Positions 1 through 56,409 of a stretch of DNA of 56,409 nucleotides are shown here, one piece after another. The DNA comes from Desulfobacula sp. (GTDB taxonomy: Bacteria; Desulfobacterota; Desulfobacteria; Desulfobacterales; Desulfobacteraceae), in contig NZ_JABZFL010000003.1 in the NCBI RefSeq assembly GCF_014237455.1, positions 1 through 56,409 of the forward strand, written 5' to 3'. Made by a program: the position numbers and the translations under genes. Position 1 is the first letter of the stretch; each line of letters begins with the position of its first letter. The notes under the pieces are model-generated. The model worked only from the letters and a program-made list of their open reading frames with translations, had not been told where the DNA came from and made no database searches.

Positions 1-176
1 AATCTTAAAAATTCTTGGTTTAAGAACTAAATCATATACTCTGCAAAGGTAACTGGTTAAAATTAATTGAAATAAAATCAAATGGTTGGTAGAATCCAAC
101 TGTCATTTGCGGTAATAGCATTTGATATATAGTGAATTAGCGAAAAACACAATAATATCAATAAGAAAGGGCTCAA

Positions 177-974
177 ATGAAACATAACAATATTGGTTCT
201 AAAACTCAAGATGACATTTGCATTCTTGGCAAAATTGATGATTTTTTTAAGCAGTTTAACATTACTACCACCTTGCATCGATGTGGTGTTCGGAAACGAC
301 ATGGTCATAGCGTTCGTTCTTTGATTATGGCAATTTTTACATTACCTTTTGTGGGTAAAAACTTTTTCAGGGGCATTGTGATCAACGACAATTTAACATT
401 TGGGAAAGATACCGCATATGAAGTCCTCAAAGGATGTAAGTCCAACTGGCGGCGCCTGATATTGCTTTTAGGTGTCCGGCTTTATGGTTTCTTTAACCGA
501 CTGACCGATGAAACACGTGACTCGGTTTTGATTGTTGATGACAGCCCTTATGATCGATCTCGATCCAAGGCGGTAGAACTTTTGTCACGGGTATGGGATC
601 ACAGCAACGGAAGGTTTCTTAAAGGATTTCGAATGCTCACTGTCTGCTGGTCTGACGGCACCAGTTGCCTGCCGTTGGATTTTGCACTGTTATCATCAAC
701 CGATGCTAAAAAACGAATTTGTGAAAGCCACAAACCAATGGACAAAAGATGTTGTGCATGGCAACGGCGGCAAGAAGCAACAATCAAAGCGCCAAAGAAT
801 TTGGAAGCCATGGTCAAACGGATATTGGCCGCCGGTGTTCAGGCCAAATACCTGCTTATGGATAGCTGGTTTACAATGCCTGCCACAGTAACCGCATTAT
901 GTAAACATATTGATGTTATCGGCATGGTGAAAAAAACTCCGAAATTCATTACGGCTACAAAGGCCACCGGATGA
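177..974 (+). pseudogene. IS4-type transposase, N-terminal part
   Basis: This 265-residue frame carries the N-terminal region and the first catalytic acids of an IS4-type transposase (IVDDSPYDRS near residue 122 and LLMDSWFT near 227). It ends at TGA 972-974 after an out-of-frame tail of about ten residues beginning near 945. A full-length relative would continue into the frame that starts before 971. Without the C-terminal YREK region this product cannot form a complete active site. Confidence 0.75.
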
Positions 975-1549
975 ATTTGAAAACCATTTATCGGAAGCTC
1001 AAAAAACGTCGTGGCCGGGCAAAGATTTTGGCAAGCGCAATTGTAACATTAAAAGAAGGCTTACCTGTTAAACTGGTATTTGTAAGGGATAGACGAAAAC
1101 AAGACTGGCTGGCATTGATGTCCACGGATCTTGAGCTGTCAGATGAAGACATCGTTCGCATTTACGGCAAACGCTGGGACATCGAGGTGTTCTTCAAGAT
1201 GGCCAAGCAGCATCTGAAACTGGCAAAGGAGATTCAATGCCGAGATTATGATGCTTTAGTCGCCCATACCAGCATCGTTTTTATGCGATATATGTTTTTG
1301 GCTTACCAACATAGGATAAATACAGATCACAGAACCTTTGGGGAGCTGTTTTATGCCTGCTGTGAAGAAGTATCCGACATTTCCTTTGTTGAGTCTCTTT
1401 ATAGAATAATGGTTCTTGCTGGAAGCCGTTTAAAAGCGAGTGGCAGTTATTGTGAAAAAACAGCAACATGTTTTTTTAACACAATTATGCAAGCCGCACT
1501 TCAGAGTGCTGGTTTGTTAGGAAAAAGAAAGTTTGCGAGTAATTATTAA
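971..1549 (+). pseudogene. IS4-type transposase, C-terminal part
   Basis: This 192-residue frame carries the C-terminal part of the same transposase, including GKRWDIEVFFKMAKQ with the last catalytic Glu of the DDE triad. Its ATG overlaps the TGA of the upstream frame (ATGA), so translational coupling is possible, but the resemblance continues upstream of the ATG in this frame, which shows the ATG is internal to the ancestral gene. Confidence 0.7.
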
Positions 1550-1725
1550 ACCCGAAAGTTGAGTAATAAGTTAAAAATATGGAAAATTCTGCCTACCTAT
1601 AAAATTCTACTTGTTTTTTTCCTTTATCGTGCAAGTATCATATTAGACATGTAAAGGAAATCAAAATTTCGTCCCGGTCCGAAGCTCAAGTTGATGGGCC
1701 TGATCTGAGAGGATCTGCATGATAT

Positions 1726-2574
1726 TCAATCTTGCCTCACCCGTAAAAAAGATGCAAATTTAGGTATCCCGTTTTTGGTAAAACCATAGTACTTGAACGT
1801 AACAATTGTTCCTATGGGCGGAGGATTTTTCCTGTGTTGGTCTGTAAAGCCTGTGCCCAGCTTAAAAATTATCTCATTTTCAAGCTTTAAGGTAAGAGAC
1901 CCCATCATGGTTTTATATTTCCCTTTTCCTTTGTTTAAACCAATGACCACACCTTCCATATCCCGAAATTTTTTTACTTTCAGGACATGGGCACTTCGGC
2001 CTGTATGGTAAGGCATTTCAGGGTCTTTTACGACCACGCCTTCCCCGCCTTTTGATTGCACCTCATCTAAAAAAAGATCAAGATCTGATTTATCTTTGAC
2101 CCTTATCTGGGGAATAATTCTTATATGAGTATTCTTGTGGATTTCAAACCATGCGCTTGCCTTGTTGAGTCGTTTAAGAAAACCTCCTTTTTCATTTGGG
2201 ACCTCAAAAATATTATAGGTGATTTCCTCCCAGCCATTTCCCGGATTTTTATCAAGGACCGTTGACTGGATAAATTCAAAATCCCCCCTTTTGCTCCAGA
2301 GTTCACCATCAAGTTCAAAGCCAGGAAAATTTTTAATAAACCATGACGGCGGATTTAGAGGCAATCCCTTGCGGGTCAGTAATTTTTTTCCATTCCAGTA
2401 ACCACGGATACCATCAAGTTTTTCACTCATCACCCACCCTGTTATTTCTTCTTCACTGGTGTAAACTTTGGGTTTTTGTAAAGATAAATCCCCGGCAAAC
2501 AGGGCTTGTCCGAAACTCAACAACAAGAATAATACAGATATTGTTATATACTTAAATCTTTGACAGGGAACCAT
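1726..2574 (-). CDS. ATP-dependent DNA ligase, LigE type, predicted exported
   Basis: The 282-residue product has the nucleotidyltransferase motifs of ATP-dependent ligases: motif I SEKLDGIRGYW with the adenylated Lys, motif III FELDGELW, motif IV GGEGVVVKDP and motif V VLKVKKF. A short OB fold follows (about 205-282). The N-terminus has a hydrophobic signal sequence (ITISVLFLLLSFGQALFA) with an AxA-like cleavage site, as in the LigE group thought to seal nicks in periplasmic or incoming DNA. That role is known for the family and is inferred here. The gene stands alone between the broken IS and a divergent hydrolase gene. Confidence 0.88.
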   Translation of the reverse strand: MVPCQRFKYITISVLFLLLSFGQALFAGDLSLQKPKVYTSEEEITGWVMSEKLDGIRGYWNGKKLLTRKGLPLNPPSWFIKNFPGFELDGELWSKRGDFEFIQSTVLDKNPGNGWEEITYNIFEVPNEKGGFLKRLNKASAWFEIHKNTHIRIIPQIRVKDKSDLDLFLDEVQSKGGEGVVVKDPEMPYHTGRSAHVLKVKKFRDMEGVVIGLNKGKGKYKTMMGSLTLKLENEIIFKLGTGFTDQHRKNPPPIGTIVTFKYYGFTKNGIPKFASFLRVRQD

Positions 2575-2772
2575 TCCATCTCCTTGGTTACGACACCCGA
2601 TCTTCTTTCTAAAATATGAACGTGCTTATTGTCAATAAAAAGAAGTGTCAACAGGACTTGGTGCATATTCCGGGCTTTGGGATTTTTTTTATACTTTTCT
2701 TGACAAAAAGCAAGCTCCTGTCCTATAGGCTAAGATTCCTGCTTGATAAAGTGCCGGATAAAGAGAGCGATA

Positions 2773-3651
2773 ATGACAAAAGAAAATTTTATAAATACTT
2801 CCCAGGGATTTTTTCATTACCATGTCCTGGGGGAATCAGAAAATCAAATTCATTTTTGTCACGGCAACTCCTTGAGTGCCGGAACCTACCTGCCTTTTCT
2901 GGAAAAACTTTGTTCCCATGACCTGAAAATCTATGCAACAGATATCAGGGGACACGGATTTTCAACAAAGGAAAATACGGCACAGATCAAAAGCTGGGAT
3001 ATCTTTGTCAAAGATCTTGAACAGGTTGTCTCATCCATAACAAAGCCTCCGGTTATCGGCATCGGCCATTCCATCGGCGGATATTTTACCTATGCGGCAG
3101 CCGCTTTATACCCCCACCTTTTTTCAAAGGTGATCCTGCTGGATCCGATTATTTTTCCTCTTAAAATTGTCTGGTTTGCCGCTCTGATTAGAAAAACAGG
3201 ACTTGCAGGATATTTACCGCTGTCCAGGATGACCCGGACGAAAAAAAGTGAGTTTCAATCCAGAGAAGAGGCCCTGGCCCATTATTCGGGCAAGGGTATG
3301 TTCAAGTCCTGGAAACCGGAATATGTTCAAGCCTATGTGAATACCGCCATTGAAAAAGATACTGCCGCCACTTATGAACTGTGCTGCAATCCTGAATTTG
3401 AAGCCCAGATCTATGAATTTGTCCCTTTCAATACCTGGCAGCATGCAAACCACATCAATGTTTCTGTCCTTGTTGTCCGGGGAGAAAGATCAGACCTTTT
3501 CCATAGGCAGGCCGGCATCCGGTTGACAAAAAAAATAAAGGACTGCACCTTTATTGAACTGGAAAAGCTGGGTCATTTTTTAATGATGGAAGATCCGGAT
3601 AAAACAATAGACACTATCCTGCCTTTTATTCACTCTTCAAATTTCTCCTGA
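2773..3651 (+). CDS. alpha/beta hydrolase
   Basis: This is a roughly 292-residue alpha/beta-hydrolase-fold enzyme. It has an HGNS segment near the N-terminus (oxyanion hole region), DIRGHGFS, the nucleophile elbow GIGHSIGGYF with the catalytic Ser, and a late LEKLGHFLMMEDP with the catalytic His. The open frame starts at 2743, but the ATG at 2773 follows AAAGAGAGCGAT and begins the recognisable fold, so I prefer it. The substrate cannot be told from sequence; esterases, lysophospholipases and haloalkane-type hydrolases share this pattern. It ends 3 bases before the convergent barrel gene. Confidence 0.82.
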   Translation: MTKENFINTSQGFFHYHVLGESENQIHFCHGNSLSAGTYLPFLEKLCSHDLKIYATDIRGHGFSTKENTAQIKSWDIFVKDLEQVVSSITKPPVIGIGHSIGGYFTYAAAALYPHLFSKVILLDPIIFPLKIVWFAALIRKTGLAGYLPLSRMTRTKKSEFQSREEALAHYSGKGMFKSWKPEYVQAYVNTAIEKDTAATYELCCNPEFEAQIYEFVPFNTWQHANHINVSVLVVRGERSDLFHRQAGIRLTKKIKDCTFIELEKLGHFLMMEDPDKTIDTILPFIHSSNFS

Positions 3652-3654
3652 CCC

Positions 3655-4968
3655 CTAAAAATAATATGTAAGTCGTACGTAGGCATTCGGAGCGGCGTTG
3701 GTATAATAATTTGTGCCCGGAATCAAAAAACCGCCATATTCACTTCCTTTTTTCCCATAAAAAAGAGTTGCGCCAAACTGCAGGTTTGAATTCTGTGTCA
3801 CACTCCAGATCGCCCAGGGCTGGATGATACCGGAAGGATCCCTGATATTGTTGATGACACTTAAATAAATATTAAATAAAGGATGAAGTTCCATCTGGAT
3901 CTGACCGCTTAAATAATTTTTTCCAAGGGCAAACAATTCCCCCCTGTCAATTTTTTCCATAACTTCAGGATCATCCATGGCAGTTGTATAATTATTTTTT
4001 CCAAGCCCGTTATGATAATATTCAATAAGGCCGTACATGTTTTTTTTCTGCCATACCCAGGAGTAATCAATATTTATTACAAATTCAAAATATCCGTTTT
4101 TGTCCCTGCCATCTTCCAGCGTTGACCAGACAAGATCGGTCCGCCATGCTGCATTTCCCAAATAACCCGAACCCCCTATGCCTAAAACAGCTTCATTATA
4201 ATGCCACGCTCCCATTACATCCATTTCAATATCGCCTGCAAAAAAATGAAATTTTCCTGCAACAGAAGAACTTTTAAAATCAACTTTTCCTGTTATTGCA
4301 TCCCTTCTCGGGACATAAAGCAGGTTGCATTCTCCCAAGAGTTCTGTATTAAACCCAAGAGAAATAAGATCGTCACCCATCTTGTAATCGCGAACTGTAT
4401 CAGAAGGTGCAAAAGGATTGAAAAGATCCATGGGATTGAAAATAAGACCATTTCCCCATGTAACAGCCTGTCTTCCAATGATGATGTCACCCCAGGATGG
4501 TTTTATTGAAAAGAACAGACGGTCAAGCCGGTTCCATAAAACATAGTCCTCTGTCTTTTCAATTGTTTTTGTTAAGTCTAAAAGGCGTCTCTTATCAATA
4601 TCTGAAGGGTTATAATATTTTTGAAGATATAATTGTTTTTTATATGTATCCCCTGATTTGAGGAAGGCCTCATAATGAGCTTCAAGATAAATTTTTTCAG
4701 ATAAAATAAATTTGTCAAACAACCTGACATTGGCAAGACCGTCCAAGCCGGTATGGGTTCCCACAGGTTCAAAATAAGACCCGTCATCATATCCTGTTAC
4801 GCTTCCCTCAAGTGTTAAATGCCCGCCAAACCGGTTATCAATATTTTCATACCATGCCTTATTTTCATACGAGATCGGGTTCTGCCCGGCCCAAAGGTTC
4901 TGGGCAAACAACAGGGATAAAAAAAAGGATACAAGCCACCATATGTTGCCATTATCTGGTTTCATCAT
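3655..4968 (-). CDS. outer-membrane beta-barrel protein of the Lol-like operon
   Basis: The 437-residue product has a signal peptide (LVSFFLSLLFAQNLWA), many alternating hydrophobic and polar stretches rich in Tyr, Trp and Gly, and a C-terminal strand ending in YVRLTYYF, the terminal aromatic typical of BAM-assembled barrels. It is the last gene of an operon with a LolD-like ATPase (its start overlaps the ATPase stop by 17 bases), two FtsX-type permeases and a LolA-like protein. I infer it is the outer-membrane partner of that exporter. I do not recognise a specific barrel family with certainty; it resembles DUF1302-like barrels. Confidence 0.75.
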   Translation of the reverse strand: MMKPDNGNIWWLVSFFLSLLFAQNLWAGQNPISYENKAWYENIDNRFGGHLTLEGSVTGYDDGSYFEPVGTHTGLDGLANVRLFDKFILSEKIYLEAHYEAFLKSGDTYKKQLYLQKYYNPSDIDKRRLLDLTKTIEKTEDYVLWNRLDRLFFSIKPSWGDIIIGRQAVTWGNGLIFNPMDLFNPFAPSDTVRDYKMGDDLISLGFNTELLGECNLLYVPRRDAITGKVDFKSSSVAGKFHFFAGDIEMDVMGAWHYNEAVLGIGGSGYLGNAAWRTDLVWSTLEDGRDKNGYFEFVINIDYSWVWQKKNMYGLIEYYHNGLGKNNYTTAMDDPEVMEKIDRGELFALGKNYLSGQIQMELHPLFNIYLSVINNIRDPSGIIQPWAIWSVTQNSNLQFGATLFYGKKGSEYGGFLIPGTNYYTNAAPNAYVRLTYYF

Positions 4969-5635
4969 TTACAATGAGCCCGTCTCTGATAATGACAAGT
5001 CGTCCGGCATAATCCATGACCATGTTGTCATGGGTTGAAAAAATAAAGGTGACCTTTTTTTCTTTGTTCATTTTTTTCATCATTAAAAGAAGACCTTCAC
5101 CTGTTTTTGAATCAAGATTTGCCGTAGGTTCATCTGCAAGAACAATGGCAGGACCTGAAACAATGGCCCTTGCAACGGCAACCCTTTGCTGCTGGCCGCC
5201 TGAAAGTTCGGCAGGACGTCTGTGTAATTTTCCTTCAAGACCTACATCATCGAGTATCGCCTTTGCCCGGTCGTGTCGTTCAGTTTTAGAAACACCCTGC
5301 AAAAGCATGACATATTCAACATTTTCAATAGCCGACAAAACCGGGATAAGATTAAAGGCCTGAAAAACAAATCCTATTTTATGCAGTCTTAAAGAGGCAA
5401 GACTTGTCTGGTTCATGTCTGCAAACTGATTGTTGTCAACTATTACACTTCCTGAGTCCGGCAGATCAAGGCCGCCTATGATATTCAGCAGTGTGGTTTT
5501 GCCTGACCCTGACGGGCCTGCAAGGGCAACAAACTCCCCTTTTTCTACTATAAGATCAACACCGCAAAGGGCCGGGACTTTTACTTTTCCCTGCCTGTAT
5601 GTTTTCGTTATATTTTTTGTTTCAACAATTGCCAT
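4952..5635 (-). CDS. ABC transporter ATP-binding protein, LolD/MacB type
   Basis: The 227-residue ATPase has Walker A GPSGSGKTTLLN, a Q-loop (VFQAFNLIP), the signature LSGGQQQRVAVARA, Walker B IVLADEPTANLD, and the H-loop FSTHD. This is the LolD/FtsE/MacB class that powers mechanotransmission ABC systems instead of simple import. It sits between two FtsX-type permease genes upstream and a barrel gene downstream, so it very probably energises those permeases at the inner membrane. Confidence 0.92.
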   Translation of the reverse strand: MAIVETKNITKTYRQGKVKVPALCGVDLIVEKGEFVALAGPSGSGKTTLLNIIGGLDLPDSGSVIVDNNQFADMNQTSLASLRLHKIGFVFQAFNLIPVLSAIENVEYVMLLQGVSKTERHDRAKAILDDVGLEGKLHRRPAELSGGQQQRVAVARAIVSGPAIVLADEPTANLDSKTGEGLLLMMKKMNKEKKVTFIFSTHDNMVMDYAGRLVIIRDGLIVNDETR

Positions 5636-5660
5636 ATCATGTCTCCATGTGAACAGATTT

Positions 5661-6896
5661 CTAATTTTTCATCATGGCCTGGGTCGGGGTAAACCTGGCA
5701 GCCTTAAAAGCCGGATACAAGCTGACTAAAAGACCTAAAACAAGCACCACAAGCCCTGCCGCAGCAACATCCTGCGCCCAGATTTCCGGGTATAGTTTTC
5801 TTGGGATTCCAAACATTTCTGCACCTGCTGCCAGAGCTGATAAATCAATCCCTTTTTCTGAAATGGCGGCAACACTTAAAAATCCCAGAATATTTCCTGC
5901 CGATATCCCTAAAATCAAAAGGAAAAAAGTCTCTGTCACAACCCCCTTAATGACCTGAAAGGGTCTCATTCCAAGGGCCTTCATCAAACCGAACTCCCTC
6001 ATTCTTTCAAAGATGGCCATCAGGGTTGTATTGACAATACCAAAACCCATTGCAACAAAAACCACAACATACCAGATATAAAGGAAAAAATCCGACATCT
6101 CAAGATAGGCCTTTATCATGGGTAAAAGCTGTTGCCATGTTTCAATAACACAGGTGTCATCGGCGACAGCGGCTTTTAATTTCTTTGCAGCTCGGGTTTC
6201 TTTTTTGCCGGTAATATCAAGCCTGGGCAGCATGATGGAAACTTCTGAAATTAAATTTTCCATTTTAAGCATCTTGCCAGCCTGTGATATGGGAACAAAA
6301 ACAAATTGCTTTTCAACGCTTTGGGATTCCGCACTGAAAACTCCGACAATCCTGAAAGCTTTTGAAGCAATCTCCTTGTGGGTGTCCTGGGACATGAGAA
6401 TCAGCTTATTATTGATTTTTGTATTAAATTTTTTAAGAAACGCCCGCCCGACAATAATCTTATTTTTATCTTCTGATGTAAGATAACGTCCTGATATCAT
6501 GGCCTTGCCAACGAATGATATTTTTGCTTCCTTTTCAGGTTCAATCCCCACAAGGGTCACACCGCCTGCGTGCCTGGCGTTGGAAGCAACAGCACTTACC
6601 CTTATCCTTTTTGCCCAAAGGGCATCCTGCCCAAGGACTGTAGAAAGGGCCTTGTCAAGCTTATCAATGTTATCCATGGAATTTTCAACAACAGGGTCAT
6701 TACGATAATCCCTGTGATGGATCTGGATACTTCCGGTAAGGGTGGATATGGAGTTCCTTACCATTTCGGTTTCCATTCCCCGCATGAGTGAGCCCAGAAA
6801 AATCATGCTCCAGACACCTATGATTACTGCCAGCAGGATCACAATGGTTCTTCTCGGGTTTCTCCAGATATTTCTCCACGCTAATATTATATACAT
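5661..6896 (-). CDS. FtsX-like ABC permease (LolC/LolE type), second copy
   Basis: The 411-residue protein shows the MacB/FtsX layout: one N-terminal membrane helix (about residues 15-38) after WRNIWRNPRRT, a large periplasmic MacB_PCD-like domain (about 40-260), and three C-terminal helices (about 275-400) with IFERMREFGLMKALGMRP between them, the coupling-helix region that meets the ATPase. It is paralogous to the neighbouring permease, and the two likely form a heterodimer, as LolC and LolE do. Confidence 0.9.
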   Translation of the reverse strand: MYIILAWRNIWRNPRRTIVILLAVIIGVWSMIFLGSLMRGMETEMVRNSISTLTGSIQIHHRDYRNDPVVENSMDNIDKLDKALSTVLGQDALWAKRIRVSAVASNARHAGGVTLVGIEPEKEAKISFVGKAMISGRYLTSEDKNKIIVGRAFLKKFNTKINNKLILMSQDTHKEIASKAFRIVGVFSAESQSVEKQFVFVPISQAGKMLKMENLISEVSIMLPRLDITGKKETRAAKKLKAAVADDTCVIETWQQLLPMIKAYLEMSDFFLYIWYVVVFVAMGFGIVNTTLMAIFERMREFGLMKALGMRPFQVIKGVVTETFFLLILGISAGNILGFLSVAAISEKGIDLSALAAGAEMFGIPRKLYPEIWAQDVAAAGLVVLVLGLLVSLYPAFKAARFTPTQAMMKN

Positions 6897-6908
6897 AATT
6901 TTTTATCT

Positions 6909-8147
6909 TTACACATTGTTCATAGCTTCAACTGGTTTTAATTTTCTTATTTTCAAAGCGGGGAAAACAGAAGACACAAAGGTAATAACAAATACCACCA
7001 GAGGTCCTGCTGCAGCAGAAATTAGGGACAGCCTCGGGTATAGCCTGTCGGGAATCCCGTATTGTTTAAGGATGTCTTGGGTGCCGGCAATATAAATCCC
7101 TTTGTTTTGAAAATAAAGCGTTACAAGACTTCCGATGATGATCCCCAGAACAATTCCCACAATGGTCATGCAAATGGATTCAAACATGACAAGCTTTGTA
7201 ATCCTTGAAGGGGTCGTTCCGATAGCCATCATCACGCCGAACTCCCGGGTCCTTTCAAAGATAGCCATTAAAAATGTATTAAAAATGCTGAAGGCGACAA
7301 CAATGACAAGGATGATATACATGATGATGCCGGAGACCAGATCCATTTGTATCCCCTGCAACAGCCCCGGCATAATTTCCATCCAGTCAGGGACTGCAAG
7401 ATATTCATCTTCTTTGGCATTAGAAAAATTATTCTGGATTGCCTGTTTAACCATGGAGATATCACCAAGGGAATCTGCTGTTATAACAGCCTCATGAACA
7501 CTTTTTCCCATTGAAAAGATTTCCTGGAATCCTTTAAGCCCCATCATGATAACATTCCGGTCAAATTCATCAATGCCGGAGTTAAAAATACCTTTTATGG
7601 TAAGGACAGCAGCGGCAATTGAACCGTCCCGCCCCTGTCCCAGTATAATAAGTTCATCATTGATATCCACTTTTAAATTATGTGAAAGAAGTTCTCCTAT
7701 AAGGGCTGTATACGCATCCTCCTCTTTTAGGTAAAATCCCTTGCGAACAAGGGATTTTATGGTAGAAACACTGGCTTCCCTTATGGGATCTATCCCGGTT
7801 ACAACAACCCCGTACGTTCTTTTATCAGACGATACCAAAGAGAACCCACTGGCCCTGAAAGTGTAAGCATCAATACCTTGTACCGTGTCAAGAACCCTTG
7901 CAACCTGATCAGGATCTTTAATGACAAGGCGCATTTTTTTGTCTTTAAGATAACCCTTTGCCTGTACCTGTAGGTGGCCGGTACTGATTTTAACAGAAGT
8001 ATTGATCATTGTTTCATAACACCCTAACTGGAAAGAGAGCATAAACACAAGGATCATGCTTGCAAAGGCAATGGCGGAGATGGTAAGAAGTGTCCGGCGG
8101 GGGTTTCGCCATATATTGCGCCACGCCATTTTTAATTCTATAGACAT
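6909..8147 (-). CDS. FtsX-like ABC permease (LolC/LolE type), first copy
   Basis: The 412-residue protein has the same 1+3 helix layout as its neighbour: MAWRNIWRNPRRTLLTISAI at the start, a periplasmic domain, and C-terminal helices with the coupling segment IFERTREFGVMMAIGTTPS. It lies 11 bases after the LolA-like gene and 12 bases before the second permease, which argues for one transcript. The shared WRNIWRNPRRT start shows the two permeases are duplicates. Confidence 0.9.
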   Translation of the reverse strand: MSIELKMAWRNIWRNPRRTLLTISAIAFASMILVFMLSFQLGCYETMINTSVKISTGHLQVQAKGYLKDKKMRLVIKDPDQVARVLDTVQGIDAYTFRASGFSLVSSDKRTYGVVVTGIDPIREASVSTIKSLVRKGFYLKEEDAYTALIGELLSHNLKVDINDELIILGQGRDGSIAAAVLTIKGIFNSGIDEFDRNVIMMGLKGFQEIFSMGKSVHEAVITADSLGDISMVKQAIQNNFSNAKEDEYLAVPDWMEIMPGLLQGIQMDLVSGIIMYIILVIVVAFSIFNTFLMAIFERTREFGVMMAIGTTPSRITKLVMFESICMTIVGIVLGIIIGSLVTLYFQNKGIYIAGTQDILKQYGIPDRLYPRLSLISAAAGPLVVFVITFVSSVFPALKIRKLKPVEAMNNV

Positions 8148-8158
8148 GCCATATCCTT

Positions 8159-8905
8159 TTATAATCCTGGATTTTTAAGATAGGTCCGGGTGAAAATACG
8201 TTTGCTCAGATTTTTTTTAAAACTAATTTTTTCATATACAAATCGGGTATACTCATCTATTGCATCTGATTTCTGCATTTTCCATTTTAAGGGGAAAAGC
8301 TTGTCGCCTGTCATCTGGATATCCCATGCCGTCATTCTCTTTACAGCCTGAAGATCTTCATCAAAAAACACTTCACTTAAAAGAATATTATCCTCTCGTA
8401 TGGTCAGTTTGATCATCCCCCAGATAACCGGGGCCTCGGGCTTGGGTATTGATTTTATAGAATAGACTTTTTTGCCCTGATCAATTTTTGTGTCCTCCAG
8501 GGTATGTATATAATCTTTGATAAGGCTGTCGGTCTTTGCAAGGTCGTTGTTGGAAAAATCCGATCCGTGCCAGCCTTGTGACATCATGGAAGGGGGCAGC
8601 TTGATGACCCGGTTTACCTTGGGATTATACATCCACATTCCCTTGCCGACTTTAAGGGTACCGTTCCCCCTGTCCTTTGCAGGGTTGGTGATAACAAACA
8701 AGGAATCAGATTCTCCCCGGGTCCAGGCCTTGATGGTCACAACGCGTTCCCAGTCAGGCCGGTGGATGGTCATGGTTATGGTTGATTCAGAGGCTTCACC
8801 CCGCCAGTAATCAAAGGCTTTCTTTACGATTGTTTCAGCCGTCATCCGGGCCTGTGAGTCCACTGCAAAAAAAAGTATTCCAATGATCAATACGACTTTT
8901 TTCAT
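8159..8905 (-). CDS. LolA-like outer membrane lipoprotein-sorting protein
   Basis: The 248-residue protein begins with a signal peptide (KKVVLIIGILFFAVDSQA) and has the beta-rich LolA/LppX-like lipid-carrier pattern, including WMYNPKVNRVIKLPPSMMSQ and GSDFSNNDL, typical of proteins annotated as outer membrane lipoprotein-sorting proteins. It would carry an acylated or hydrophobic cargo across the periplasm. It is the first gene of the five-gene minus-strand operon with two permeases, an ATPase and an outer-membrane barrel. The cargo cannot be told from sequence. Confidence 0.85.
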   Translation of the reverse strand: MKKVVLIIGILFFAVDSQARMTAETIVKKAFDYWRGEASESTITMTIHRPDWERVVTIKAWTRGESDSLFVITNPAKDRGNGTLKVGKGMWMYNPKVNRVIKLPPSMMSQGWHGSDFSNNDLAKTDSLIKDYIHTLEDTKIDQGKKVYSIKSIPKPEAPVIWGMIKLTIREDNILLSEVFFDEDLQAVKRMTAWDIQMTGDKLFPLKWKMQKSDAIDEYTRFVYEKISFKKNLSKRIFTRTYLKNPGL

Positions 8906-9458
8906 TTAGCCTCCACAATCTGAATTGAGTGCCTGAATCAAGTTTTTATGATATATTTTGTGTCAATGGATTATACAATTGCTGCCAAAGGTATCGCAAG
9001 TAGATTTAAAAATTTTCAGGTATCCCGGCCACTGGGTCTGTTCGCCCATGCTTTTAAGTTATTTGTACAAAGGTGAGGCCATCATTAAATCGGCATTTAT
9101 TAGAGTTGCCATTTACCCAATATTATCCCTTAGTCATTAACTAATATCCGGGGTTTATAAATATATTATTTACTGGAATGCAAAAGAATGGCTTATGATG
9201 CCGGTTCTGGTTCATATATTGTAATCTAAGAATTTAGGCTTGAATCCATCCCACCAACAAGGTATTGGATCAGATTTTATATGAGGATAAACCCAATAAC
9301 CTCTTGACCCATCAATAAGCAGTTTGTATTATATCCTATTAACTAAACACTCTCCCTGATTTGATATTACATTCGTTTTAAATTGCATTCTCGACCCAGT
9401 CAATACTTTCTTATTCATTAAATTCTGTAACCGTCAACCAAAAAGACGAGGTGATCTA
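8906..9458. other. intergenic region between divergent genes, with a possible gene remnant
   Basis: This 553-bp AT-rich stretch separates the divergent LolA-like and cyclase genes and should hold promoters for both. On the minus strand, 9328-9212 stays open for 38 codons and reads like genuine protein (GYWVYPHIKSDPIPCWWDGF within it), but it has no start and is bounded upstream by an in-frame stop, so it may be the end of a decayed gene. I see no other structured element here. Confidence 0.45.
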
Positions 9459-11360
9459 ATGAACGCAGAACAGAAAGAAACGCGAAAACTCAGTGCTATC
9501 CTTAGTGCCGATGTCAAAGGCTACAGCATTCTCATGACAAATGATGAAACATCTACGATCAGGACATTAAAAGAATATCGAATCATCATGTCAGAATTAA
9601 TCAAAGAGCATTCCGGTCGTATTGTTGATGCTCCTGGTGATAACTTGCTTGCTGAGTTCACCAGTGCTGTTAATGCGGTTCAATGTTCCGTGGAGATCCA
9701 GAAGGCATTGAAAATCAGAAATGCTGAACTGCCGGATGATAAACGACTAGAGTTCCGTATTGGGGTCAACATCGGTGATGTGGTACAGGATGGTGACAGC
9801 CTGTACGGAGAGGGAGTCAATATTGCAGCCCGTATCGAAGGACTTGCCGATCCTGGCGGCGTATGTATTTCAAGGGGCACTTATGATCATATCCGTAACA
9901 AATTAGGCTTCGGCTATGAATATCTTGGTGATCACAGTGTAAAAAACATCAAACACCCGGTAAGGGTTTATAAAATTCTAACGAGCGAGGAGGATGCAGG
10001 CAAACTGATTGGTGAGAAATCAAAACCCGTATTAAAATCCTGGATCTGGTCGACTATTGTTGTAGCGGCAATAATTTTGACTTTGACTGGATATCAATTA
10101 TTTCAAAAAATTACAGCTCCTGAATTTGAACCGGCATCCATAGGAAAGATGGCTTTGCCCTTACCCGATGTGCCCTCCATTGCCGTGCTGCCCTTCGTGA
10201 ACATGAGTGGAGACCCTAAACAGGAGTTTTTTAGTGACGCGATTACCGAGAACATCATCACCGTTCTCTCCAAGGTTCCACGCTTGTTTGTGATATCCAG
10301 GCAGTCAACTTTTTTTTATAAGGGCAAACCTGTAAAAGTTAAGCAGGTGAGTGAGGAGTTTGGAGTTCAGTATGTGCTGGAAGGGAGCGTTCAGAGGTCT
10401 GCCGACCGCATCCGGATTAATGTCCAATTAATCGATGCCCTTACAGGACATCACCTTTGGGCGGAGCGGTACGAGAGTGATCAGAAAGACCTGTTTGCCG
10501 TGCAAGATGAGATGACCATGAAGATCTTGCAGTCCATCCGAGTGAAACTATCGGAGGGGGAAATATCTTCGGCATACTCGCAATACTTCAGGGGGAGGAA
10601 AGGTTTCGATTGCTATTTGAAGATCATGGAGGCAGCAAAGTACGCAGACCGTTTCACTCTTGAGGACTACTACGTGGCTCAGCGGCTTTTAGAGGAGGCT
10701 ATTGCAATATGTCCAGAAAATCCAATAGGATATGTCCGACTCGGTTGGGCCTACCGAATTAGCGCAATCCTTGACAAAACGAAGCCCTATCAGGAGGCTC
10801 TTGAAAAAGCTAAAGAGATGATAAAAAAAGCTCTTGCCATGGATGATACTTTAGCCGACGCTCACATTCTTTTATCTATCTTATATAGAGCAGAAAAAGA
10901 GTATGACAAGTCGATTGCTGCCGGGAGACGGGCTGTAGAACTTGATCCCAGCGGATCGACTGCTTATACTTACTATGGAGCGGCCCTCCTTTTTGCATCC
11001 CGGCCGGAGGAAGCCATTCCACTGCTTCAAAAAGCAATCCGACTCAACCCCAATGCTGAAGCTTGGACCTTTGTATTTTTGGGCCATTCCTTCCGGAATA
11101 CAGGTCGGCTCGAAGAGGCGATTTCGGCATATAAGAAAGTCTTACAACGTGCGCCTGATCACCTTATTGCTCATATTGCCTTGACGACTGTATACAGTTT
11201 GATGGGTCAAGATGAGGAGGCCCGCGCCGAGGCTCAAGAAGTTCTCAGGATAAATCCAAAATTCTCACTAATTCCCTTCAAGAAAAAAGCTCTTGTCTTT
11301 AAGGATAAGTCGGAAAATGATATGATTTTAAAAGCCATGACCAAGGCTCTTCAGAAATAG
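9459..11360 (+). CDS. class III adenylate/guanylate cyclase with membrane anchor and TPRs
   Basis: The 633-residue protein has an N-terminal class III cyclase domain (about 8-180): LSAILSADVKGYS with the first metal Asp, GRIVDAPGDNLLAEF with the second, and RIGVNIGDVV. One membrane helix follows (about 195-215), then a FlgO/TolB-N-like domain (PSIAVLPFVNMSGDPKQEFF to about 360), then several TPRs (about 410-620). The cyclase domain is cytoplasmic and the TPR part probably periplasmic. The start has GACGAGGTGATCTA upstream, a good ribosome site. Output (cAMP or cGMP) and stimulus are not deducible. It is a single-gene unit. Confidence 0.88.
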   Translation: MNAEQKETRKLSAILSADVKGYSILMTNDETSTIRTLKEYRIIMSELIKEHSGRIVDAPGDNLLAEFTSAVNAVQCSVEIQKALKIRNAELPDDKRLEFRIGVNIGDVVQDGDSLYGEGVNIAARIEGLADPGGVCISRGTYDHIRNKLGFGYEYLGDHSVKNIKHPVRVYKILTSEEDAGKLIGEKSKPVLKSWIWSTIVVAAIILTLTGYQLFQKITAPEFEPASIGKMALPLPDVPSIAVLPFVNMSGDPKQEFFSDAITENIITVLSKVPRLFVISRQSTFFYKGKPVKVKQVSEEFGVQYVLEGSVQRSADRIRINVQLIDALTGHHLWAERYESDQKDLFAVQDEMTMKILQSIRVKLSEGEISSAYSQYFRGRKGFDCYLKIMEAAKYADRFTLEDYYVAQRLLEEAIAICPENPIGYVRLGWAYRISAILDKTKPYQEALEKAKEMIKKALAMDDTLADAHILLSILYRAEKEYDKSIAAGRRAVELDPSGSTAYTYYGAALLFASRPEEAIPLLQKAIRLNPNAEAWTFVFLGHSFRNTGRLEEAISAYKKVLQRAPDHLIAHIALTTVYSLMGQDEEARAEAQEVLRINPKFSLIPFKKKALVFKDKSENDMILKAMTKALQK

Positions 11361-11756
11361 AAAACAACATGCAACAAAATCCTACTTTTTTTCGCTATGC
11401 ACATTTCCGGCCGTAATCGTCACCTTTCCGAGCTGTTTTGTAGTGAGCATTTTAGGTGCGGTGAAATTACTGTGTCAGAGACAATTGGCTTTGCGGAATT
11501 TGAAAAGTTGAACCTAACTGGCATAATTATGAAGAATAAATGATATTAAGCCATGTCTGCTCTTAAATCCGAAGTTTAATGCAAATTCAAATAGAATGGT
11601 AACTGGAGAACTCAAATGTAGAATCAATTATATGGGACCAGGAAAAATCAAATTGATCGAGACGCCGTTAAGGTATATTGGAGATACAGATTATTTTAGA
11701 AAATTCAGCTTTATTCATTTTTATAGATCTATTTTCAATTTTTTTAAGGCGATGAG
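11361..11756. other. intergenic region without recognisable gene
   Basis: No convincing gene is seen between the cyclase stop and the structured repeat. A 62-codon open frame (11596-11784) runs into the repeat but has no recognisable content. I see no terminator with a clear hairpin and U-tract directly after the cyclase gene. Confidence 0.4.
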
Positions 11757-11978
11757 CAAAGTTACATATCAAAGTCTAAATTGAATCTTGCCGAGGAGAT
11801 CGGGGTATGGGCTGCAGGGAATCGTTGATTGGCCTTCTACACAGGGTCTTAATGTAGTGGAGCGTTAGGACCGGGAACTGTTTGAGCGAAGCGAGTTTTT
11901 CCGGTTAGCGGAACTTAAATTTAGAGCCTGTAAGAAGATCAATCGGATAAGTCGCAACCCGTGCCCCGACCCGTGCTC
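11757..11978 (+). repeat. dispersed structured repeat, copy 1
   Basis: This roughly 220-bp element is the inverted counterpart of 35150-35366, with long identical blocks (for example TGCAGGGAATCGTTGATTGG, GTTTGAGCGAAGCGAG, TTTAGAGCCTGTAAGAA). It holds two adjacent hairpins: 11848-11855 pairs with 11862-11869 around AGTGGA, and 11870-11877 (ACCGGGAA) pairs with 11898-11905 (TTTCCGGT) around a 20-nt loop. The other copy has ACCGCCAA and TTGGCGGT at the second stem, so both sides changed together. It abuts the 3' end of the MFS gene. Confidence 0.88.
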
Positions 11979-12003
11979 CGACCGGGTTAACGCAAAACAA
12001 CGC

Positions 12004-13146
12004 CTACAAAGATGTCGGCTTAATCCTGATAAACTGGACAAAACAAAGGGAGATAAAACTGAAAAAGGCCCCGGCCAGGAAAGGAATTTTATAGTCCACC
12101 ATCCATAACAGCCCGCCAATGACCGGCAGGACCACGGCTGCAATATGGTTGATGGTAAATCCCACGGCAGCACTGGCTGCAATATCCCTGGGGTTGGCAA
12201 TTTTCTGGAAATAGGTATTAATGCCCGTGGAAAAATTAAAAAAAATGTGATCAAGGACATATAAGGCACCGACTAGAAGTTTTGAATCAACAAACGCATA
12301 GGCGATAAAAACCAGGATAAGGAAAAAGTATTCTATTGAAAGAAGTTTGCGTTCTCCATATTTTACAATAAATTTTCCAATGAGGGGATTGATGAAAAAA
12401 TTGATCCCATTGTTCAAAAGAAAGAGCAGGGTGATATCCTGAACGGAAAATCCAAATTTTTTTACCATCAAAAACACGGCAAATGCCATGAAAATCTGCC
12501 GCCGTGCGCCTGCCATAAAGGTTAAAAAATAAAAGAGCCAGTATTGTTTTTTTAATATTAATTGTTTTTTTTGGGGAATGATGTCCTTGTTTGCAGGATT
12601 TTTTGTAAAGGCCCAGATACCGCAGACTCCGATCATTCCACCAAAAATAATATACATGGTTTTATAGCTGAATATCGGGGCGATGAAAAATATAATGATG
12701 CCGACCACAATGCTGGCAGCGGCGGCATAGCTTCTTTGTGCACTTAAAACAAGAGGGGAGGTCAGTTTGTCAAAGTACTGGAGTGTCAGCGACTTATTTG
12801 TTGTTTCATAATAGTGGAATCCGAAACTCATGATCATGGTTGTAAAAATAAGGCCGAAAAAGCTGGGTAAAAATCCGGTTGCAAAAAGACCTGCTCCCAG
12901 GATGATAATGGACAGGGCAGACAATTTGTGTTCTTTAATGATTAAAATTACGTAGGTGACCAGTAATGCCAGAAACCCTGGAATTTCACGAACAGACTGC
13001 AGCGCACCGATATGATGGCCGTCAAGTCCGACAATGTTAACACTGAAATTGTCAAAAAGGGTTGCCCAGCACTGGAGCCCTGCGGTAGAACAAATGGTCA
13101 AAACGATGAGATAGGAATACATCTGTTTTTTTTTATAATCAGGCAT
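12004..13146 (-). CDS. MFS-type membrane transporter
   Basis: The 380-residue protein is almost wholly hydrophobic with about 11-12 predicted helices, loops rich in Lys/Arg, and a PLIGKFIVKYGERK loop of the kind found between MFS helices. It begins 12 bases after the large GFAT-like gene and probably shares its transcript. The substrate is unknown. Its position at the end of an operon with a GFAT-like enzyme and a PBP suggests an envelope sugar or peptidoglycan-related compound, but this is speculation. Confidence 0.75.
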   Translation of the reverse strand: MPDYKKKQMYSYLIVLTICSTAGLQCWATLFDNFSVNIVGLDGHHIGALQSVREIPGFLALLVTYVILIIKEHKLSALSIIILGAGLFATGFLPSFFGLIFTTMIMSFGFHYYETTNKSLTLQYFDKLTSPLVLSAQRSYAAAASIVVGIIIFFIAPIFSYKTMYIIFGGMIGVCGIWAFTKNPANKDIIPQKKQLILKKQYWLFYFLTFMAGARRQIFMAFAVFLMVKKFGFSVQDITLLFLLNNGINFFINPLIGKFIVKYGERKLLSIEYFFLILVFIAYAFVDSKLLVGALYVLDHIFFNFSTGINTYFQKIANPRDIAASAAVGFTINHIAAVVLPVIGGLLWMVDYKIPFLAGAFFSFISLCFVQFIRIKPTSL

Positions 13147-13157
13147 TAAACAACTTT

Positions 13158-16100
13158 TTATTGAATTTTATTTATTATCTTTTCAACTACTTTTTCTGCA
13201 GTATCTCCAAACAGGGTTTCAACTTCCACCAGGTTAAGATATTTGTCATCCCATTGAAAATTATCACTTTCAAGAATCCAGTCTTTGAGCCTGTTATATT
13301 TGCCGCCCAGAGCTTTGATCTTTTTTAAAAGCGGTACGTCATGCGATGGTTTAAAGCTGATATTTAAAGACAGGATATATTCAATGATGTTGGGTGTGGC
13401 AGGATTTGAAGAAATACCGGGAATCACCAGAATGTTCTTATTATCCTTTTTGCCTTTTCCAATATAAACATTTCCTTCTCTCACAATGATGTTTTTAGTT
13501 CCTTTCAGCCTGTGATCTATTTCCACTCTGGAATGGTCATTTTTTAACGCACCGGTTTTATTTACTATTTTAATTTTGGTCTCTCGGGTGACGTCACCTA
13601 AAAGACTCAACCCTGAGATCTGGTAGAGAAAGGCACCTTTGATTTCGGAGATAACTGCCTGGAGGTTTTTAATCACCAGGACATTTTTATTGATAATCTG
13701 AGAGATTTGAATGCCATTGGCAGACAGTTCATCAAAGACAAGGCCTTCAAATTTTTCATTGATTCTACTGGTGCCGACCGTTACGGTTTTGGCTTGATGT
13801 TTGATGGCATCAACCGGTCTTGCCATGATGTTGATAGCCTGGCCAATGTTATCAAAGAATGTATTCAACATGTTGGAAGGGGTGCCTTTTTTTTCAAAAT
13901 CAATTTCAAAATCTGACACCGGCAGCCTGCCGGACAGGTATTTTAAAAGCAGTGTGATATTGGCAACGATATCAAGACCCATGGCAGCAGGGAAGCCGCC
14001 TTGTTTTCGTTTTTTTGAAAACTTGTTATAGAATTGCGCAATGGTTTCCCTGAATCGTTTTTCCAGAAGAATTTCATAAACATCATGCCCCATGGTGGTA
14101 TATCCGTCTAAAAGATCCTGGATTTCAATTTTCCCTTCATACATGAACCTGGACCCCTCATTAATGGCAAGGGCGGCATAATACCCCCAGATGTGTCCGA
14201 CAAGCGTATTAAGGACAGGTGCAAAATGTTCTTTTGTCTCAGGAATTTTAAATACATCCCTGGCATAAGGGTCAAACCGATCTTCTCCAATGGTGGTAAT
14301 AACCACGGGGGTTGCTTTGTGTGCATGGAAAATGGCCGTATCCTTTATAATATCCCCCAGTACGCTTTGTCTTGTGCCGGCAGCACAAATGATGATCAAT
14401 GGTTCGCTTGACAGGTCAATATGTTTTTTATCTTCAATAAAGTCAGACGAAATGGTTTTATAGCAAAGCTCACTGAGTTTGATCCTGATTTCATCGGCAG
14501 ATGTCTTGTTTGATCCTGATCCTACGGTTGCCCAATAGTCTTTTGAGACCGCAAGTCTGAAGGCCGAATCTTTGATTTGATCTTTCATCCCAAGTATGAT
14601 TCTCATTTTATCCGGCAGGCTTATGATTTCGCTGATCTGTTCTGAAATAAAAACACTTGATCTTGTTTGGGCAATGCGGGTAATGTGAAGACCTAAAATC
14701 GCTCCTGCCGTAATCTGTGAATAGAATGCTTTTGTTGATGCCACAGACATTTCAATATCGCGGCCGGAGCTGGTATATAATACACCATCTGTTTTAAAGG
14801 TCAGATCAGAATCTCTCCTGTTTACGATGGCCAGCGTTTTGGCGCCACAACCTTTCACCAGGTCAACGGTCCTGTTGGTATCAGTTGTGGTGCCGGACTG
14901 GCTGATGGCCACAACAAGGGTATGAATCATGGACTGGGATTTATTTTCCCCTTCAATAATACTGAATCCGGAAAGCTCAGACGATTTTAAGGCTCTGATG
15001 GTGATATCAATATCCCCCAGATAGAAATTTAACAGATCTGCACAGCCCTGAGCCGCAATACCGGCAGTTCCCTGACCAATAAAATAGATTTTTTTTATCC
15101 TGTTGTTTTTAAAGCTGTCTTCCAGTGATTTTGGAATCACTGTCTCATCCAGAGTTGTGGCGAACCGGTTTGATTCCGGCGAAAAAATGATTTTATCCTC
15201 CAGGGTTTTTTCAACCGAACCCGGGGATTCTGAAATTTCTTTTAAAAAATAGTGGGGGAAATTCTGCCTGTCAATATCCCTTGATGTAATCTGGCTTGTC
15301 AGTACTTGATCCTCTTCTATGCTGATAGGGGTATTGTCGTAATAAAGGGATTGAATCCCTGATACACCCCCCGAGGAATTTGGATCAAGAATAACGATCT
15401 GACCTTTGTTTTCTCCATTCAGTTTGATGTAATCCTGAGTTTCCTCCACAATGCCATAGAGCTCTGACGCTGCAATATAATGATCCTTTGCAATCCCGAC
15501 AAAAATGGCCTGGCCACTTCCTTTCTGGGCTAAAAACAGTTTGCCCGGTGCAAGATTCGAGTGCATGCTGATGGCATGAGAGCCTTCAAAATCATTGACA
15601 GCCATTCTGAAGGCCTCTTCAATGGAGTTGTTGAGTTTCAGGTAGTGCTCGATCTGGAGCGGAATCAGTTTGGTGTCAGTATTGATATCTTCATGGATTT
15701 TATCATATCGTGCTTCATATTCTGTTTTTAATTCAAGATAATTGTCAATATCTCCATTCAGACAGATATGAAGGATGCCTGTCTTGCCGATTTTTCTATC
15801 TGTGGGAGTGTTGTCTTGCGGGTGGCAGTTGGCTATCGTAATATCTCCGACAGAGGCCCATCGAGTATGAGCAGATACGGAATTGGCAACAAAGTGATAA
15901 TTTGAAAGCAATTGAAGAATGAGATCATTTTTAATCTGGCTTCGGATAAAGGATACATTATCTCCAAGTGAACCGATTTCCGCAGCAATTTTATAGATAA
16001 AAGAAATGGTTACGAAATGTGTGCCGTTTTCCGAAAATGTATCCTTGATGGTAAGGCTGTTATTGGGTAATACCAGATGATTTGTTCTCTGTTTCAGCTT

Positions 16101-16838
16101 TTCGGCAAGTCCTGCCTTGATCAGCCCTTCCCTGAAATTTTCAAATTCGGGCTTAGCAAAGGTAAGTATAATTGAAATTCCCGCAGAATCTCTTCCCCTG
16201 ACTTCAAGACGGTCAATACTGTTTAATACAGCGTTAATTCTTTTGAATATCTTTAATCCGCGGGTGTTGTCAGAACTTTCAAGTCCAATGGTAAGATTGC
16301 TGATAGCGGTTATATTATCCAGAATTTCTTTTTTAAGGCACCAGAAAATATCCTGGAGTTTTTCAAGACGGTTGGAAATTATTTCAACATCTGAAGAAGA
16401 AAGATTTGAGTCTTCTTTCTTAAACGCAGCGGTTTGATCCTTTATCAATTGTTCAATTGTTTTTGAAATGGATAAAAGAAGTCTTCTTTTTTCTTTGTTA
16501 AAAAACAGATCAGAAAAAATGTTTTCCTGTTTAAAACCCTGGCATTCTTTAAATAAGGTGTTCAGAAGATCATCACTGCCAGAGACGTCGCTTTTTGTTT
16601 TTAACGAAAGGACCATTTCCTGGAGAGGGTTTAAATTAAAATGTTCCGGGCTGCCGCTCCCTTTAAATGCAACAAATGCCGAAATACCGCATGAGACGGT
16701 ATTGGGTTGATATGGGAAGAATATGATGGCGTTTTCTTCTGCCCCTGTTATGGATGTTCCGAATTCAATATTGATTGAAAATAGTTTTTTGACCCGATTA
16801 AAAAAAGGGTTTAAAAAATGCTTTCCTTGCAGAATCAT
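13158..16838 (-). CDS. giant GFAT/GlmS-like protein with insertion and extensions
   Basis: The product (1226 residues from the ATG at 16838, chosen because GGAGGAAATA precedes it; the frame is open to 16874) follows glutamine-fructose-6-phosphate aminotransferase. It has CGI at 50-52, RGRDSAG at 214-220, HTRWAS at 324-329, LNGDIDNYLELK, a first SIS domain (about 580-715, with ISQSGTTTDT at 645-654), a second SIS domain (about 770-900), and QAKTVTV near 1015-1021, matching the GlmS C-terminal catalytic Lys segment. About 205 more residues follow. Oddities are the buried glutaminase Cys, a roughly 150-residue helical insert after it, and the C-terminal extension. It may make an amino sugar or may have diverged. 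Confidence 0.82.
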   Translation of the reverse strand: MILQGKHFLNPFFNRVKKLFSINIEFGTSITGAEENAIIFFPYQPNTVSCGISAFVAFKGSGSPEHFNLNPLQEMVLSLKTKSDVSGSDDLLNTLFKECQGFKQENIFSDLFFNKEKRRLLLSISKTIEQLIKDQTAAFKKEDSNLSSSDVEIISNRLEKLQDIFWCLKKEILDNITAISNLTIGLESSDNTRGLKIFKRINAVLNSIDRLEVRGRDSAGISIILTFAKPEFENFREGLIKAGLAEKLKQRTNHLVLPNNSLTIKDTFSENGTHFVTISFIYKIAAEIGSLGDNVSFIRSQIKNDLILQLLSNYHFVANSVSAHTRWASVGDITIANCHPQDNTPTDRKIGKTGILHICLNGDIDNYLELKTEYEARYDKIHEDINTDTKLIPLQIEHYLKLNNSIEEAFRMAVNDFEGSHAISMHSNLAPGKLFLAQKGSGQAIFVGIAKDHYIAASELYGIVEETQDYIKLNGENKGQIVILDPNSSGGVSGIQSLYYDNTPISIEEDQVLTSQITSRDIDRQNFPHYFLKEISESPGSVEKTLEDKIIFSPESNRFATTLDETVIPKSLEDSFKNNRIKKIYFIGQGTAGIAAQGCADLLNFYLGDIDITIRALKSSELSGFSIIEGENKSQSMIHTLVVAISQSGTTTDTNRTVDLVKGCGAKTLAIVNRRDSDLTFKTDGVLYTSSGRDIEMSVASTKAFYSQITAGAILGLHITRIAQTRSSVFISEQISEIISLPDKMRIILGMKDQIKDSAFRLAVSKDYWATVGSGSNKTSADEIRIKLSELCYKTISSDFIEDKKHIDLSSEPLIIICAAGTRQSVLGDIIKDTAIFHAHKATPVVITTIGEDRFDPYARDVFKIPETKEHFAPVLNTLVGHIWGYYAALAINEGSRFMYEGKIEIQDLLDGYTTMGHDVYEILLEKRFRETIAQFYNKFSKKRKQGGFPAAMGLDIVANITLLLKYLSGRLPVSDFEIDFEKKGTPSNMLNTFFDNIGQAINIMARPVDAIKHQAKTVTVGTSRINEKFEGLVFDELSANGIQISQIINKNVLVIKNLQAVISEIKGAFLYQISGLSLLGDVTRETKIKIVNKTGALKNDHSRVEIDHRLKGTKNIIVREGNVYIGKGKKDNKNILVIPGISSNPATPNIIEYILSLNISFKPSHDVPLLKKIKALGGKYNRLKDWILESDNFQWDDKYLNLVEVETLFGDTAEKVVEKIINKIQ

Positions 16839-16870
16839 TATTTCCTCCGTCGCCCAAAATGTTTTGTGCA

Positions 16871-18235
16871 TCACAATTGTGCAGTTTTAGCATTATTATT
16901 TTTAAAATATTGTTTTAAAATCATTTTTGCATAGGTGCCGGCTCTTGTTCCAATATATTTTCTATGGCCGACAACAATAGACAAAGCAATTCTTTTGTTT
17001 GTTTTTTTCTCTTTCCCAAAACCGGTGAACCAGTCGTATTTAACCGTATTATCTTTATTATATAAAGATCCGGTTTTTCCACCAATCACAAGCGTGGAAA
17101 GGACTTTATCTTTTGAAGCACCCCTGAAGGATTTTCTGGCAGTCCCCGTTGATACGGTTTTTTCCATGAGTTGCATCATTGTTGCTGCAGTTTTGGGTTT
17201 TATTGGTGTTATATAGGTTGCTTTTTTATTTTTGTAAACGATTTCTCCGTCAGAGTCTGTCACATGTTCAACAATACTTGGCAGCATGACGTTACCTGAG
17301 TTGGCTATAGCCGAGACGAGCATAACACCAAATAGTGGTGACATGGTTGTATCATTGTTAAATCCGCAACCTAGCTCTGCCAGATGGTAATTATTGCTGT
17401 TCGTTTTAAATGTGCCTGTAACAAAGGGTAATTCCGAATGAATAATCTGGTTGAATCCAAAAGCAGCGGCATAGGACTCAAGTTTTTCTTTTCCAAGGTA
17501 ATTTTTTCCGATTTTCCCGAACACCGGGTTTACGGATTCTGCAAAAGCCCTGGAAAATGAAATTTTATAGGTATATTTATTTTTAACATCTTTGAGTTGA
17601 CGCTTATATAATGTGTACTTATTCCCATTAAAGTACAATTGCGTCTGCGGAGTGTAGCCCAGTGTTTCAACAGCAGCCGCAGCCGTTACAATTTTAAAGA
17701 TGCTTGCAGCCGGATAGTCTGATTCGATACAGGGATTGCTATTGGGATTTTCAAGATCAAACCCTGTCATGGCAATAATTTTTCCTGTATCGGCTTCCAT
17801 GACTACAAAGGCAATCCTTTGGGGTTTCCCACGGGTCAGTTGTTTGAGGCGGTCAAGCAGAGACAATAAATATTCCTGAAGATAAACATCAATACTTGTC
17901 GTAATTGTATAACTGGCTTCAGGTGCATCAATGGAAAAGATGTTTTTATTTGTATGGACAAATTTTGTATTGCCGATGATATCCTTTAATTGAGCCTTTG
18001 ATAACCGGTTTTGTGGTTCAGAGGTCTGCAGTTTTGATCGTGCGGGATCTTCCTTCCGGGTTTCGTGAAAACTATTTTTATTTTCAGGGACTTGGTTTTT
18101 TAAAAAATAGAGTCCTGCAATCAAAAGCACCAGGGCACCAGACCCAATGATTACTTTTATTGTTTTTAAAAAAAGAGTCCTCTTTTTTTTAACGATATAG
18201 TCAGATTGAAAATTTCGCCAGGAGTTTTCTTTCAT
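16871..18235 (-). CDS. penicillin-binding protein, transpeptidase domain only
   Basis: The 454-residue protein has a membrane anchor (about 26-44) and a penicillin-binding transpeptidase domain with SIFK (Ser178, Lys181), SVN (234-236) and KTG (387-389). It lacks the large N-terminal pedestal of standard class B PBPs; only about 100 residues separate anchor and catalytic domain. It overlaps the metG stop by 4 bases (ATGA). Activity as a DD-transpeptidase in septal, side-wall or specialised peptidoglycan is inferred. Its place just before the GFAT-like gene suggests a shared cell-wall role. Confidence 0.87.
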   Translation of the reverse strand: MKENSWRNFQSDYIVKKKRTLFLKTIKVIIGSGALVLLIAGLYFLKNQVPENKNSFHETRKEDPARSKLQTSEPQNRLSKAQLKDIIGNTKFVHTNKNIFSIDAPEASYTITTSIDVYLQEYLLSLLDRLKQLTRGKPQRIAFVVMEADTGKIIAMTGFDLENPNSNPCIESDYPAASIFKIVTAAAAVETLGYTPQTQLYFNGNKYTLYKRQLKDVKNKYTYKISFSRAFAESVNPVFGKIGKNYLGKEKLESYAAAFGFNQIIHSELPFVTGTFKTNSNNYHLAELGCGFNNDTTMSPLFGVMLVSAIANSGNVMLPSIVEHVTDSDGEIVYKNKKATYITPIKPKTAATMMQLMEKTVSTGTARKSFRGASKDKVLSTLVIGGKTGSLYNKDNTVKYDWFTGFGKEKKTNKRIALSIVVGHRKYIGTRAGTYAKMILKQYFKNNNAKTAQL

Positions 18236-19863
18236 TTTACCGGGTTTCCAGGTGCAACCGATTTATCAAAATTGGAAGCCGACAGTTTTTTTTTATGGCT
18301 TTTGGGTTTAATTTTATTTGTATCAATTCTTGGAAATAAAATGTCCGGCTTTTCAATGATGGTTCCTTTTTTAATCTGTCCCCAGGGGAATGTTTCTTCC
18401 AGGGAGTAGAAGCCCTTTTCTCTTTTTTCCATGCAAAGGGTTTCTTGCATTTTTAAAGATGTTTGCGGCATAATGGGGTATATCAGGCAGGAAACAACCC
18501 TTAACCCTTCGATTAGATTGTAGAGGACTGTCCCAAGGATAAGAACATTGGCATCATCCTTGGCCAGTGTCCAGGGCGCAGTCGTGTCAATATATTTATT
18601 CATGATGCTGATAAATTGCCAGATGGCCCCGACCCCTTTGTGGAACTCACAAAGAGACATGGCCTGCTTGAATTCATCAACGGCTTTTTTTGCATCAGAC
18701 GCCAAAGACAGGTTTTTTTGTTTCTCAATTTTGGCATCCGATCCTTTTACTTCACCCGTAAAATATCTAGAGTTCATGGAAAGGACTCTTGAAAAGAGAT
18801 TTCCAAGGTCATTGGCAAGATCCGAGTTGATTCTTGACACAATGGTCTCCTCTGTGAAATTGGCATCCAGTCCAAAAACCATCTCCCTCATTAGAAAGTA
18901 TCTGAACGGATCAATTCCGTATTTATTTGTCACCTGGATAGGATCTGTGACATTGCCGATACTTTTTGACATTTTACTGCCTTTGACATTCCAGAACCCA
19001 TGGACATTCAATCCATTATAAATTTCAATATCGGCGGCTTTCAGCATAATGGGCCAGTAAATTCCATGGGGTTTGATAATATCTTTGGCCACAAAATGAC
19101 GGGTACTCGGCCAGAATTTTTTAAAAAGTTTGCCATCAGGATACCCCAGCGCTGAAATGTAATTTACAAGGGCATCAAACCATACATAGGTGACATAATC
19201 TTCATCAAAAGGCAGAGTGATTCCCCAGGTCAACCGGGATTTTGGACGGGAAATGCAAAGATCTTCCAGGGGGTCTTTTAAAAAAGAAAGAATTTCATTC
19301 TTGTACTGTTCGGGCTGGATAAAATCGGGATTGGCTTTGATATGGTTGATGAGCCATTTTTGGTATTTGCTCATCTTGAAAAAATAATTAGATTCCTTGA
19401 TGACTGTAGGCTCAACACCATGGTCCTGGCATTTACCGTCTATAAGCTCTCTTTCCTGATAAAACCGTTCACACCCGAAACAATAAAGCCCCTCATAGCT
19501 TGAAAAGTAGATATCCCCTGAATCATAAATTTTTGAAAGAACATCTTTAACCACTTGAATATGGCCTGGATCTGTTGTTCTGATAAAATGGTTATTTTTG
19601 ACATTTAATACCGGCAACAGATCCTGAAAAAGCTGACTGATATTATCAGCATATTCTTTTGGGGTTGTTTCTTGTTTTTGGGCTGCCTGGACAATCTTAT
19701 CTCCGTGTTCGTCCGTTCCTGTCAGAAAAAAAGTTTCATAGTCATCTATCTGTTTGAATCTCGTTGCAACATCAGCAGCAATGGAGGTGTATGCATGCCC
19801 CAGATGGGGTTTGGCATTCACATAATATATGGGGGTTGTAAAAAATTGTTTTTTGGGTTTCAT
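18232..19863 (-). CDS. metG: methionyl-tRNA synthetase
   Basis: The 543-residue enzyme charges tRNA-Met. It has FFTTPIYYVNAKPHLGHAYT with the HIGH variant HLGH (20-23), a zinc knuckle with CFGC (128-131) and Cys145/His148, and KMSKS at 297-301. It lacks the C-terminal tRNA-binding (EMAP-like) domain of longer enzymes; the tail is instead short and Lys-rich. It overlaps ricT upstream and the PBP gene downstream by 4 bases each, indicating translational coupling. Confidence 0.95.
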   Translation of the reverse strand: MKPKKQFFTTPIYYVNAKPHLGHAYTSIAADVATRFKQIDDYETFFLTGTDEHGDKIVQAAQKQETTPKEYADNISQLFQDLLPVLNVKNNHFIRTTDPGHIQVVKDVLSKIYDSGDIYFSSYEGLYCFGCERFYQERELIDGKCQDHGVEPTVIKESNYFFKMSKYQKWLINHIKANPDFIQPEQYKNEILSFLKDPLEDLCISRPKSRLTWGITLPFDEDYVTYVWFDALVNYISALGYPDGKLFKKFWPSTRHFVAKDIIKPHGIYWPIMLKAADIEIYNGLNVHGFWNVKGSKMSKSIGNVTDPIQVTNKYGIDPFRYFLMREMVFGLDANFTEETIVSRINSDLANDLGNLFSRVLSMNSRYFTGEVKGSDAKIEKQKNLSLASDAKKAVDEFKQAMSLCEFHKGVGAIWQFISIMNKYIDTTAPWTLAKDDANVLILGTVLYNLIEGLRVVSCLIYPIMPQTSLKMQETLCMEKREKGFYSLEETFPWGQIKKGTIIEKPDILFPRIDTNKIKPKSHKKKLSASNFDKSVAPGNPVK

Positions 19864-20672
19864 GATTTTGCAGATCCCGTGATGGAGTTAGCCAGTTGTT
19901 GGATGGTTTTTTTTATTTCGGTATTATCCTCTAAACGGATAGTGACGTTTTCTTTCAGTACATTCTGTCGGATAACTTTTCCCTTTCCTTCTTTTATTGT
20001 GATTTTTTTTCCTAATTTCGGCATCTTGCGTTTAAGGCTTTTATAGGTTTCATTTTCAAAGGTCAGACAGCACATCAGTCTGCCGCAAACCCCGGAAATT
20101 TTTGTGGGATTCAATGACAGCCCCTGTTCTTTTGCCATTTTGATGGAAACCGGCTCAAACGTACGCATAAAAGAGGAACAGCAAAGTTCTCTTCCGCATT
20201 TGCCGATACCGCCGCAATGTTTTGAAAGATTGCGAATCCCGACCTGACGCATTTCAATCCGAATACTGAACTCTTTTACCAGAAGTTTGATGAGTTCTCG
20301 GAAATCAATCCTGCCGTCGGCAGTATAGAAAAAAGTCAACTTGTTACGATCAAATGTACTTTCAACACTGAACAGATTCATGAGAAGATCTAAATCATTG
20401 ATGCATCGGATGCAAAAATCAAAGGCTCTTTTTTCAAGCTTTTTTATTTCTTCTCTTTTTAGAAAGTCTTTTCGGGTGGCAATACGGACAATCTGCTTAA
20501 ATTTTCTTTCAACATTTTTAACTTCAACAGGCGGGATGGCAATTTTACCAAACCCAAGACCCTGCTCAGTTTCTACGATTACAGCATCGCCCTCTTTCAG
20601 TACAAAAGCATCGCTTTTGAAATCATATATTTTCCCTGCTGTTTTAAATTTAACACCAGTAACTTTAATCAT
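19860..20672 (-). CDS. ricT: PSP1-domain regulatory iron-sulfur protein, RicT/YaaT family
   Basis: The 270-residue protein has the PSP1 C-terminal domain with conserved cysteines in GIGKCGRELCCSSFM and SGVCGRLMCCLTFENETY, which in Bacillus RicT contribute to iron-sulfur binding in a complex affecting RNA processing. The holB-ricT-metG order is also known from Firmicutes and many Deltaproteobacteria. The role here is by family only. It overlaps holB by 8 bases. Confidence 0.85.
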   Translation of the reverse strand: MIKVTGVKFKTAGKIYDFKSDAFVLKEGDAVIVETEQGLGFGKIAIPPVEVKNVERKFKQIVRIATRKDFLKREEIKKLEKRAFDFCIRCINDLDLLMNLFSVESTFDRNKLTFFYTADGRIDFRELIKLLVKEFSIRIEMRQVGIRNLSKHCGGIGKCGRELCCSSFMRTFEPVSIKMAKEQGLSLNPTKISGVCGRLMCCLTFENETYKSLKRKMPKLGKKITIKEGKGKVIRQNVLKENVTIRLEDNTEIKKTIQQLANSITGSAKS

Positions 20673-21723
20673 AAATCAACTTTCTTTTATTTGTAACAAT
20701 TTTAAGGAAAAATTTATCCAATGTTAATCTTAGTGTACAGTTCGATGCCAGCCTTTTTTCCGTTTCGTACAGATAGCCGGTCCAGTCACATTTTTTTTTT
20801 GTTTCAACCATCTGACTAATATCTGTAAAAGTGTCAAAAAAATCAAGATTAACTATTTTTTTTGGATAAAGTTTAAAAATCATTAAATCCCGGAAAAACG
20901 TTTTCATAATGGCAATGGTATCATCAATAAGGTCGGGATTGAAGCTTAACTTTTGTGACAGCATCAATCCTTTTGATATGCAGGTGTTTGAGTCTGTTTT
21001 AATTATGCTTGCAAGGGCGTTAAGTAACCACTTTCTTCTTTTGATCCAGTCGACATCTTTTGCCTCATCATTTTGATTTAAATTTAAATACATCATTGCT
21101 TTTTTCAAGTCAGAATCGGCAGTTTTCGATGCAATTACAGCCATTTGTTTATCAACCTTGAATTCATTGATCAGACAGTGTTCAATGAGTTTGTCGGTCA
21201 ATGGTTTAAATCTGATGTCACGGCATCTCGAAATAATGGTTGGAAGAAGGTAAGATGTCTTGTTGGCAATGAGGATGAAAAATGTTTTTTCAGGCGGTTC
21301 CTCAAGCATTTTCAATAATGCGTTCTGGGCCTGTCTATTCATTAGATCTGCATTCAGAATCAGTACCATTCTGAATTTGGCCTCATTAGGCTTGGATGAA
21401 ATGGCTAATCCCATTTCACGGATTTGGGATATGGAAATTATTTTTTTCCCTTTTCGAAGGTTGACACATAGGATATCAGGGTGGCTGTCTGCATCTATTT
21501 TACGGCATGACTTGCAAGTATTGCAGGCAATGCCCGTCTCTTTCAAACAATTACACGCCTTTGCAAATAGAAATGCCGATTCTTTTCTTCCTGTATTCTC
21601 ATTCCCGGAGAAAAGAAGGGCATTTGGAATTTTTTTTGCCTGAATGATTATGGTTAACTCAGATACAGTTTTAGCTTGGTATTGCAGTTGATCAAAATCA
21701 GACATGGTTTGATCAATACCCAT
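20665..21723 (-). CDS. holB: DNA polymerase III subunit delta-prime
   Basis: The 352-residue clamp-loader subunit has the AAA+ fold of the delta-prime family: LFSGNENTGRKESAFLFA in place of a standard Walker A, a zinc module (ACNCLKETGIACNTCKSC), QAQNALLKMLEEPPEKTFF, and the sensor-1 region LLPTIISRCRDIRF. The weak Walker A is normal for delta-prime, which does not hydrolyse ATP. It lies 3 bases after the IHF/HU gene. Confidence 0.88.
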   Translation of the reverse strand: MGIDQTMSDFDQLQYQAKTVSELTIIIQAKKIPNALLFSGNENTGRKESAFLFAKACNCLKETGIACNTCKSCRKIDADSHPDILCVNLRKGKKIISISQIREMGLAISSKPNEAKFRMVLILNADLMNRQAQNALLKMLEEPPEKTFFILIANKTSYLLPTIISRCRDIRFKPLTDKLIEHCLINEFKVDKQMAVIASKTADSDLKKAMMYLNLNQNDEAKDVDWIKRRKWLLNALASIIKTDSNTCISKGLMLSQKLSFNPDLIDDTIAIMKTFFRDLMIFKLYPKKIVNLDFFDTFTDISQMVETKKKCDWTGYLYETEKRLASNCTLRLTLDKFFLKIVTNKRKLIYD

Positions 21724-21726
21724 GTG

Positions 21727-22002
21727 TTAATAATCTACCCGCTCCTTTAGTTCTTTTCCGCATTTGAAAAACGGGAGTCGTTTGGGAGGAATAGTGACTT
21801 TTCGGCCGGTTTTCGGGTTTCGGCCTGTATAGCTTTTATACCCTTTTATATGAAAACTGCAAAAGCCCCTTATTTCAACCCTTTCTCCTTTGACAAATGA
21901 ATCGGAAAGCGAGTCGAAAAATATTTTAATGACCTCTGAAGCTTCGGATTTTGTCAGGTTTGCTTTCTCTTTTAATGTCGAAATCAATTCAAGTTTATTC
22001 AT
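21727..22002 (-). CDS. HU/IHF-family DNA-bending protein
   Basis: The 91-residue protein starting at MNKLELI has the whole HU/IHF fold with GRNPKTGRKVTIPPK, the DNA-intercalating arm and its Pro. I chose the start at 22002 because AGAGGAAGT precedes this ATG; the frame is open to another ATG at 22017. It is closer to IHF subunits than to HU by its RVEIRGFCSF segment. It lies in the run NusG-like - IHF - holB. Confidence 0.9.
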   Translation of the reverse strand: MNKLELISTLKEKANLTKSEASEVIKIFFDSLSDSFVKGERVEIRGFCSFHIKGYKSYTGRNPKTGRKVTIPPKRLPFFKCGKELKERVDY

Positions 22003-22082
22003 ACTTCCTCTTTCCATGTTGAATGATGAAATCTTATCATTTTTTTACGTTTCTAATTAAAATTTCATAAAAAGTCAAGGGG

Positions 22083-22607
22083 TTATGCAAATAAGCCAGG
22101 GATTTTTTCAACACTGTCTTCCTCTGCTTCAACACCGGCATATTGTCCTAAAACCTCTATTTTGATAACAACACGTCCTTTCCCTTTATATCTTGTAAAT
22201 TCTCCTTTTACCCCCGCCATAGGACCTTCTGAAATTATCACAGGGTCTCCTTTTTTTATGCGGACATTTTCCCCTGTGATCAGATCCATGTTGGCACTGG
22301 TCAGGATTTTTAAGGATTCAATCTGTTCTCCCGGCACGGGTACCGGTCCGGATTGATTGCCCAGCAGTCTGACGGCCCCGATCGTTTTTAAAACATTCAG
22401 CTGGTCACCAGAGTTAAATGTTGATTTTACAAAAACATATCCCGGAAAAAGCGGAGTTTCTATCATAAGGCTTCTATCTTTCCGCCGACTTTTCCGCTTT
22501 GTTTTGGGCAAAAACGCCTCAATTTTTTTTTTAACAATATTAGTATACACTATTTGCTCAAAGTTACTTCTTGTCAGAAGGGCAAACCAGTTTAATTGTT
22601 CAATCAT
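22083..22607 (-). CDS. NusG-family specialised antitermination factor (RfaH/LoaP/UpxY-like)
   Basis: The 174-residue protein has an N-terminal NGN domain (NWFALLTRSNFEQ, LFPGYVFVK) and a C-terminal KOW domain (KKGDPVIISEGPMAGVKGEF). It begins with WFALLTRSNFEQ, as specialised NusG paralogues do, and it is not next to secE, rplK or rplA as housekeeping nusG is. Its gene overlaps the end of lptD by 4 bases. I infer it helps RNA polymerase read through a long operon, perhaps for surface polysaccharide, but its target is not visible here. Confidence 0.82.
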   Translation of the reverse strand: MIEQLNWFALLTRSNFEQIVYTNIVKKKIEAFLPKTKRKSRRKDRSLMIETPLFPGYVFVKSTFNSGDQLNVLKTIGAVRLLGNQSGPVPVPGEQIESLKILTSANMDLITGENVRIKKGDPVIISEGPMAGVKGEFTRYKGKGRVVIKIEVLGQYAGVEAEEDSVEKIPGLFA

Positions 22608-24850
22608 TTTGTACCAAACTCTCCGATTCCATGAAGATTTATGAGAAAGGTAATACTCTGTTCGCCACTTGATTCTGCAAAATAAAGATTAAAGGTCCAG
22701 CAGGATTTTTTCAAGGCAAACCCTGCCTGTGTTTCCACGGTCTTTTCTTCTTTCAGATTTTTTTCAATGGAGTAATATGCGGTTAATTCATCTGTCAAGC
22801 TGACATCGATTTTTGAATACAGGGATTCTGATACGTTGAATGTATATCGATATTCTGTTCTTAAGGAGTCTCCTCTGTTGTCTTGCAGTGTATTTCCGAT
22901 GTTTAAGGTTTTAAAATGGTTGTCATAGGGGGACCAGGAAAGATCCATATCAAGGGTTATAAAATCGTTAGGATTCAGTGCCGTATCAAGTGTAATATCT
23001 GAAAACGGTTTGGGTTCGTTATCTCTTTTCTTTTTAATATCATAACTTTGGTAAAGTTTAATATAGGCAAAATCGCGGTAGGTTGTTATCTCTTTCCCTT
23101 TAGGAGTTATTCTCGATTTTTTGGAAGTGAAATTGTTGGTAAGAGACCAGGTAAGAAGATTTTGTTCCACAATCCTGTCCAGAGAATCAAAAGAGGGCAG
23201 ATCATTTTGGATGACGTTTGGAATGAAGGCGTATTCAAGTTTCGGGATGATTTCATGTCTGGTTTTATCTGCAAATTCATTATTGGGATTAAAGATTTTA
23301 ATCAGCTTTGTGGACAGCTGGGCACCAATATCATACATCTGTCTTGTCCGGAGATTGTCGGAATTGCCGTTAATATCCGTGAACTCATTGGTATGCCAGA
23401 TGGTCTGGCGCACACCAACAGACGGCTCAAAATTAAAAAATTTGCCAAGTTTTAAGGGCAGATAGATTTTGGGGTAGATATCTGCCCGCTGACCTTTTAC
23501 AAGCGTTGCACTTGTATCTTTCCGGTAAAAAGATCGATATTCGGTATCAAGGGAATAAAAGAATTTTGAAGGACCGATCTGCTGTTTGAAGGCATCAAAC
23601 TGAATGCTTGGAAGCGTTTGCAAGGTTGTGTCATCGATATTTTGGCGCCGGGCATGAATATTGTCATACCACAACGCATCGACATTCAATGTGTAGGTTG
23701 ACCATGATTTGCTGATGTTCAGCCAGTTTTTCCGGATATGGTCATCATATTCATCCAGACCCCGGCCAAATTCTTTTTCAAAATATTCCTTGGTTGCGGT
23801 GTATCCGGTAAATCCGTCTTTAAATTCATGAAGATAATCTTCATCACTGGCGATGTCGATATCCAGCTTGGCTGTAAATCCATTGGGAAGGTCCTGGTTG
23901 TGTTTCATCCTGAACCAGAAGCGATCCGTATTGGTCCTTTGAGGGGTGGTGGAAAAACTATAGTTTTCTGTATTGATTGTTCCATCATCTATTTTATCAT
24001 CTTCAAGAAAATCAAAAAACAGGGACCCTTTTGTTTTGTTATCCATTATATATCTGAATTCGGTTCCCAATTTTGTTCCTCTGTCAGACATATAATCTAC
24101 ATAAACGCTTGCATCGGTATTCCTTGAAATAGCGACAAAAAGAGGTTGCTCGTATTCAACTCCCTTTCTGTCCGATGATGTGAATCTCGGGAATAAAAGA
24201 CCTGTCTGGCGTTTGGTCTTGACAGGAAATACAAGAAAAGGGCTGTAAACGGCAGGGATTTTTTTTGCCCAGAGAACAGCATGACTTGCAAGTCCATACC
24301 CTTCAATAGTAACTTTTATGTTTCTGCCGGAAATTTTCCAGTCAGGAGAGTCGCCTGCACATGATGTGATGGACCCTTTATCGGCACTATAAGAAAATTT
24401 ACCCGTCTTTCTAATATTCTCACCATTAATATAAAAATTGTTTTTCTGGATAAAAATGGTCCCTTTGTTGATGGTGCCGATTTCTGTTGTAAGATTGATA
24501 TTCATGGCATTGCAGGAGATGGAATCTTCGCCGGATATCAAAAGAACATTGCCCTGGGCAAAAGCATCCTTTGTTTTATTTGAAAATTCAACATAATCAG
24601 CTTCAAGTCTGGTTTTACCCCCGGTGATGACAACATCATCTTCAGCAATATATAGATTTTTTTTGTTGTCAAAGGTCACTGCCTGCGCGGAGATATGCCA
24701 GGGAATCTCTTTAGGATTTTGGGGGAGAACATTTGCTTTTGCAACCCCCTTGGTTGATACAAATATGTAAAAAAAAGCAAATATTACAAAAAGTGGCAGA
24801 TACCGTTGCCTTAACAAACAGACCATGTTCTTTCCAGTAAAAAATTGCAC
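22604..24850 (-). CDS. lptD: LPS-assembly outer membrane protein LptD
   Basis: The 748-residue protein has a signal sequence (LPLFVIFAFFYIFVSTKGVAKA), an OstA-like beta-jellyroll (about 50-160, with YIAEDDVVITGGKTRLEADYVEF), and a long C-terminal LptD barrel (LPLKLGKFFNFEPSVGVRQT, ending in a barrel strand). It inserts LPS into the outer leaflet with LptE. It is the first gene of the long minus-strand run, 98 bases from the divergent cysteine synthase fusion, so promoters for both must lie in 24851-24948. Confidence 0.9.
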   Translation of the reverse strand: MQFFTGKNMVCLLRQRYLPLFVIFAFFYIFVSTKGVAKANVLPQNPKEIPWHISAQAVTFDNKKNLYIAEDDVVITGGKTRLEADYVEFSNKTKDAFAQGNVLLISGEDSISCNAMNINLTTEIGTINKGTIFIQKNNFYINGENIRKTGKFSYSADKGSITSCAGDSPDWKISGRNIKVTIEGYGLASHAVLWAKKIPAVYSPFLVFPVKTKRQTGLLFPRFTSSDRKGVEYEQPLFVAISRNTDASVYVDYMSDRGTKLGTEFRYIMDNKTKGSLFFDFLEDDKIDDGTINTENYSFSTTPQRTNTDRFWFRMKHNQDLPNGFTAKLDIDIASDEDYLHEFKDGFTGYTATKEYFEKEFGRGLDEYDDHIRKNWLNISKSWSTYTLNVDALWYDNIHARRQNIDDTTLQTLPSIQFDAFKQQIGPSKFFYSLDTEYRSFYRKDTSATLVKGQRADIYPKIYLPLKLGKFFNFEPSVGVRQTIWHTNEFTDINGNSDNLRTRQMYDIGAQLSTKLIKIFNPNNEFADKTRHEIIPKLEYAFIPNVIQNDLPSFDSLDRIVEQNLLTWSLTNNFTSKKSRITPKGKEITTYRDFAYIKLYQSYDIKKKRDNEPKPFSDITLDTALNPNDFITLDMDLSWSPYDNHFKTLNIGNTLQDNRGDSLRTEYRYTFNVSESLYSKIDVSLTDELTAYYSIEKNLKEEKTVETQAGFALKKSCWTFNLYFAESSGEQSITFLINLHGIGEFGTK

Positions 24851-24948
24851 ATCGATTAAAATTACTGTATAAAGCCATTTTATAGTTTAAAAGTCAAGTT
24901 AAGAATGCGTGGTTTGGATAGGCCAGGATGGTAAAGGGCAAATAAAAA

Positions 24949-27234
24949 ATGACATTTTCAATTATAGATTCCATTGGCAACACCCCTATTGTTGAGATAA
25001 AAAAAATGAACCCTGTAAAAGGGGTTAAAATTTTTGCTAAACTTGAATATATGAACCCCGGCGGCTCTGTTAAAGACCGGGCTGCGCTCTATATGATCAA
25101 CGCGGCAGAAGAATCCGGTGAATTGACCAAAGACAAAATCGTTATCGAAGCGACCAGCGGGAATACGGGTATTGGCCTTGCCATGATTTGTGCGGTCAAA
25201 GGATACAAAATTGCGCTTACCATGGCTGAAAATGCAAGTGAAGAGCGGAAAAGTATTCTGCGCGCAAGAGGTGCTCAGATCATTTTAACCCCCAGACGTC
25301 TGGGGTCTGATGGTGCCATTGAGGAAGCATACAGGCTTGCCAGGGAAAATCCGGATAAGTATTTTCTTGCCGATCAGTATAATAACGAAGCCAATTGGAA
25401 AGCCCATTATTATACCACGGGGCCTGAAATTATTGATCAGACCAATGGAAAGGTTTCTTGTGTTGTCGCAGCCATTGGAACGAGTGGGACGCTTATGGGG
25501 CTTTCCAGAAGGTTGAAAGAGCATAATAAGGATATCAGGATTGTATGTGTCGAGCCGTATCTCGGGCATAAGATCCAGGGGTTGAAGAATATGAAGGAAT
25601 CTTATACCCCTGAGATCATGGAGAAAAGTCGTCTTGATGAAATAATTAATATTGATGATGATACCGCTTTTGATGCTGCCCGCAGCTTAGCGGTAAAAGA
25701 AGGACTGTTTGTCGGGATGAGCAGTGGTGCAGCCATGGCTGCTGCCATTGAGGAAGCCAAAAAAGTTAAAAAAGGAGTTATTGTGGTCATCTTCCCGGAC
25801 AACGGGGAACGGTATTTGTCCACCAGCCTTTTTTCTGTGGAAAAACATATTGCTTTGTCACTTTTTAATACACTTTCAAAAACCAAGGTGCCATTTGAAC
25901 TGCTTGAAAAAGAAAAAGTATCTGTATACACCTGCGGACCGACTGTTCATGGAAGACTCAATATAGGGCAGCTTAGAAGGTATGTATTTACAGATTTGCT
26001 CATCAGATACATCGAGCACCACAATATTGCTGTCAATCATGTGGTCAATATCACAGACTATGATGACAAGACCATCCAGGGGTCGCAGCAGGCAGGGAAG
26101 ACACTTTCCGAGTTTACACAAACCCACATAGATTTTTTCAAAAGTGATCTTGAAAAATTGAATATCAGGCAAGCTGATGCATATCCCAAAGTATCAGATC
26201 ATTTTGATGAAATGATTGATGTGGCAAGACAGCTGCAATCAAATCAGCATGCCTATGAAAAACTGCATTCTCTTTATTTTGATATTGAAAGCCAGCCCGA
26301 GTATGGCGATTTTTCAAGTACCAATCTTGATAAGATAAGACTAGGCGCAACAGTGGATCTTGACGAGTATGAAAAGCGTAACCCAAAGGATTTTACATTG
26401 TTAAAACGGGTTCGCCTTTCAGAACTCAAAAGAGGCATAGGGGTTAAGACCCAATGGGGCAATGTACGTCCCTCTCTTCATTTGCAGTGTGCCGCCATTG
26501 CCATGAAGTTTTTGGGAGAAAGTTTTGATATTCAAACCGGCAGCCGGGAACTGATATTCCCGCATCATGAAAACGAAGTTGCCATTGCAAGAGCTGCAAA
26601 AGGGGCAACCCTTGCAAGGTATTGGCTGCATTGTAATCCGGTTCGCTATGACGGTTCTTTAGGGGCTCCGGGCATTGAAACGCTGATCCTTGAAGCCCTT
26701 GTCAACCAGGGGTGGGAGCTTAATACTATTCGATTCTGGCTGATTTCCAATCATTACAGAAAAACCCTGCTGCTGTCAGAACAATCCCTGAAACAAGCGC
26801 AATATACATTGGATAAAATTAACCGGTGTCTTGCCACCTTGAGTATCATTAAAGAAGGAAAGGAGTTTGAAGGGATTGATCAATTTATATATGATATAAA
26901 ATTGGCTTTTCTTCAATCCATGGAAGATGATTTAAGGATTTCAGGTGTTATTTCTTCTTTGCTGGCAAATGTGAAAACCATCAACAGGCTGATCAATCAA
27001 AATGGAATCAATCCGGAAGGTGCCCAAAAACTTGTGGATTGTTTTAAAGACATTGATTCTGTTCTTAAAATTTTTAGCTTTGCTAAAAAAAAGGAATACT
27101 CGGATGAAATTCAAGATCTTATAAGGGAACGTGAACGCGCAAGAGAGCAAAAAGACTGGAAACAGGCTGATAAGGTTCGGGAACGATTAACAACTTTGGG
27201 CATCAGCGTTCATGATAAAAAGGCAAAACCATGA
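24949..27234 (+). CDS. cysteine synthase fused to a cysteinyl-tRNA synthetase-like domain
   Basis: Residues 1 to about 300 are a PLP cysteine synthase: NPGGSVKDR with PLP Lys42, SGNTG at 70-74, GTSGT, and MSSGAA. Residues about 310-761 have the cysteinyl-tRNA synthetase fold: YTCGPTVHG, PHHENEVA, LRFW-like IRFWLISNHYRK, and the C-terminal helical REREQKDWKQAD-type tail. The zinc ligands Cys329, Cys514, His539 and Glu543 are kept. HIGH is changed to NIGQ (338-341), RPGWHIEC to RPSLHLQC, and KMSKS is lost or deleted (RYDGSLGA, 566-573). The enzyme may channel new cysteine to tRNA, or the synthetase half may have another job. The next gene overlaps its stop (ATGA). Confidence 0.85.
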   Translation: MTFSIIDSIGNTPIVEIKKMNPVKGVKIFAKLEYMNPGGSVKDRAALYMINAAEESGELTKDKIVIEATSGNTGIGLAMICAVKGYKIALTMAENASEERKSILRARGAQIILTPRRLGSDGAIEEAYRLARENPDKYFLADQYNNEANWKAHYYTTGPEIIDQTNGKVSCVVAAIGTSGTLMGLSRRLKEHNKDIRIVCVEPYLGHKIQGLKNMKESYTPEIMEKSRLDEIINIDDDTAFDAARSLAVKEGLFVGMSSGAAMAAAIEEAKKVKKGVIVVIFPDNGERYLSTSLFSVEKHIALSLFNTLSKTKVPFELLEKEKVSVYTCGPTVHGRLNIGQLRRYVFTDLLIRYIEHHNIAVNHVVNITDYDDKTIQGSQQAGKTLSEFTQTHIDFFKSDLEKLNIRQADAYPKVSDHFDEMIDVARQLQSNQHAYEKLHSLYFDIESQPEYGDFSSTNLDKIRLGATVDLDEYEKRNPKDFTLLKRVRLSELKRGIGVKTQWGNVRPSLHLQCAAIAMKFLGESFDIQTGSRELIFPHHENEVAIARAAKGATLARYWLHCNPVRYDGSLGAPGIETLILEALVNQGWELNTIRFWLISNHYRKTLLLSEQSLKQAQYTLDKINRCLATLSIIKEGKEFEGIDQFIYDIKLAFLQSMEDDLRISGVISSLLANVKTINRLINQNGINPEGAQKLVDCFKDIDSVLKIFSFAKKKEYSDEIQDLIRERERAREQKDWKQADKVRERLTTLGISVHDKKAKP

Positions 27235-28205
27235 CAAATCAATTCTTATTTTTTCCCTTCACCCATATTACCCGGAACCAGTTAAACACGGTTTTAGCTT
27301 TTTTCCCATCATTTCAATATTTACCCGGCCTTGTGGATTTTAAGCATCATCAAGCGTTGCAGGAATTATTTGAACAGGGGAAAATCCGTCCTTTATTTTC
27401 ATCACCTGAGGAGCTTGTAACGGTTGAACAAAAAGTCGGACAATATTTGGAATGGGTCCAGATCCATAAGGGGAATGAACACAGTCTCAAATCACTTTTA
27501 AAAGACAATCCTTATTTTACAAATGATACAGATGTGACAGTGATTAAATCACAGATCAAAGGGATTAAAGAAGACAAAGGAGGCGACACCGCTTTTTTAC
27601 CAGATGAACCAGCCCTGCAGCGCAATTTATTGTTTTTAAAGATGGCTCAATTGTGTGATGAGCAAAACGAACGCATTGATTTGGAGTTAAAAGACCTGGA
27701 TACAAGTCGTGATACGCTTATTTCAACCTTGCGCGGCTCAGAGAGCCCCTTAAGTGATGGCAAAGACAGAAAAACAGAGGGCTATAAAGATTTGGGACTT
27801 ATGATGACCCGCGAGCGGATTTATGCCTGGTCAGGATGTATGGTTCAAAAGGGGGCATTGAAACAAGAAGAGGGGCGGCAGCCTCTATTCATCACTACCA
27901 GTGAGGCGGTATTTGATTATCTTGAGTCGAATTGCCAAGATGTTGTAAATGCCCTTGACATTGATAAGATAAAAGTGCATGAAAATGAATGTGAAAATAA
28001 AGGCGAATGGCAACATCATTTTTGTGACTATTTGATGCGTGCAATTCAAGGAAATGGAATCCGGAAAAATGATATACCAGAAGTGAATGACAGGTGTTCG
28101 CTTTCAGGGAAAATCAAATTGAGCTTTTTTTCCGGGAAGGATATAAACAAGCTCTTTAATTGTTCAGACAAACAAGTCTTTGTATGTCTGATCAAATTAA
28201 AGTGA
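27231..28205 (+). CDS. unrecognised protein coupled to the CysK-CysRS fusion
   Basis: The 324-residue protein is soluble, with no signal or membrane helix. It begins FLFFPFTHITRNQ and is helix-rich in the middle (about 110-170, charged). The ATGA overlap with the upstream fusion gene argues for co-translation. I do not recognise a family. It has scattered Cys and His (for instance WQHHFCDYL near 260 and a C-terminal RCSLSG) but no clear metal motif. Confidence 0.7.
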   Translation: MTNQFLFFPFTHITRNQLNTVLAFFPSFQYLPGLVDFKHHQALQELFEQGKIRPLFSSPEELVTVEQKVGQYLEWVQIHKGNEHSLKSLLKDNPYFTNDTDVTVIKSQIKGIKEDKGGDTAFLPDEPALQRNLLFLKMAQLCDEQNERIDLELKDLDTSRDTLISTLRGSESPLSDGKDRKTEGYKDLGLMMTRERIYAWSGCMVQKGALKQEEGRQPLFITTSEAVFDYLESNCQDVVNALDIDKIKVHENECENKGEWQHHFCDYLMRAIQGNGIRKNDIPEVNDRCSLSGKIKLSFFSGKDINKLFNCSDKQVFVCLIKLK

Positions 28206-28318
28206 TAAAAAACTTGATTTTAATCAATATCATGTTATAAAAGTTTTTTTTATACAGATTATATTTAAAAAATGAATTTATAATATAATAATGTTAATTT
28301 TTTAAGGAGGCTATTAAA

Positions 28319-28507
28319 ATGGCATTTAATCCAATTGTTGACCCAGAAAAATGTGTGGGTTGCGAAGAATGTGTAGATGTATGTCCAGTGGAAGTGTTTG
28401 AAATGGAAGATGACAAATCTGTTCCGGTCAATGCTGAAGAATGCATGGGCTGCGAAAGCTGCGTGGAAGTTTGTGAAGAAGATGCTATTGTGATTGAAGA
28501 AGACTAA
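28319..28507 (+). CDS. small 2[4Fe-4S] ferredoxin
   Basis: The 62-residue acidic protein has two cluster motifs, CVGCEECVDVCP and CMGCESCVEVCE, each CxxCxxCxxxC, so it should hold two [4Fe-4S] clusters. The second lacks the usual Pro after the last Cys. A strong ribosome site (AAGGAGG) precedes the ATG, and a hairpin terminator follows, so it is probably a highly expressed single gene acting as a soluble electron carrier in anaerobic metabolism. Codon use and acidity fit a housekeeping ferredoxin. Confidence 0.95.
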   Translation: MAFNPIVDPEKCVGCEECVDVCPVEVFEMEDDKSVPVNAEECMGCESCVEVCEEDAIVIEED

Positions 28508-28530
28508 ACAATACATCTTACAATAGGTAA

Positions 28531-28569
28531 AAATGCCGGGCATGTTTTGCATCGCCCGGCATTTTTTTA
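28531..28569 (+). terminator. intrinsic terminator after the ferredoxin gene
   Basis: AAATGCCGGGC (28531-28541) pairs perfectly with GCCCGGCATTT (28554-28564), followed by further T residues. The same hairpin could also end the convergent DMT transporter transcript, because an A-run precedes it on the plus strand. Confidence 0.88.
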
Positions 28570-28597
28570 TTATACCAGCTTTGTTCCCAAAGGCGCA

Positions 28598-29485
28598 TTA
28601 ATTTTTATTATTTTTTAAGGTGACAGCATTGGTCAGGTATACGCCTGCAATGACAAATACCGCTCCCAAAACTAAAGAAAAAGTTAGCGATTCTTTTAAA
28701 ATAAAAAAGGAAAGAATAATAGCACTGATGGGGACAAAGTTAATGAAAATACCGGCTTTCATCGGGCCGATTTTTTTGATTCCTTCATAATACCAGAGAA
28801 AGCCAAGCACAGTTCCGAAAAAACCAAGGTAAAAAAGGCTTGCCCATTCAACAGGTTTATAGGAGGCCATATTTAAAAAGACACCTTTAAAAAGGGCAGG
28901 GAAAAACAATAGCAGAGTTCCAGCAATGGATGAATAACAGACAGATACAATGGGGGATAAATCATTCATGGCTTTTTTTCCCAAAATTGAATAGGCAACC
29001 CAGCTTGCAACACATCCAAAGATGAGGAGCTCTCCTTTTCCAATCCCCAGTGTTAATATAGTAAAAAGGCTTCCATTTGAAATAACAATTAAAGCGCCTG
29101 TGACTGACAGACAAAGCCCGATCACTTTCAGGAAGTTAAGTTTTTCCCTAAAAAAGATAACAGAACAAAGGCTGATAAAAATAGGATTGCCGGCAACAAT
29201 CAAAGACGCTTGGTTGGCCTGGATATGGTTGAGGCCTGAGAAAAAAAACAGGTTATAGGAAAAGATACCTGTAAGGCCCAGTAAAAATACAATAAATATT
29301 TTATCAGGGGCAAGCCTGGGAAGGTGTCCTTCGATTTTTACGGTCAGAAAGACGAGAAAAAATGATGCGATAAAAAATCGTATGAAAGCAGCTGAGAAGG
29401 GGTCTATATTGTGAGAGATTATTTTTCCCGCAATAAAGGTTCCTCCCCAGAAAACCGCAGCAAGTATCAATTTGAAATATATCAA
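28598..29485 (-). CDS. EamA/DMT-family membrane transporter
   Basis: The 295-residue protein has ten predicted membrane helices in two EamA repeats (about 5-135 and 150-285), with the family's FIRFFIA and ALIGE-like segments (SPIVSVCYSSIAGTLLL, SLFYLGFFGTVLGFLWYYEGIKKIG). These proteins export or import amino acids, metabolites or drugs; the substrate is not predictable. It converges on the ferredoxin gene. Confidence 0.88.
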   Translation of the reverse strand: MIYFKLILAAVFWGGTFIAGKIISHNIDPFSAAFIRFFIASFFLVFLTVKIEGHLPRLAPDKIFIVFLLGLTGIFSYNLFFFSGLNHIQANQASLIVAGNPIFISLCSVIFFREKLNFLKVIGLCLSVTGALIVISNGSLFTILTLGIGKGELLIFGCVASWVAYSILGKKAMNDLSPIVSVCYSSIAGTLLLFFPALFKGVFLNMASYKPVEWASLFYLGFFGTVLGFLWYYEGIKKIGPMKAGIFINFVPISAIILSFFILKESLTFSLVLGAVFVIAGVYLTNAVTLKNNKN

Positions 29486-29970
29486 ACACTTTCCTTTAAA
29501 ATAAAAAGAATTTTTGTATTTGCACAGACAAAAGGTTAAATGTCAAGCAAAAGAGAAGTAAAAATCAAGATAATGGGTACATTTTTCTGGAAGGCCCAGG
29601 CGTCTCATTCAGATCAAGGAAAAATAGGAATATTCCGGAATATTCCGAAAAAAGGCTTGACAAATCGAATTTATCCAAATAAACATGGATTAAAAGGGAA
29701 AAAGGAAATTAATCCCATGTTGAATGCTCAAAAAAGATATTTTCGACGTTTCCATATCATATCAGACTTGATATGTTCAGCTATTCCATGTTATCTTCTC
29801 GTCTTATTAGTTTTATCAAGCAATACTGACCGTTTTTCTTTTTCATTTCTACCTGAGCTAATGATGGGAAATTGTTTTTATAAGACTTTCAGAAGTGTTT
29901 TATATAAGGAATGGGTCCCTGTTTTTTGAAACTAATTTTACTGATTTTTTTATTTGGAGTGTAATGTGAA
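29486..29970. other. intergenic region with tandem palindrome and possible promoter
   Basis: A 485-bp stretch with no convincing gene. It contains GGAATATTCC twice in direct succession (29627-29636 and 29637-29646), each a perfect palindrome, and eleven bases later TTGACA (29657-29662) with a 17-base spacer to TAAACA (29680-29685). This could be an operator and promoter for the PilZ-hotdog and kinase genes. A 129-codon open frame at 29540-29929 has a composition unlike its neighbours and I do not accept it. Confidence 0.4.
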
Positions 29971-30705
29971 ATGACGGAAAAGACAAAAGAAAGAGCCCCG
30001 CGCGTTCAAAAAAAAATTAAAGCGTTACTGAACAATGGGACAGGAATCATTGAAAATATTTCCGCCTCGGGCGGTTTTTTGAAAATGAAAAGCGATATTC
30101 CCACAGAGCCCTTTCACCTTGAATTAAAAATCAGTGAGTTCAAAAAAATAAAACTGGAATGCGAACCCCAGTGGCATAACAGCGCAGGCATCGGGTTCAG
30201 GGTTCTCGATGTTGAAGAGGCCGAGGAAGACCTGTTCACCCGGTATGTGGAAAATCAGATTCAGGCATTAAAGGTTTATGGCGCAGATAGAGTGTTTAAA
30301 GTTGAAATTGTGGTCACCTTAAAAAATACTAATGTATTCGGGAATGTATATTTCAGTAATTTCATTGAATACCAGGGTATTGTCAGGGAAAAATTTTTAA
30401 TGGCCACTGTTCCGGATCTGCACAAACTGATGGCAAACCGCAGCATCCGCCTGGTGACGGTGGACACTTACAACCGGTTTGTCAGTAATGCCTATTTTGG
30501 GGATACTCTGGTAGTGGAACTGACCACCTCGGAGATAAAGGCTGCCACCTGCAGGCTGGATATTATATTCAAAAATAAGGAAACCGGCGCACTGATCGGT
30601 GAAGGGTATCAAAGAGTCTGCATGGTCAGTGAAAAAGGCAAAGTCATGAGAATCCCTGAAAATTTTTTAACCCCCTTGAATTTTTATCATGAAATAAAGG
30701 GATAA
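29971..30705 (+). CDS. PilZ domain fused to a hotdog thioesterase-like domain
   Basis: The 244-residue protein has a PilZ-like N-terminus (about 8-100) with RAPR and NISASGG (29-35), the D/NxSxxG-type c-di-GMP-binding motif, and a C-terminal hotdog domain of the 4-hydroxybenzoyl-CoA thioesterase type (about 108-240) with NTNVFGNVYFSNF (119-131). The residue matching the catalytic Asp of that family is Asn121 here. It ends 4 bases before a hybrid kinase with an HD-GYP domain, so c-di-GMP control of a CoA-thioester or other acyl ligand is a reasonable inference. The first PilZ motif is RxxR instead of RxxxR, so binding must be tested. Confidence 0.78.
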   Translation: MTEKTKERAPRVQKKIKALLNNGTGIIENISASGGFLKMKSDIPTEPFHLELKISEFKKIKLECEPQWHNSAGIGFRVLDVEEAEEDLFTRYVENQIQALKVYGADRVFKVEIVVTLKNTNVFGNVYFSNFIEYQGIVREKFLMATVPDLHKLMANRSIRLVTVDTYNRFVSNAYFGDTLVVELTTSEIKAATCRLDIIFKNKETGALIGEGYQRVCMVSEKGKVMRIPENFLTPLNFYHEIKG

Positions 30706-30709
30706 GGTT

Positions 30710-33349
30710 ATGCCATATCTGAGTGCTGTTCTACCTCTGTTTGCAGCCATTGTGTCCCTGTGCCTGGGGGTTACGGTCTATTTCCTGGCACGGGGTCAAA
30801 TCCGCAGGATCTTTTTACGGTTCTGTTTTATCACCTTTTACTGGCAGTTTTCATGGGTGATTCTTTTTTTGTCCCACAACAGTGAATATGCGGGCCTGAT
30901 ATGTAAAATCGGATACTCAGGCATTATTTTTCTGCCCCTGAGCTGTTATGAAACTGTAGCCCATTACCTGAAGATCTCCAAAAAAGATGTTGTCATTCTT
31001 TACTTTGTCTGTTTTGGATTTTTGTTCAGCCTGTGGAAAACCGACCTGTTTATACAAGGGACCCACCTTTACTGGTTCGGCTATTATCCAAAGGCAAACA
31101 TCCTCCATGTGGGACATCTTTTGATGATTGCCTACCTGCTTAGCAAAAGTACCTATACCTTGATCCGCTTTCACAGGGAGGAAACCAACCCTGTCCGAAA
31201 GCTCCAGCTGAAATTCTTTCTTCTTTCCACTATAGTCTTTTCCGCCTCAGGTATTGATTATCTTTTAAATTATCCGACTCTGGTTGAGAAAATTGGTCTT
31301 CAGATATATCCTATCGGGGTCTTTTTCATCAACTTTTCTATTTTCATCTTTGTTTTGTCTCATTTTATGACCCTTAACCTGACCCTTGAAAAGCGTGTAG
31401 CTGAACAAACCCAGGAGTTGAAAAATTCCGTTGATGCATTGGAAAGGGCTGCCAGTGTCAAAAAAGATTTTATTGCCAATGTCACCCATGAATTGAGGAC
31501 CCCGCTTACTCTGATCCGGGGGTGGACCGATTATATGCTTGAGGGAGAAGCCGGTGACCTTCCGACCAAATTCTCGGGTATCATGGGAAAAATCGGGGTA
31601 CAGACCCTTTCTTTGACCCATAAAATCAATGCACTGCTCAAGATTTCAAAATTTGATGCCGGCATGGATAAGCTTGCCCTGAGTCGGATCAATATTGACA
31701 CCTGTATTTTTCAGATCGTGTCCAGTTTCAGGGGATTGACAGAGGCAAGCCTGGTTGATCTTACCTATCATTCCAAGTCAAGTACTCAGGAACTTTTCAT
31801 TGACCGGGAAAAACTCACGGATATCTTAAACAATCTGATCCGGAATGCCTATAAATTCACCGAAATGGGCGAGATATCCGTGATATTGAAAGACACTGAC
31901 GATTACATCTGTATCGAGGTGAAGGATACAGGGGTGGGCATGTCTTCTGAGGTCGTGGAAACCATTTTTAACCGGTTTCAGCAGGGGGACAGTTCAAAAA
32001 CAAGGATGTATGAAGGCACAGGACTGGGACTTGCTATTGTCAAAGAATCCATTGAAAGGATGTATGGCAGGATATCGGTCACCAGTGTTGAAGATGAAGG
32101 CACCTGTTTTATCCTGGAATTGCCCCGGGACCTTGAAGAAAAGGAGCCTGGCTCCATTATTGATAGACGGAAAGCCGAACGGCGGGGAGAAAACATTGTT
32201 TTTCTCCATCCGGAACGGCGGGGAAAATATCGGCGGGATGATGATCTGGCACGGATTGAGACCAATGATATTGTCCGGGTTGACCTAGTGGAAAACAGCC
32301 GCTTCACCCAGGGAAATGTCGAGATAATTGAGGCAAAAAACCCTAAAGGTACCATTGTCATTGCCGAAGACACTCCCGGGATCCTGGACTTTTTAAGCCG
32401 GGCACTAGAGGGGTATACTCAGTATCTGACCGTAAACGGCAAGGAGGCATGGACCACCGTCAAAAAGGTAATGCCGGACCTTGTAGTCTCGGATATCATG
32501 ATGCCCGAGATGGACGGATTTTCCCTCTTGCAGCATATCAGAAGCCGCAAACAGACCACCAGTATCCCGGTTATCATCATTACCTCGCTTTCGGAACAGG
32601 AAGACCGCATTAAATCTCTGCAATTAGGGGCAGATGATTTTCTGACAAAACCCTTTCATCACCTGGAACTCCAGGCTCGGGTCAAGAATGTGATCAGTCT
32701 TCACAAGCTTGAACGGGAAAAAACAAGACGGGAGCAATTGGAGGTTTTTTTAATGGTGCTTGCATCGGCCATTGAATCCAAGGACCCATATACCGGGGGG
32801 CATGTAGAACGGGTGGCAAATTATTCCAGGGATCTTGCCCAAAAAATTGGCCTCGCCTCATACCGGATCAATGAAATTTATATGGGGGCCATTGTCCATG
32901 ATGTGGGAAAAATCGGAATAAAGGACGTGATACTCAACAAACCCGGGAAGCTGACAGACGAGGAATTTGACCAGGTCAAGGAGCATCCCCTGATCGGAAA
33001 GAATATATTGTCCAAACTTGAAATCGCCCCGGTAGCCGTTAATATCGCTTATTACCATCAGGAGAAATGGAATGGTACCGGTTACCCCACCGGCACCAAG
33101 GGGAAAACCATCCCCCTGGAGGCCAGGATTGTCGCCATTGCTGATTGCTGGGATGCCATCACATCGGACCGCCCCTATCGAAAGGCAATGCCCCTTCCCA
33201 AAGCCATTCAGGTAATGAAATCGGAACGGGGGAAAGCCCTTGATCCGGAATTGCTTGATCTGTTTATAAGTGAGGAATACAAGATATACCTCAATTATAT
33301 CCCGGAAGAGCGGCTGGCTGAACTACACTCCAAAAGAACGGCTGGCTGA
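30710..33349 (+). CDS. hybrid sensor kinase with receiver and HD-GYP phosphodiesterase domains
   Basis: The 879-residue protein has seven predicted N-terminal membrane helices (about 1-225), a HisKA domain with ANVTHELRTPL (His260), an ATPase domain (NNLIRNAYKF, DTGVGMS, GTGLGLAI), an Arg-rich linker (about 480-520), a receiver (VVSDIMMPEMDG, phospho-acceptor Asp595; Lys in LTKPF), and an HD-GYP domain (IVHDVGKIG with His730/Asp731; GTGYPTG). It senses an unknown membrane signal and probably degrades c-di-GMP. Its partner gene codes for a PilZ protein 4 bases upstream. Confidence 0.9.
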   Translation: MPYLSAVLPLFAAIVSLCLGVTVYFLARGQIRRIFLRFCFITFYWQFSWVILFLSHNSEYAGLICKIGYSGIIFLPLSCYETVAHYLKISKKDVVILYFVCFGFLFSLWKTDLFIQGTHLYWFGYYPKANILHVGHLLMIAYLLSKSTYTLIRFHREETNPVRKLQLKFFLLSTIVFSASGIDYLLNYPTLVEKIGLQIYPIGVFFINFSIFIFVLSHFMTLNLTLEKRVAEQTQELKNSVDALERAASVKKDFIANVTHELRTPLTLIRGWTDYMLEGEAGDLPTKFSGIMGKIGVQTLSLTHKINALLKISKFDAGMDKLALSRINIDTCIFQIVSSFRGLTEASLVDLTYHSKSSTQELFIDREKLTDILNNLIRNAYKFTEMGEISVILKDTDDYICIEVKDTGVGMSSEVVETIFNRFQQGDSSKTRMYEGTGLGLAIVKESIERMYGRISVTSVEDEGTCFILELPRDLEEKEPGSIIDRRKAERRGENIVFLHPERRGKYRRDDDLARIETNDIVRVDLVENSRFTQGNVEIIEAKNPKGTIVIAEDTPGILDFLSRALEGYTQYLTVNGKEAWTTVKKVMPDLVVSDIMMPEMDGFSLLQHIRSRKQTTSIPVIIITSLSEQEDRIKSLQLGADDFLTKPFHHLELQARVKNVISLHKLEREKTRREQLEVFLMVLASAIESKDPYTGGHVERVANYSRDLAQKIGLASYRINEIYMGAIVHDVGKIGIKDVILNKPGKLTDEEFDQVKEHPLIGKNILSKLEIAPVAVNIAYYHQEKWNGTGYPTGTKGKTIPLEARIVAIADCWDAITSDRPYRKAMPLPKAIQVMKSERGKALDPELLDLFISEEYKIYLNYIPEERLAELHSKRTAG

Positions 33350-33419
33350 ACCGGGGGGCTGAAAGTCATCTTTGAGTCCAGTGCAGTAATCAGGAAAATT
33401 GGTGGTTTTTGGCCGGGTA

Positions 33420-34448
33420 TTAATTTACCATATCATCCGGATGAATGGCATACTTTGAAGACAGAATCATTACGGTGGATGCGATATCCTCAGTATGAAG
33501 CACAATCAATTTTCCGGATTCCGGATTTTCTATCTTAATAGACCCTTCTTTTTTCGCCGGCCAGACGGTATGCTTTTTGGTCTCATTTTTTTGAAAAATC
33601 GAGTATATCTGTCCGGGTTTGACGGTGGCTTTGCCCGTATCGATAAAAGCGATCCGATAGTCATTAATCATGATATTATTATCTTCGGAACAGATAATTC
33701 TTGCCTCAATGGGATCAGGATTGTCTTCAACCGTTAAAATTGCGTCCCGCTTATAGTATTCCATAATCAAGTCACCTTTATACACAGCTCTATAGGCGTT
33801 GGTGATTAATGCTTTTACATAAGTCACTTTATGGTCAAGTATTTTGACCTGTGCTTTGATCAAATGTTTTATCCCGTCAAATGGTTGACCATGGATTTTT
33901 TCTTTTACATTAGAGGTCGTAAAAATGTGATAGACTCTGCCGGGGACAAGCGTCCCTTCCCCTGAGGGTTTTATATAAATAATATCATTGGCTGACATCA
34001 TAAGATTGCCGTCTTGTTCCTTGATGATGGATCCAAGGGATGTCTGTGCTTTTTTTTTAAGAAACCCGACATGATCCATTTTGGAAAAAGAAAAAGAGGT
34101 TTCAACCTTAACAGGAACAACCTTTTTTTCAGGTTTTTGGACTTTCACAATCTTGGGTTTAAGAGCGGCTTTTTTCTTTAAAAAGATCTGTATTTTTTTC
34201 CCGGGATATATCCAGTGGGGATTTTTAATATCATCATTCATTTCCCAAAGTCCTGGCCAGTCCCACTGGGAATTATAGAATTTTTCAGATAAATCCCACA
34301 AAGTATCCCCTTTTTTTATGGTATAGTAAAACCCTGAGTCTTGTCCCGGGATAAAGCCTTTATCACTTTGAGCAAGCCCTGTTGAGCAAAAAGCAAATCC
34401 CCAAAAAGTTAAAACAAATATTGCTGTCATTGTTTTTTGACCTTGCAT
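33420..34448 (-). CDS. secreted LysM-domain protein
   Basis: The 342-residue protein has a signal peptide (TMTAIFVLTFWGFAFCSTGLAQ) and one LysM domain (about 41-90, YTIKKGDTLWDLSEKFY to WIYPGKKIQIF), which binds peptidoglycan in the periplasm. A long Lys-rich linker and a beta-rich C-terminal half of unknown family follow. It stands alone, convergent with the kinase gene. Confidence 0.85.
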   Translation of the reverse strand: MQGQKTMTAIFVLTFWGFAFCSTGLAQSDKGFIPGQDSGFYYTIKKGDTLWDLSEKFYNSQWDWPGLWEMNDDIKNPHWIYPGKKIQIFLKKKAALKPKIVKVQKPEKKVVPVKVETSFSFSKMDHVGFLKKKAQTSLGSIIKEQDGNLMMSANDIIYIKPSGEGTLVPGRVYHIFTTSNVKEKIHGQPFDGIKHLIKAQVKILDHKVTYVKALITNAYRAVYKGDLIMEYYKRDAILTVEDNPDPIEARIICSEDNNIMINDYRIAFIDTGKATVKPGQIYSIFQKNETKKHTVWPAKKEGSIKIENPESGKLIVLHTEDIASTVMILSSKYAIHPDDMVN

Positions 34449-34563
34449 CTTTTCCTCCTGATTTGCTTTGAATTGTTCTTGAATTCTTGACTTTATTTAA
34501 ACTATAGTTTTATAAAAAGTCAAGAATTGTTGCGATATTGTTGCGATTATCATAGGAATTGGA

Positions 34564-35121
34564 ATGGAAATGAAACAAATTGCCAACCTGCTGTTTGAGG
34601 TGAGAATATTAAAGGACATCGTTAGATCAGGGTATGCGTTTCTAGGGTCGGGAAAAGAGAGTGTTGCCGAACACAGTTTTATGACAGCCTTTATTTGCTT
34701 TGCCATGGCCAGAATAGATCAGGATATTAATAGTGAGAAACTGGTGACCATGGCCTTGGTTCATGATATTGCCGAGGCAAGAACAGGGGATTTTAACTAT
34801 GTAGAAAAAAAATATTCAATAGTTGATGAGGCCAAAGCAATTTCCCATCTGACAAAGCACCTTTCTTTTGGCGATGATATTAAAAATCTTCTAGATGAGT
34901 TTAATTCGGGGGAGACAAAAGAAGCAAAACTCGTTAATGATGCAGATCAGATATCTTTTATCCTTGAATTAAAAAAATTGGATGATACCGGAGCAAAAGG
35001 CCCTGAAAAATGGTTACCTGTTATTCTTAAAAGACTTAAAACAGAGACTGGCAAACAGATAGCCCAAAGTATCATGGAGACCAGTTGGGATGAATGGTGG
35101 ATGAACGATTACTCTGAATAA
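34564..35121 (+). CDS. HD-domain phosphohydrolase, YfbR/HDDC2 type
   Basis: The 185-residue protein carries the metal-binding HD motifs: AEHSFMTA, ALVHDIAEARTGD (HD pair) and LVNDADQISF. This matches the HDDC2/YfbR group of 5'-deoxynucleotidases. The substrate is inferred from the family only. Its promoter must lie in the short divergent space shared with the LysM gene. Confidence 0.8.
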   Translation: MEMKQIANLLFEVRILKDIVRSGYAFLGSGKESVAEHSFMTAFICFAMARIDQDINSEKLVTMALVHDIAEARTGDFNYVEKKYSIVDEAKAISHLTKHLSFGDDIKNLLDEFNSGETKEAKLVNDADQISFILELKKLDDTGAKGPEKWLPVILKRLKTETGKQIAQSIMETSWDEWWMNDYSE

Positions 35122-35149
35122 AACACAGATTGATTAAATCCACTTTTTT

Positions 35150-35366
35150 CAGTGCAGGCCGGGGCATAGGTTACGATGAATCCGATTGATTTTCTTACAG
35201 GCTCTAAACTCCGTTGCGCTAACCGCCAAAACTCGCTTCGCTCAAACACTTGGCGGTCTTAACGCTCCACTGCGTTAAGACCCTGTACAGAAGGCCAATC
35301 AACGATTCCCTGCAACCCATACCCCGACCTCCTCGGGAAGATTCAGGCTTCGATATATAACTTTGT
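35150..35366 (-). repeat. dispersed structured repeat, copy 2 (inverted relative to copy 1)
   Basis: This is the reverse-oriented copy of 11757-11978. On the minus strand it reads through the same blocks. Hairpin one is 35258-35265 with 35272-35279 around a 6-base loop; hairpin two is 35222-35229 (ACCGCCAA) with 35250-35257 (TTGGCGGT) around a 20-base loop that differs from copy 1 by one base. A minus-strand frame across it is open (35440-35219), but the same frame in copy 1 is stopped by TAG, so structure is better conserved than coding. Confidence 0.88.
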
Positions 35367-35641
35367 TTATTTTTTCCGGGTGACCCCTGGGGTTGTATAT
35401 CTCCAATAAAGAACATTCCAGCAGGTTCTACCTGAATCAATTATATTTTTACCTAAGTTGATTTATTGAAACTTCTTTACAGGTATTAAAAATATTGATA
35501 CACAATTTTTAAACTAAATTTAATATTAATCTAATCGCATATTATTCAAATTTTCATGATATGTGTTTTACTATCAATATATTGAATGATATACGGACAA
35601 CCGGATAATTACTTGTTCCAGGCCAAATATGAGTGTACAAT

Positions 35642-36142
35642 ATGATTCAAAAGAAAAATGAATTCGGCCCTGATTATTCTTCTGTTGAGGATGACACGTT
35701 TAAAACCAAATACCGGGCAAGCTGCTACTGCAAGACAATCCAATACGAAGTGTGTTCGGATCCTGTGGATGCAAAGATATGCCATTGTCTGGTCTGCAAA
35801 AAACTGCACGGTGCCCCCATGCAGTGGGCAGCCATATTCCACAAGCATGACGTAAGGATAACCACCGGTATAGATCACCTGCATTTTTACAACAGCGAGT
35901 GTAACAAACACGAACGCATTCTTCCCTGCAAAGTCAGCTGCGATATATGCGGGACCCTGATTGCCGACGAAGGGCGTAGAATGTGGCTTGCCTTTCCATC
36001 TCTTTTTGATTTTGTGCTGGATAAGAAAATTCCGAATAGCTTCAGGCCCAGTTGTCATATATTCTACAGTATGCGGGTGTTCGATATGAACGATGATTTA
36101 CCCAAGTGGTCAGGTCATAAAAATAATTCAGAACGGTTGTAA
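35642..36142 (+). CDS. GFA/CENP-V-like zinc-binding protein
   Basis: The roughly 166-residue protein has the GFA/Mss4-like metal pattern: CYCKTIQYEV, CHCLVCKKLHGAPMQWA, and CDICGTLI, giving the usual two zinc sites. Many such proteins are named after glutathione-dependent formaldehyde-activating enzyme, though most have unknown substrates. I chose ATG 35642; a GTG at 35633 is in frame. No operon partner is seen. Confidence 0.78.
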   Translation: MIQKKNEFGPDYSSVEDDTFKTKYRASCYCKTIQYEVCSDPVDAKICHCLVCKKLHGAPMQWAAIFHKHDVRITTGIDHLHFYNSECNKHERILPCKVSCDICGTLIADEGRRMWLAFPSLFDFVLDKKIPNSFRPSCHIFYSMRVFDMNDDLPKWSGHKNNSERL

Positions 36143-36199
36143 TTGACACACGAAAAGAATATGCATAGCAAAAAAAGTTTGAGGATCTCAAAATAATAC

Positions 36200-37288
36200 A
36201 TGGATATGATTTCAAATAGAATAGAAACACTTGGTTTTGAAAAACGGTTCCTGGAAAATATCGATCCAGTGGATTTGAATAAATTCGATATTGCCAGGGT
36301 GATGGCTGTTCATAAGGACAGCTATATCATAAATAATGGCAAGAACGATGTGTTTGCTGAACTGATTGGGAAAATGGTTTTTAGCGCAGATTCTTCGATT
36401 GACTATCCCGCTGTAGGGGATTGGGTTTTGGCCACTTTCTTTGATAAAAATACCTTTTCAATCATTCACAATATATTGCCAAGAAAATCACTGCTCAAAA
36501 GGAAAACACCTGGAAAGAAAATTGCTTTTCAATTGATTGCAGCCAATATTGATGTTGCATTTATTGTCCAGTCCATGGATGCAGATTTTAATCTCAGAAG
36601 ACTTGAACGGTATTTAGTCATGGTTAAAGAAAGTAATATCAAGCCAGTTGTATTACTGAGCAAAAGTGATCTTATCGATGCAGAAGGCATTGCAAACAGA
36701 GTCGCAGAAATCCATGGGATAATGCCGCTTTTGGATGTGAAGCCATTTAGTAATGAAAATGAGTCTGGTTTGAATAAAATAAAGGCCCTTTTGGTTCCCG
36801 GGCAAACATATTGTTTGCTGGGGTCTTCTGGTGTGGGTAAAACAACCTTATTAAACAATCTTATCGGAGAATCTGTATTTACAACAAAGACCGTTCGAGA
36901 AAAGGACAGCAAGGGGCGGCATGCCACAACTTCTCGACAATTGATAACATTAGATTGCAAAGCAATGGTGATAGACACGCCTGGAATGAGAGAACTCGGT
37001 AATTTCTCTGTAGAAATAGGCATTGATGAAATATTTTCAGAAATTATAGAGTTGTCAAAACAATGTCAATTCAATGATTGTAACCATGCTAATGAAAAAG
37101 GATGTGCAGTTATTGAAGCAGTAAAAAAGGGACAAGTTTCAGAAAAAAGATATCAAAATTATATAAAAATGAAAAAAGAATCAGCTTATTATGAGATGTC
37201 CTATTTAGAGAAAAAACAAAAAGATAAACAATTCGGGAAATTATGTAAAACTGTAATGAAACACAAGAGAAATCGGGAAAATAAATAA
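36200..37288 (+). CDS. rsgA: ribosome small-subunit biogenesis GTPase RsgA
   Basis: The 362-residue protein has the circularly permuted GTPase order: an OB fold (about 30-110), G4 (LLSKSDL), G1 (GSSGVGKTTLLNNL), a switch with GRHATTSRQL, G3 (DTPGMREL), and the zinc module CQFNDCNHANEKGC near 293-306. It checks maturation of the 30S subunit. It is separated from its neighbours and has a GC-rich double hairpin downstream. Confidence 0.93.
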   Translation: MDMISNRIETLGFEKRFLENIDPVDLNKFDIARVMAVHKDSYIINNGKNDVFAELIGKMVFSADSSIDYPAVGDWVLATFFDKNTFSIIHNILPRKSLLKRKTPGKKIAFQLIAANIDVAFIVQSMDADFNLRRLERYLVMVKESNIKPVVLLSKSDLIDAEGIANRVAEIHGIMPLLDVKPFSNENESGLNKIKALLVPGQTYCLLGSSGVGKTTLLNNLIGESVFTTKTVREKDSKGRHATTSRQLITLDCKAMVIDTPGMRELGNFSVEIGIDEIFSEIIELSKQCQFNDCNHANEKGCAVIEAVKKGQVSEKRYQNYIKMKKESAYYEMSYLEKKQKDKQFGKLCKTVMKHKRNRENK

Positions 37289-37864
37289 TATTCTTAACAA
37301 TCAAAATGCTGACGGGCGAGCCGCAGATTTTGAAACGTTCTCGGCGGCTCCGCCGCCGAGAATGCGGTGCTGACTACGTCCAGCACCGCATTAAAATTCA
37401 ACTTTATTTTCTGACAATCTTAATCAAACCCATTCTTTCATATTCAACTTTTTAATATATAGAAATCCCAAACGATAGTTAATGACTAAGGATTAATATT
37501 GAGGTTTTTTTATATTTGCCAAATAGAACATTTATCAAAGGGTATTGCAGGTTCCACGAAAGCAAGGGCGGCAAGACCCGGTGGTTCCCTTAGTGCAGGT
37601 CTGATCACCTTGCAACGAACGGATTGTCTGGGATTTTTGTAAAAGTTTAACCTGAAGGTCACACGCAAAAGGCCTGGAATGTTAAAACGGCGGACTGTTT
37701 GAGGACATGCCTGCCCGCAGTTTCCGCTGTTAAATAAAAGGCCTTTTGAAACTTTAAAAAATCGTTCAGGCACCAGAGAGTGTAAGGTGAGCAGCCTGGA
37801 ACGGGTATGGATAGAAGGTAGAGGGTCTTTTTGTTTTATATCCGGTTGTTTTATATCCGGGGTG
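37289..37864. other. intergenic region with GC-rich hairpins and a doubtful ORF
   Basis: This 576-bp stretch between rsgA and the convergent YkgJ-like gene holds a double hairpin (37338-37392) and a 133-codon minus-strand frame (37911-37510) that overlaps the YkgJ-like gene, has no recognisable domain and is richer in Arg and Pro than its neighbours. I do not accept it as a gene, though it could be a decayed one. Two direct copies of GTTTTATATCCGG lie at about 37833-37860. Confidence 0.4.
37338..37392. repeat. GC-rich double inverted repeat after rsgA
   Basis: TTCTCGGCGG (37338-37347) pairs with CCGCCGAGAA (37353-37362) and AATGCGGTGCTG (37361-37372) pairs with CAGCACCGCATT (37381-37392); the two perfect stems share two bases. 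Base content differs sharply from the AT-rich surroundings, and no U-tract follows directly, so a mobile hairpin repeat is likelier than a plain terminator. Confidence 0.65.
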
Positions 37865-38290
37865 CTAAGTTCGTGAGGATTTATCCAGGCCTTCTTTTTC
37901 CATGGCAACAATTTTTTGAAGGTCCTTATAGGGAATATCCTTTTTCATGCCAGGACAGGAGTTGGCCATGGCATCCCAGTTTTCAGGATACTTGATGATC
38001 GTTTGGATGAAAGGCCAAGCTTTGCACATATAGGGCTTTACCGGATGGATGGTACAGTGTTTGTTTTTGTCAAAGAAGATACAGCATCCGTCTTTACCAA
38101 GTGTTAAAACATACCTTGACCCTGACGTGTCACAATATCGACCAATAAATTTTTTGGGATCAAAATTAATATATATCGAGATATTAATGATATCCTGTCT
38201 GGTAACATAGGTGCCGCCAAACCCGTTGCAGCAGTCGCCGCACAGCTGACATTCAAAAATATCATCACAGGTCTTAAACTCAGAATCCAT
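37865..38290 (-). CDS. YkgJ-family CxxC cluster protein
   Basis: The 141-residue protein has FECQLCGDCCNGFGG near its N-terminus and KDGCCIFFDKNKHCTIHPVKPYMCKAWPF, the cysteine set of the YkgJ family (putative zinc or iron chelating). Function is not known for the family. It overlaps the recR stop by 11 bases and is the last gene of the dnaX-ybaB-recR group. Confidence 0.85.
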   Translation of the reverse strand: MDSEFKTCDDIFECQLCGDCCNGFGGTYVTRQDIINISIYINFDPKKFIGRYCDTSGSRYVLTLGKDGCCIFFDKNKHCTIHPVKPYMCKAWPFIQTIIKYPENWDAMANSCPGMKKDIPYKDLQKIVAMEKEGLDKSSRT

Positions 38291-38879
38291 ATCTTTTTTC
38301 CATTGCTTTTTGCATGGTCAACTGGTCAATATACTGCAAATCACTCCCCATGGGGATACCGGAAGCAATCCTTGTGATCCTGATCTTTGTTTTTTTAAGT
38401 TTTTCAAGGATATAGGAAGCTGTGGCTTCTCCTTCAACATTGGTTTTAGTGGCAAGGATGATTTCTTTTATTTTTTCAGGGTCCGCCCTTTTAAACAACT
38501 CCTTTATCCTGATGTCATCCGGGCCTATGCCGTCAATGGGAGAAAGTGCCCCTCCCAGTATGTGGTAGGTCCCGGAAAATGCATTTGATTTTTCTATGGC
38601 AGCCATATCGGTCGGGTTTTCCACAACACAAATCAGGCTTTTATCCCTCAGTGGATCAGAGCATATCCTGCACTTGTCTTTATCGCTTAAGGCAAAGCAG
38701 ACCGTACATAGCCGAATGCTGTTTTTCAGTTCAATAATGTCTGCAGCCAAAGTCACTGCTTCATGATTCGGAGCATGAAGAATGTGGAGTGCAAGCCTTT
38801 CCGCCGTCTTTTTTCCAATACCCGGAAGTTTTGACAGGCTGTTGATCAGTTTTAAAATTGGGTCAGGATAATACTTCAT
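38280..38879 (-). CDS. recR: recombination protein RecR
   Basis: The 199-residue protein has the RecR layout: a helix-hairpin-helix (SKLPGIGKKTAERLALHIL), a C4 zinc finger (CTVCFALSDKDKCRIC), and a TOPRIM domain (ICVVENPTDMAAIE, TNVEGEATASYI) ending in a Walker-like tail. It acts with RecO and RecF in gap repair. It lies 5 bases after ybaB. Confidence 0.95.
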   Translation of the reverse strand: MKYYPDPILKLINSLSKLPGIGKKTAERLALHILHAPNHEAVTLAADIIELKNSIRLCTVCFALSDKDKCRICSDPLRDKSLICVVENPTDMAAIEKSNAFSGTYHILGGALSPIDGIGPDDIRIKELFKRADPEKIKEIILATKTNVEGEATASYILEKLKKTKIRITRIASGIPMGSDLQYIDQLTMQKAMEKRYGF

Positions 38880-38884
38880 ATTTT

Positions 38885-39193
38885 TTAAAGACCGGGAATA
38901 TTGAGTCCGCCGGTCAGTTTTCCCATTTCAGAGGACACCATTTCCTGGGATTTATTCAAAGCATCATTGACTGCTGCTAATACAAGATCCTGAAGCATTT
39001 CAATGTCTTCGGGATCAACCACTTCTTTTTCAAGAACAATGGATTCAATTTTCTGAGCGCCATTGGCAATCACTTTTACCATTCCGCCGCCACTGGATGC
39101 TTCAACCGTTTTTGTGGCAAGCTCAGCTTGAGTTTTCAGCATTTTTTTCTGAAGATTTTGGGCTTGTTTCATCATTGAATTCATATTTTTCAT
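38885..39193 (-). CDS. ybaB: YbaB/EbfC nucleoid-associated protein
   Basis: The 102-residue protein has the YbaB/EbfC pattern: a Met/Gln/Lys-rich first helix ([19 protein letters not shown]), the beta hairpin [14 protein letters not shown], and a second helix with [11 protein letters not shown]. It is a homodimeric DNA-binding protein. The dnaX-ybaB-recR order is widely conserved, which supports the call. Confidence 0.95.
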
Positions 39194-39210
39194 GATCCAT
39201 TACTCCTATA

Positions 39211-40902
39211 TTAATTGATTATCTCGCCGTTAAATATTTTTTGGGCTTCAACAACCAGCGGGTGGTTGAAGCTTGCTTGTTTGGCTTTCATTTCATTTTT
39301 TTTTTTATTGTTTCGGGTTAAATTATTATTTTCGGAAAGTATTTTGATGATCAGGGATTTATCAAGGAATTCTTTGCAGATTTTTTGCAGTTCATGCTTT
39401 TTTCTTTCAAGCCTTGTTTTATCAAAAGACGAACCATTCTTCAATTCAACGATAATTTCACTGGTTTTGGTTTGAGTTACCTTCCCTTTTGAAAGAAGGG
39501 CAAACATAAAGGGAAGTGTTTGTTCTATTTTGTTTAAAAATTCTTTCCAGGTTCTTTTTGTGCGACTTTTATTGGGTTCCGGTGACGGTTCTAAGTTTGC
39601 ATCATACCCGGGGGTTGGCACAGGTTCCCTGACTGCCTGAATATCAGTATCTTTAGCTGGATAGCCTTTTGCAGCAGGTTTTTGTGCCGGTTCAAATTTG
39701 TGTTGCAAGGGTGAAAGTTCTGAAGCTGCCCGATTTGGATCTATTGGGTTTAAATTTATCTGCTTTGCAAGAATATCAAGCTGACTAATAATTTTATCGA
39801 TTTGTGCGCCAGGGTTTACTTGAAGCAATTTTAACAGGACCATTTCAATAGCGGTTTTGGTATGTGATGAATATTTGACAATGGATTCCTCATCCAAAAG
39901 GATTTGTAAAATGGTGTTGATAAAACCGCTGGACAGAACAGAAACTATTTGAAAAATTTTTTCTTTTTCAGAATCTGTAATATTGACAGCCGGGCTGTCC
40001 TTGCCGCAGATTTTAATGACATTCATGTTTCTGAAATGGGAAAGAATATCAGAATAAAATTTTTTCAGATCAATTCCTGAGTTGTTTACTTCTTCTATAA
40101 TATCAATGAGCCGGGCACCATCGTTTTTAAAGATTGCTGCTGATATATCATGCATGATCTGCCGGTCGAGGATACCAAGACTGTCCAGCACACGGGTATG
40201 TTCAATCTCTTTGGTGTTGGCTGAGGATAATACCCTGTCAAGAAGGCTTAAAGCATCTCTTATAGAGCCGTCGGCCTCTTGGGCAATCAGGTCAAGGCTC
40301 TGCTTTTTAATACTGAACCCTTCATTTTTGCAAAGATGCTGCAAATGGCTTGAAATCATTTCCAAAGAAATTCTGCCAAGGTCATGGCGTTGACATCTGG
40401 ACAGGATAGTTGCCGGGATTTTGTGTGCTTCGGTGGTGGCAAAGATGAACATGACATGTTCAGGGGGTTCTTCAAGGGTTTTAAGCAGCGCATTAAATGC
40501 AGCAGTAGACAACATATGGACTTCATCGATAATATATATTTTATACTTTGCCGATGAAGGCATATAGGTGACATTTTCCCTTAAATCCCGGATTTGATCC
40601 ACGCTGTTGTTGGAAGCTCCGTCGATTTCAAAAACATCTGTACAATGCCCTTCAATAATATCCGTGCAAATTTTACAATTGTTGCAAGGTTGAGAAGTTG
40701 GGCCTTCTTTGCAATTCATTGCCTTGGCTAAGATCCGTGCAAGAGTCGTTTTTCCAGTGCCCCTGGGCCCTGTGAAAAGAATGGCATGGGCAACCCTGTC
40801 CTTCGAGATTGCATTGGAAAGGGTGGTGGTAACGTGGCTTTGCCCGACAACTTTGTCAAATGTCTGGGGCCTATATTTCAGTGCTAATACTTGATATGAC
40901 AT
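39211..40902 (-). CDS. dnaX: DNA polymerase III subunits gamma/tau
   Basis: The 563-residue clamp-loader ATPase has YRPQTFDKVVGQ, Walker A GPRGTGKTTLARILA, a zinc module (CKEGPTSQPCNNCKIC), Walker B with IYIIDEVHML, sensor 1 (IPATILSRCQRHDL), and a clamp-loader C-terminal part. The tau-like tail is short with a Pro-rich linker (about 395-450). I did not find an obvious frameshift signal making a shorter gamma form, though the tail was not examined exhaustively. Confidence 0.94.
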   Translation of the reverse strand: MSYQVLALKYRPQTFDKVVGQSHVTTTLSNAISKDRVAHAILFTGPRGTGKTTLARILAKAMNCKEGPTSQPCNNCKICTDIIEGHCTDVFEIDGASNNSVDQIRDLRENVTYMPSSAKYKIYIIDEVHMLSTAAFNALLKTLEEPPEHVMFIFATTEAHKIPATILSRCQRHDLGRISLEMISSHLQHLCKNEGFSIKKQSLDLIAQEADGSIRDALSLLDRVLSSANTKEIEHTRVLDSLGILDRQIMHDISAAIFKNDGARLIDIIEEVNNSGIDLKKFYSDILSHFRNMNVIKICGKDSPAVNITDSEKEKIFQIVSVLSSGFINTILQILLDEESIVKYSSHTKTAIEMVLLKLLQVNPGAQIDKIISQLDILAKQINLNPIDPNRAASELSPLQHKFEPAQKPAAKGYPAKDTDIQAVREPVPTPGYDANLEPSPEPNKSRTKRTWKEFLNKIEQTLPFMFALLSKGKVTQTKTSEIIVELKNGSSFDKTRLERKKHELQKICKEFLDKSLIIKILSENNNLTRNNKKKNEMKAKQASFNHPLVVEAQKIFNGEIIN

Positions 40903-40931
40903 CTTATCTTAATATGACCGGTTATGATCAG

Positions 40932-41023
40932 TGGCGGAGAAGGAGGGATTCGAACCCTCGGTACCCGGTTAGGATACACACGCTTTCCAGGCGTGCACCT
41001 TCAGCCAGCTCGGTCACCTCTCC
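40932..41023 (-). tRNA. tRNA-Ser (GGA)
   Basis: On the minus strand the 92 bases fold as a class II tRNA. The acceptor GGAGAGG pairs with CTTCTCC (one G-U), the discriminator is G and CCA is encoded. The anticodon stem CACGC/GCGTG holds CTGGAAA, so the anticodon is GGA, reading UCC and UCU. A long variable arm and the T loop GGTTCGAATCC are clear. It lies 29 bases upstream of dnaX. Confidence 0.97.
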
Positions 41024-41068
41024 GCATTAAATTAATTCAAGGCAAAATAGTATTTTTTTGCAATTGTG

Positions 41069-41842
41069 TCAAGATCTAAACAGGGAAATATACTCATTGG
41101 TAAACTTGTTTTCAGATGCATAAATGTAAAAGGGCGGGTGAATAACACAGGGTTTGCCGCTGTTTTTCACCGAATTGTTTTTTACCGCACAGAGGATAAC
41201 GCGTTTGGCCGCAGATTTTTTTTTAATATGCACAAACCGGATGAAATCAGGGGTATATTTATACCGTTCCATGGTTAGAATCAGATCCGGTAATCGGTCT
41301 GCAGGAAAGATGATATATAATCGTCCCCGGGTTTGGAGCAGCCTGTTTGAACAATAAAAAAGCATATCAATGTCAAGGGTGATCTCATGGCGTGCGATGG
41401 CCTTTTGAGAATCCGGGTTCAGCCTGCCGGAATTTCTTTTTTTATAGGGCGGATTTGAAACGATAATATCTGCTGGGCCGTTTATGTCGGAAAGCCGCAT
41501 GTTTTTAATATCTTCATGAATAATTTGGATAGTGCTTTCCAGTTTGTTGTTGATGATGTTTTGTTTGGCAAATCCGAATAATTCTTTTTGAATTTCAACA
41601 CCAATGATAGTGAGATCAGGCCGTCTAAATGCCAGAATCAAAGGCATGATTGCGCAGCCACACCCGACATCAACGATTTTTTCAATACCCGTTGGTTGAA
41701 TGTGGGCCGCAAGGATGAAGGGATCCATGGAGAAGCGATATCCGTTTTCAGGCTGGGACACCTTTATCTCATGGCTAAAGAAAGGGTCAGGAGAGAATTT
41801 TTCCAATTTTAAACCGGATCTGTTTAACAGATATATGTTCAA
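41069..41842 (-). CDS. SAM-dependent methyltransferase, TrmN6 (YfiC) type
   Basis: The product of up to 257 residues has the motif I region IVDVGCGCAIMPLIL and the adenine N6-methylase motif IIVSNPPYKKRNSG, as in TrmN6, which methylates A37 of tRNA-Val. The substrate is inferred. The longest frame starts at a TTG (41842) and overlaps the DciA-like gene by 56 bases; a later TTG or internal start would shorten it, so the start is uncertain. Confidence 0.82.
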   Translation of the reverse strand: MNIYLLNRSGLKLEKFSPDPFFSHEIKVSQPENGYRFSMDPFILAAHIQPTGIEKIVDVGCGCAIMPLILAFRRPDLTIIGVEIQKELFGFAKQNIINNKLESTIQIIHEDIKNMRLSDINGPADIIVSNPPYKKRNSGRLNPDSQKAIARHEITLDIDMLFYCSNRLLQTRGRLYIIFPADRLPDLILTMERYKYTPDFIRFVHIKKKSAAKRVILCAVKNNSVKNSGKPCVIHPPFYIYASENKFTNEYISLFRS

Positions 41843-42107
41843 GGTGTTTATTAATATTTAAAATCATTTCTTTTTCAAGGAATTTGAGCTGATGTATCCA
41901 GGATGAACTGGATACATTGACAATGAGTATCCCGTCTTTAAAAGAGTCAGGCTTGGCATTCATGGCAATGGGCTTCCCGACAGCATCATCCCAGACATCC
42001 CAGATTCTGGCCATTTCCGTGTCCCTGGCCGGTCTGTATTTGCCGAGGGCGGAATTTAAGATGTCACTGATATGAATCAGTTTGCTGTTCTTGTCTTTTT
42101 TGTCCAA
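41787..42107 (-). CDS. DUF721/DciA-like protein
   Basis: The 106-residue basic protein matches the DUF721 pattern: an N-terminal helix, WDVWDDAVGKPIAMNAKPDSFKDG with the conserved W-VG-IA-A-P-F--G series, and LIVNVSSSSWIHQLKFLEKEM. Members such as DciA load the replicative helicase in bacteria lacking DnaC or DnaI. The role is from the family. Confidence 0.82.
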   Translation of the reverse strand: MDKKDKNSKLIHISDILNSALGKYRPARDTEMARIWDVWDDAVGKPIAMNAKPDSFKDGILIVNVSSSSWIHQLKFLEKEMILNINKHLEHISVKQIRFKIGKILS

Positions 42108-42323
42108 TTGAATATACCCTGTTTTTTAAGACACTTGTTCTAAGTTTATTTTATAGCATATTATTGAATCGGAATATACCCAAAAATGTTTTGGTTTGCC
42201 CAAAGTCTGGCCAATGGTATATTTTAAATAAACATTGCCTTTTGGGGTTGATAAATATAAATATGGTTATACTTTGCGAGCATAATGTAATTTTAAAAAA
42301 AATATATTTACAGGATACTATCT

Positions 42324-43415
42324 ATGAATTGGGATTGGGAAAAACTGAGAGAAAATCAACAGAAGTTTGAGAAGAAGAGAGAAGGCGGCGGGCCTGGCAT
42401 GCCAAAACCTCCCCAGATGGATGAGATTTTAAACAAACTAAAAGGATTTAAGTTTCCGGGGGGCTTTCTGGTTATCATTATTCTGTTGGCTTTGTTTTTT
42501 GGATCCTCCACATTTTTTACCATTAAACTGGATGAAGTCGGTGTCATCCAGCGGTTTGGAAAGTTTACTCGGATTGCTCAGCCGGGCTTGAGCTTTAAGT
42601 TTCCGTCAGGTATTGAAAAGGTGACCAAAGTAAAGATAAAAAGAATTTATAAGGAAGAATTCGGGTTTCAAACTGTACAGGGATCAAGCAATTACAGATT
42701 CTCAAGTGAAAGTTCCTCTCAGGATACGTCCTTAATGCTGACCGGGGATTTGAATGTGGCAGTGGTCCCCTGGATTGTTCAATACAGAATTTCCAATCCC
42801 CGCAATTATCTGTTTGAGGTCAAGGATGTCAGGGCTATTTTAAGAGATATGTCTGAGGCCAGCATGCGGACCGTTGTCGGAGACAGAAGCATTAATGAGG
42901 TCATCAGCAAACGGGAAGAGATCGCACTGGCTGCCAAAGAAATGCTTCAAAAGGAAATGAACGAGGCAAAGTCCGGTATTAATGTTGTTACCATTGAAAT
43001 GAAAAAGACAAATGTTCCAGAACCTGTCCAGAATTCTTTTAATGAGGTGAACCAGGCCACCCAGGAAAAAGAACAAACCATTTATAAAGCAAGGGAAGAA
43101 TATAATAAGGCCGTGCCTTTAGCCCGTGGTGAAGCCAAAAGAGTAATAAAGGATGCAGAAGGGTATGCCATTGATCGGGTGAACCGTGCCCAGGGTGATG
43201 CTGCCAAATTTTCAGCGGTCTACAAAGAGTATATAAAAGCCAAAGATGTTACAAAAAAAAGGATATATCTGGAATCAATGCTGGAAGTTTTTCCCAACCT
43301 TGGGGCAAAGTATATTATTGATTCAGAGCAAAAAAATCTATTACCTTTTTTAAATATGGGTGGGGTAACCCCTTCTTCTAATCCACAAAACAGATTCCTT
43401 AATAAAAGTGAGTAA
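42324..43415 (+). CDS. hflK: membrane protease regulator HflK
   Basis: The 363-residue protein has a cytosolic Gly/Pro-rich N-terminus, one membrane helix (about 49-70), and an SPFH/band-7 domain (about 75-260: GVIQRFGKFTRIAQPGLSFKFP). With HflC it forms a cage around FtsH in the inner membrane. It is 3 bases before hflC. Confidence 0.93.
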   Translation: MNWDWEKLRENQQKFEKKREGGGPGMPKPPQMDEILNKLKGFKFPGGFLVIIILLALFFGSSTFFTIKLDEVGVIQRFGKFTRIAQPGLSFKFPSGIEKVTKVKIKRIYKEEFGFQTVQGSSNYRFSSESSSQDTSLMLTGDLNVAVVPWIVQYRISNPRNYLFEVKDVRAILRDMSEASMRTVVGDRSINEVISKREEIALAAKEMLQKEMNEAKSGINVVTIEMKKTNVPEPVQNSFNEVNQATQEKEQTIYKAREEYNKAVPLARGEAKRVIKDAEGYAIDRVNRAQGDAAKFSAVYKEYIKAKDVTKKRIYLESMLEVFPNLGAKYIIDSEQKNLLPFLNMGGVTPSSNPQNRFLNKSE

Positions 43416-43418
43416 AAA

Positions 43419-44357
43419 ATGAATAATATTATGAAACCTTTATTTTTGGCAGTCATCGCTATCGGTATTGTATTGGTATATAACTCTGCTTATGTTGTCG
43501 ATGAAACCGAGCAGGTGGTGGTCACCCAGTTTGGCAGAGTGATTGGAAAACCCGTAACCCAACCGGGATTAAGCTTTAAACTGCCCTTTTTTCAACAAGC
43601 CAATTATTTCCCAAACAACTTGTTAACCTGGGATGGTGATCCCGGCCAGGTGCCCACAAAAGACAAAACTTATATCTGGGTAGATACCTTTGCAAGATGG
43701 AAGATTGTTGATTCCATAAAGTATTTTCAGACGGTCAACAATGAACTTGCCGCGCTTGAACGTCTGGATGATATTATTGATCCGGCCATGAGGAATCTTG
43801 TGACATCATACCCTCTGGTGGAAAGTGTTCGTAATACAGATCGGCCCATGGATACCTTTGAATCCACGGTTGATCAAAACAGGAAACGGACCCAGTATAA
43901 AATCGAACTTGGCCGGGATGAGATTACAAAGCAGATAGTAGAACAGGCCAGGCCCAAACTGGCCCCGTTTGGGATTGAACTTGTGGATGTAAGAATAAAA
44001 AGAATAAATTATATCGAGAGTGTAAGGCGAGCGGTCTACGACAGGATGATTGCAGAAAGAAATCAGATTGCAGAAAAATATCGTGCAGAGGGTAAGGGGG
44101 AAGCAAGCAATATAAGGGGTGAAAAAGAAAAGGAACTTCAGGTCATCAAATCCCAGGCCTATAAAGATTCCCAGACGATTAAGGGTGAGGCAGATGCAAA
44201 AGCCACTTTAATTTATGCGGACGCGTATGGTGTAGATCCTGATTTTTATGCTTTTTTAAAGACCATGGACGTCTATAAAAAAACCATAAAAAAAGACAGC
44301 ACTCTGATTCTTTCAACAGATTCTGATTTCATGAAATACTTTAAAGGTGTTGAGTAG
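43419..44357 (+). CDS. hflC: membrane protease regulator HflC
   Basis: The 312-residue protein has an N-terminal membrane helix (about 5-24) and an SPFH domain (EQVVVTQFGRVIGKPVTQPGLSFKLPF), with the coiled-coil Ala/Glu region about 200-260 (QIAEKYRAEGKGEASNIRGE). It pairs with HflK. Order and spacing match the usual hflKC operon; hfq and hflX are not present here. Confidence 0.93.
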   Translation: MNNIMKPLFLAVIAIGIVLVYNSAYVVDETEQVVVTQFGRVIGKPVTQPGLSFKLPFFQQANYFPNNLLTWDGDPGQVPTKDKTYIWVDTFARWKIVDSIKYFQTVNNELAALERLDDIIDPAMRNLVTSYPLVESVRNTDRPMDTFESTVDQNRKRTQYKIELGRDEITKQIVEQARPKLAPFGIELVDVRIKRINYIESVRRAVYDRMIAERNQIAEKYRAEGKGEASNIRGEKEKELQVIKSQAYKDSQTIKGEADAKATLIYADAYGVDPDFYAFLKTMDVYKKTIKKDSTLILSTDSDFMKYFKGVE

Positions 44358-44391
44358 CCCTCTCTTAAGAAATAGATAAGAAACGGATTTT

Positions 44392-44429
44392 GAGTATTGA
44401 GTTGAACAATCGTTTTCAACTCAATACTC
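44392..44429. terminator. probable bidirectional terminator between hflC and the small basic gene
   Basis: GAGTATTGAGTTGAA (44392-44406) pairs perfectly over 15 bases with 44415-44429, leaving an 8-base loop. A T-rich stretch lies on the plus side and an A-rich one on the other, so it could end hflC and the convergent AURKAIP1/COX24-type gene. Confidence 0.7.
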
Positions 44430-44445
44430 GCGAATATTTTAACAG

Positions 44446-44541
44446 CTATTTTTTCTTTCTCTGGTGTCGGGTCTTGGCAAGGAGCTTTCTGTGTTTATGC
44501 TTTCTCATTTTTTTCCTTCTCTTTTTCATCACACTGCTCAA
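44446..44541 (-). CDS. AURKAIP1/COX24-type very small basic protein
   Basis: A minus-strand frame of 31 residues starts at a TTG (44541) with AAGGAGG about 9 bases upstream and ends at TAG 44446-44448. The product is extremely basic, with MKKRRKKMRKHKHRKLLAKT in its middle, the pattern of the bacterial AURKAIP1/COX24 domain (DUF1713), related to a small ribosomal protein of mitochondria and some bacteria. It is hidden in a region that reads as noise on the plus strand. An internal ATG at 44529 could be the start instead. Confidence 0.82.
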   Translation of the reverse strand: MSSVMKKRRKKMRKHKHRKLLAKTRHQRKKK

Positions 44542-44663
44542 AAAAATCACCTCCTTATTATACAGGCATAGTTTAATTTTTATTTCAAATTAGTTAAAAA
44601 AGTATTATAACATAATATTTTATTAAATGTCCAATTTTTTATTGGTTATACTAAAGGCGCGCA

Positions 44664-45197
44664 ATGAAAACAGCACGACGCTTTAATAAAGAAGAGCTTT
44701 TAAAGGTTGATGAGGCTGTAAAGGTTTCAGAGGAGATAGTCAATAATTTTTATAAAATGTCCTCTGGTCAGTGGCTTAAAAACAGGTATGATATAAAGAC
44801 AGCCAAAGACCTTGTCCCCCATGAATGTGTTGACGGTCCCTTTGCCCAGGTGGTTAAATATGAAGGGCGAAAAAAAGATGTCTCTTTGGGCTCTTCTTTA
44901 TTCAGTCTTTACAAAGTATGTCTTCAGGACTATGCCATTCTTTCAACAGTTGAAAAAAAAGAGGACCTGTCCTTAGAGCCGTTCCTTCTTTATATATTGA
45001 CCCATGAACTGGTTCATGTGGTCAGGTTTTCAAAATTTAAACAGCGATATGAAAATAAGAATGAAGCGGATGTTACATTGGATGAAGAGCGAAAAGTTCA
45101 TCAGTTAACCCACATTATTTTAAAGCCGGTATTGGTTCCGGGATTAAGCGAAGTCTTTGAATTTTATAAGGATTGGCACAGAGAACCCGTGATCTGA
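44664..45197 (+). CDS. unknown protein with an HExxH motif
   Basis: The 177-residue protein has no signal or membrane helix. It carries HELVH at 114-118 in LYILTHELVHVVRFSKFKQ, followed 23 residues later by Glu141/Glu142 and by His146 and His150, so it could be a gluzincin-like metallopeptidase. I do not recognise its family. The start follows CTAAAGGCGCGCA, a fair ribosome site. It probably forms its own transcript between hflC and fmdB. Confidence 0.65.
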   Translation: MKTARRFNKEELLKVDEAVKVSEEIVNNFYKMSSGQWLKNRYDIKTAKDLVPHECVDGPFAQVVKYEGRKKDVSLGSSLFSLYKVCLQDYAILSTVEKKEDLSLEPFLLYILTHELVHVVRFSKFKQRYENKNEADVTLDEERKVHQLTHIILKPVLVPGLSEVFEFYKDWHREPVI

Positions 45198-45227
45198 ATC
45201 ATGGGTAAAAAATTTGGATAAACCTGC

Positions 45228-45262
45228 TTGACAAGGGTGAAAGACTAATTATTTTATCTTTG
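45228..45262 (+). promoter_or_regulatory. candidate promoter for fmdB-groESL
   Basis: CTTGACA followed 17 bases later by an AT-rich TATTTTA-like box lies about 45 bases upstream of the fmdB start. No clear CIRCE palindrome (TTAGCACTC type) was seen upstream of groES, so heat control may be by sigma-32 or another route. Confidence 0.35.
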
Positions 45263-45303
45263 ATTTTTCAAGAAGATAAAAGGAAAACGGAGAAGTAAAG
45301 AAA

Positions 45304-45579
45304 ATGCCAGTTTACGAGTATCAATGTACAGAGTGCGGACAAATACAAGAAGCATTTCAGAAGATTTCAGATCCACCGCTTGAAACCTGTTTTCATTGTA
45401 AGGGACATTTGAAAAAACTTATCTCTCAAAGTACATTTCATCTGAAAGGATCAGGATGGTATGTGACGGATTATGGCGGGGCAAAGACTGGAAGTAAAAA
45501 AGAATCTAATACAAAATCCGGCATAAAAGATAAAGAATCAAAAACAACTTCAAAAAAGACAACAGATTCTAAAGATTGA
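45304..45579 (+). CDS. FmdB-family zinc ribbon protein
   Basis: The 91-residue protein has an FmdB zinc ribbon: VYEYQCTECGQIQEAFQKI and LETCFHCKGHLKKLIS (two CxxC pairs), followed by a low-complexity Lys/Ser/Thr tail (about 57-91). Function of the family is not known; it is often near chaperonin and methyltransferase genes. It lies 65 bases before groES and may share its promoter. Confidence 0.9.
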   Translation: MPVYEYQCTECGQIQEAFQKISDPPLETCFHCKGHLKKLISQSTFHLKGSGWYVTDYGGAKTGSKKESNTKSGIKDKESKTTSKKTTDSKD

Positions 45580-45643
45580 AGTTGACATAAAATAAAAATT
45601 TAAAAGAACAAACCAAACAAATTATGCAAAGGAGAAAAAGATC

Positions 45644-45931
45644 ATGAGTTTGAGACCTTTAAGTGACAGAATTCTTGTGGAACGTGTTGACGAGGATGAA
45701 AAAACCAAAGGCGGTATTATTATTCCTGATACAGCAAAAGAAAAACCGGCAGAAGGAAAAATTGTTGCTACGGGCAACGGCCGCATGGGTGAAGACGGAA
45801 AACTTCTTCCAATGGATGTAAAAGTGGGGGATCGCGTTCTTTTCAGTAAATACGGCGGAACAGACGTGAAAATTGATGGAAGTGATTATCTTATCCTGCG
45901 TCAGGATGATGTTCTTGGAATAATTGAATAA
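45644..45931 (+). CDS. groES: co-chaperonin GroES
   Basis: The 95-residue protein is a full Gro[29 protein letters not shown] with the mobile loop, then [15 protein letters not shown] and the roof. A good site (AAGGAGAAAAAG) precedes the ATG. It lies 29 bases upstream of groEL. Confidence 0.97.
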
Positions 45932-45936
45932 TTTAA

Positions 45937-47616
<1,680 letters not shown>

Positions 47617-47648
47617 TGTTGAATTAAACATTATATTCATATAGATTG

Positions 47649-47691
47649 AACAAAGCCCCTGCACATTTTGTGTGCAGGGGCTTTGTTTTTG
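47649..47691 (+). terminator. strong terminator after groEL
   Basis: AACAAAGCCCCTGCACA (47649-47665) pairs perfectly with 47671-47687 over 17 bases around TTTTG, followed by TTT. It ends the groES-groEL transcript and separates it from tolQ. Confidence 0.93.
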
Positions 47692-47748
47692 AGCTGTCCC
47701 ATGCAGGCGAAATCCCCTTGGTTTCCTGCGGGAGTTTTCAATAAGAAC

Positions 47749-47775
47749 TTGACATGAAATGCCGGCTCATATACT
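47749..47775 (+). promoter_or_regulatory. candidate promoter of the tol-pal operon
   Basis: TTGACA at 47749-47754 and TATACT at 47770-47775, 15 bases apart, lie 67 bases before the tolQ ATG. The -35 box is perfect and the -10 has one mismatch; the short spacer lowers confidence. Confidence 0.5.
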
Positions 47776-47841
47776 TAGTTTTATTAAATTTTATTTATTA
47801 TTTTACCGCTATTGGGAAGATAAATTTGTAAGAGAGGATAT

Positions 47842-48552
47842 ATGACCACTGAAACCTTAGGGGTGCTTTACATGTTGAGCGGCGCAGGCCCGGTTGTTAA
47901 GTTTGTTATGCTGTTGCTGCTGTTTTTTTCAATAACATCATGGGCAATTATGTTTATCAAGTTCAGGTATATCCGAAAGGCATTTAAAGAGTCTGCTGAT
48001 TTTACGGATATTTTCTGGCAGTGTCGAAATCTGGCTGATGCATTTTCAAAAGCCAAGGCATTGAGGTCAAGTCCGGTTGCAAGAATTTTTATCACCGCAT
48101 ATACGGAGATGGCAAGATCTGACAGCAAAGATAAGGAAAAAACACAGATAAAAAGAACTCAGAGTACCTATTTCCAAATTATTGGAAGTGTAAAACGATC
48201 ATTAAATCGATCCATCAATGTTGAAGTCAGACGTCTGGTTCAATTGGTGCCATTCCTGGCAACTGCGGGTAATACCGCCCCGTTTATCGGTCTTTTCGGA
48301 ACGGTTTGGGGGATCATGGGCACCTTTCATGGAATTGGGTTGAGTGGGTCTGCAAGTCTTGCCGTCGTGGCCCCCGGTATTTCAGAGGCACTCATCGCAA
48401 CAGCAGCAGGGCTTGCCGTGGCTATTCCATCTGTTATCGGTTACAATTATTTTACTGACAGGATAAGAATTTTGGATTCTGAATTGCAAAGTTTTTCTTC
48501 AGATCTTTTAAATATAATGGAACGCGATATTCAAAACCAAATGGAGGTATAA
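47842..48552 (+). CDS. tolQ: Tol-Pal system proton channel TolQ
   Basis: The 236-residue protein has three membrane helices (about 13-34, 135-160, 175-200) and the MotA/TolQ/ExbB signature in VPFLATAGNTAPFIGLFGTVWGI and GISEALIATAAGLAVAIP. With TolR it uses the proton gradient to energise envelope constriction. The stop overlaps the tolR start by one base. Confidence 0.93.
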   Translation: MTTETLGVLYMLSGAGPVVKFVMLLLLFFSITSWAIMFIKFRYIRKAFKESADFTDIFWQCRNLADAFSKAKALRSSPVARIFITAYTEMARSDSKDKEKTQIKRTQSTYFQIIGSVKRSLNRSINVEVRRLVQLVPFLATAGNTAPFIGLFGTVWGIMGTFHGIGLSGSASLAVVAPGISEALIATAAGLAVAIPSVIGYNYFTDRIRILDSELQSFSSDLLNIMERDIQNQMEV

Positions 48553-48968
48553 TGCAATCAGGCTCCGGTAATGGTCAATTCATGTCCGAGATTAATGTCA
48601 CCCCTTTTGTTGATGTAATGCTTGTCTTGTTGATTATTTTCATGGTAACTGCCCCCATGATGGTTCAGGGTGTTGATGTGGATTTGCCCAAGGCTACCTC
48701 AAAAGCATTAAAAGGCAGTGAAGAGCGCCTGATTATATCCATTGATGATGATCTTAAAGTGTTTATTAACGAGCAGGTTGTCAGTGTTGAGTTTCTGACC
48801 CAGAAGCTGGGTGCCATACTGGAAAATTTTGATAAAAAAAACGTATATCTCAGGGCAGATAAAAAAGTGCCTTACGGGATTGTTGTCAATGTGATTTCAA
48901 AGATTAAAAAGGCCGGTGTTGACAGCTTGGGGATGATTACACTTCCTGAAAATGAAGAAGAGTCCTGA
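48552..48968 (+). CDS. tolR: Tol-Pal system protein TolR
   Basis: The 138-residue protein begins with a cytoplasmic stretch and EINVTPFVDVMLVLLIIFMVTAP, the single helix with the conserved proton-binding Asp, followed by a periplasmic ExbD/TolR domain. It partners TolQ. It starts within the tolQ stop region. Confidence 0.94.
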   Translation: MQSGSGNGQFMSEINVTPFVDVMLVLLIIFMVTAPMMVQGVDVDLPKATSKALKGSEERLIISIDDDLKVFINEQVVSVEFLTQKLGAILENFDKKNVYLRADKKVPYGIVVNVISKIKKAGVDSLGMITLPENEEES

Positions 48969-48977
48969 TTGACAAGC

Positions 48978-49877
48978 ATGAGTTTTCCGGAAAATTTTAA
49001 AAAAAGAAGAGAATTTTTTCTCACTCCCTTAGATCACAGCAGGAAAACCGGAATTATTTTTTTCTTTATTTCTCTGTTTTTACACGGTCTTTTTTTTTGC
49101 AGTATAATATTTTTTCAAGATTTCAAACTGCCCAGGCCCATGCCGCCTGTTATCCGGATTGATCTGGTTTCTTTTTCACCGGAACCCCTGTTAGAAGAAC
49201 CCGCCAAAAGTGAAGAGACTTCAAAGAAAGAGGGTATCCCGATAAAACCTCAAATTATAAAAAAAAAGACTCGCAAAATTTCTACTATAAAGCCTGATAT
49301 CAGTTTAAAAACAAAACCTAAAAATTTGAAAGACCTGATGGCTCAACAGGAGAAAAAAAAGAAAACACCTGTTAAAAAAGAGAAACCCAAAAAACAAATT
49401 GATTCTGAAAAGGTATTAGAAGAAGCAAGGGGAAAATTAGAAAAAAAAGTTGAGGATCAGATGCAGGACCGGAGTCAGGATCGAATTGCCCAGGCGTTGA
49501 GCCGTCTCCAGGAAAAGGTAAAGGATCAGGGCAAATCAAAAGAAGGTGAAAAAAAGGGGTTAACTGCCGGAGTTGGCAAAAAAGGGTATAAGCCCATTGA
49601 TCTTTATAAAATGGTTTTAGGGCAGACGATAGAACAGAATTGGGTGTTTAATGATATCCTTGCCAGGATGGATCAGAAGTTTGAAGTCAGAATTCTGATT
49701 AAGATATTAAAAAGCGGAGAAATAAGGGATATTATTTACGAAACTAAGTCAGGGAATCGATATCTTGATGAATCTGCAAAAAAAGCAATTAAAAAGGCAA
49801 ATCCGTTGCCACCATTACCGGGTGGAATGCGCTCCTACGATGTTGTTGTGATTTTTACACCCAAAGGTTTGAAATAA
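48978..49877 (+). CDS. tolA: TolA/TonB-like energy transducer
   Basis: The roughly 299-residue protein has one membrane helix (about 22-45), a long Lys/Glu-rich linker (about 75-200) and a C-terminal TonB/TolA-like domain (YKMVLGQTIEQNWV to SYDVVVIFTPKG). It links the TolQR motor to Pal and TolB at the outer membrane. I prefer the ATG at 48978 over the upstream TTG at 48969. Position between tolR and tolB favours TolA over TonB. Confidence 0.88.
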   Translation: MSFPENFKKRREFFLTPLDHSRKTGIIFFFISLFLHGLFFCSIIFFQDFKLPRPMPPVIRIDLVSFSPEPLLEEPAKSEETSKKEGIPIKPQIIKKKTRKISTIKPDISLKTKPKNLKDLMAQQEKKKKTPVKKEKPKKQIDSEKVLEEARGKLEKKVEDQMQDRSQDRIAQALSRLQEKVKDQGKSKEGEKKGLTAGVGKKGYKPIDLYKMVLGQTIEQNWVFNDILARMDQKFEVRILIKILKSGEIRDIIYETKSGNRYLDESAKKAIKKANPLPPLPGGMRSYDVVVIFTPKGLK

Positions 49878-49879
49878 AA

Positions 49880-51253
49880 ATGGTTTCTTTTGCAGGGAAT
49901 AAGCGGTATTGTTCCCATGATATGTTCAATAAAATTATTTTATTCATACTATATTGTTTTCTGGGAGTGGGGTGTAGTTTATTTTTTTCGATACCTGTAT
50001 ATGCCAGAGACTATGATTATATCAATGTCAGCAACCCGTTTTTAAAGAAAACACCGGTTGCCGTGACAGAATTTAAAGCATTTAACGGGCATGCCACTGA
50101 AGTAAAAGATGGGAAAACAGCAAGATATATTTTAAAAGAGGCGCTTGAGTTTACAGGATATCTTAAAACAATGAATTCTGTCGCGTTTCTTTCAAACCCG
50201 GCTGAATCAGGCATTCAACTGGCTCAGATAAGTTTTCGGGACTGGACAGGGATTGGGGCTGAGCTGCTGGTTACAGGAGGAATTGTTGAAAATCAGGGGA
50301 AAGTGAAGCTTCAATTAAGGCTTTTTGATACATTTAAAACAAAACTTCTGGTCGGTAAAGTATATACCGGCTCCCGATCTCAGATCAGACAAATGATTCA
50401 TCTGTTTTGCAGTGAAATATCCTATAAGCTTACCGGCAAATGGGGAGTATTTAACAGCAAGATAGCGTTTGTTTCAACTGTAAAGGGGAAAAAAGAGATA
50501 TTTACCTGCGATTTTGATGGACAAAATATCAAACAGATTACATCCCATAAAAGCATATCCCTTTCCCCGTCCTGGTCTTTTGACGGCAAATGGTTGGCCT
50601 ATGTTTCCTATGCAAGGGGAAACCCTCAAATATTTATTAAAAATCTCAGAGAAAAAAGAGGGTCAATTGTCAATTACAAGGGAATGAATATCTCTCCGGA
50701 CTGGATGCCCGGACAGCTTAAACTTGCAGCAGCATTAAGTTTTTCCGGGGATCAGGAAATTTATTTGTTGACCGTAAAGGGAGAAATTATTAAAAGAATA
50801 ACAAGGAATTGGGGAATTGATGTGTCGCCTAGATTTTCACCGGACGGCAAAAGAATAGTCTTTACTTCAAAACGGATCGGCACTCCGCAAGTTTATATAA
50901 AGGATCTTGAATCGGCAAGAGTGCAAAGGCTAACGTTCAAGGGCCTCAACAATACATCTGCTGCCTGGTCGCCGGATGGCGGAAAGATTGCCTATGTGGG
51001 CATAGAAAAAAATAACATCAATATTTTTGTGATGAATATTGACTCAGGAATGCCGGTGCAATTGACCAGGAATGCAGGGGACAATGAAGATCCTGCCTGG
51101 TCACCGGATGGAAGTATGCTGACGTTTACATCAACCCGTGAAGGCGGCATTCCAAGAATTTTTGTTATGAATGCATCCGGATCAGACCAGCGAAGACTTT
51201 TAAGGTTGAAAGGAAAACAGACCCAACCGGACTGGTCAATGTCAAAAAATTAA
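49880..51253 (+). CDS. tolB: Tol-Pal beta-propeller protein TolB
   Basis: The 457-residue protein has a signal peptide (IILFILYCFLGVGCSLFFSIPVYA), a TolB N-terminal domain (about 45-190) and a six-bladed propeller (about 195-455) with repeated SPSWSFDGKWLAYVS, SPRFSPDGKRIVFTS and DPAWSPDGSMLTFTS. An internal ATG at 49922 directly before the signal peptide could be the real start; the 49880 ATG lies just after the tolA stop. Confidence 0.93.
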   Translation: MVSFAGNKRYCSHDMFNKIILFILYCFLGVGCSLFFSIPVYARDYDYINVSNPFLKKTPVAVTEFKAFNGHATEVKDGKTARYILKEALEFTGYLKTMNSVAFLSNPAESGIQLAQISFRDWTGIGAELLVTGGIVENQGKVKLQLRLFDTFKTKLLVGKVYTGSRSQIRQMIHLFCSEISYKLTGKWGVFNSKIAFVSTVKGKKEIFTCDFDGQNIKQITSHKSISLSPSWSFDGKWLAYVSYARGNPQIFIKNLREKRGSIVNYKGMNISPDWMPGQLKLAAALSFSGDQEIYLLTVKGEIIKRITRNWGIDVSPRFSPDGKRIVFTSKRIGTPQVYIKDLESARVQRLTFKGLNNTSAAWSPDGGKIAYVGIEKNNINIFVMNIDSGMPVQLTRNAGDNEDPAWSPDGSMLTFTSTREGGIPRIFVMNASGSDQRRLLRLKGKQTQPDWSMSKN

Positions 51254-51258
51254 AAGAC

Positions 51259-51322
51259 GGGGTCAGGCTTTCCTTATTGTCGTTATTAAGTTCAATAACG
51301 ACAATAAGGAAAGCCTGACCCC
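51259..51322. repeat. 64-nt perfect palindrome between tolB and pal
   Basis: 29-base arms (51259-51287 and 51294-51322) pair perfectly around AAGTTC. The outer bases read GGGGTCAGGCTTTCCTT. An almost identical element lies after pal. The hairpin could attenuate or stabilise the tol-pal mRNA. The shape recalls REP-type repeats spread by a RAYT transposase, an inference. Confidence 0.92.
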
Positions 51323-51344
51323 ACTAAAAAGAGGAGATAAAGTA

Positions 51345-51929
51345 ATGAAAAAGAGAGTGTGGATTAATCTGGTAATGGTAGTTCTTGTGGCAGGGCTTTT
51401 TTTTACTGTCTCATGTGCGAAGAAAACGGTTGTGTCTGATGCAACAACTATAGAGGATCAGGCCAAAGCCGAAGCAGCAGCAGCTGCAAAGGCTCAGGCC
51501 CAGGCAGAGGCTGAGCGTATTGCACAGCAAAATCTTGAAGATCAGATAGCCAGTGAAAAAGCGCTTAAGGCAGCTAAAGCCATAGCTGCAAAGAAACGGT
51601 TTGAGAATCAGGATATTCATTTCGAATATGACAGCTCAGAGTTAAGTTCCATGGCAAAAATGGTGTTAAAAGAAAAGGTAGCCTGGTTAAAAGCAAACTA
51701 CTCAGCAGTTGTAACCATTGAAGGGCATTGTGATGAGCGCGGCACAACTGAATATAACCTTGCCCTGGGTGAACGTCGTGCAAGCATTGCTAAAAGCTAT
51801 TTGATTAATCTTGGTATTGCAGCTTCCCGTTTGAATACCATCAGCTATGGTGAAGAGCAACCCAAAGATTCAGACAAAACAGAAAGTGCCTATAGAAAAA
51901 ACAGGCGGGACCATTTTGCAATTGATTAA
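51345..51929 (+). CDS. pal: peptidoglycan-associated lipoprotein Pal
   Basis: The 194-residue lipoprotein has a signal with lipobox FTVSC (Cys24), an Ala/Gln/Lys-rich helical stretch (about 35-80), and an OmpA-like domain (about 90-190) with the peptidoglycan-binding IEGHCDERGTTEYNLALGERRA. It anchors the outer membrane to the wall and binds TolB. A strong ribosome site, GAGGAGATAAAGT, precedes the ATG, just beyond the palindrome. Confidence 0.95.
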   Translation: MKKRVWINLVMVVLVAGLFFTVSCAKKTVVSDATTIEDQAKAEAAAAAKAQAQAEAERIAQQNLEDQIASEKALKAAKAIAAKKRFENQDIHFEYDSSELSSMAKMVLKEKVAWLKANYSAVVTIEGHCDERGTTEYNLALGERRASIAKSYLINLGIAASRLNTISYGEEQPKDSDKTESAYRKNRRDHFAID

Positions 51930-51942
51930 TTAATCAATAGAC

Positions 51943-52006
51943 GGGGTCAGGCTTTCCTTGTTGTCGTTATTGAGTTTAATAACGACAACAAGGAAAGCCT
52001 GACCCC
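51943..52006. repeat. 64-nt perfect palindrome between pal and cpoB
   Basis: 29-base arms (51943-51971 and 51978-52006) pair perfectly around GAGTTT. It differs from the element before pal at one paired position (A-T there, G-C here) and in the loop, so the stem was kept by a double change. It lies in the gap before the cpoB ATG. Confidence 0.92.
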
Positions 52007-52026
52007 ATTCATTTTGGAGTTTGGTT

Positions 52027-52887
52027 ATGAGAGTAACATATTTTTTATATATTGTGATGGCTTTGTTATTTTTCCTCGGTTGTGTAGAACCTCAAAAATT
52101 TGTTATCCTTGAAAACAGGGTGGCAGCCATAGAAATGGAAAATGACAGGCAGCTTCCCCTGCATAACGAGCAGAATCAGGTAAAGCTTAAGGAGAATCTT
52201 GATAATTTAGAGCGAAGATTAAGTGAAAGTCACAGCATTAGTCAGGAAGAATATGCAGAATTAAAATATGATATCCAGACTATCAAAGAGGATCTTCGAC
52301 GGGTTCAAGGTTTAATAGAAGAGATTAATCATGGCTTTGAAAAGTACAGTCAAAAAGATAGACAAGGAATTGAGAAGACACTCGAAAGACTTGATCAGGC
52401 TATTTCAAGAAATTATGAAAAAGTGATCAAGCTTGAAAAATATATGGGGTTCGAGCCATCGGCGGGCGGAGAGCTTGAGAAAAAAACCGTATCATCAGAA
52501 GGACCAAAGAAGGATAGTGAACAGAAATTATATGATTTTGCAAAGAAATTGTTTGATGATGGGGATAAGGGAAATGCCCGCATCCAGTTTGAAAATTTTA
52601 TAAATAAATATCCGGATTCTGATAATGCGGACAATGCCAGGTTTTGGATTGCCGACAGTTATTATTCGGAAAAATGGTTTGAAAAAGCTATTCTGGAGTA
52701 CCAGAAAGTCCTGGAAGACTATCTGGACAGTAATAAATTGGCTGCAGCAAGGCTGAAACAAGGGTATGCATTTGCTGAGCTGGGCGAAAAAGCCAATGCA
52801 AGGCTTATCCTGAAAGAGTTGTTAAAAAAACATCCTGACTCAAATGAAGCCGAGTATGCCCAAAAGAAATTAAAAACCTTAAAGTGA
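52027..52887 (+). CDS. cpoB: Tol-Pal-associated lipoprotein CpoB/YbgF
   Basis: The roughly 286-residue protein has a lipoprotein signal with FFLGC, a coiled-coil region (about 25-130), and three C-terminal TPR-like repeats (about 170-285: KLYDFAKKLFDDGDKGNARIQFENFI and onward). CpoB coordinates PBP1b and Tol in known bacteria. Here it has its own lipobox, unlike the soluble E. coli protein. ATG 52027 is chosen over the upstream TTG. Confidence 0.88.
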   Translation: MRVTYFLYIVMALLFFLGCVEPQKFVILENRVAAIEMENDRQLPLHNEQNQVKLKENLDNLERRLSESHSISQEEYAELKYDIQTIKEDLRRVQGLIEEINHGFEKYSQKDRQGIEKTLERLDQAISRNYEKVIKLEKYMGFEPSAGGELEKKTVSSEGPKKDSEQKLYDFAKKLFDDGDKGNARIQFENFINKYPDSDNADNARFWIADSYYSEKWFEKAILEYQKVLEDYLDSNKLAAARLKQGYAFAELGEKANARLILKELLKKHPDSNEAEYAQKKLKTLK

Positions 52888-52901
52888 TTTAGTAAATTCC
52901 C

Positions 52902-53387
52902 ATGGTAAAGGTAGTCGGTATTGACCCGGGGTTGGCCGGCACCGGTATTGGTGTCGTAGAGGGAAGCAGAAATGAAATCCTTGGGTATTCATTTGGAAGC
53001 ATCTCCACTGATGCAAAGGATCCGATTCATTTCAGACTTCACACTATTTACTCAAAAATATTAGATTTTCTTTGTGAACAACAGCCGGATTATGTGATGA
53101 TTGAGGACATCTATTCACTTGAAAAATACCCCGGATCAGGTATTATGCTGGGTAAAGTTTCAGGCGTTCTTCTTGTGGCTGCATATAAAGCAGGTCTTGA
53201 TGTGGAAGAAATTCCTGTAAGACAAGTAAAAAAAATTATTTCAGGAAATGGGAGCGCAGACAAATACCAGATGGAAAGGGCGGTTCGAAATATATTAAAA
53301 CACGGAGAACCTATCCGTCCCTTTCATGCATCAGATGCACTGGGACTTGCTTTAACAGGATATTACAGGTACAAAAGAAGATTATGA
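52902..53387 (+). CDS. ruvC: Holliday junction endonuclease RuvC
   Basis: The 161-residue nuclease has GIDPGLAGTG with the first catalytic Asp, MIEDIYSLEKY with the Glu, and HASDALGLALTGYY with the later acids. It resolves Holliday junctions. It overlaps ruvA by 4 bases (ATGA). The usual upstream yebC is replaced by cpoB. Confidence 0.96.
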   Translation: MVKVVGIDPGLAGTGIGVVEGSRNEILGYSFGSISTDAKDPIHFRLHTIYSKILDFLCEQQPDYVMIEDIYSLEKYPGSGIMLGKVSGVLLVAAYKAGLDVEEIPVRQVKKIISGNGSADKYQMERAVRNILKHGEPIRPFHASDALGLALTGYYRYKRRL

Positions 53388-54013
53388 TTGGATACCTTGA
53401 AGGAAGAATTCTTCATTTTGAGCCCGACGGCATTTTACTGCTTGTGGGTGACATTGGCTATGAGGTGTTATTGAGTCCTCAAATGGTTGAAAAATTAATG
53501 TCTCAGGATTCAAATGAAAACCCTATTTCTTTATATGTTTATTATCATCAGACAGAGAGACAGCCTAAACCCGTACTCATTGGTTTTGAAACACTTGAGG
53601 ATAAAGAGTTTTTTCAAACATTTATTACTGTAGCTGCTATTGGTCCCATGAAAGCTGTAAAAGCAATGACTCGTCCGATTGGCGAGATGGCAGAGGCCAT
53701 TGAAAAAAAAAATGTTTCATTTTTAACGGGCTTAAGCGGGATTGGTAAAAGAACTGCTGAAAAAATCATCGCAACCCTTCATGGGAAAGTAGAAAAATTC
53801 ATAGCGGTGACCGGTGATAAAAAAGAATTTACTCAAGGCAAAATCCCCATTGAGATACACACTATCGGACAACAGGTTGCGGATGTTCTTGTAGAGCAAT
53901 TGGGGCATTCCCAAACATCTGCAAAAAGGATGATCAAGGAGGCGTTTGAAAGAAACACCACGATGTCAACCCCGGAAGAACTTTTTGATGAAATTTTTCA
54001 GGAGAAAAGATAA
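53384..54013 (+). CDS. ruvA: Holliday junction DNA helicase subunit RuvA
   Basis: The 209-residue protein has an N-terminal OB fold (IGYLEGRILHFEPDGILLLVGDIGYEV), two HhH motifs (AAIGPMKAVKAM and LTGLSGIGKRTAEKI) and a C-terminal domain III that binds RuvB. It is 3 bases before ruvB. Confidence 0.95.
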   Translation: MIGYLEGRILHFEPDGILLLVGDIGYEVLLSPQMVEKLMSQDSNENPISLYVYYHQTERQPKPVLIGFETLEDKEFFQTFITVAAIGPMKAVKAMTRPIGEMAEAIEKKNVSFLTGLSGIGKRTAEKIIATLHGKVEKFIAVTGDKKEFTQGKIPIEIHTIGQQVADVLVEQLGHSQTSAKRMIKEAFERNTTMSTPEELFDEIFQEKR

Positions 54014-54016
54014 AAT

Positions 54017-55042
54017 ATGAGTGATGATATCATTTCCTATTCTTCTGATAAAAAGGGAATCGTTACATCGAACAGCACAATGGATGATATATCCTCTGAT
54101 ATTATATCTTTAAGACCCACAAGTTTTAAAGAGTATATCGGGCAGAATGATACGGTTGAAACCTTGAAAATTGCCATACAGGCAGCCAAAATGAGGAATG
54201 AACCGTTAGACCATATACTGTTTCATGGGCCCCCGGGCTTGGGCAAGACAACCGTTTCCCATATTATTGCCAAAGAAATGGGCAAAGATTTAACCGTCAC
54301 TTCAGGGCCCACCCTGGAGAAGGGGGGAGATCTCATCGGGATATTGACCAATCTGGGTGAAGGGGACATTCTTTTTATCGATGAAATCCATCGAATCCCA
54401 AAGGTTGTTGAGGAGTTTTTATACCCTGCCATGGAAGATTTTGCTGTAGATTTTATATTTGATAAGGGTCTTCATGCAAGGAGTCATCGATACCGGCTGA
54501 AGCAGTTTGTCCTTATTGGTGCAACGACCAGAGTCGGTCTTTTGTCCTCCCCGTTAAGGGACCGGTTTGGTATTTTCCGCACCCTTGATTTTTATTCAAA
54601 GGAACAATTGATTGTTATCGTTAAGCGGTCTGCTGCCATTTTAAACACGGTTATTTCTGAGAATGGTGCCGCAGAACTTGCTGAACGGTCCAGAGGAACC
54701 CCTCGGATTACGAATAGATTATTAAAAAGAGTCCGGGATTATTCACAGGTAAAATCACACGGGAAAGTGACCCGGGAGAGTGTACAGGCAGCGCTTGAAC
54801 TCGAAGGAATTGATGTGCTGGGGCTCACATCTCTTGACAGGAATTATCTAAAAACGATAATAGATTTTTATAAGGGGGGACCTGTGGGGATTGAAGCAAT
54901 AGCAGCGACATTGCAGGAAGAGACCGATACGCTTGTGGATGTCGTTGAACCGTTTTTATTAAAAATCGGCCTGGTCCTTCGAACATCCAGCGGCAGAAAA
55001 GCATCACAAAAAGCATATCAACATCTTAAGCTTAAACCCTAA
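54017..55042 (+). CDS. ruvB: Holliday junction DNA helicase motor RuvB
   Basis: The 341-residue AAA+ ATPase has Walker [10 protein letters not shown], Walker [11 protein letters not shown], the sensor and Arg finger [18 protein letters not shown], and a C-terminal winged helix (QKAYQHL). It drives branch migration with RuvA. The short N-terminal extension before [11 protein letters not shown] (about 30 residues) is slightly longer than usual. Confidence 0.96.
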
Positions 55043-55081
55043 GAATGAAGCGTCCCCAATGAGGTATAATTGTTAATTCAG

Positions 55082-56050
55082 ATGGGAAAGAAATTATTTT
55101 TAAATAGACTGAATCTGTTATTATTGATCGTGGTGATACCATTTTTTTCACCACTCAATTTTATCGTTTTTGCAGTTGATCAATCATTTCCTTCCGCTGT
55201 TATTAAATTACCTGATAATGAGAATGCCATTTTGGTTGAGAAAAAAAGTCAAACCCTGTTTCTGTATACTTTCCGGGCCAATGATCTGTTCGTTCGGTTT
55301 CAAGTCCCCTGCTCAACAGGAGAGGTGTCGGGCATCAAACAAATGGCAGGAGACAAGAAAACACCCGAAGGTGTTTATTTTTTAAAAGATGAATATGAAG
55401 ATAAATATTTGTCCCCGATATATGGGAAAAAAGCATTCCCCACAGATTACCCCAATTTTATTGATAAAAAAGCAGGAAAAAACGGATCGGCTATCTGGAT
55501 ACATGGTACAAACAAAAAACTAAAACCCATGGATTCAAATGGATGCATTGCATTGGAAAATTCTAACGTCCTAAAACTTTCAGACTATATAACCCTTAAT
55601 TCAACGCCTGTGATTATGGTTGAAGAAATTGACAGGATTGATAGAAAAATACTTGCCAGGCAGGAGGAAAGTATAACCCTCATGTTGAGGCAATGGATAA
55701 AAGCCATTGAAAAAGGAAGCTATCATGATTATCTGTCGTTTTATTCCTCTGAATACTTACCGGATATAAGTTGGTGGGAACAATGGCGTGAAATAAGAAA
55801 GCTGGCAGATAATCTTGGGTCGGGTTTGAAGGTGAAAAGTGACAGGACAGGGATTTATTACCATGATCGTGTTTTTGTGGTTTTGTTTGATTGTTTTCTG
55901 ATCTTTGAAAACAATCAAACTTTGTTGGGGCAAAGAAAATTATTTTTGGAAAATCAAAACAGCAGGTATAAAATTATTGGTGATATTTTTCAAAACATAA
56001 AGATTCCTTTGATTGCTGCTGCAAAAACACTTGTAAGACCTGGTTTGTAA
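55082..56050 (+). CDS. L,D-transpeptidase (YkuD) family protein
   Basis: The roughly 322-residue protein has a signal sequence (LLLLIVVIPFFSPLNFIVFA) and a YkuD domain (about 45-190) with IWIHGTNKKLK and SNGCIALENS, the H and the catalytic Cys of L,D-transpeptidases. A C-terminal domain of about 110 residues (SNTF2-like, with YLSFYSSEYLPDISWWEQW) follows. It would cross-link peptidoglycan or attach proteins in the periplasm. ATG 55082 is preferred over TTG 55070. Confidence 0.88.
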   Translation: MGKKLFLNRLNLLLLIVVIPFFSPLNFIVFAVDQSFPSAVIKLPDNENAILVEKKSQTLFLYTFRANDLFVRFQVPCSTGEVSGIKQMAGDKKTPEGVYFLKDEYEDKYLSPIYGKKAFPTDYPNFIDKKAGKNGSAIWIHGTNKKLKPMDSNGCIALENSNVLKLSDYITLNSTPVIMVEEIDRIDRKILARQEESITLMLRQWIKAIEKGSYHDYLSFYSSEYLPDISWWEQWREIRKLADNLGSGLKVKSDRTGIYYHDRVFVVLFDCFLIFENNQTLLGQRKLFLENQNSRYKIIGDIFQNIKIPLIAAAKTLVRPGL

Positions 56051-56085
56051 AAAGAATCTTTAAAATTTGTTAATAAAGGTGAATT

Positions 56086-56328
56086 ATGGAAGATATATCA
56101 AGAGAGCTGGAAAAAGAAATAGCTGCCGCAGAAGCAGTGATACTCTCTTCCTCGGGAATCGATAGAATTTCGGAAAAGGCGGAAGCGCTTGGTATGGAAA
56201 AAAGAACGGAAGAAAACGTCATTTATGTAAATCTGAACAGAGATAATTTCAGCCAGGAGGAGCCGACTCTGGAAACCTCTCAGGAATCCGCTTTACAGAA
56301 ACTCACAAAGAAATTGGGGCTTTCCTGA
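56086..56328 (+). CDS. small unknown acidic protein
   Basis: The 80-residue protein is acidic and probably helical at both ends, with no signal or metal motif. AAAGGTGAATT precedes the ATG. It follows the L,D-transpeptidase by 35 bases and probably shares its transcript. I do not recognise it. The sequence ends with a GGAGGG ribosome-site-like motif at 56402-56407, so another gene probably begins just beyond the window. Confidence 0.6.
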   Translation: MEDISRELEKEIAAAEAVILSSSGIDRISEKAEALGMEKRTEENVIYVNLNRDNFSQEEPTLETSQESALQKLTKKLGLS

Positions 56329-56409
56329 TTTCTTTTTTTATTGCTGTGCTATATTGTAAAAATAGAATTTTTAATTAATATATGATAAAATATAGAATAA
56401 CGGAGGGAT

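Follow-up and report, generated by a model that had tools for sequence, protein, structure and literature searches.

HisZ and Gcn2 are precedents for pseudo-synthetases (PMC4335047). In the Desulfobacterales, the cysteinyl-tRNA synthetase (CysRS) paralogue CysRS* of the SelC* system has been reported to be active (PMC9437257; PMC7609411), and it is described as having no anticodon-binding domain (PMC7609411). Among the matches listed in the open-licence PMC literature, no description of a fusion between a cysteine synthase and a CysRS was found.

We analyzed a stretch of 56,409 nucleotides from Desulfobacula sp. (contig NZ_JABZFL010000003.1, positions 1 to 56,409; hereafter the window). An earlier note, made from the letters of the window, had read a single frame in it as a whole PLP cysteine synthase followed by a CysRS-like half of full length. 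The open reading frame call and Pfam bear this out, and the synthase is of the CysM type:

24949-27234, + strand: fusion open reading frame, one frame of 761 amino acids with an ATG start
24949..25839, + strand: cysteine synthase half (CysM/CysK, PLP), residues 1-297, by PF00291, TIGR01136 and Foldseek
25894..26802, + strand: CysRS-like catalytic domain, residues 316-618, by PF01406 (243.2 bits) and Foldseek
27094..27225, + strand: anticodon-binding tail CysS_C, residues 716-759, by PF23493 (40.0 bits)

The PALP domain of Pfam covers residues 7-284 of the window protein (253.8 bits), and DALR_2 lies just under its cut-off (21.7 against 22). A full-length fused frame is present in 74 of the 80 named loci (the best 80 of 534 relatives matched), including one in Desulfonema magnum 4be13, whose chromosome is complete, and an assembly artefact is therefore very unlikely. 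Cultured relatives with a homologue also include Desulfocicer vacuolatum DSM 3385 and Desulfoluna butyratoxydans. A chimera or a recent local fusion was rejected on the same count and on the single clade formed by the fusions.

Three sets of proteins were used for counting motifs. The order set comprises 62 proteins, with identical proteins and frames below 700 amino acids (for example L018) left out; set A2 comprises 54 proteins from named records, namely the window protein and 53 out of 74 that are full-length. These two sets probably share species and are thus not independent samples. The tree set contains 39 fusions, of which 19 were picked by hand for spread from the 62 order proteins and 20 are all those fetched from outside the order, chosen to span identity. 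Of 395 genomes sampled from the phylum, 154 had a match to the fusion at E <= 1e-85, which is thus not peculiar to one genome. In the tree all 39 fusions form one clade (support 99/98), apart from the canonical CysRS (18/18, support 100/99); good support is seen for 29 of 57 inner branches, the letter composition of seven rows is unusual, and the columns used include the zinc and KMSKS sites and exclude the anticodon tail. No annotated fusion was found on plasmids: 1,170 plasmid records match, and the only one covering at least 80% of the query in one place has its match spread over separate frames, with a third frame between the two.

The genome does contain a second, canonical cysS, for which the earlier note had proposed a search. 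It is a stand-alone gene of 482 amino acids and reaches 459.7 bits with PF01406, against 246.1 bits for the fusion. That the fusion is the sole CysRS of the organism is thereby ruled out, and as the canonical cysS occupies another place in the genome, the fusion gene should not be annotated as the cysS of the cell. Outside the order, a stand-alone cysS was present in 30/30 tested fusion genomes (of 140 found); in genome G201 this gene is broken into two frames.

The cysteine synthase half carries two landmarks of its enzyme family:

25072..25074, + strand: Lys42, PLP Schiff-base lysine, invariant in 62/62 proteins of the order set and 54/54 of A2
25156..25170, + strand: SGNTG loop, residues 70-74, intact together with Lys42 in 62/62 and 54/54

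The role of Lys42 is taken from the known enzyme family, in which the SGNTG loop binds the substrate carboxylate. The PLP lysine and [TS]SGNT are also intact in all 39 tree-set fusions. With 370.4 bits the window protein exceeds the cut-off of the CysK/CysM subfamily model TIGR01136 (cysKM, 344.15), and with 367.7 bits it remains below that of the CysM equivalog TIGR01138 (394.2). Cysteine synthase B (2bhs) is the best PDB sequence match and superimposes on the N-terminal half with a Foldseek TMt of 0.93. Judged from these sequence features, this half of the fusion apparently works. On another contig of the same genome a separate cysK is found with a cysE-like gene adjoining, so the fused CysM would serve some additional need.

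The pairing of a PLP sulfhydrylase with a tRNA-Cys reader is what a synthesis of cysteine on the tRNA would need, in which the CysRS-like half would present seryl- or phosphoseryl-tRNA-Cys to the PLP half for conversion. The invariant carboxylate-binding SGNTG loop would be expected for a free amino acid and not for an ester, and it suggests that the CysM half takes a free amino-acid substrate; in addition, a canonical CysRS is present. We regard synthesis on the tRNA as very improbable. The SepRS/SepCysS route of tRNA-dependent cysteine synthesis was also considered and rejected: SepRS was above the TIGR00470 cut-off in none of 21 relatives (best score 32.2 bits, cut-off 380.65).

The CysRS-like half matches the CysRS-tRNA-Cys complex 1u0b in its predicted fold (Foldseek TMt 0.81, E 1.4e-35). 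Its active site is a mixture of retained and replaced positions:

25933..25935, + strand: Cys329, zinc ligand (Cys28 of 1li5/1u0b), a cysteine in 54/62 of the order set
25960..25971, + strand: NIGQ at the HIGH position, residues 338-341; HxGH in 0/62 of the order set
26467..26490, + strand: RPSLHLQC at the RPGWHIEC position, residues 507-514, including zinc ligand Cys514, by alignment
26563..26577, + strand: His539 to Glu543 (HHENE), the remaining zinc ligands; His539 in 61/62, Glu543 in 53/62
26659..26673, + strand: LGAPG in the KMSKS columns, residues 571-575, by ungapped alignment to 1li5/1u0b

The positions previously given for Lys42, SGNTG, NIGQ, RPSLHLQC and the four zinc ligands (Cys329, Cys514, His539, Glu543) all hold. 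The HGGGxDL segment is altered as well, to QTGSREL. The earlier note was right that KMSKS is absent and mistaken in suspecting a small deletion: the alignment with 1li5/1u0b has no gap here, so LGAPG occupies the KMSKS columns as a substitution. The loop has its canonical length, with 37 residues from Trp559 to Arg595 in the window protein, as in 18/18 canonical CysRS measured, and this is also the commonest length in the fusions (44/62 of the order set, 43/54 of A2). At the RPSLHLQC site the order set has Ser509 in 55/62, Gln513 in 59/62 and Cys514 in 51/62.

Neither HxGH nor KMS[KRQ]S occurs in any of the 62 order proteins. HxGH is likewise absent from the 39 tree-set fusions, six of which have a KMSKS-type motif (KMSRS or KMSQS); a fusion with HIGH and KMSKS both intact, which the earlier note had named as evidence against its reading, was sought among these 39 and none was found. 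The zinc ligands (CCHE) are complete in the window protein, in 43/62 of the order set and in 43/54 of A2, and in 20/39 of the tree set, where nine changes fall on the tree and 19/39 have lost the site. All of these sites, and the tail, are kept in the 18 canonical enzymes.

A divergent but working enzyme, activating cysteine and charging tRNA-Cys with it or passing it to another amine in a manner coupled to synthesis, would account for the intact zinc ligands and anticodon tail of the window protein, and it would fit the six fusions with KMSRS or KMSQS and two short related CysRS paralogues that combine HxGN with KMSKS. Against it stand the replacement of HIGH, GGGxD and KMSKS in the window, the stand-alone cysS genes, and scores below the cut-offs for CysRS (TIGR00435, 321.1 against 340) and for MshC (TIGR03447, 160.8 bits against 485.1). 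For the window we consider a working enzyme quite unlikely, and the earlier suggestion that new cysteine is handed straight to tRNA is disfavored. Four fusions (L085, L089, L103 and L104) keep KMSRS, RP[GS]WHIEC and all zinc ligands next to HxGN or HxGL, so some of them may still activate cysteine; going by these motifs, the same may apply to relatives with HxGN, HxGL or HxGV and KMSRS or KMSQS. Cysteine conjugation of the MshC type, also raised before, would need the ATP site and finds no support in the MshC score.

Formation of cysteine persulfide, as by CARS/CPERS, was another proposal. The cysteine site is kept in the window, and such bacteria have a sulfidic lifestyle. According to PMC10655014, the E. 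coli enzyme binds PLP at K73/K76 (KIIK) and K266/K269 (KMSK). In the window protein both KMSK lysines are gone, with Leu571 and Pro574 in those columns, and it is mainly for this reason that we disfavor a persulfide synthase working by the published motifs and regard it as very improbable. In the KIIK columns Lys374 is kept and Gln377 takes the second position; since the second lysine is also missing in 12/18 canonical enzymes, this position does not discriminate.

In the tail, Arg728, Arg732, Trp737, Asp741, Arg744 and Asp756 (RRWDRD) align with Arg423, Arg427, Trp432, Asp436, Arg439 and Asp451 of 1li5/1u0b, which we take to be E. coli CysRS and in which several of these residues presumably contact the tRNA-Cys anticodon. 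The five charged residues are found in 61/62 of the order set (in the remaining protein, L062, the tail is missing because its frame ends early), in 53/54 of A2 and in 37/38 of the tree-set fusions, with a single change from Arg to Lys. A tail of normal appearance had been noted before; this is correct up to Asp756, and the canonical GTxW end is missing. Retention of the charged residues in 37/38 suggests that the tail is in use.

The tail could instead be conserved for folding. The CysRS-like half would then be a structural appendage serving oligomerisation, stability or docking of a downstream partner; this would fit the persistence of the domain where the ATP site, and in 19/39 members the zinc site, has been lost, as well as the close linkage of a partner gene. 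Short CysRS paralogues without an anticodon tail exist in the same phylum (L200 and L201), and as these and CysRS* do without it, the tail is dispensable for the CysRS fold. It is a small separate domain, and its charged residues are kept in nearly all fusions; we therefore consider the appendage unlikely. L200 and L201 should not be equated with CysRS*, as their zinc ligands differ.

Directly downstream lies the candidate partner gene:

27231..28205, + strand: candidate partner of 324 amino acids, whose start and the fusion's stop overlap

A partner of about 330 amino acids is encoded on the same strand, at most 1,200 bases downstream of the fusion, in 56 of the 62 named loci with sufficient sequence (drawn from the best 80 of 534 relatives). 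By coordinates, it lies immediately upstream of the fusion in two further families, and 97 of 105 partner-bearing genomes also carry the fusion. We conclude that this protein is probably a partner working with the fusion. The window partner matched nothing in Pfam or NCBIfam. Assignment to a known family was rejected after a Pfam scan of 62 members, which gave weak one-member matches only. Its model (pLDDT 84.8) had no Foldseek match in the PDB at E <= 0.001 (best E 1.1). Twenty further partner loci were surveyed, of which L220 lies beside a fusion and five come from genomes without one; the neighbors gave no function, and in four of the 20 the partner adjoins genes that, read by eye, we take to belong to the menaquinone (futalosine) pathway.

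Such close linkage, on either side of the fusion, is also what would be expected if the CysRS-like half bound Cys-tRNA-Cys or cysteine and delivered it to the downstream protein for some reaction. Delivery is at odds with the 57 of 154 fusion genomes in which no partner was detected at E <= 1e-5, with the single fusion locus among 20 from outside the order that has it within the fetched flanks, and with a partner matching no known family or fold; we judge it quite improbable.

The reading we prefer, with a probability of about 0.42, is that the fusion is a CysM with a C-terminal pseudo-CysRS that senses tRNA-Cys, cysteine or both, in analogy to HisZ and to the HisRS-like domain of Gcn2. The motif counts across the 39 fusions indicate erosion of the ATP site, with the PLP enzyme and the tRNA-reading end preserved, and an altered-site paralogue coexists with the canonical synthetase, as for a HisZ- or Gcn2-like regulator. 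In the proposed mechanism the CysRS-like half would no longer charge tRNA; it would bind tRNA-Cys through its anticodon-reading end and, in members with a retained zinc site, among them the window protein, also cysteine. The attached CysM would respond to the occupancy of that site, and cysteine synthesis would thereby track cysteine supply or the charging state of tRNA-Cys, and the downstream protein would act together with the fusion. In the fusion model (pTM 0.62, linker pLDDT about 40) the mutual placing of the halves is uncertain, and thus no coupling surface is seen.

The earlier note had offered, as one branch, a protein that gave up aminoacylation and is perhaps a cysteine sensor. This is the better-supported branch, given the canonical cysS, the alteration of HIGH, GGGxD and KMSKS throughout the family, and the loss of zinc ligands; the last point also limits it, as with 19/39 sampled members having lost these ligands, cysteine sensing cannot be the function of the whole family. 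A fuller version, a bacterial counterpart of Gcn2 and HisZ among sulfate reducers and throughout their phylum, in which cysteine synthesis is gated directly by tRNA-Cys charging via a dead fused CysRS, together with a new protein family of about 330 amino acids, we consider unlikely.

Few pseudo-synthetases that control metabolism are known, and if the preferred reading is true, the family adds a cysteine case within one polypeptide. Its series of less to more eroded catalytic sites would allow the loss of aminoacylation and the gain of control to be traced stepwise. The fusion also draws attention to an uncharacterised partner family with a link to cysteine metabolism in one of the major sulfate-reducing groups.

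Compared with known systems, the fusion shares with CysM/O-acetylserine sulfhydrylase the whole N-terminal half, including the PLP lysine and the SGNTG and GTSGT loops. It differs in the extra 460-amino-acid C-terminal half, in its score under the CysM equivalog cut-off, and in His207 and Gln-Gly-Leu-Lys-Asn 210-214, which are invariant in 62/62 of the order set where the aligned cysteine synthase B differs. With CysS the window fusion has the predicted fold, zinc ligands and anticodon tail in common, whereas HIGH, RPGWHIEC, HGGGxDL and KMSKS are altered and its clade lies apart from the CysS of its own genome. MshC, the mycothiol cysteine ligase, is likewise a CysRS paralogue outside translation; the fusion scores far under the MshC cut-off and keeps the anticodon tail. 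CysRS* is also a second CysRS in related bacteria, but it is without the anticodon-binding domain, which the fusion has, while the ATP motifs are lost in the window. HisZ, a paralogue of HisRS in which the histidine feedback site of HisG resides, follows the logic that we propose for the fusion, with an eroded synthetase joined to the enzyme that makes its amino acid, but for another amino acid and with another synthetase class than CysRS; it is a separate subunit, whereas the fusion is one polypeptide for which regulation is proposed only. In Gcn2 a pseudo-synthetase is fused to an enzyme and tRNA binding is kept, as would be the case for the fusion; Gcn2 is a eukaryotic kinase, whereas the effector of the fusion would be a biosynthetic enzyme.

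The cysteine synthase-CysRS fusion of the window is encoded in one frame, in which Pfam recognized three domains:

24949-27234, plus strand: fusion, single frame with an ATG start, 761 aa
Residues 7-284 of the fusion: PALP domain
Residues 316-618 of the fusion: CysRS catalytic domain
Residues 716-759 of the fusion: CysRS anticodon-binding domain

The residues named in the earlier note (Lys42, SGNTG, Cys329, Cys514, His539 and Glu543) were confirmed, as were the replacements of HIGH by NIGQ and of RPGWHIEC by RPSLHLQC. KMSKS is likewise missing, but not by the small deletion proposed there: in an alignment to the CysRS structures 1li5/1u0b, which we take to be the E. coli enzyme, LGAPG lies ungapped under the KMSKS columns, and Trp559-Arg595 spans 37 residues, the length found in 18/18 canonical enzymes, showing that the motif was substituted. 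In these structures the counterparts of the tail residues are Arg423, Arg427, Trp432, Asp436, Arg439 and Asp451, which presumably help to read the tRNA-Cys anticodon. In the AlphaFold model of the fusion (mean pLDDT 85.8, pTM 0.62) the CysRS-like half matches CysRS 1u0b (TMt 0.81) and the N-terminal half matches cysteine synthase B 2bhs (TMt 0.93), which predicts that neither half has lost its fold; the placing of the two halves relative to each other is uncertain in the model.

The source genome (3.48 Mb, 113 contigs, 97.8% complete) was searched for a second, canonical cysS, as the earlier note had suggested. Such a gene, encoding 482 aa, is present on another contig (459.7 bits versus 246.1 for the fusion); the fusion is thus not the sole CysRS of its genome. 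A stand-alone cysK is also present, adjoined by a cysE-like gene that scores 162.3 bits, below the family cut-off of 210.65. Stand-alone cysS was found in 30/30 tested of the 140 fusion-matching genomes outside the order; in genome G201 it is broken into two frames.

Among 62 fusion proteins of the order, HxGH and KMS[KRQ]S are each found in 0/62, all four zinc ligands in 43/62, the five anticodon-tail residues in 61/62 (the remaining frame stops early) and an intact PLP set in 62/62. The corresponding counts for 53 named-record proteins plus the window are 0/54, 0/54, 43/54, 53/54 and 54/54. The 39 fusions of the tree carry the PLP lysine with [TS]SGNT in 39/39, the anticodon tail in 37/38 (1 change on the tree), the zinc set in 20/39 (9 changes) and a KMSKS-type motif in 6/39, and every CysRS site is intact in the 18 canonical enzymes whose motifs were inspected. 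Fusions with intact HIGH and KMSKS, which would point to an ordinary bifunctional enzyme, were sought, and HxGH combined with KMSKS was not found in any of the 39. These site counts suggest that the fusions retain their cysteine synthase together with the anticodon-reading tail, have lost adenylate chemistry and partly keep cysteine binding. The least eroded fusions are L085 (HLGN, RPGWHIEC, KKMSRSLGN), L089, L093, L103, L104 and L092, the last minus one zinc ligand; such relatives are likelier than the window fusion to have remained active as synthetase-type enzymes. In L097-L100 three of the four zinc ligands are gone. One genome with a typical fusion (L063) has a second, less eroded copy (L062, G073:C44; RPGWHLEC, KMMSD), whose frame ends ahead of the anticodon tail.

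In the likeliest reading, the C-terminal half acts as a pseudo-synthetase controlling the attached CysM, everything from ligand binding on being what we infer. It would read tRNA-Cys and, where the zinc site persists, also cysteine, and would control the CysM half, which probably acts on a free amino acid, since its carboxylate loop is invariant. The main rival is a purely structural C-terminal half. The loss from the window fusion of both KMSK lysines that PMC10655014 names speaks against a persulfide route; the KIIK position does not discriminate, its second lysine being absent in 12/18 canonical enzymes too. A SepRS-type route to cysteine is disfavoured as well, since SepRS was not found among 21 relatives.

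The nearest named relative among the matches listed, from a Desulfobacula metagenome-assembled genome, is 89% identical. Some CysRS match at E <= 1e-20 is present in 139/146 genomes of the order and, by manual count among the matches listed, a fusion-family match in about 120/146, several ending at contig edges. Across the phylum, residues 195-761 were matched at E <= 1e-85 in 154/395 genomes, with open frames of 629-1403 aa among the matches listed, and the full-length fused frame is present in 74/80 named loci. Two fusion matches contain in-frame stops (G087:C122, TAA; G017:C68, TGA), which may reflect sequencing error or decay. In a tree of 60 CysRS-type halves (29/57 inner branches well supported), 39/39 fusions form one clade (support 99/98), which makes the fusion look like a single old event in this sample; 18/18 canonical enzymes lie on the opposite side (100/99). 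The long branch L098 is unsurely placed. A fusion (L177) is also present on a contig that carries the name of the archaeon Methanococcoides sp. but is probably bacterial and mis-binned.

Between canonical enzymes and fusions branches L202 (G182:C1:592800-596000), a CysRS paralogue with HLGN and KMAKS whose frame continues into a further domain, which we take to resemble a glycosyltransferase. Two short CysRS paralogues, L200 (G518, 427 aa) and L201 (G428, 424 aa), have intact KMSKS, zinc ligands altered to CDHN and no anticodon tail; they are perhaps CysRS*-like or amino-acid ligases.

The fusion is flanked by the following genes:

27231-28205, plus strand: likely partner, ~330 aa, FPFTYI-like start, beginning at the fusion stop codon
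18841-24850, minus strand: upstream genes used for synteny comparison

The partner lies on the same strand <=1,200 bases downstream in 56/62 named loci with that much sequence. Outside the order it was found in the fetched flanks of only 1/20 loci; there it adjoins the fusion on the upstream side in two families (G251 and, judged by coordinates, G422). Across the phylum sample, the two genes occur together in 97 genomes and are both absent from 233, with only the partner in 8 and only the fusion in 57 (Fisher p = 2e-41, with shared ancestry left uncorrected). The window partner has no match in Pfam or NCBIfam, and 62 relatives gave only weak Pfam hits, in one member each. The partner is modelled with confidence (pLDDT 84.8); no PDB entry matched the model at E <= 0.001. 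One partner match has an in-frame TAA (G067:C34; sequencing error or decay). Four of 20 further partner loci (L218, L222, L231, L235) share a kind of neighbour that we take to resemble menaquinone (futalosine) pathway genes. Upstream of the fusion an LptD-like gene is present in 28/41 loci compared; by eye, 18841-24850 presumably also encodes NusG/RfaH-like, IHF-like, DNA polymerase III delta-prime-like and YaaT-like proteins and MetRS.

Among the matches listed in the open-licence literature, no paper on a cysteine synthase-CysRS fusion was found, and the accessible parts of PMC2922099, which deals with synthetase paralogues in peptide synthesis, do not mention it. CysRS* of Desulfobacterales, as described in PMC9437257 and PMC7609411, is a different protein, lacking the anticodon domain unlike the fusion. 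PMC4335047 describes HisZ as a HisRS paralogue that contains the site for inhibition of HisG by histidine, and reports binding of uncharged tRNA by the HisRS-like domain of Gcn2. Set beside these systems, the fusion is an amino-acid biosynthetic enzyme carrying a synthetase-derived, probably regulatory half.
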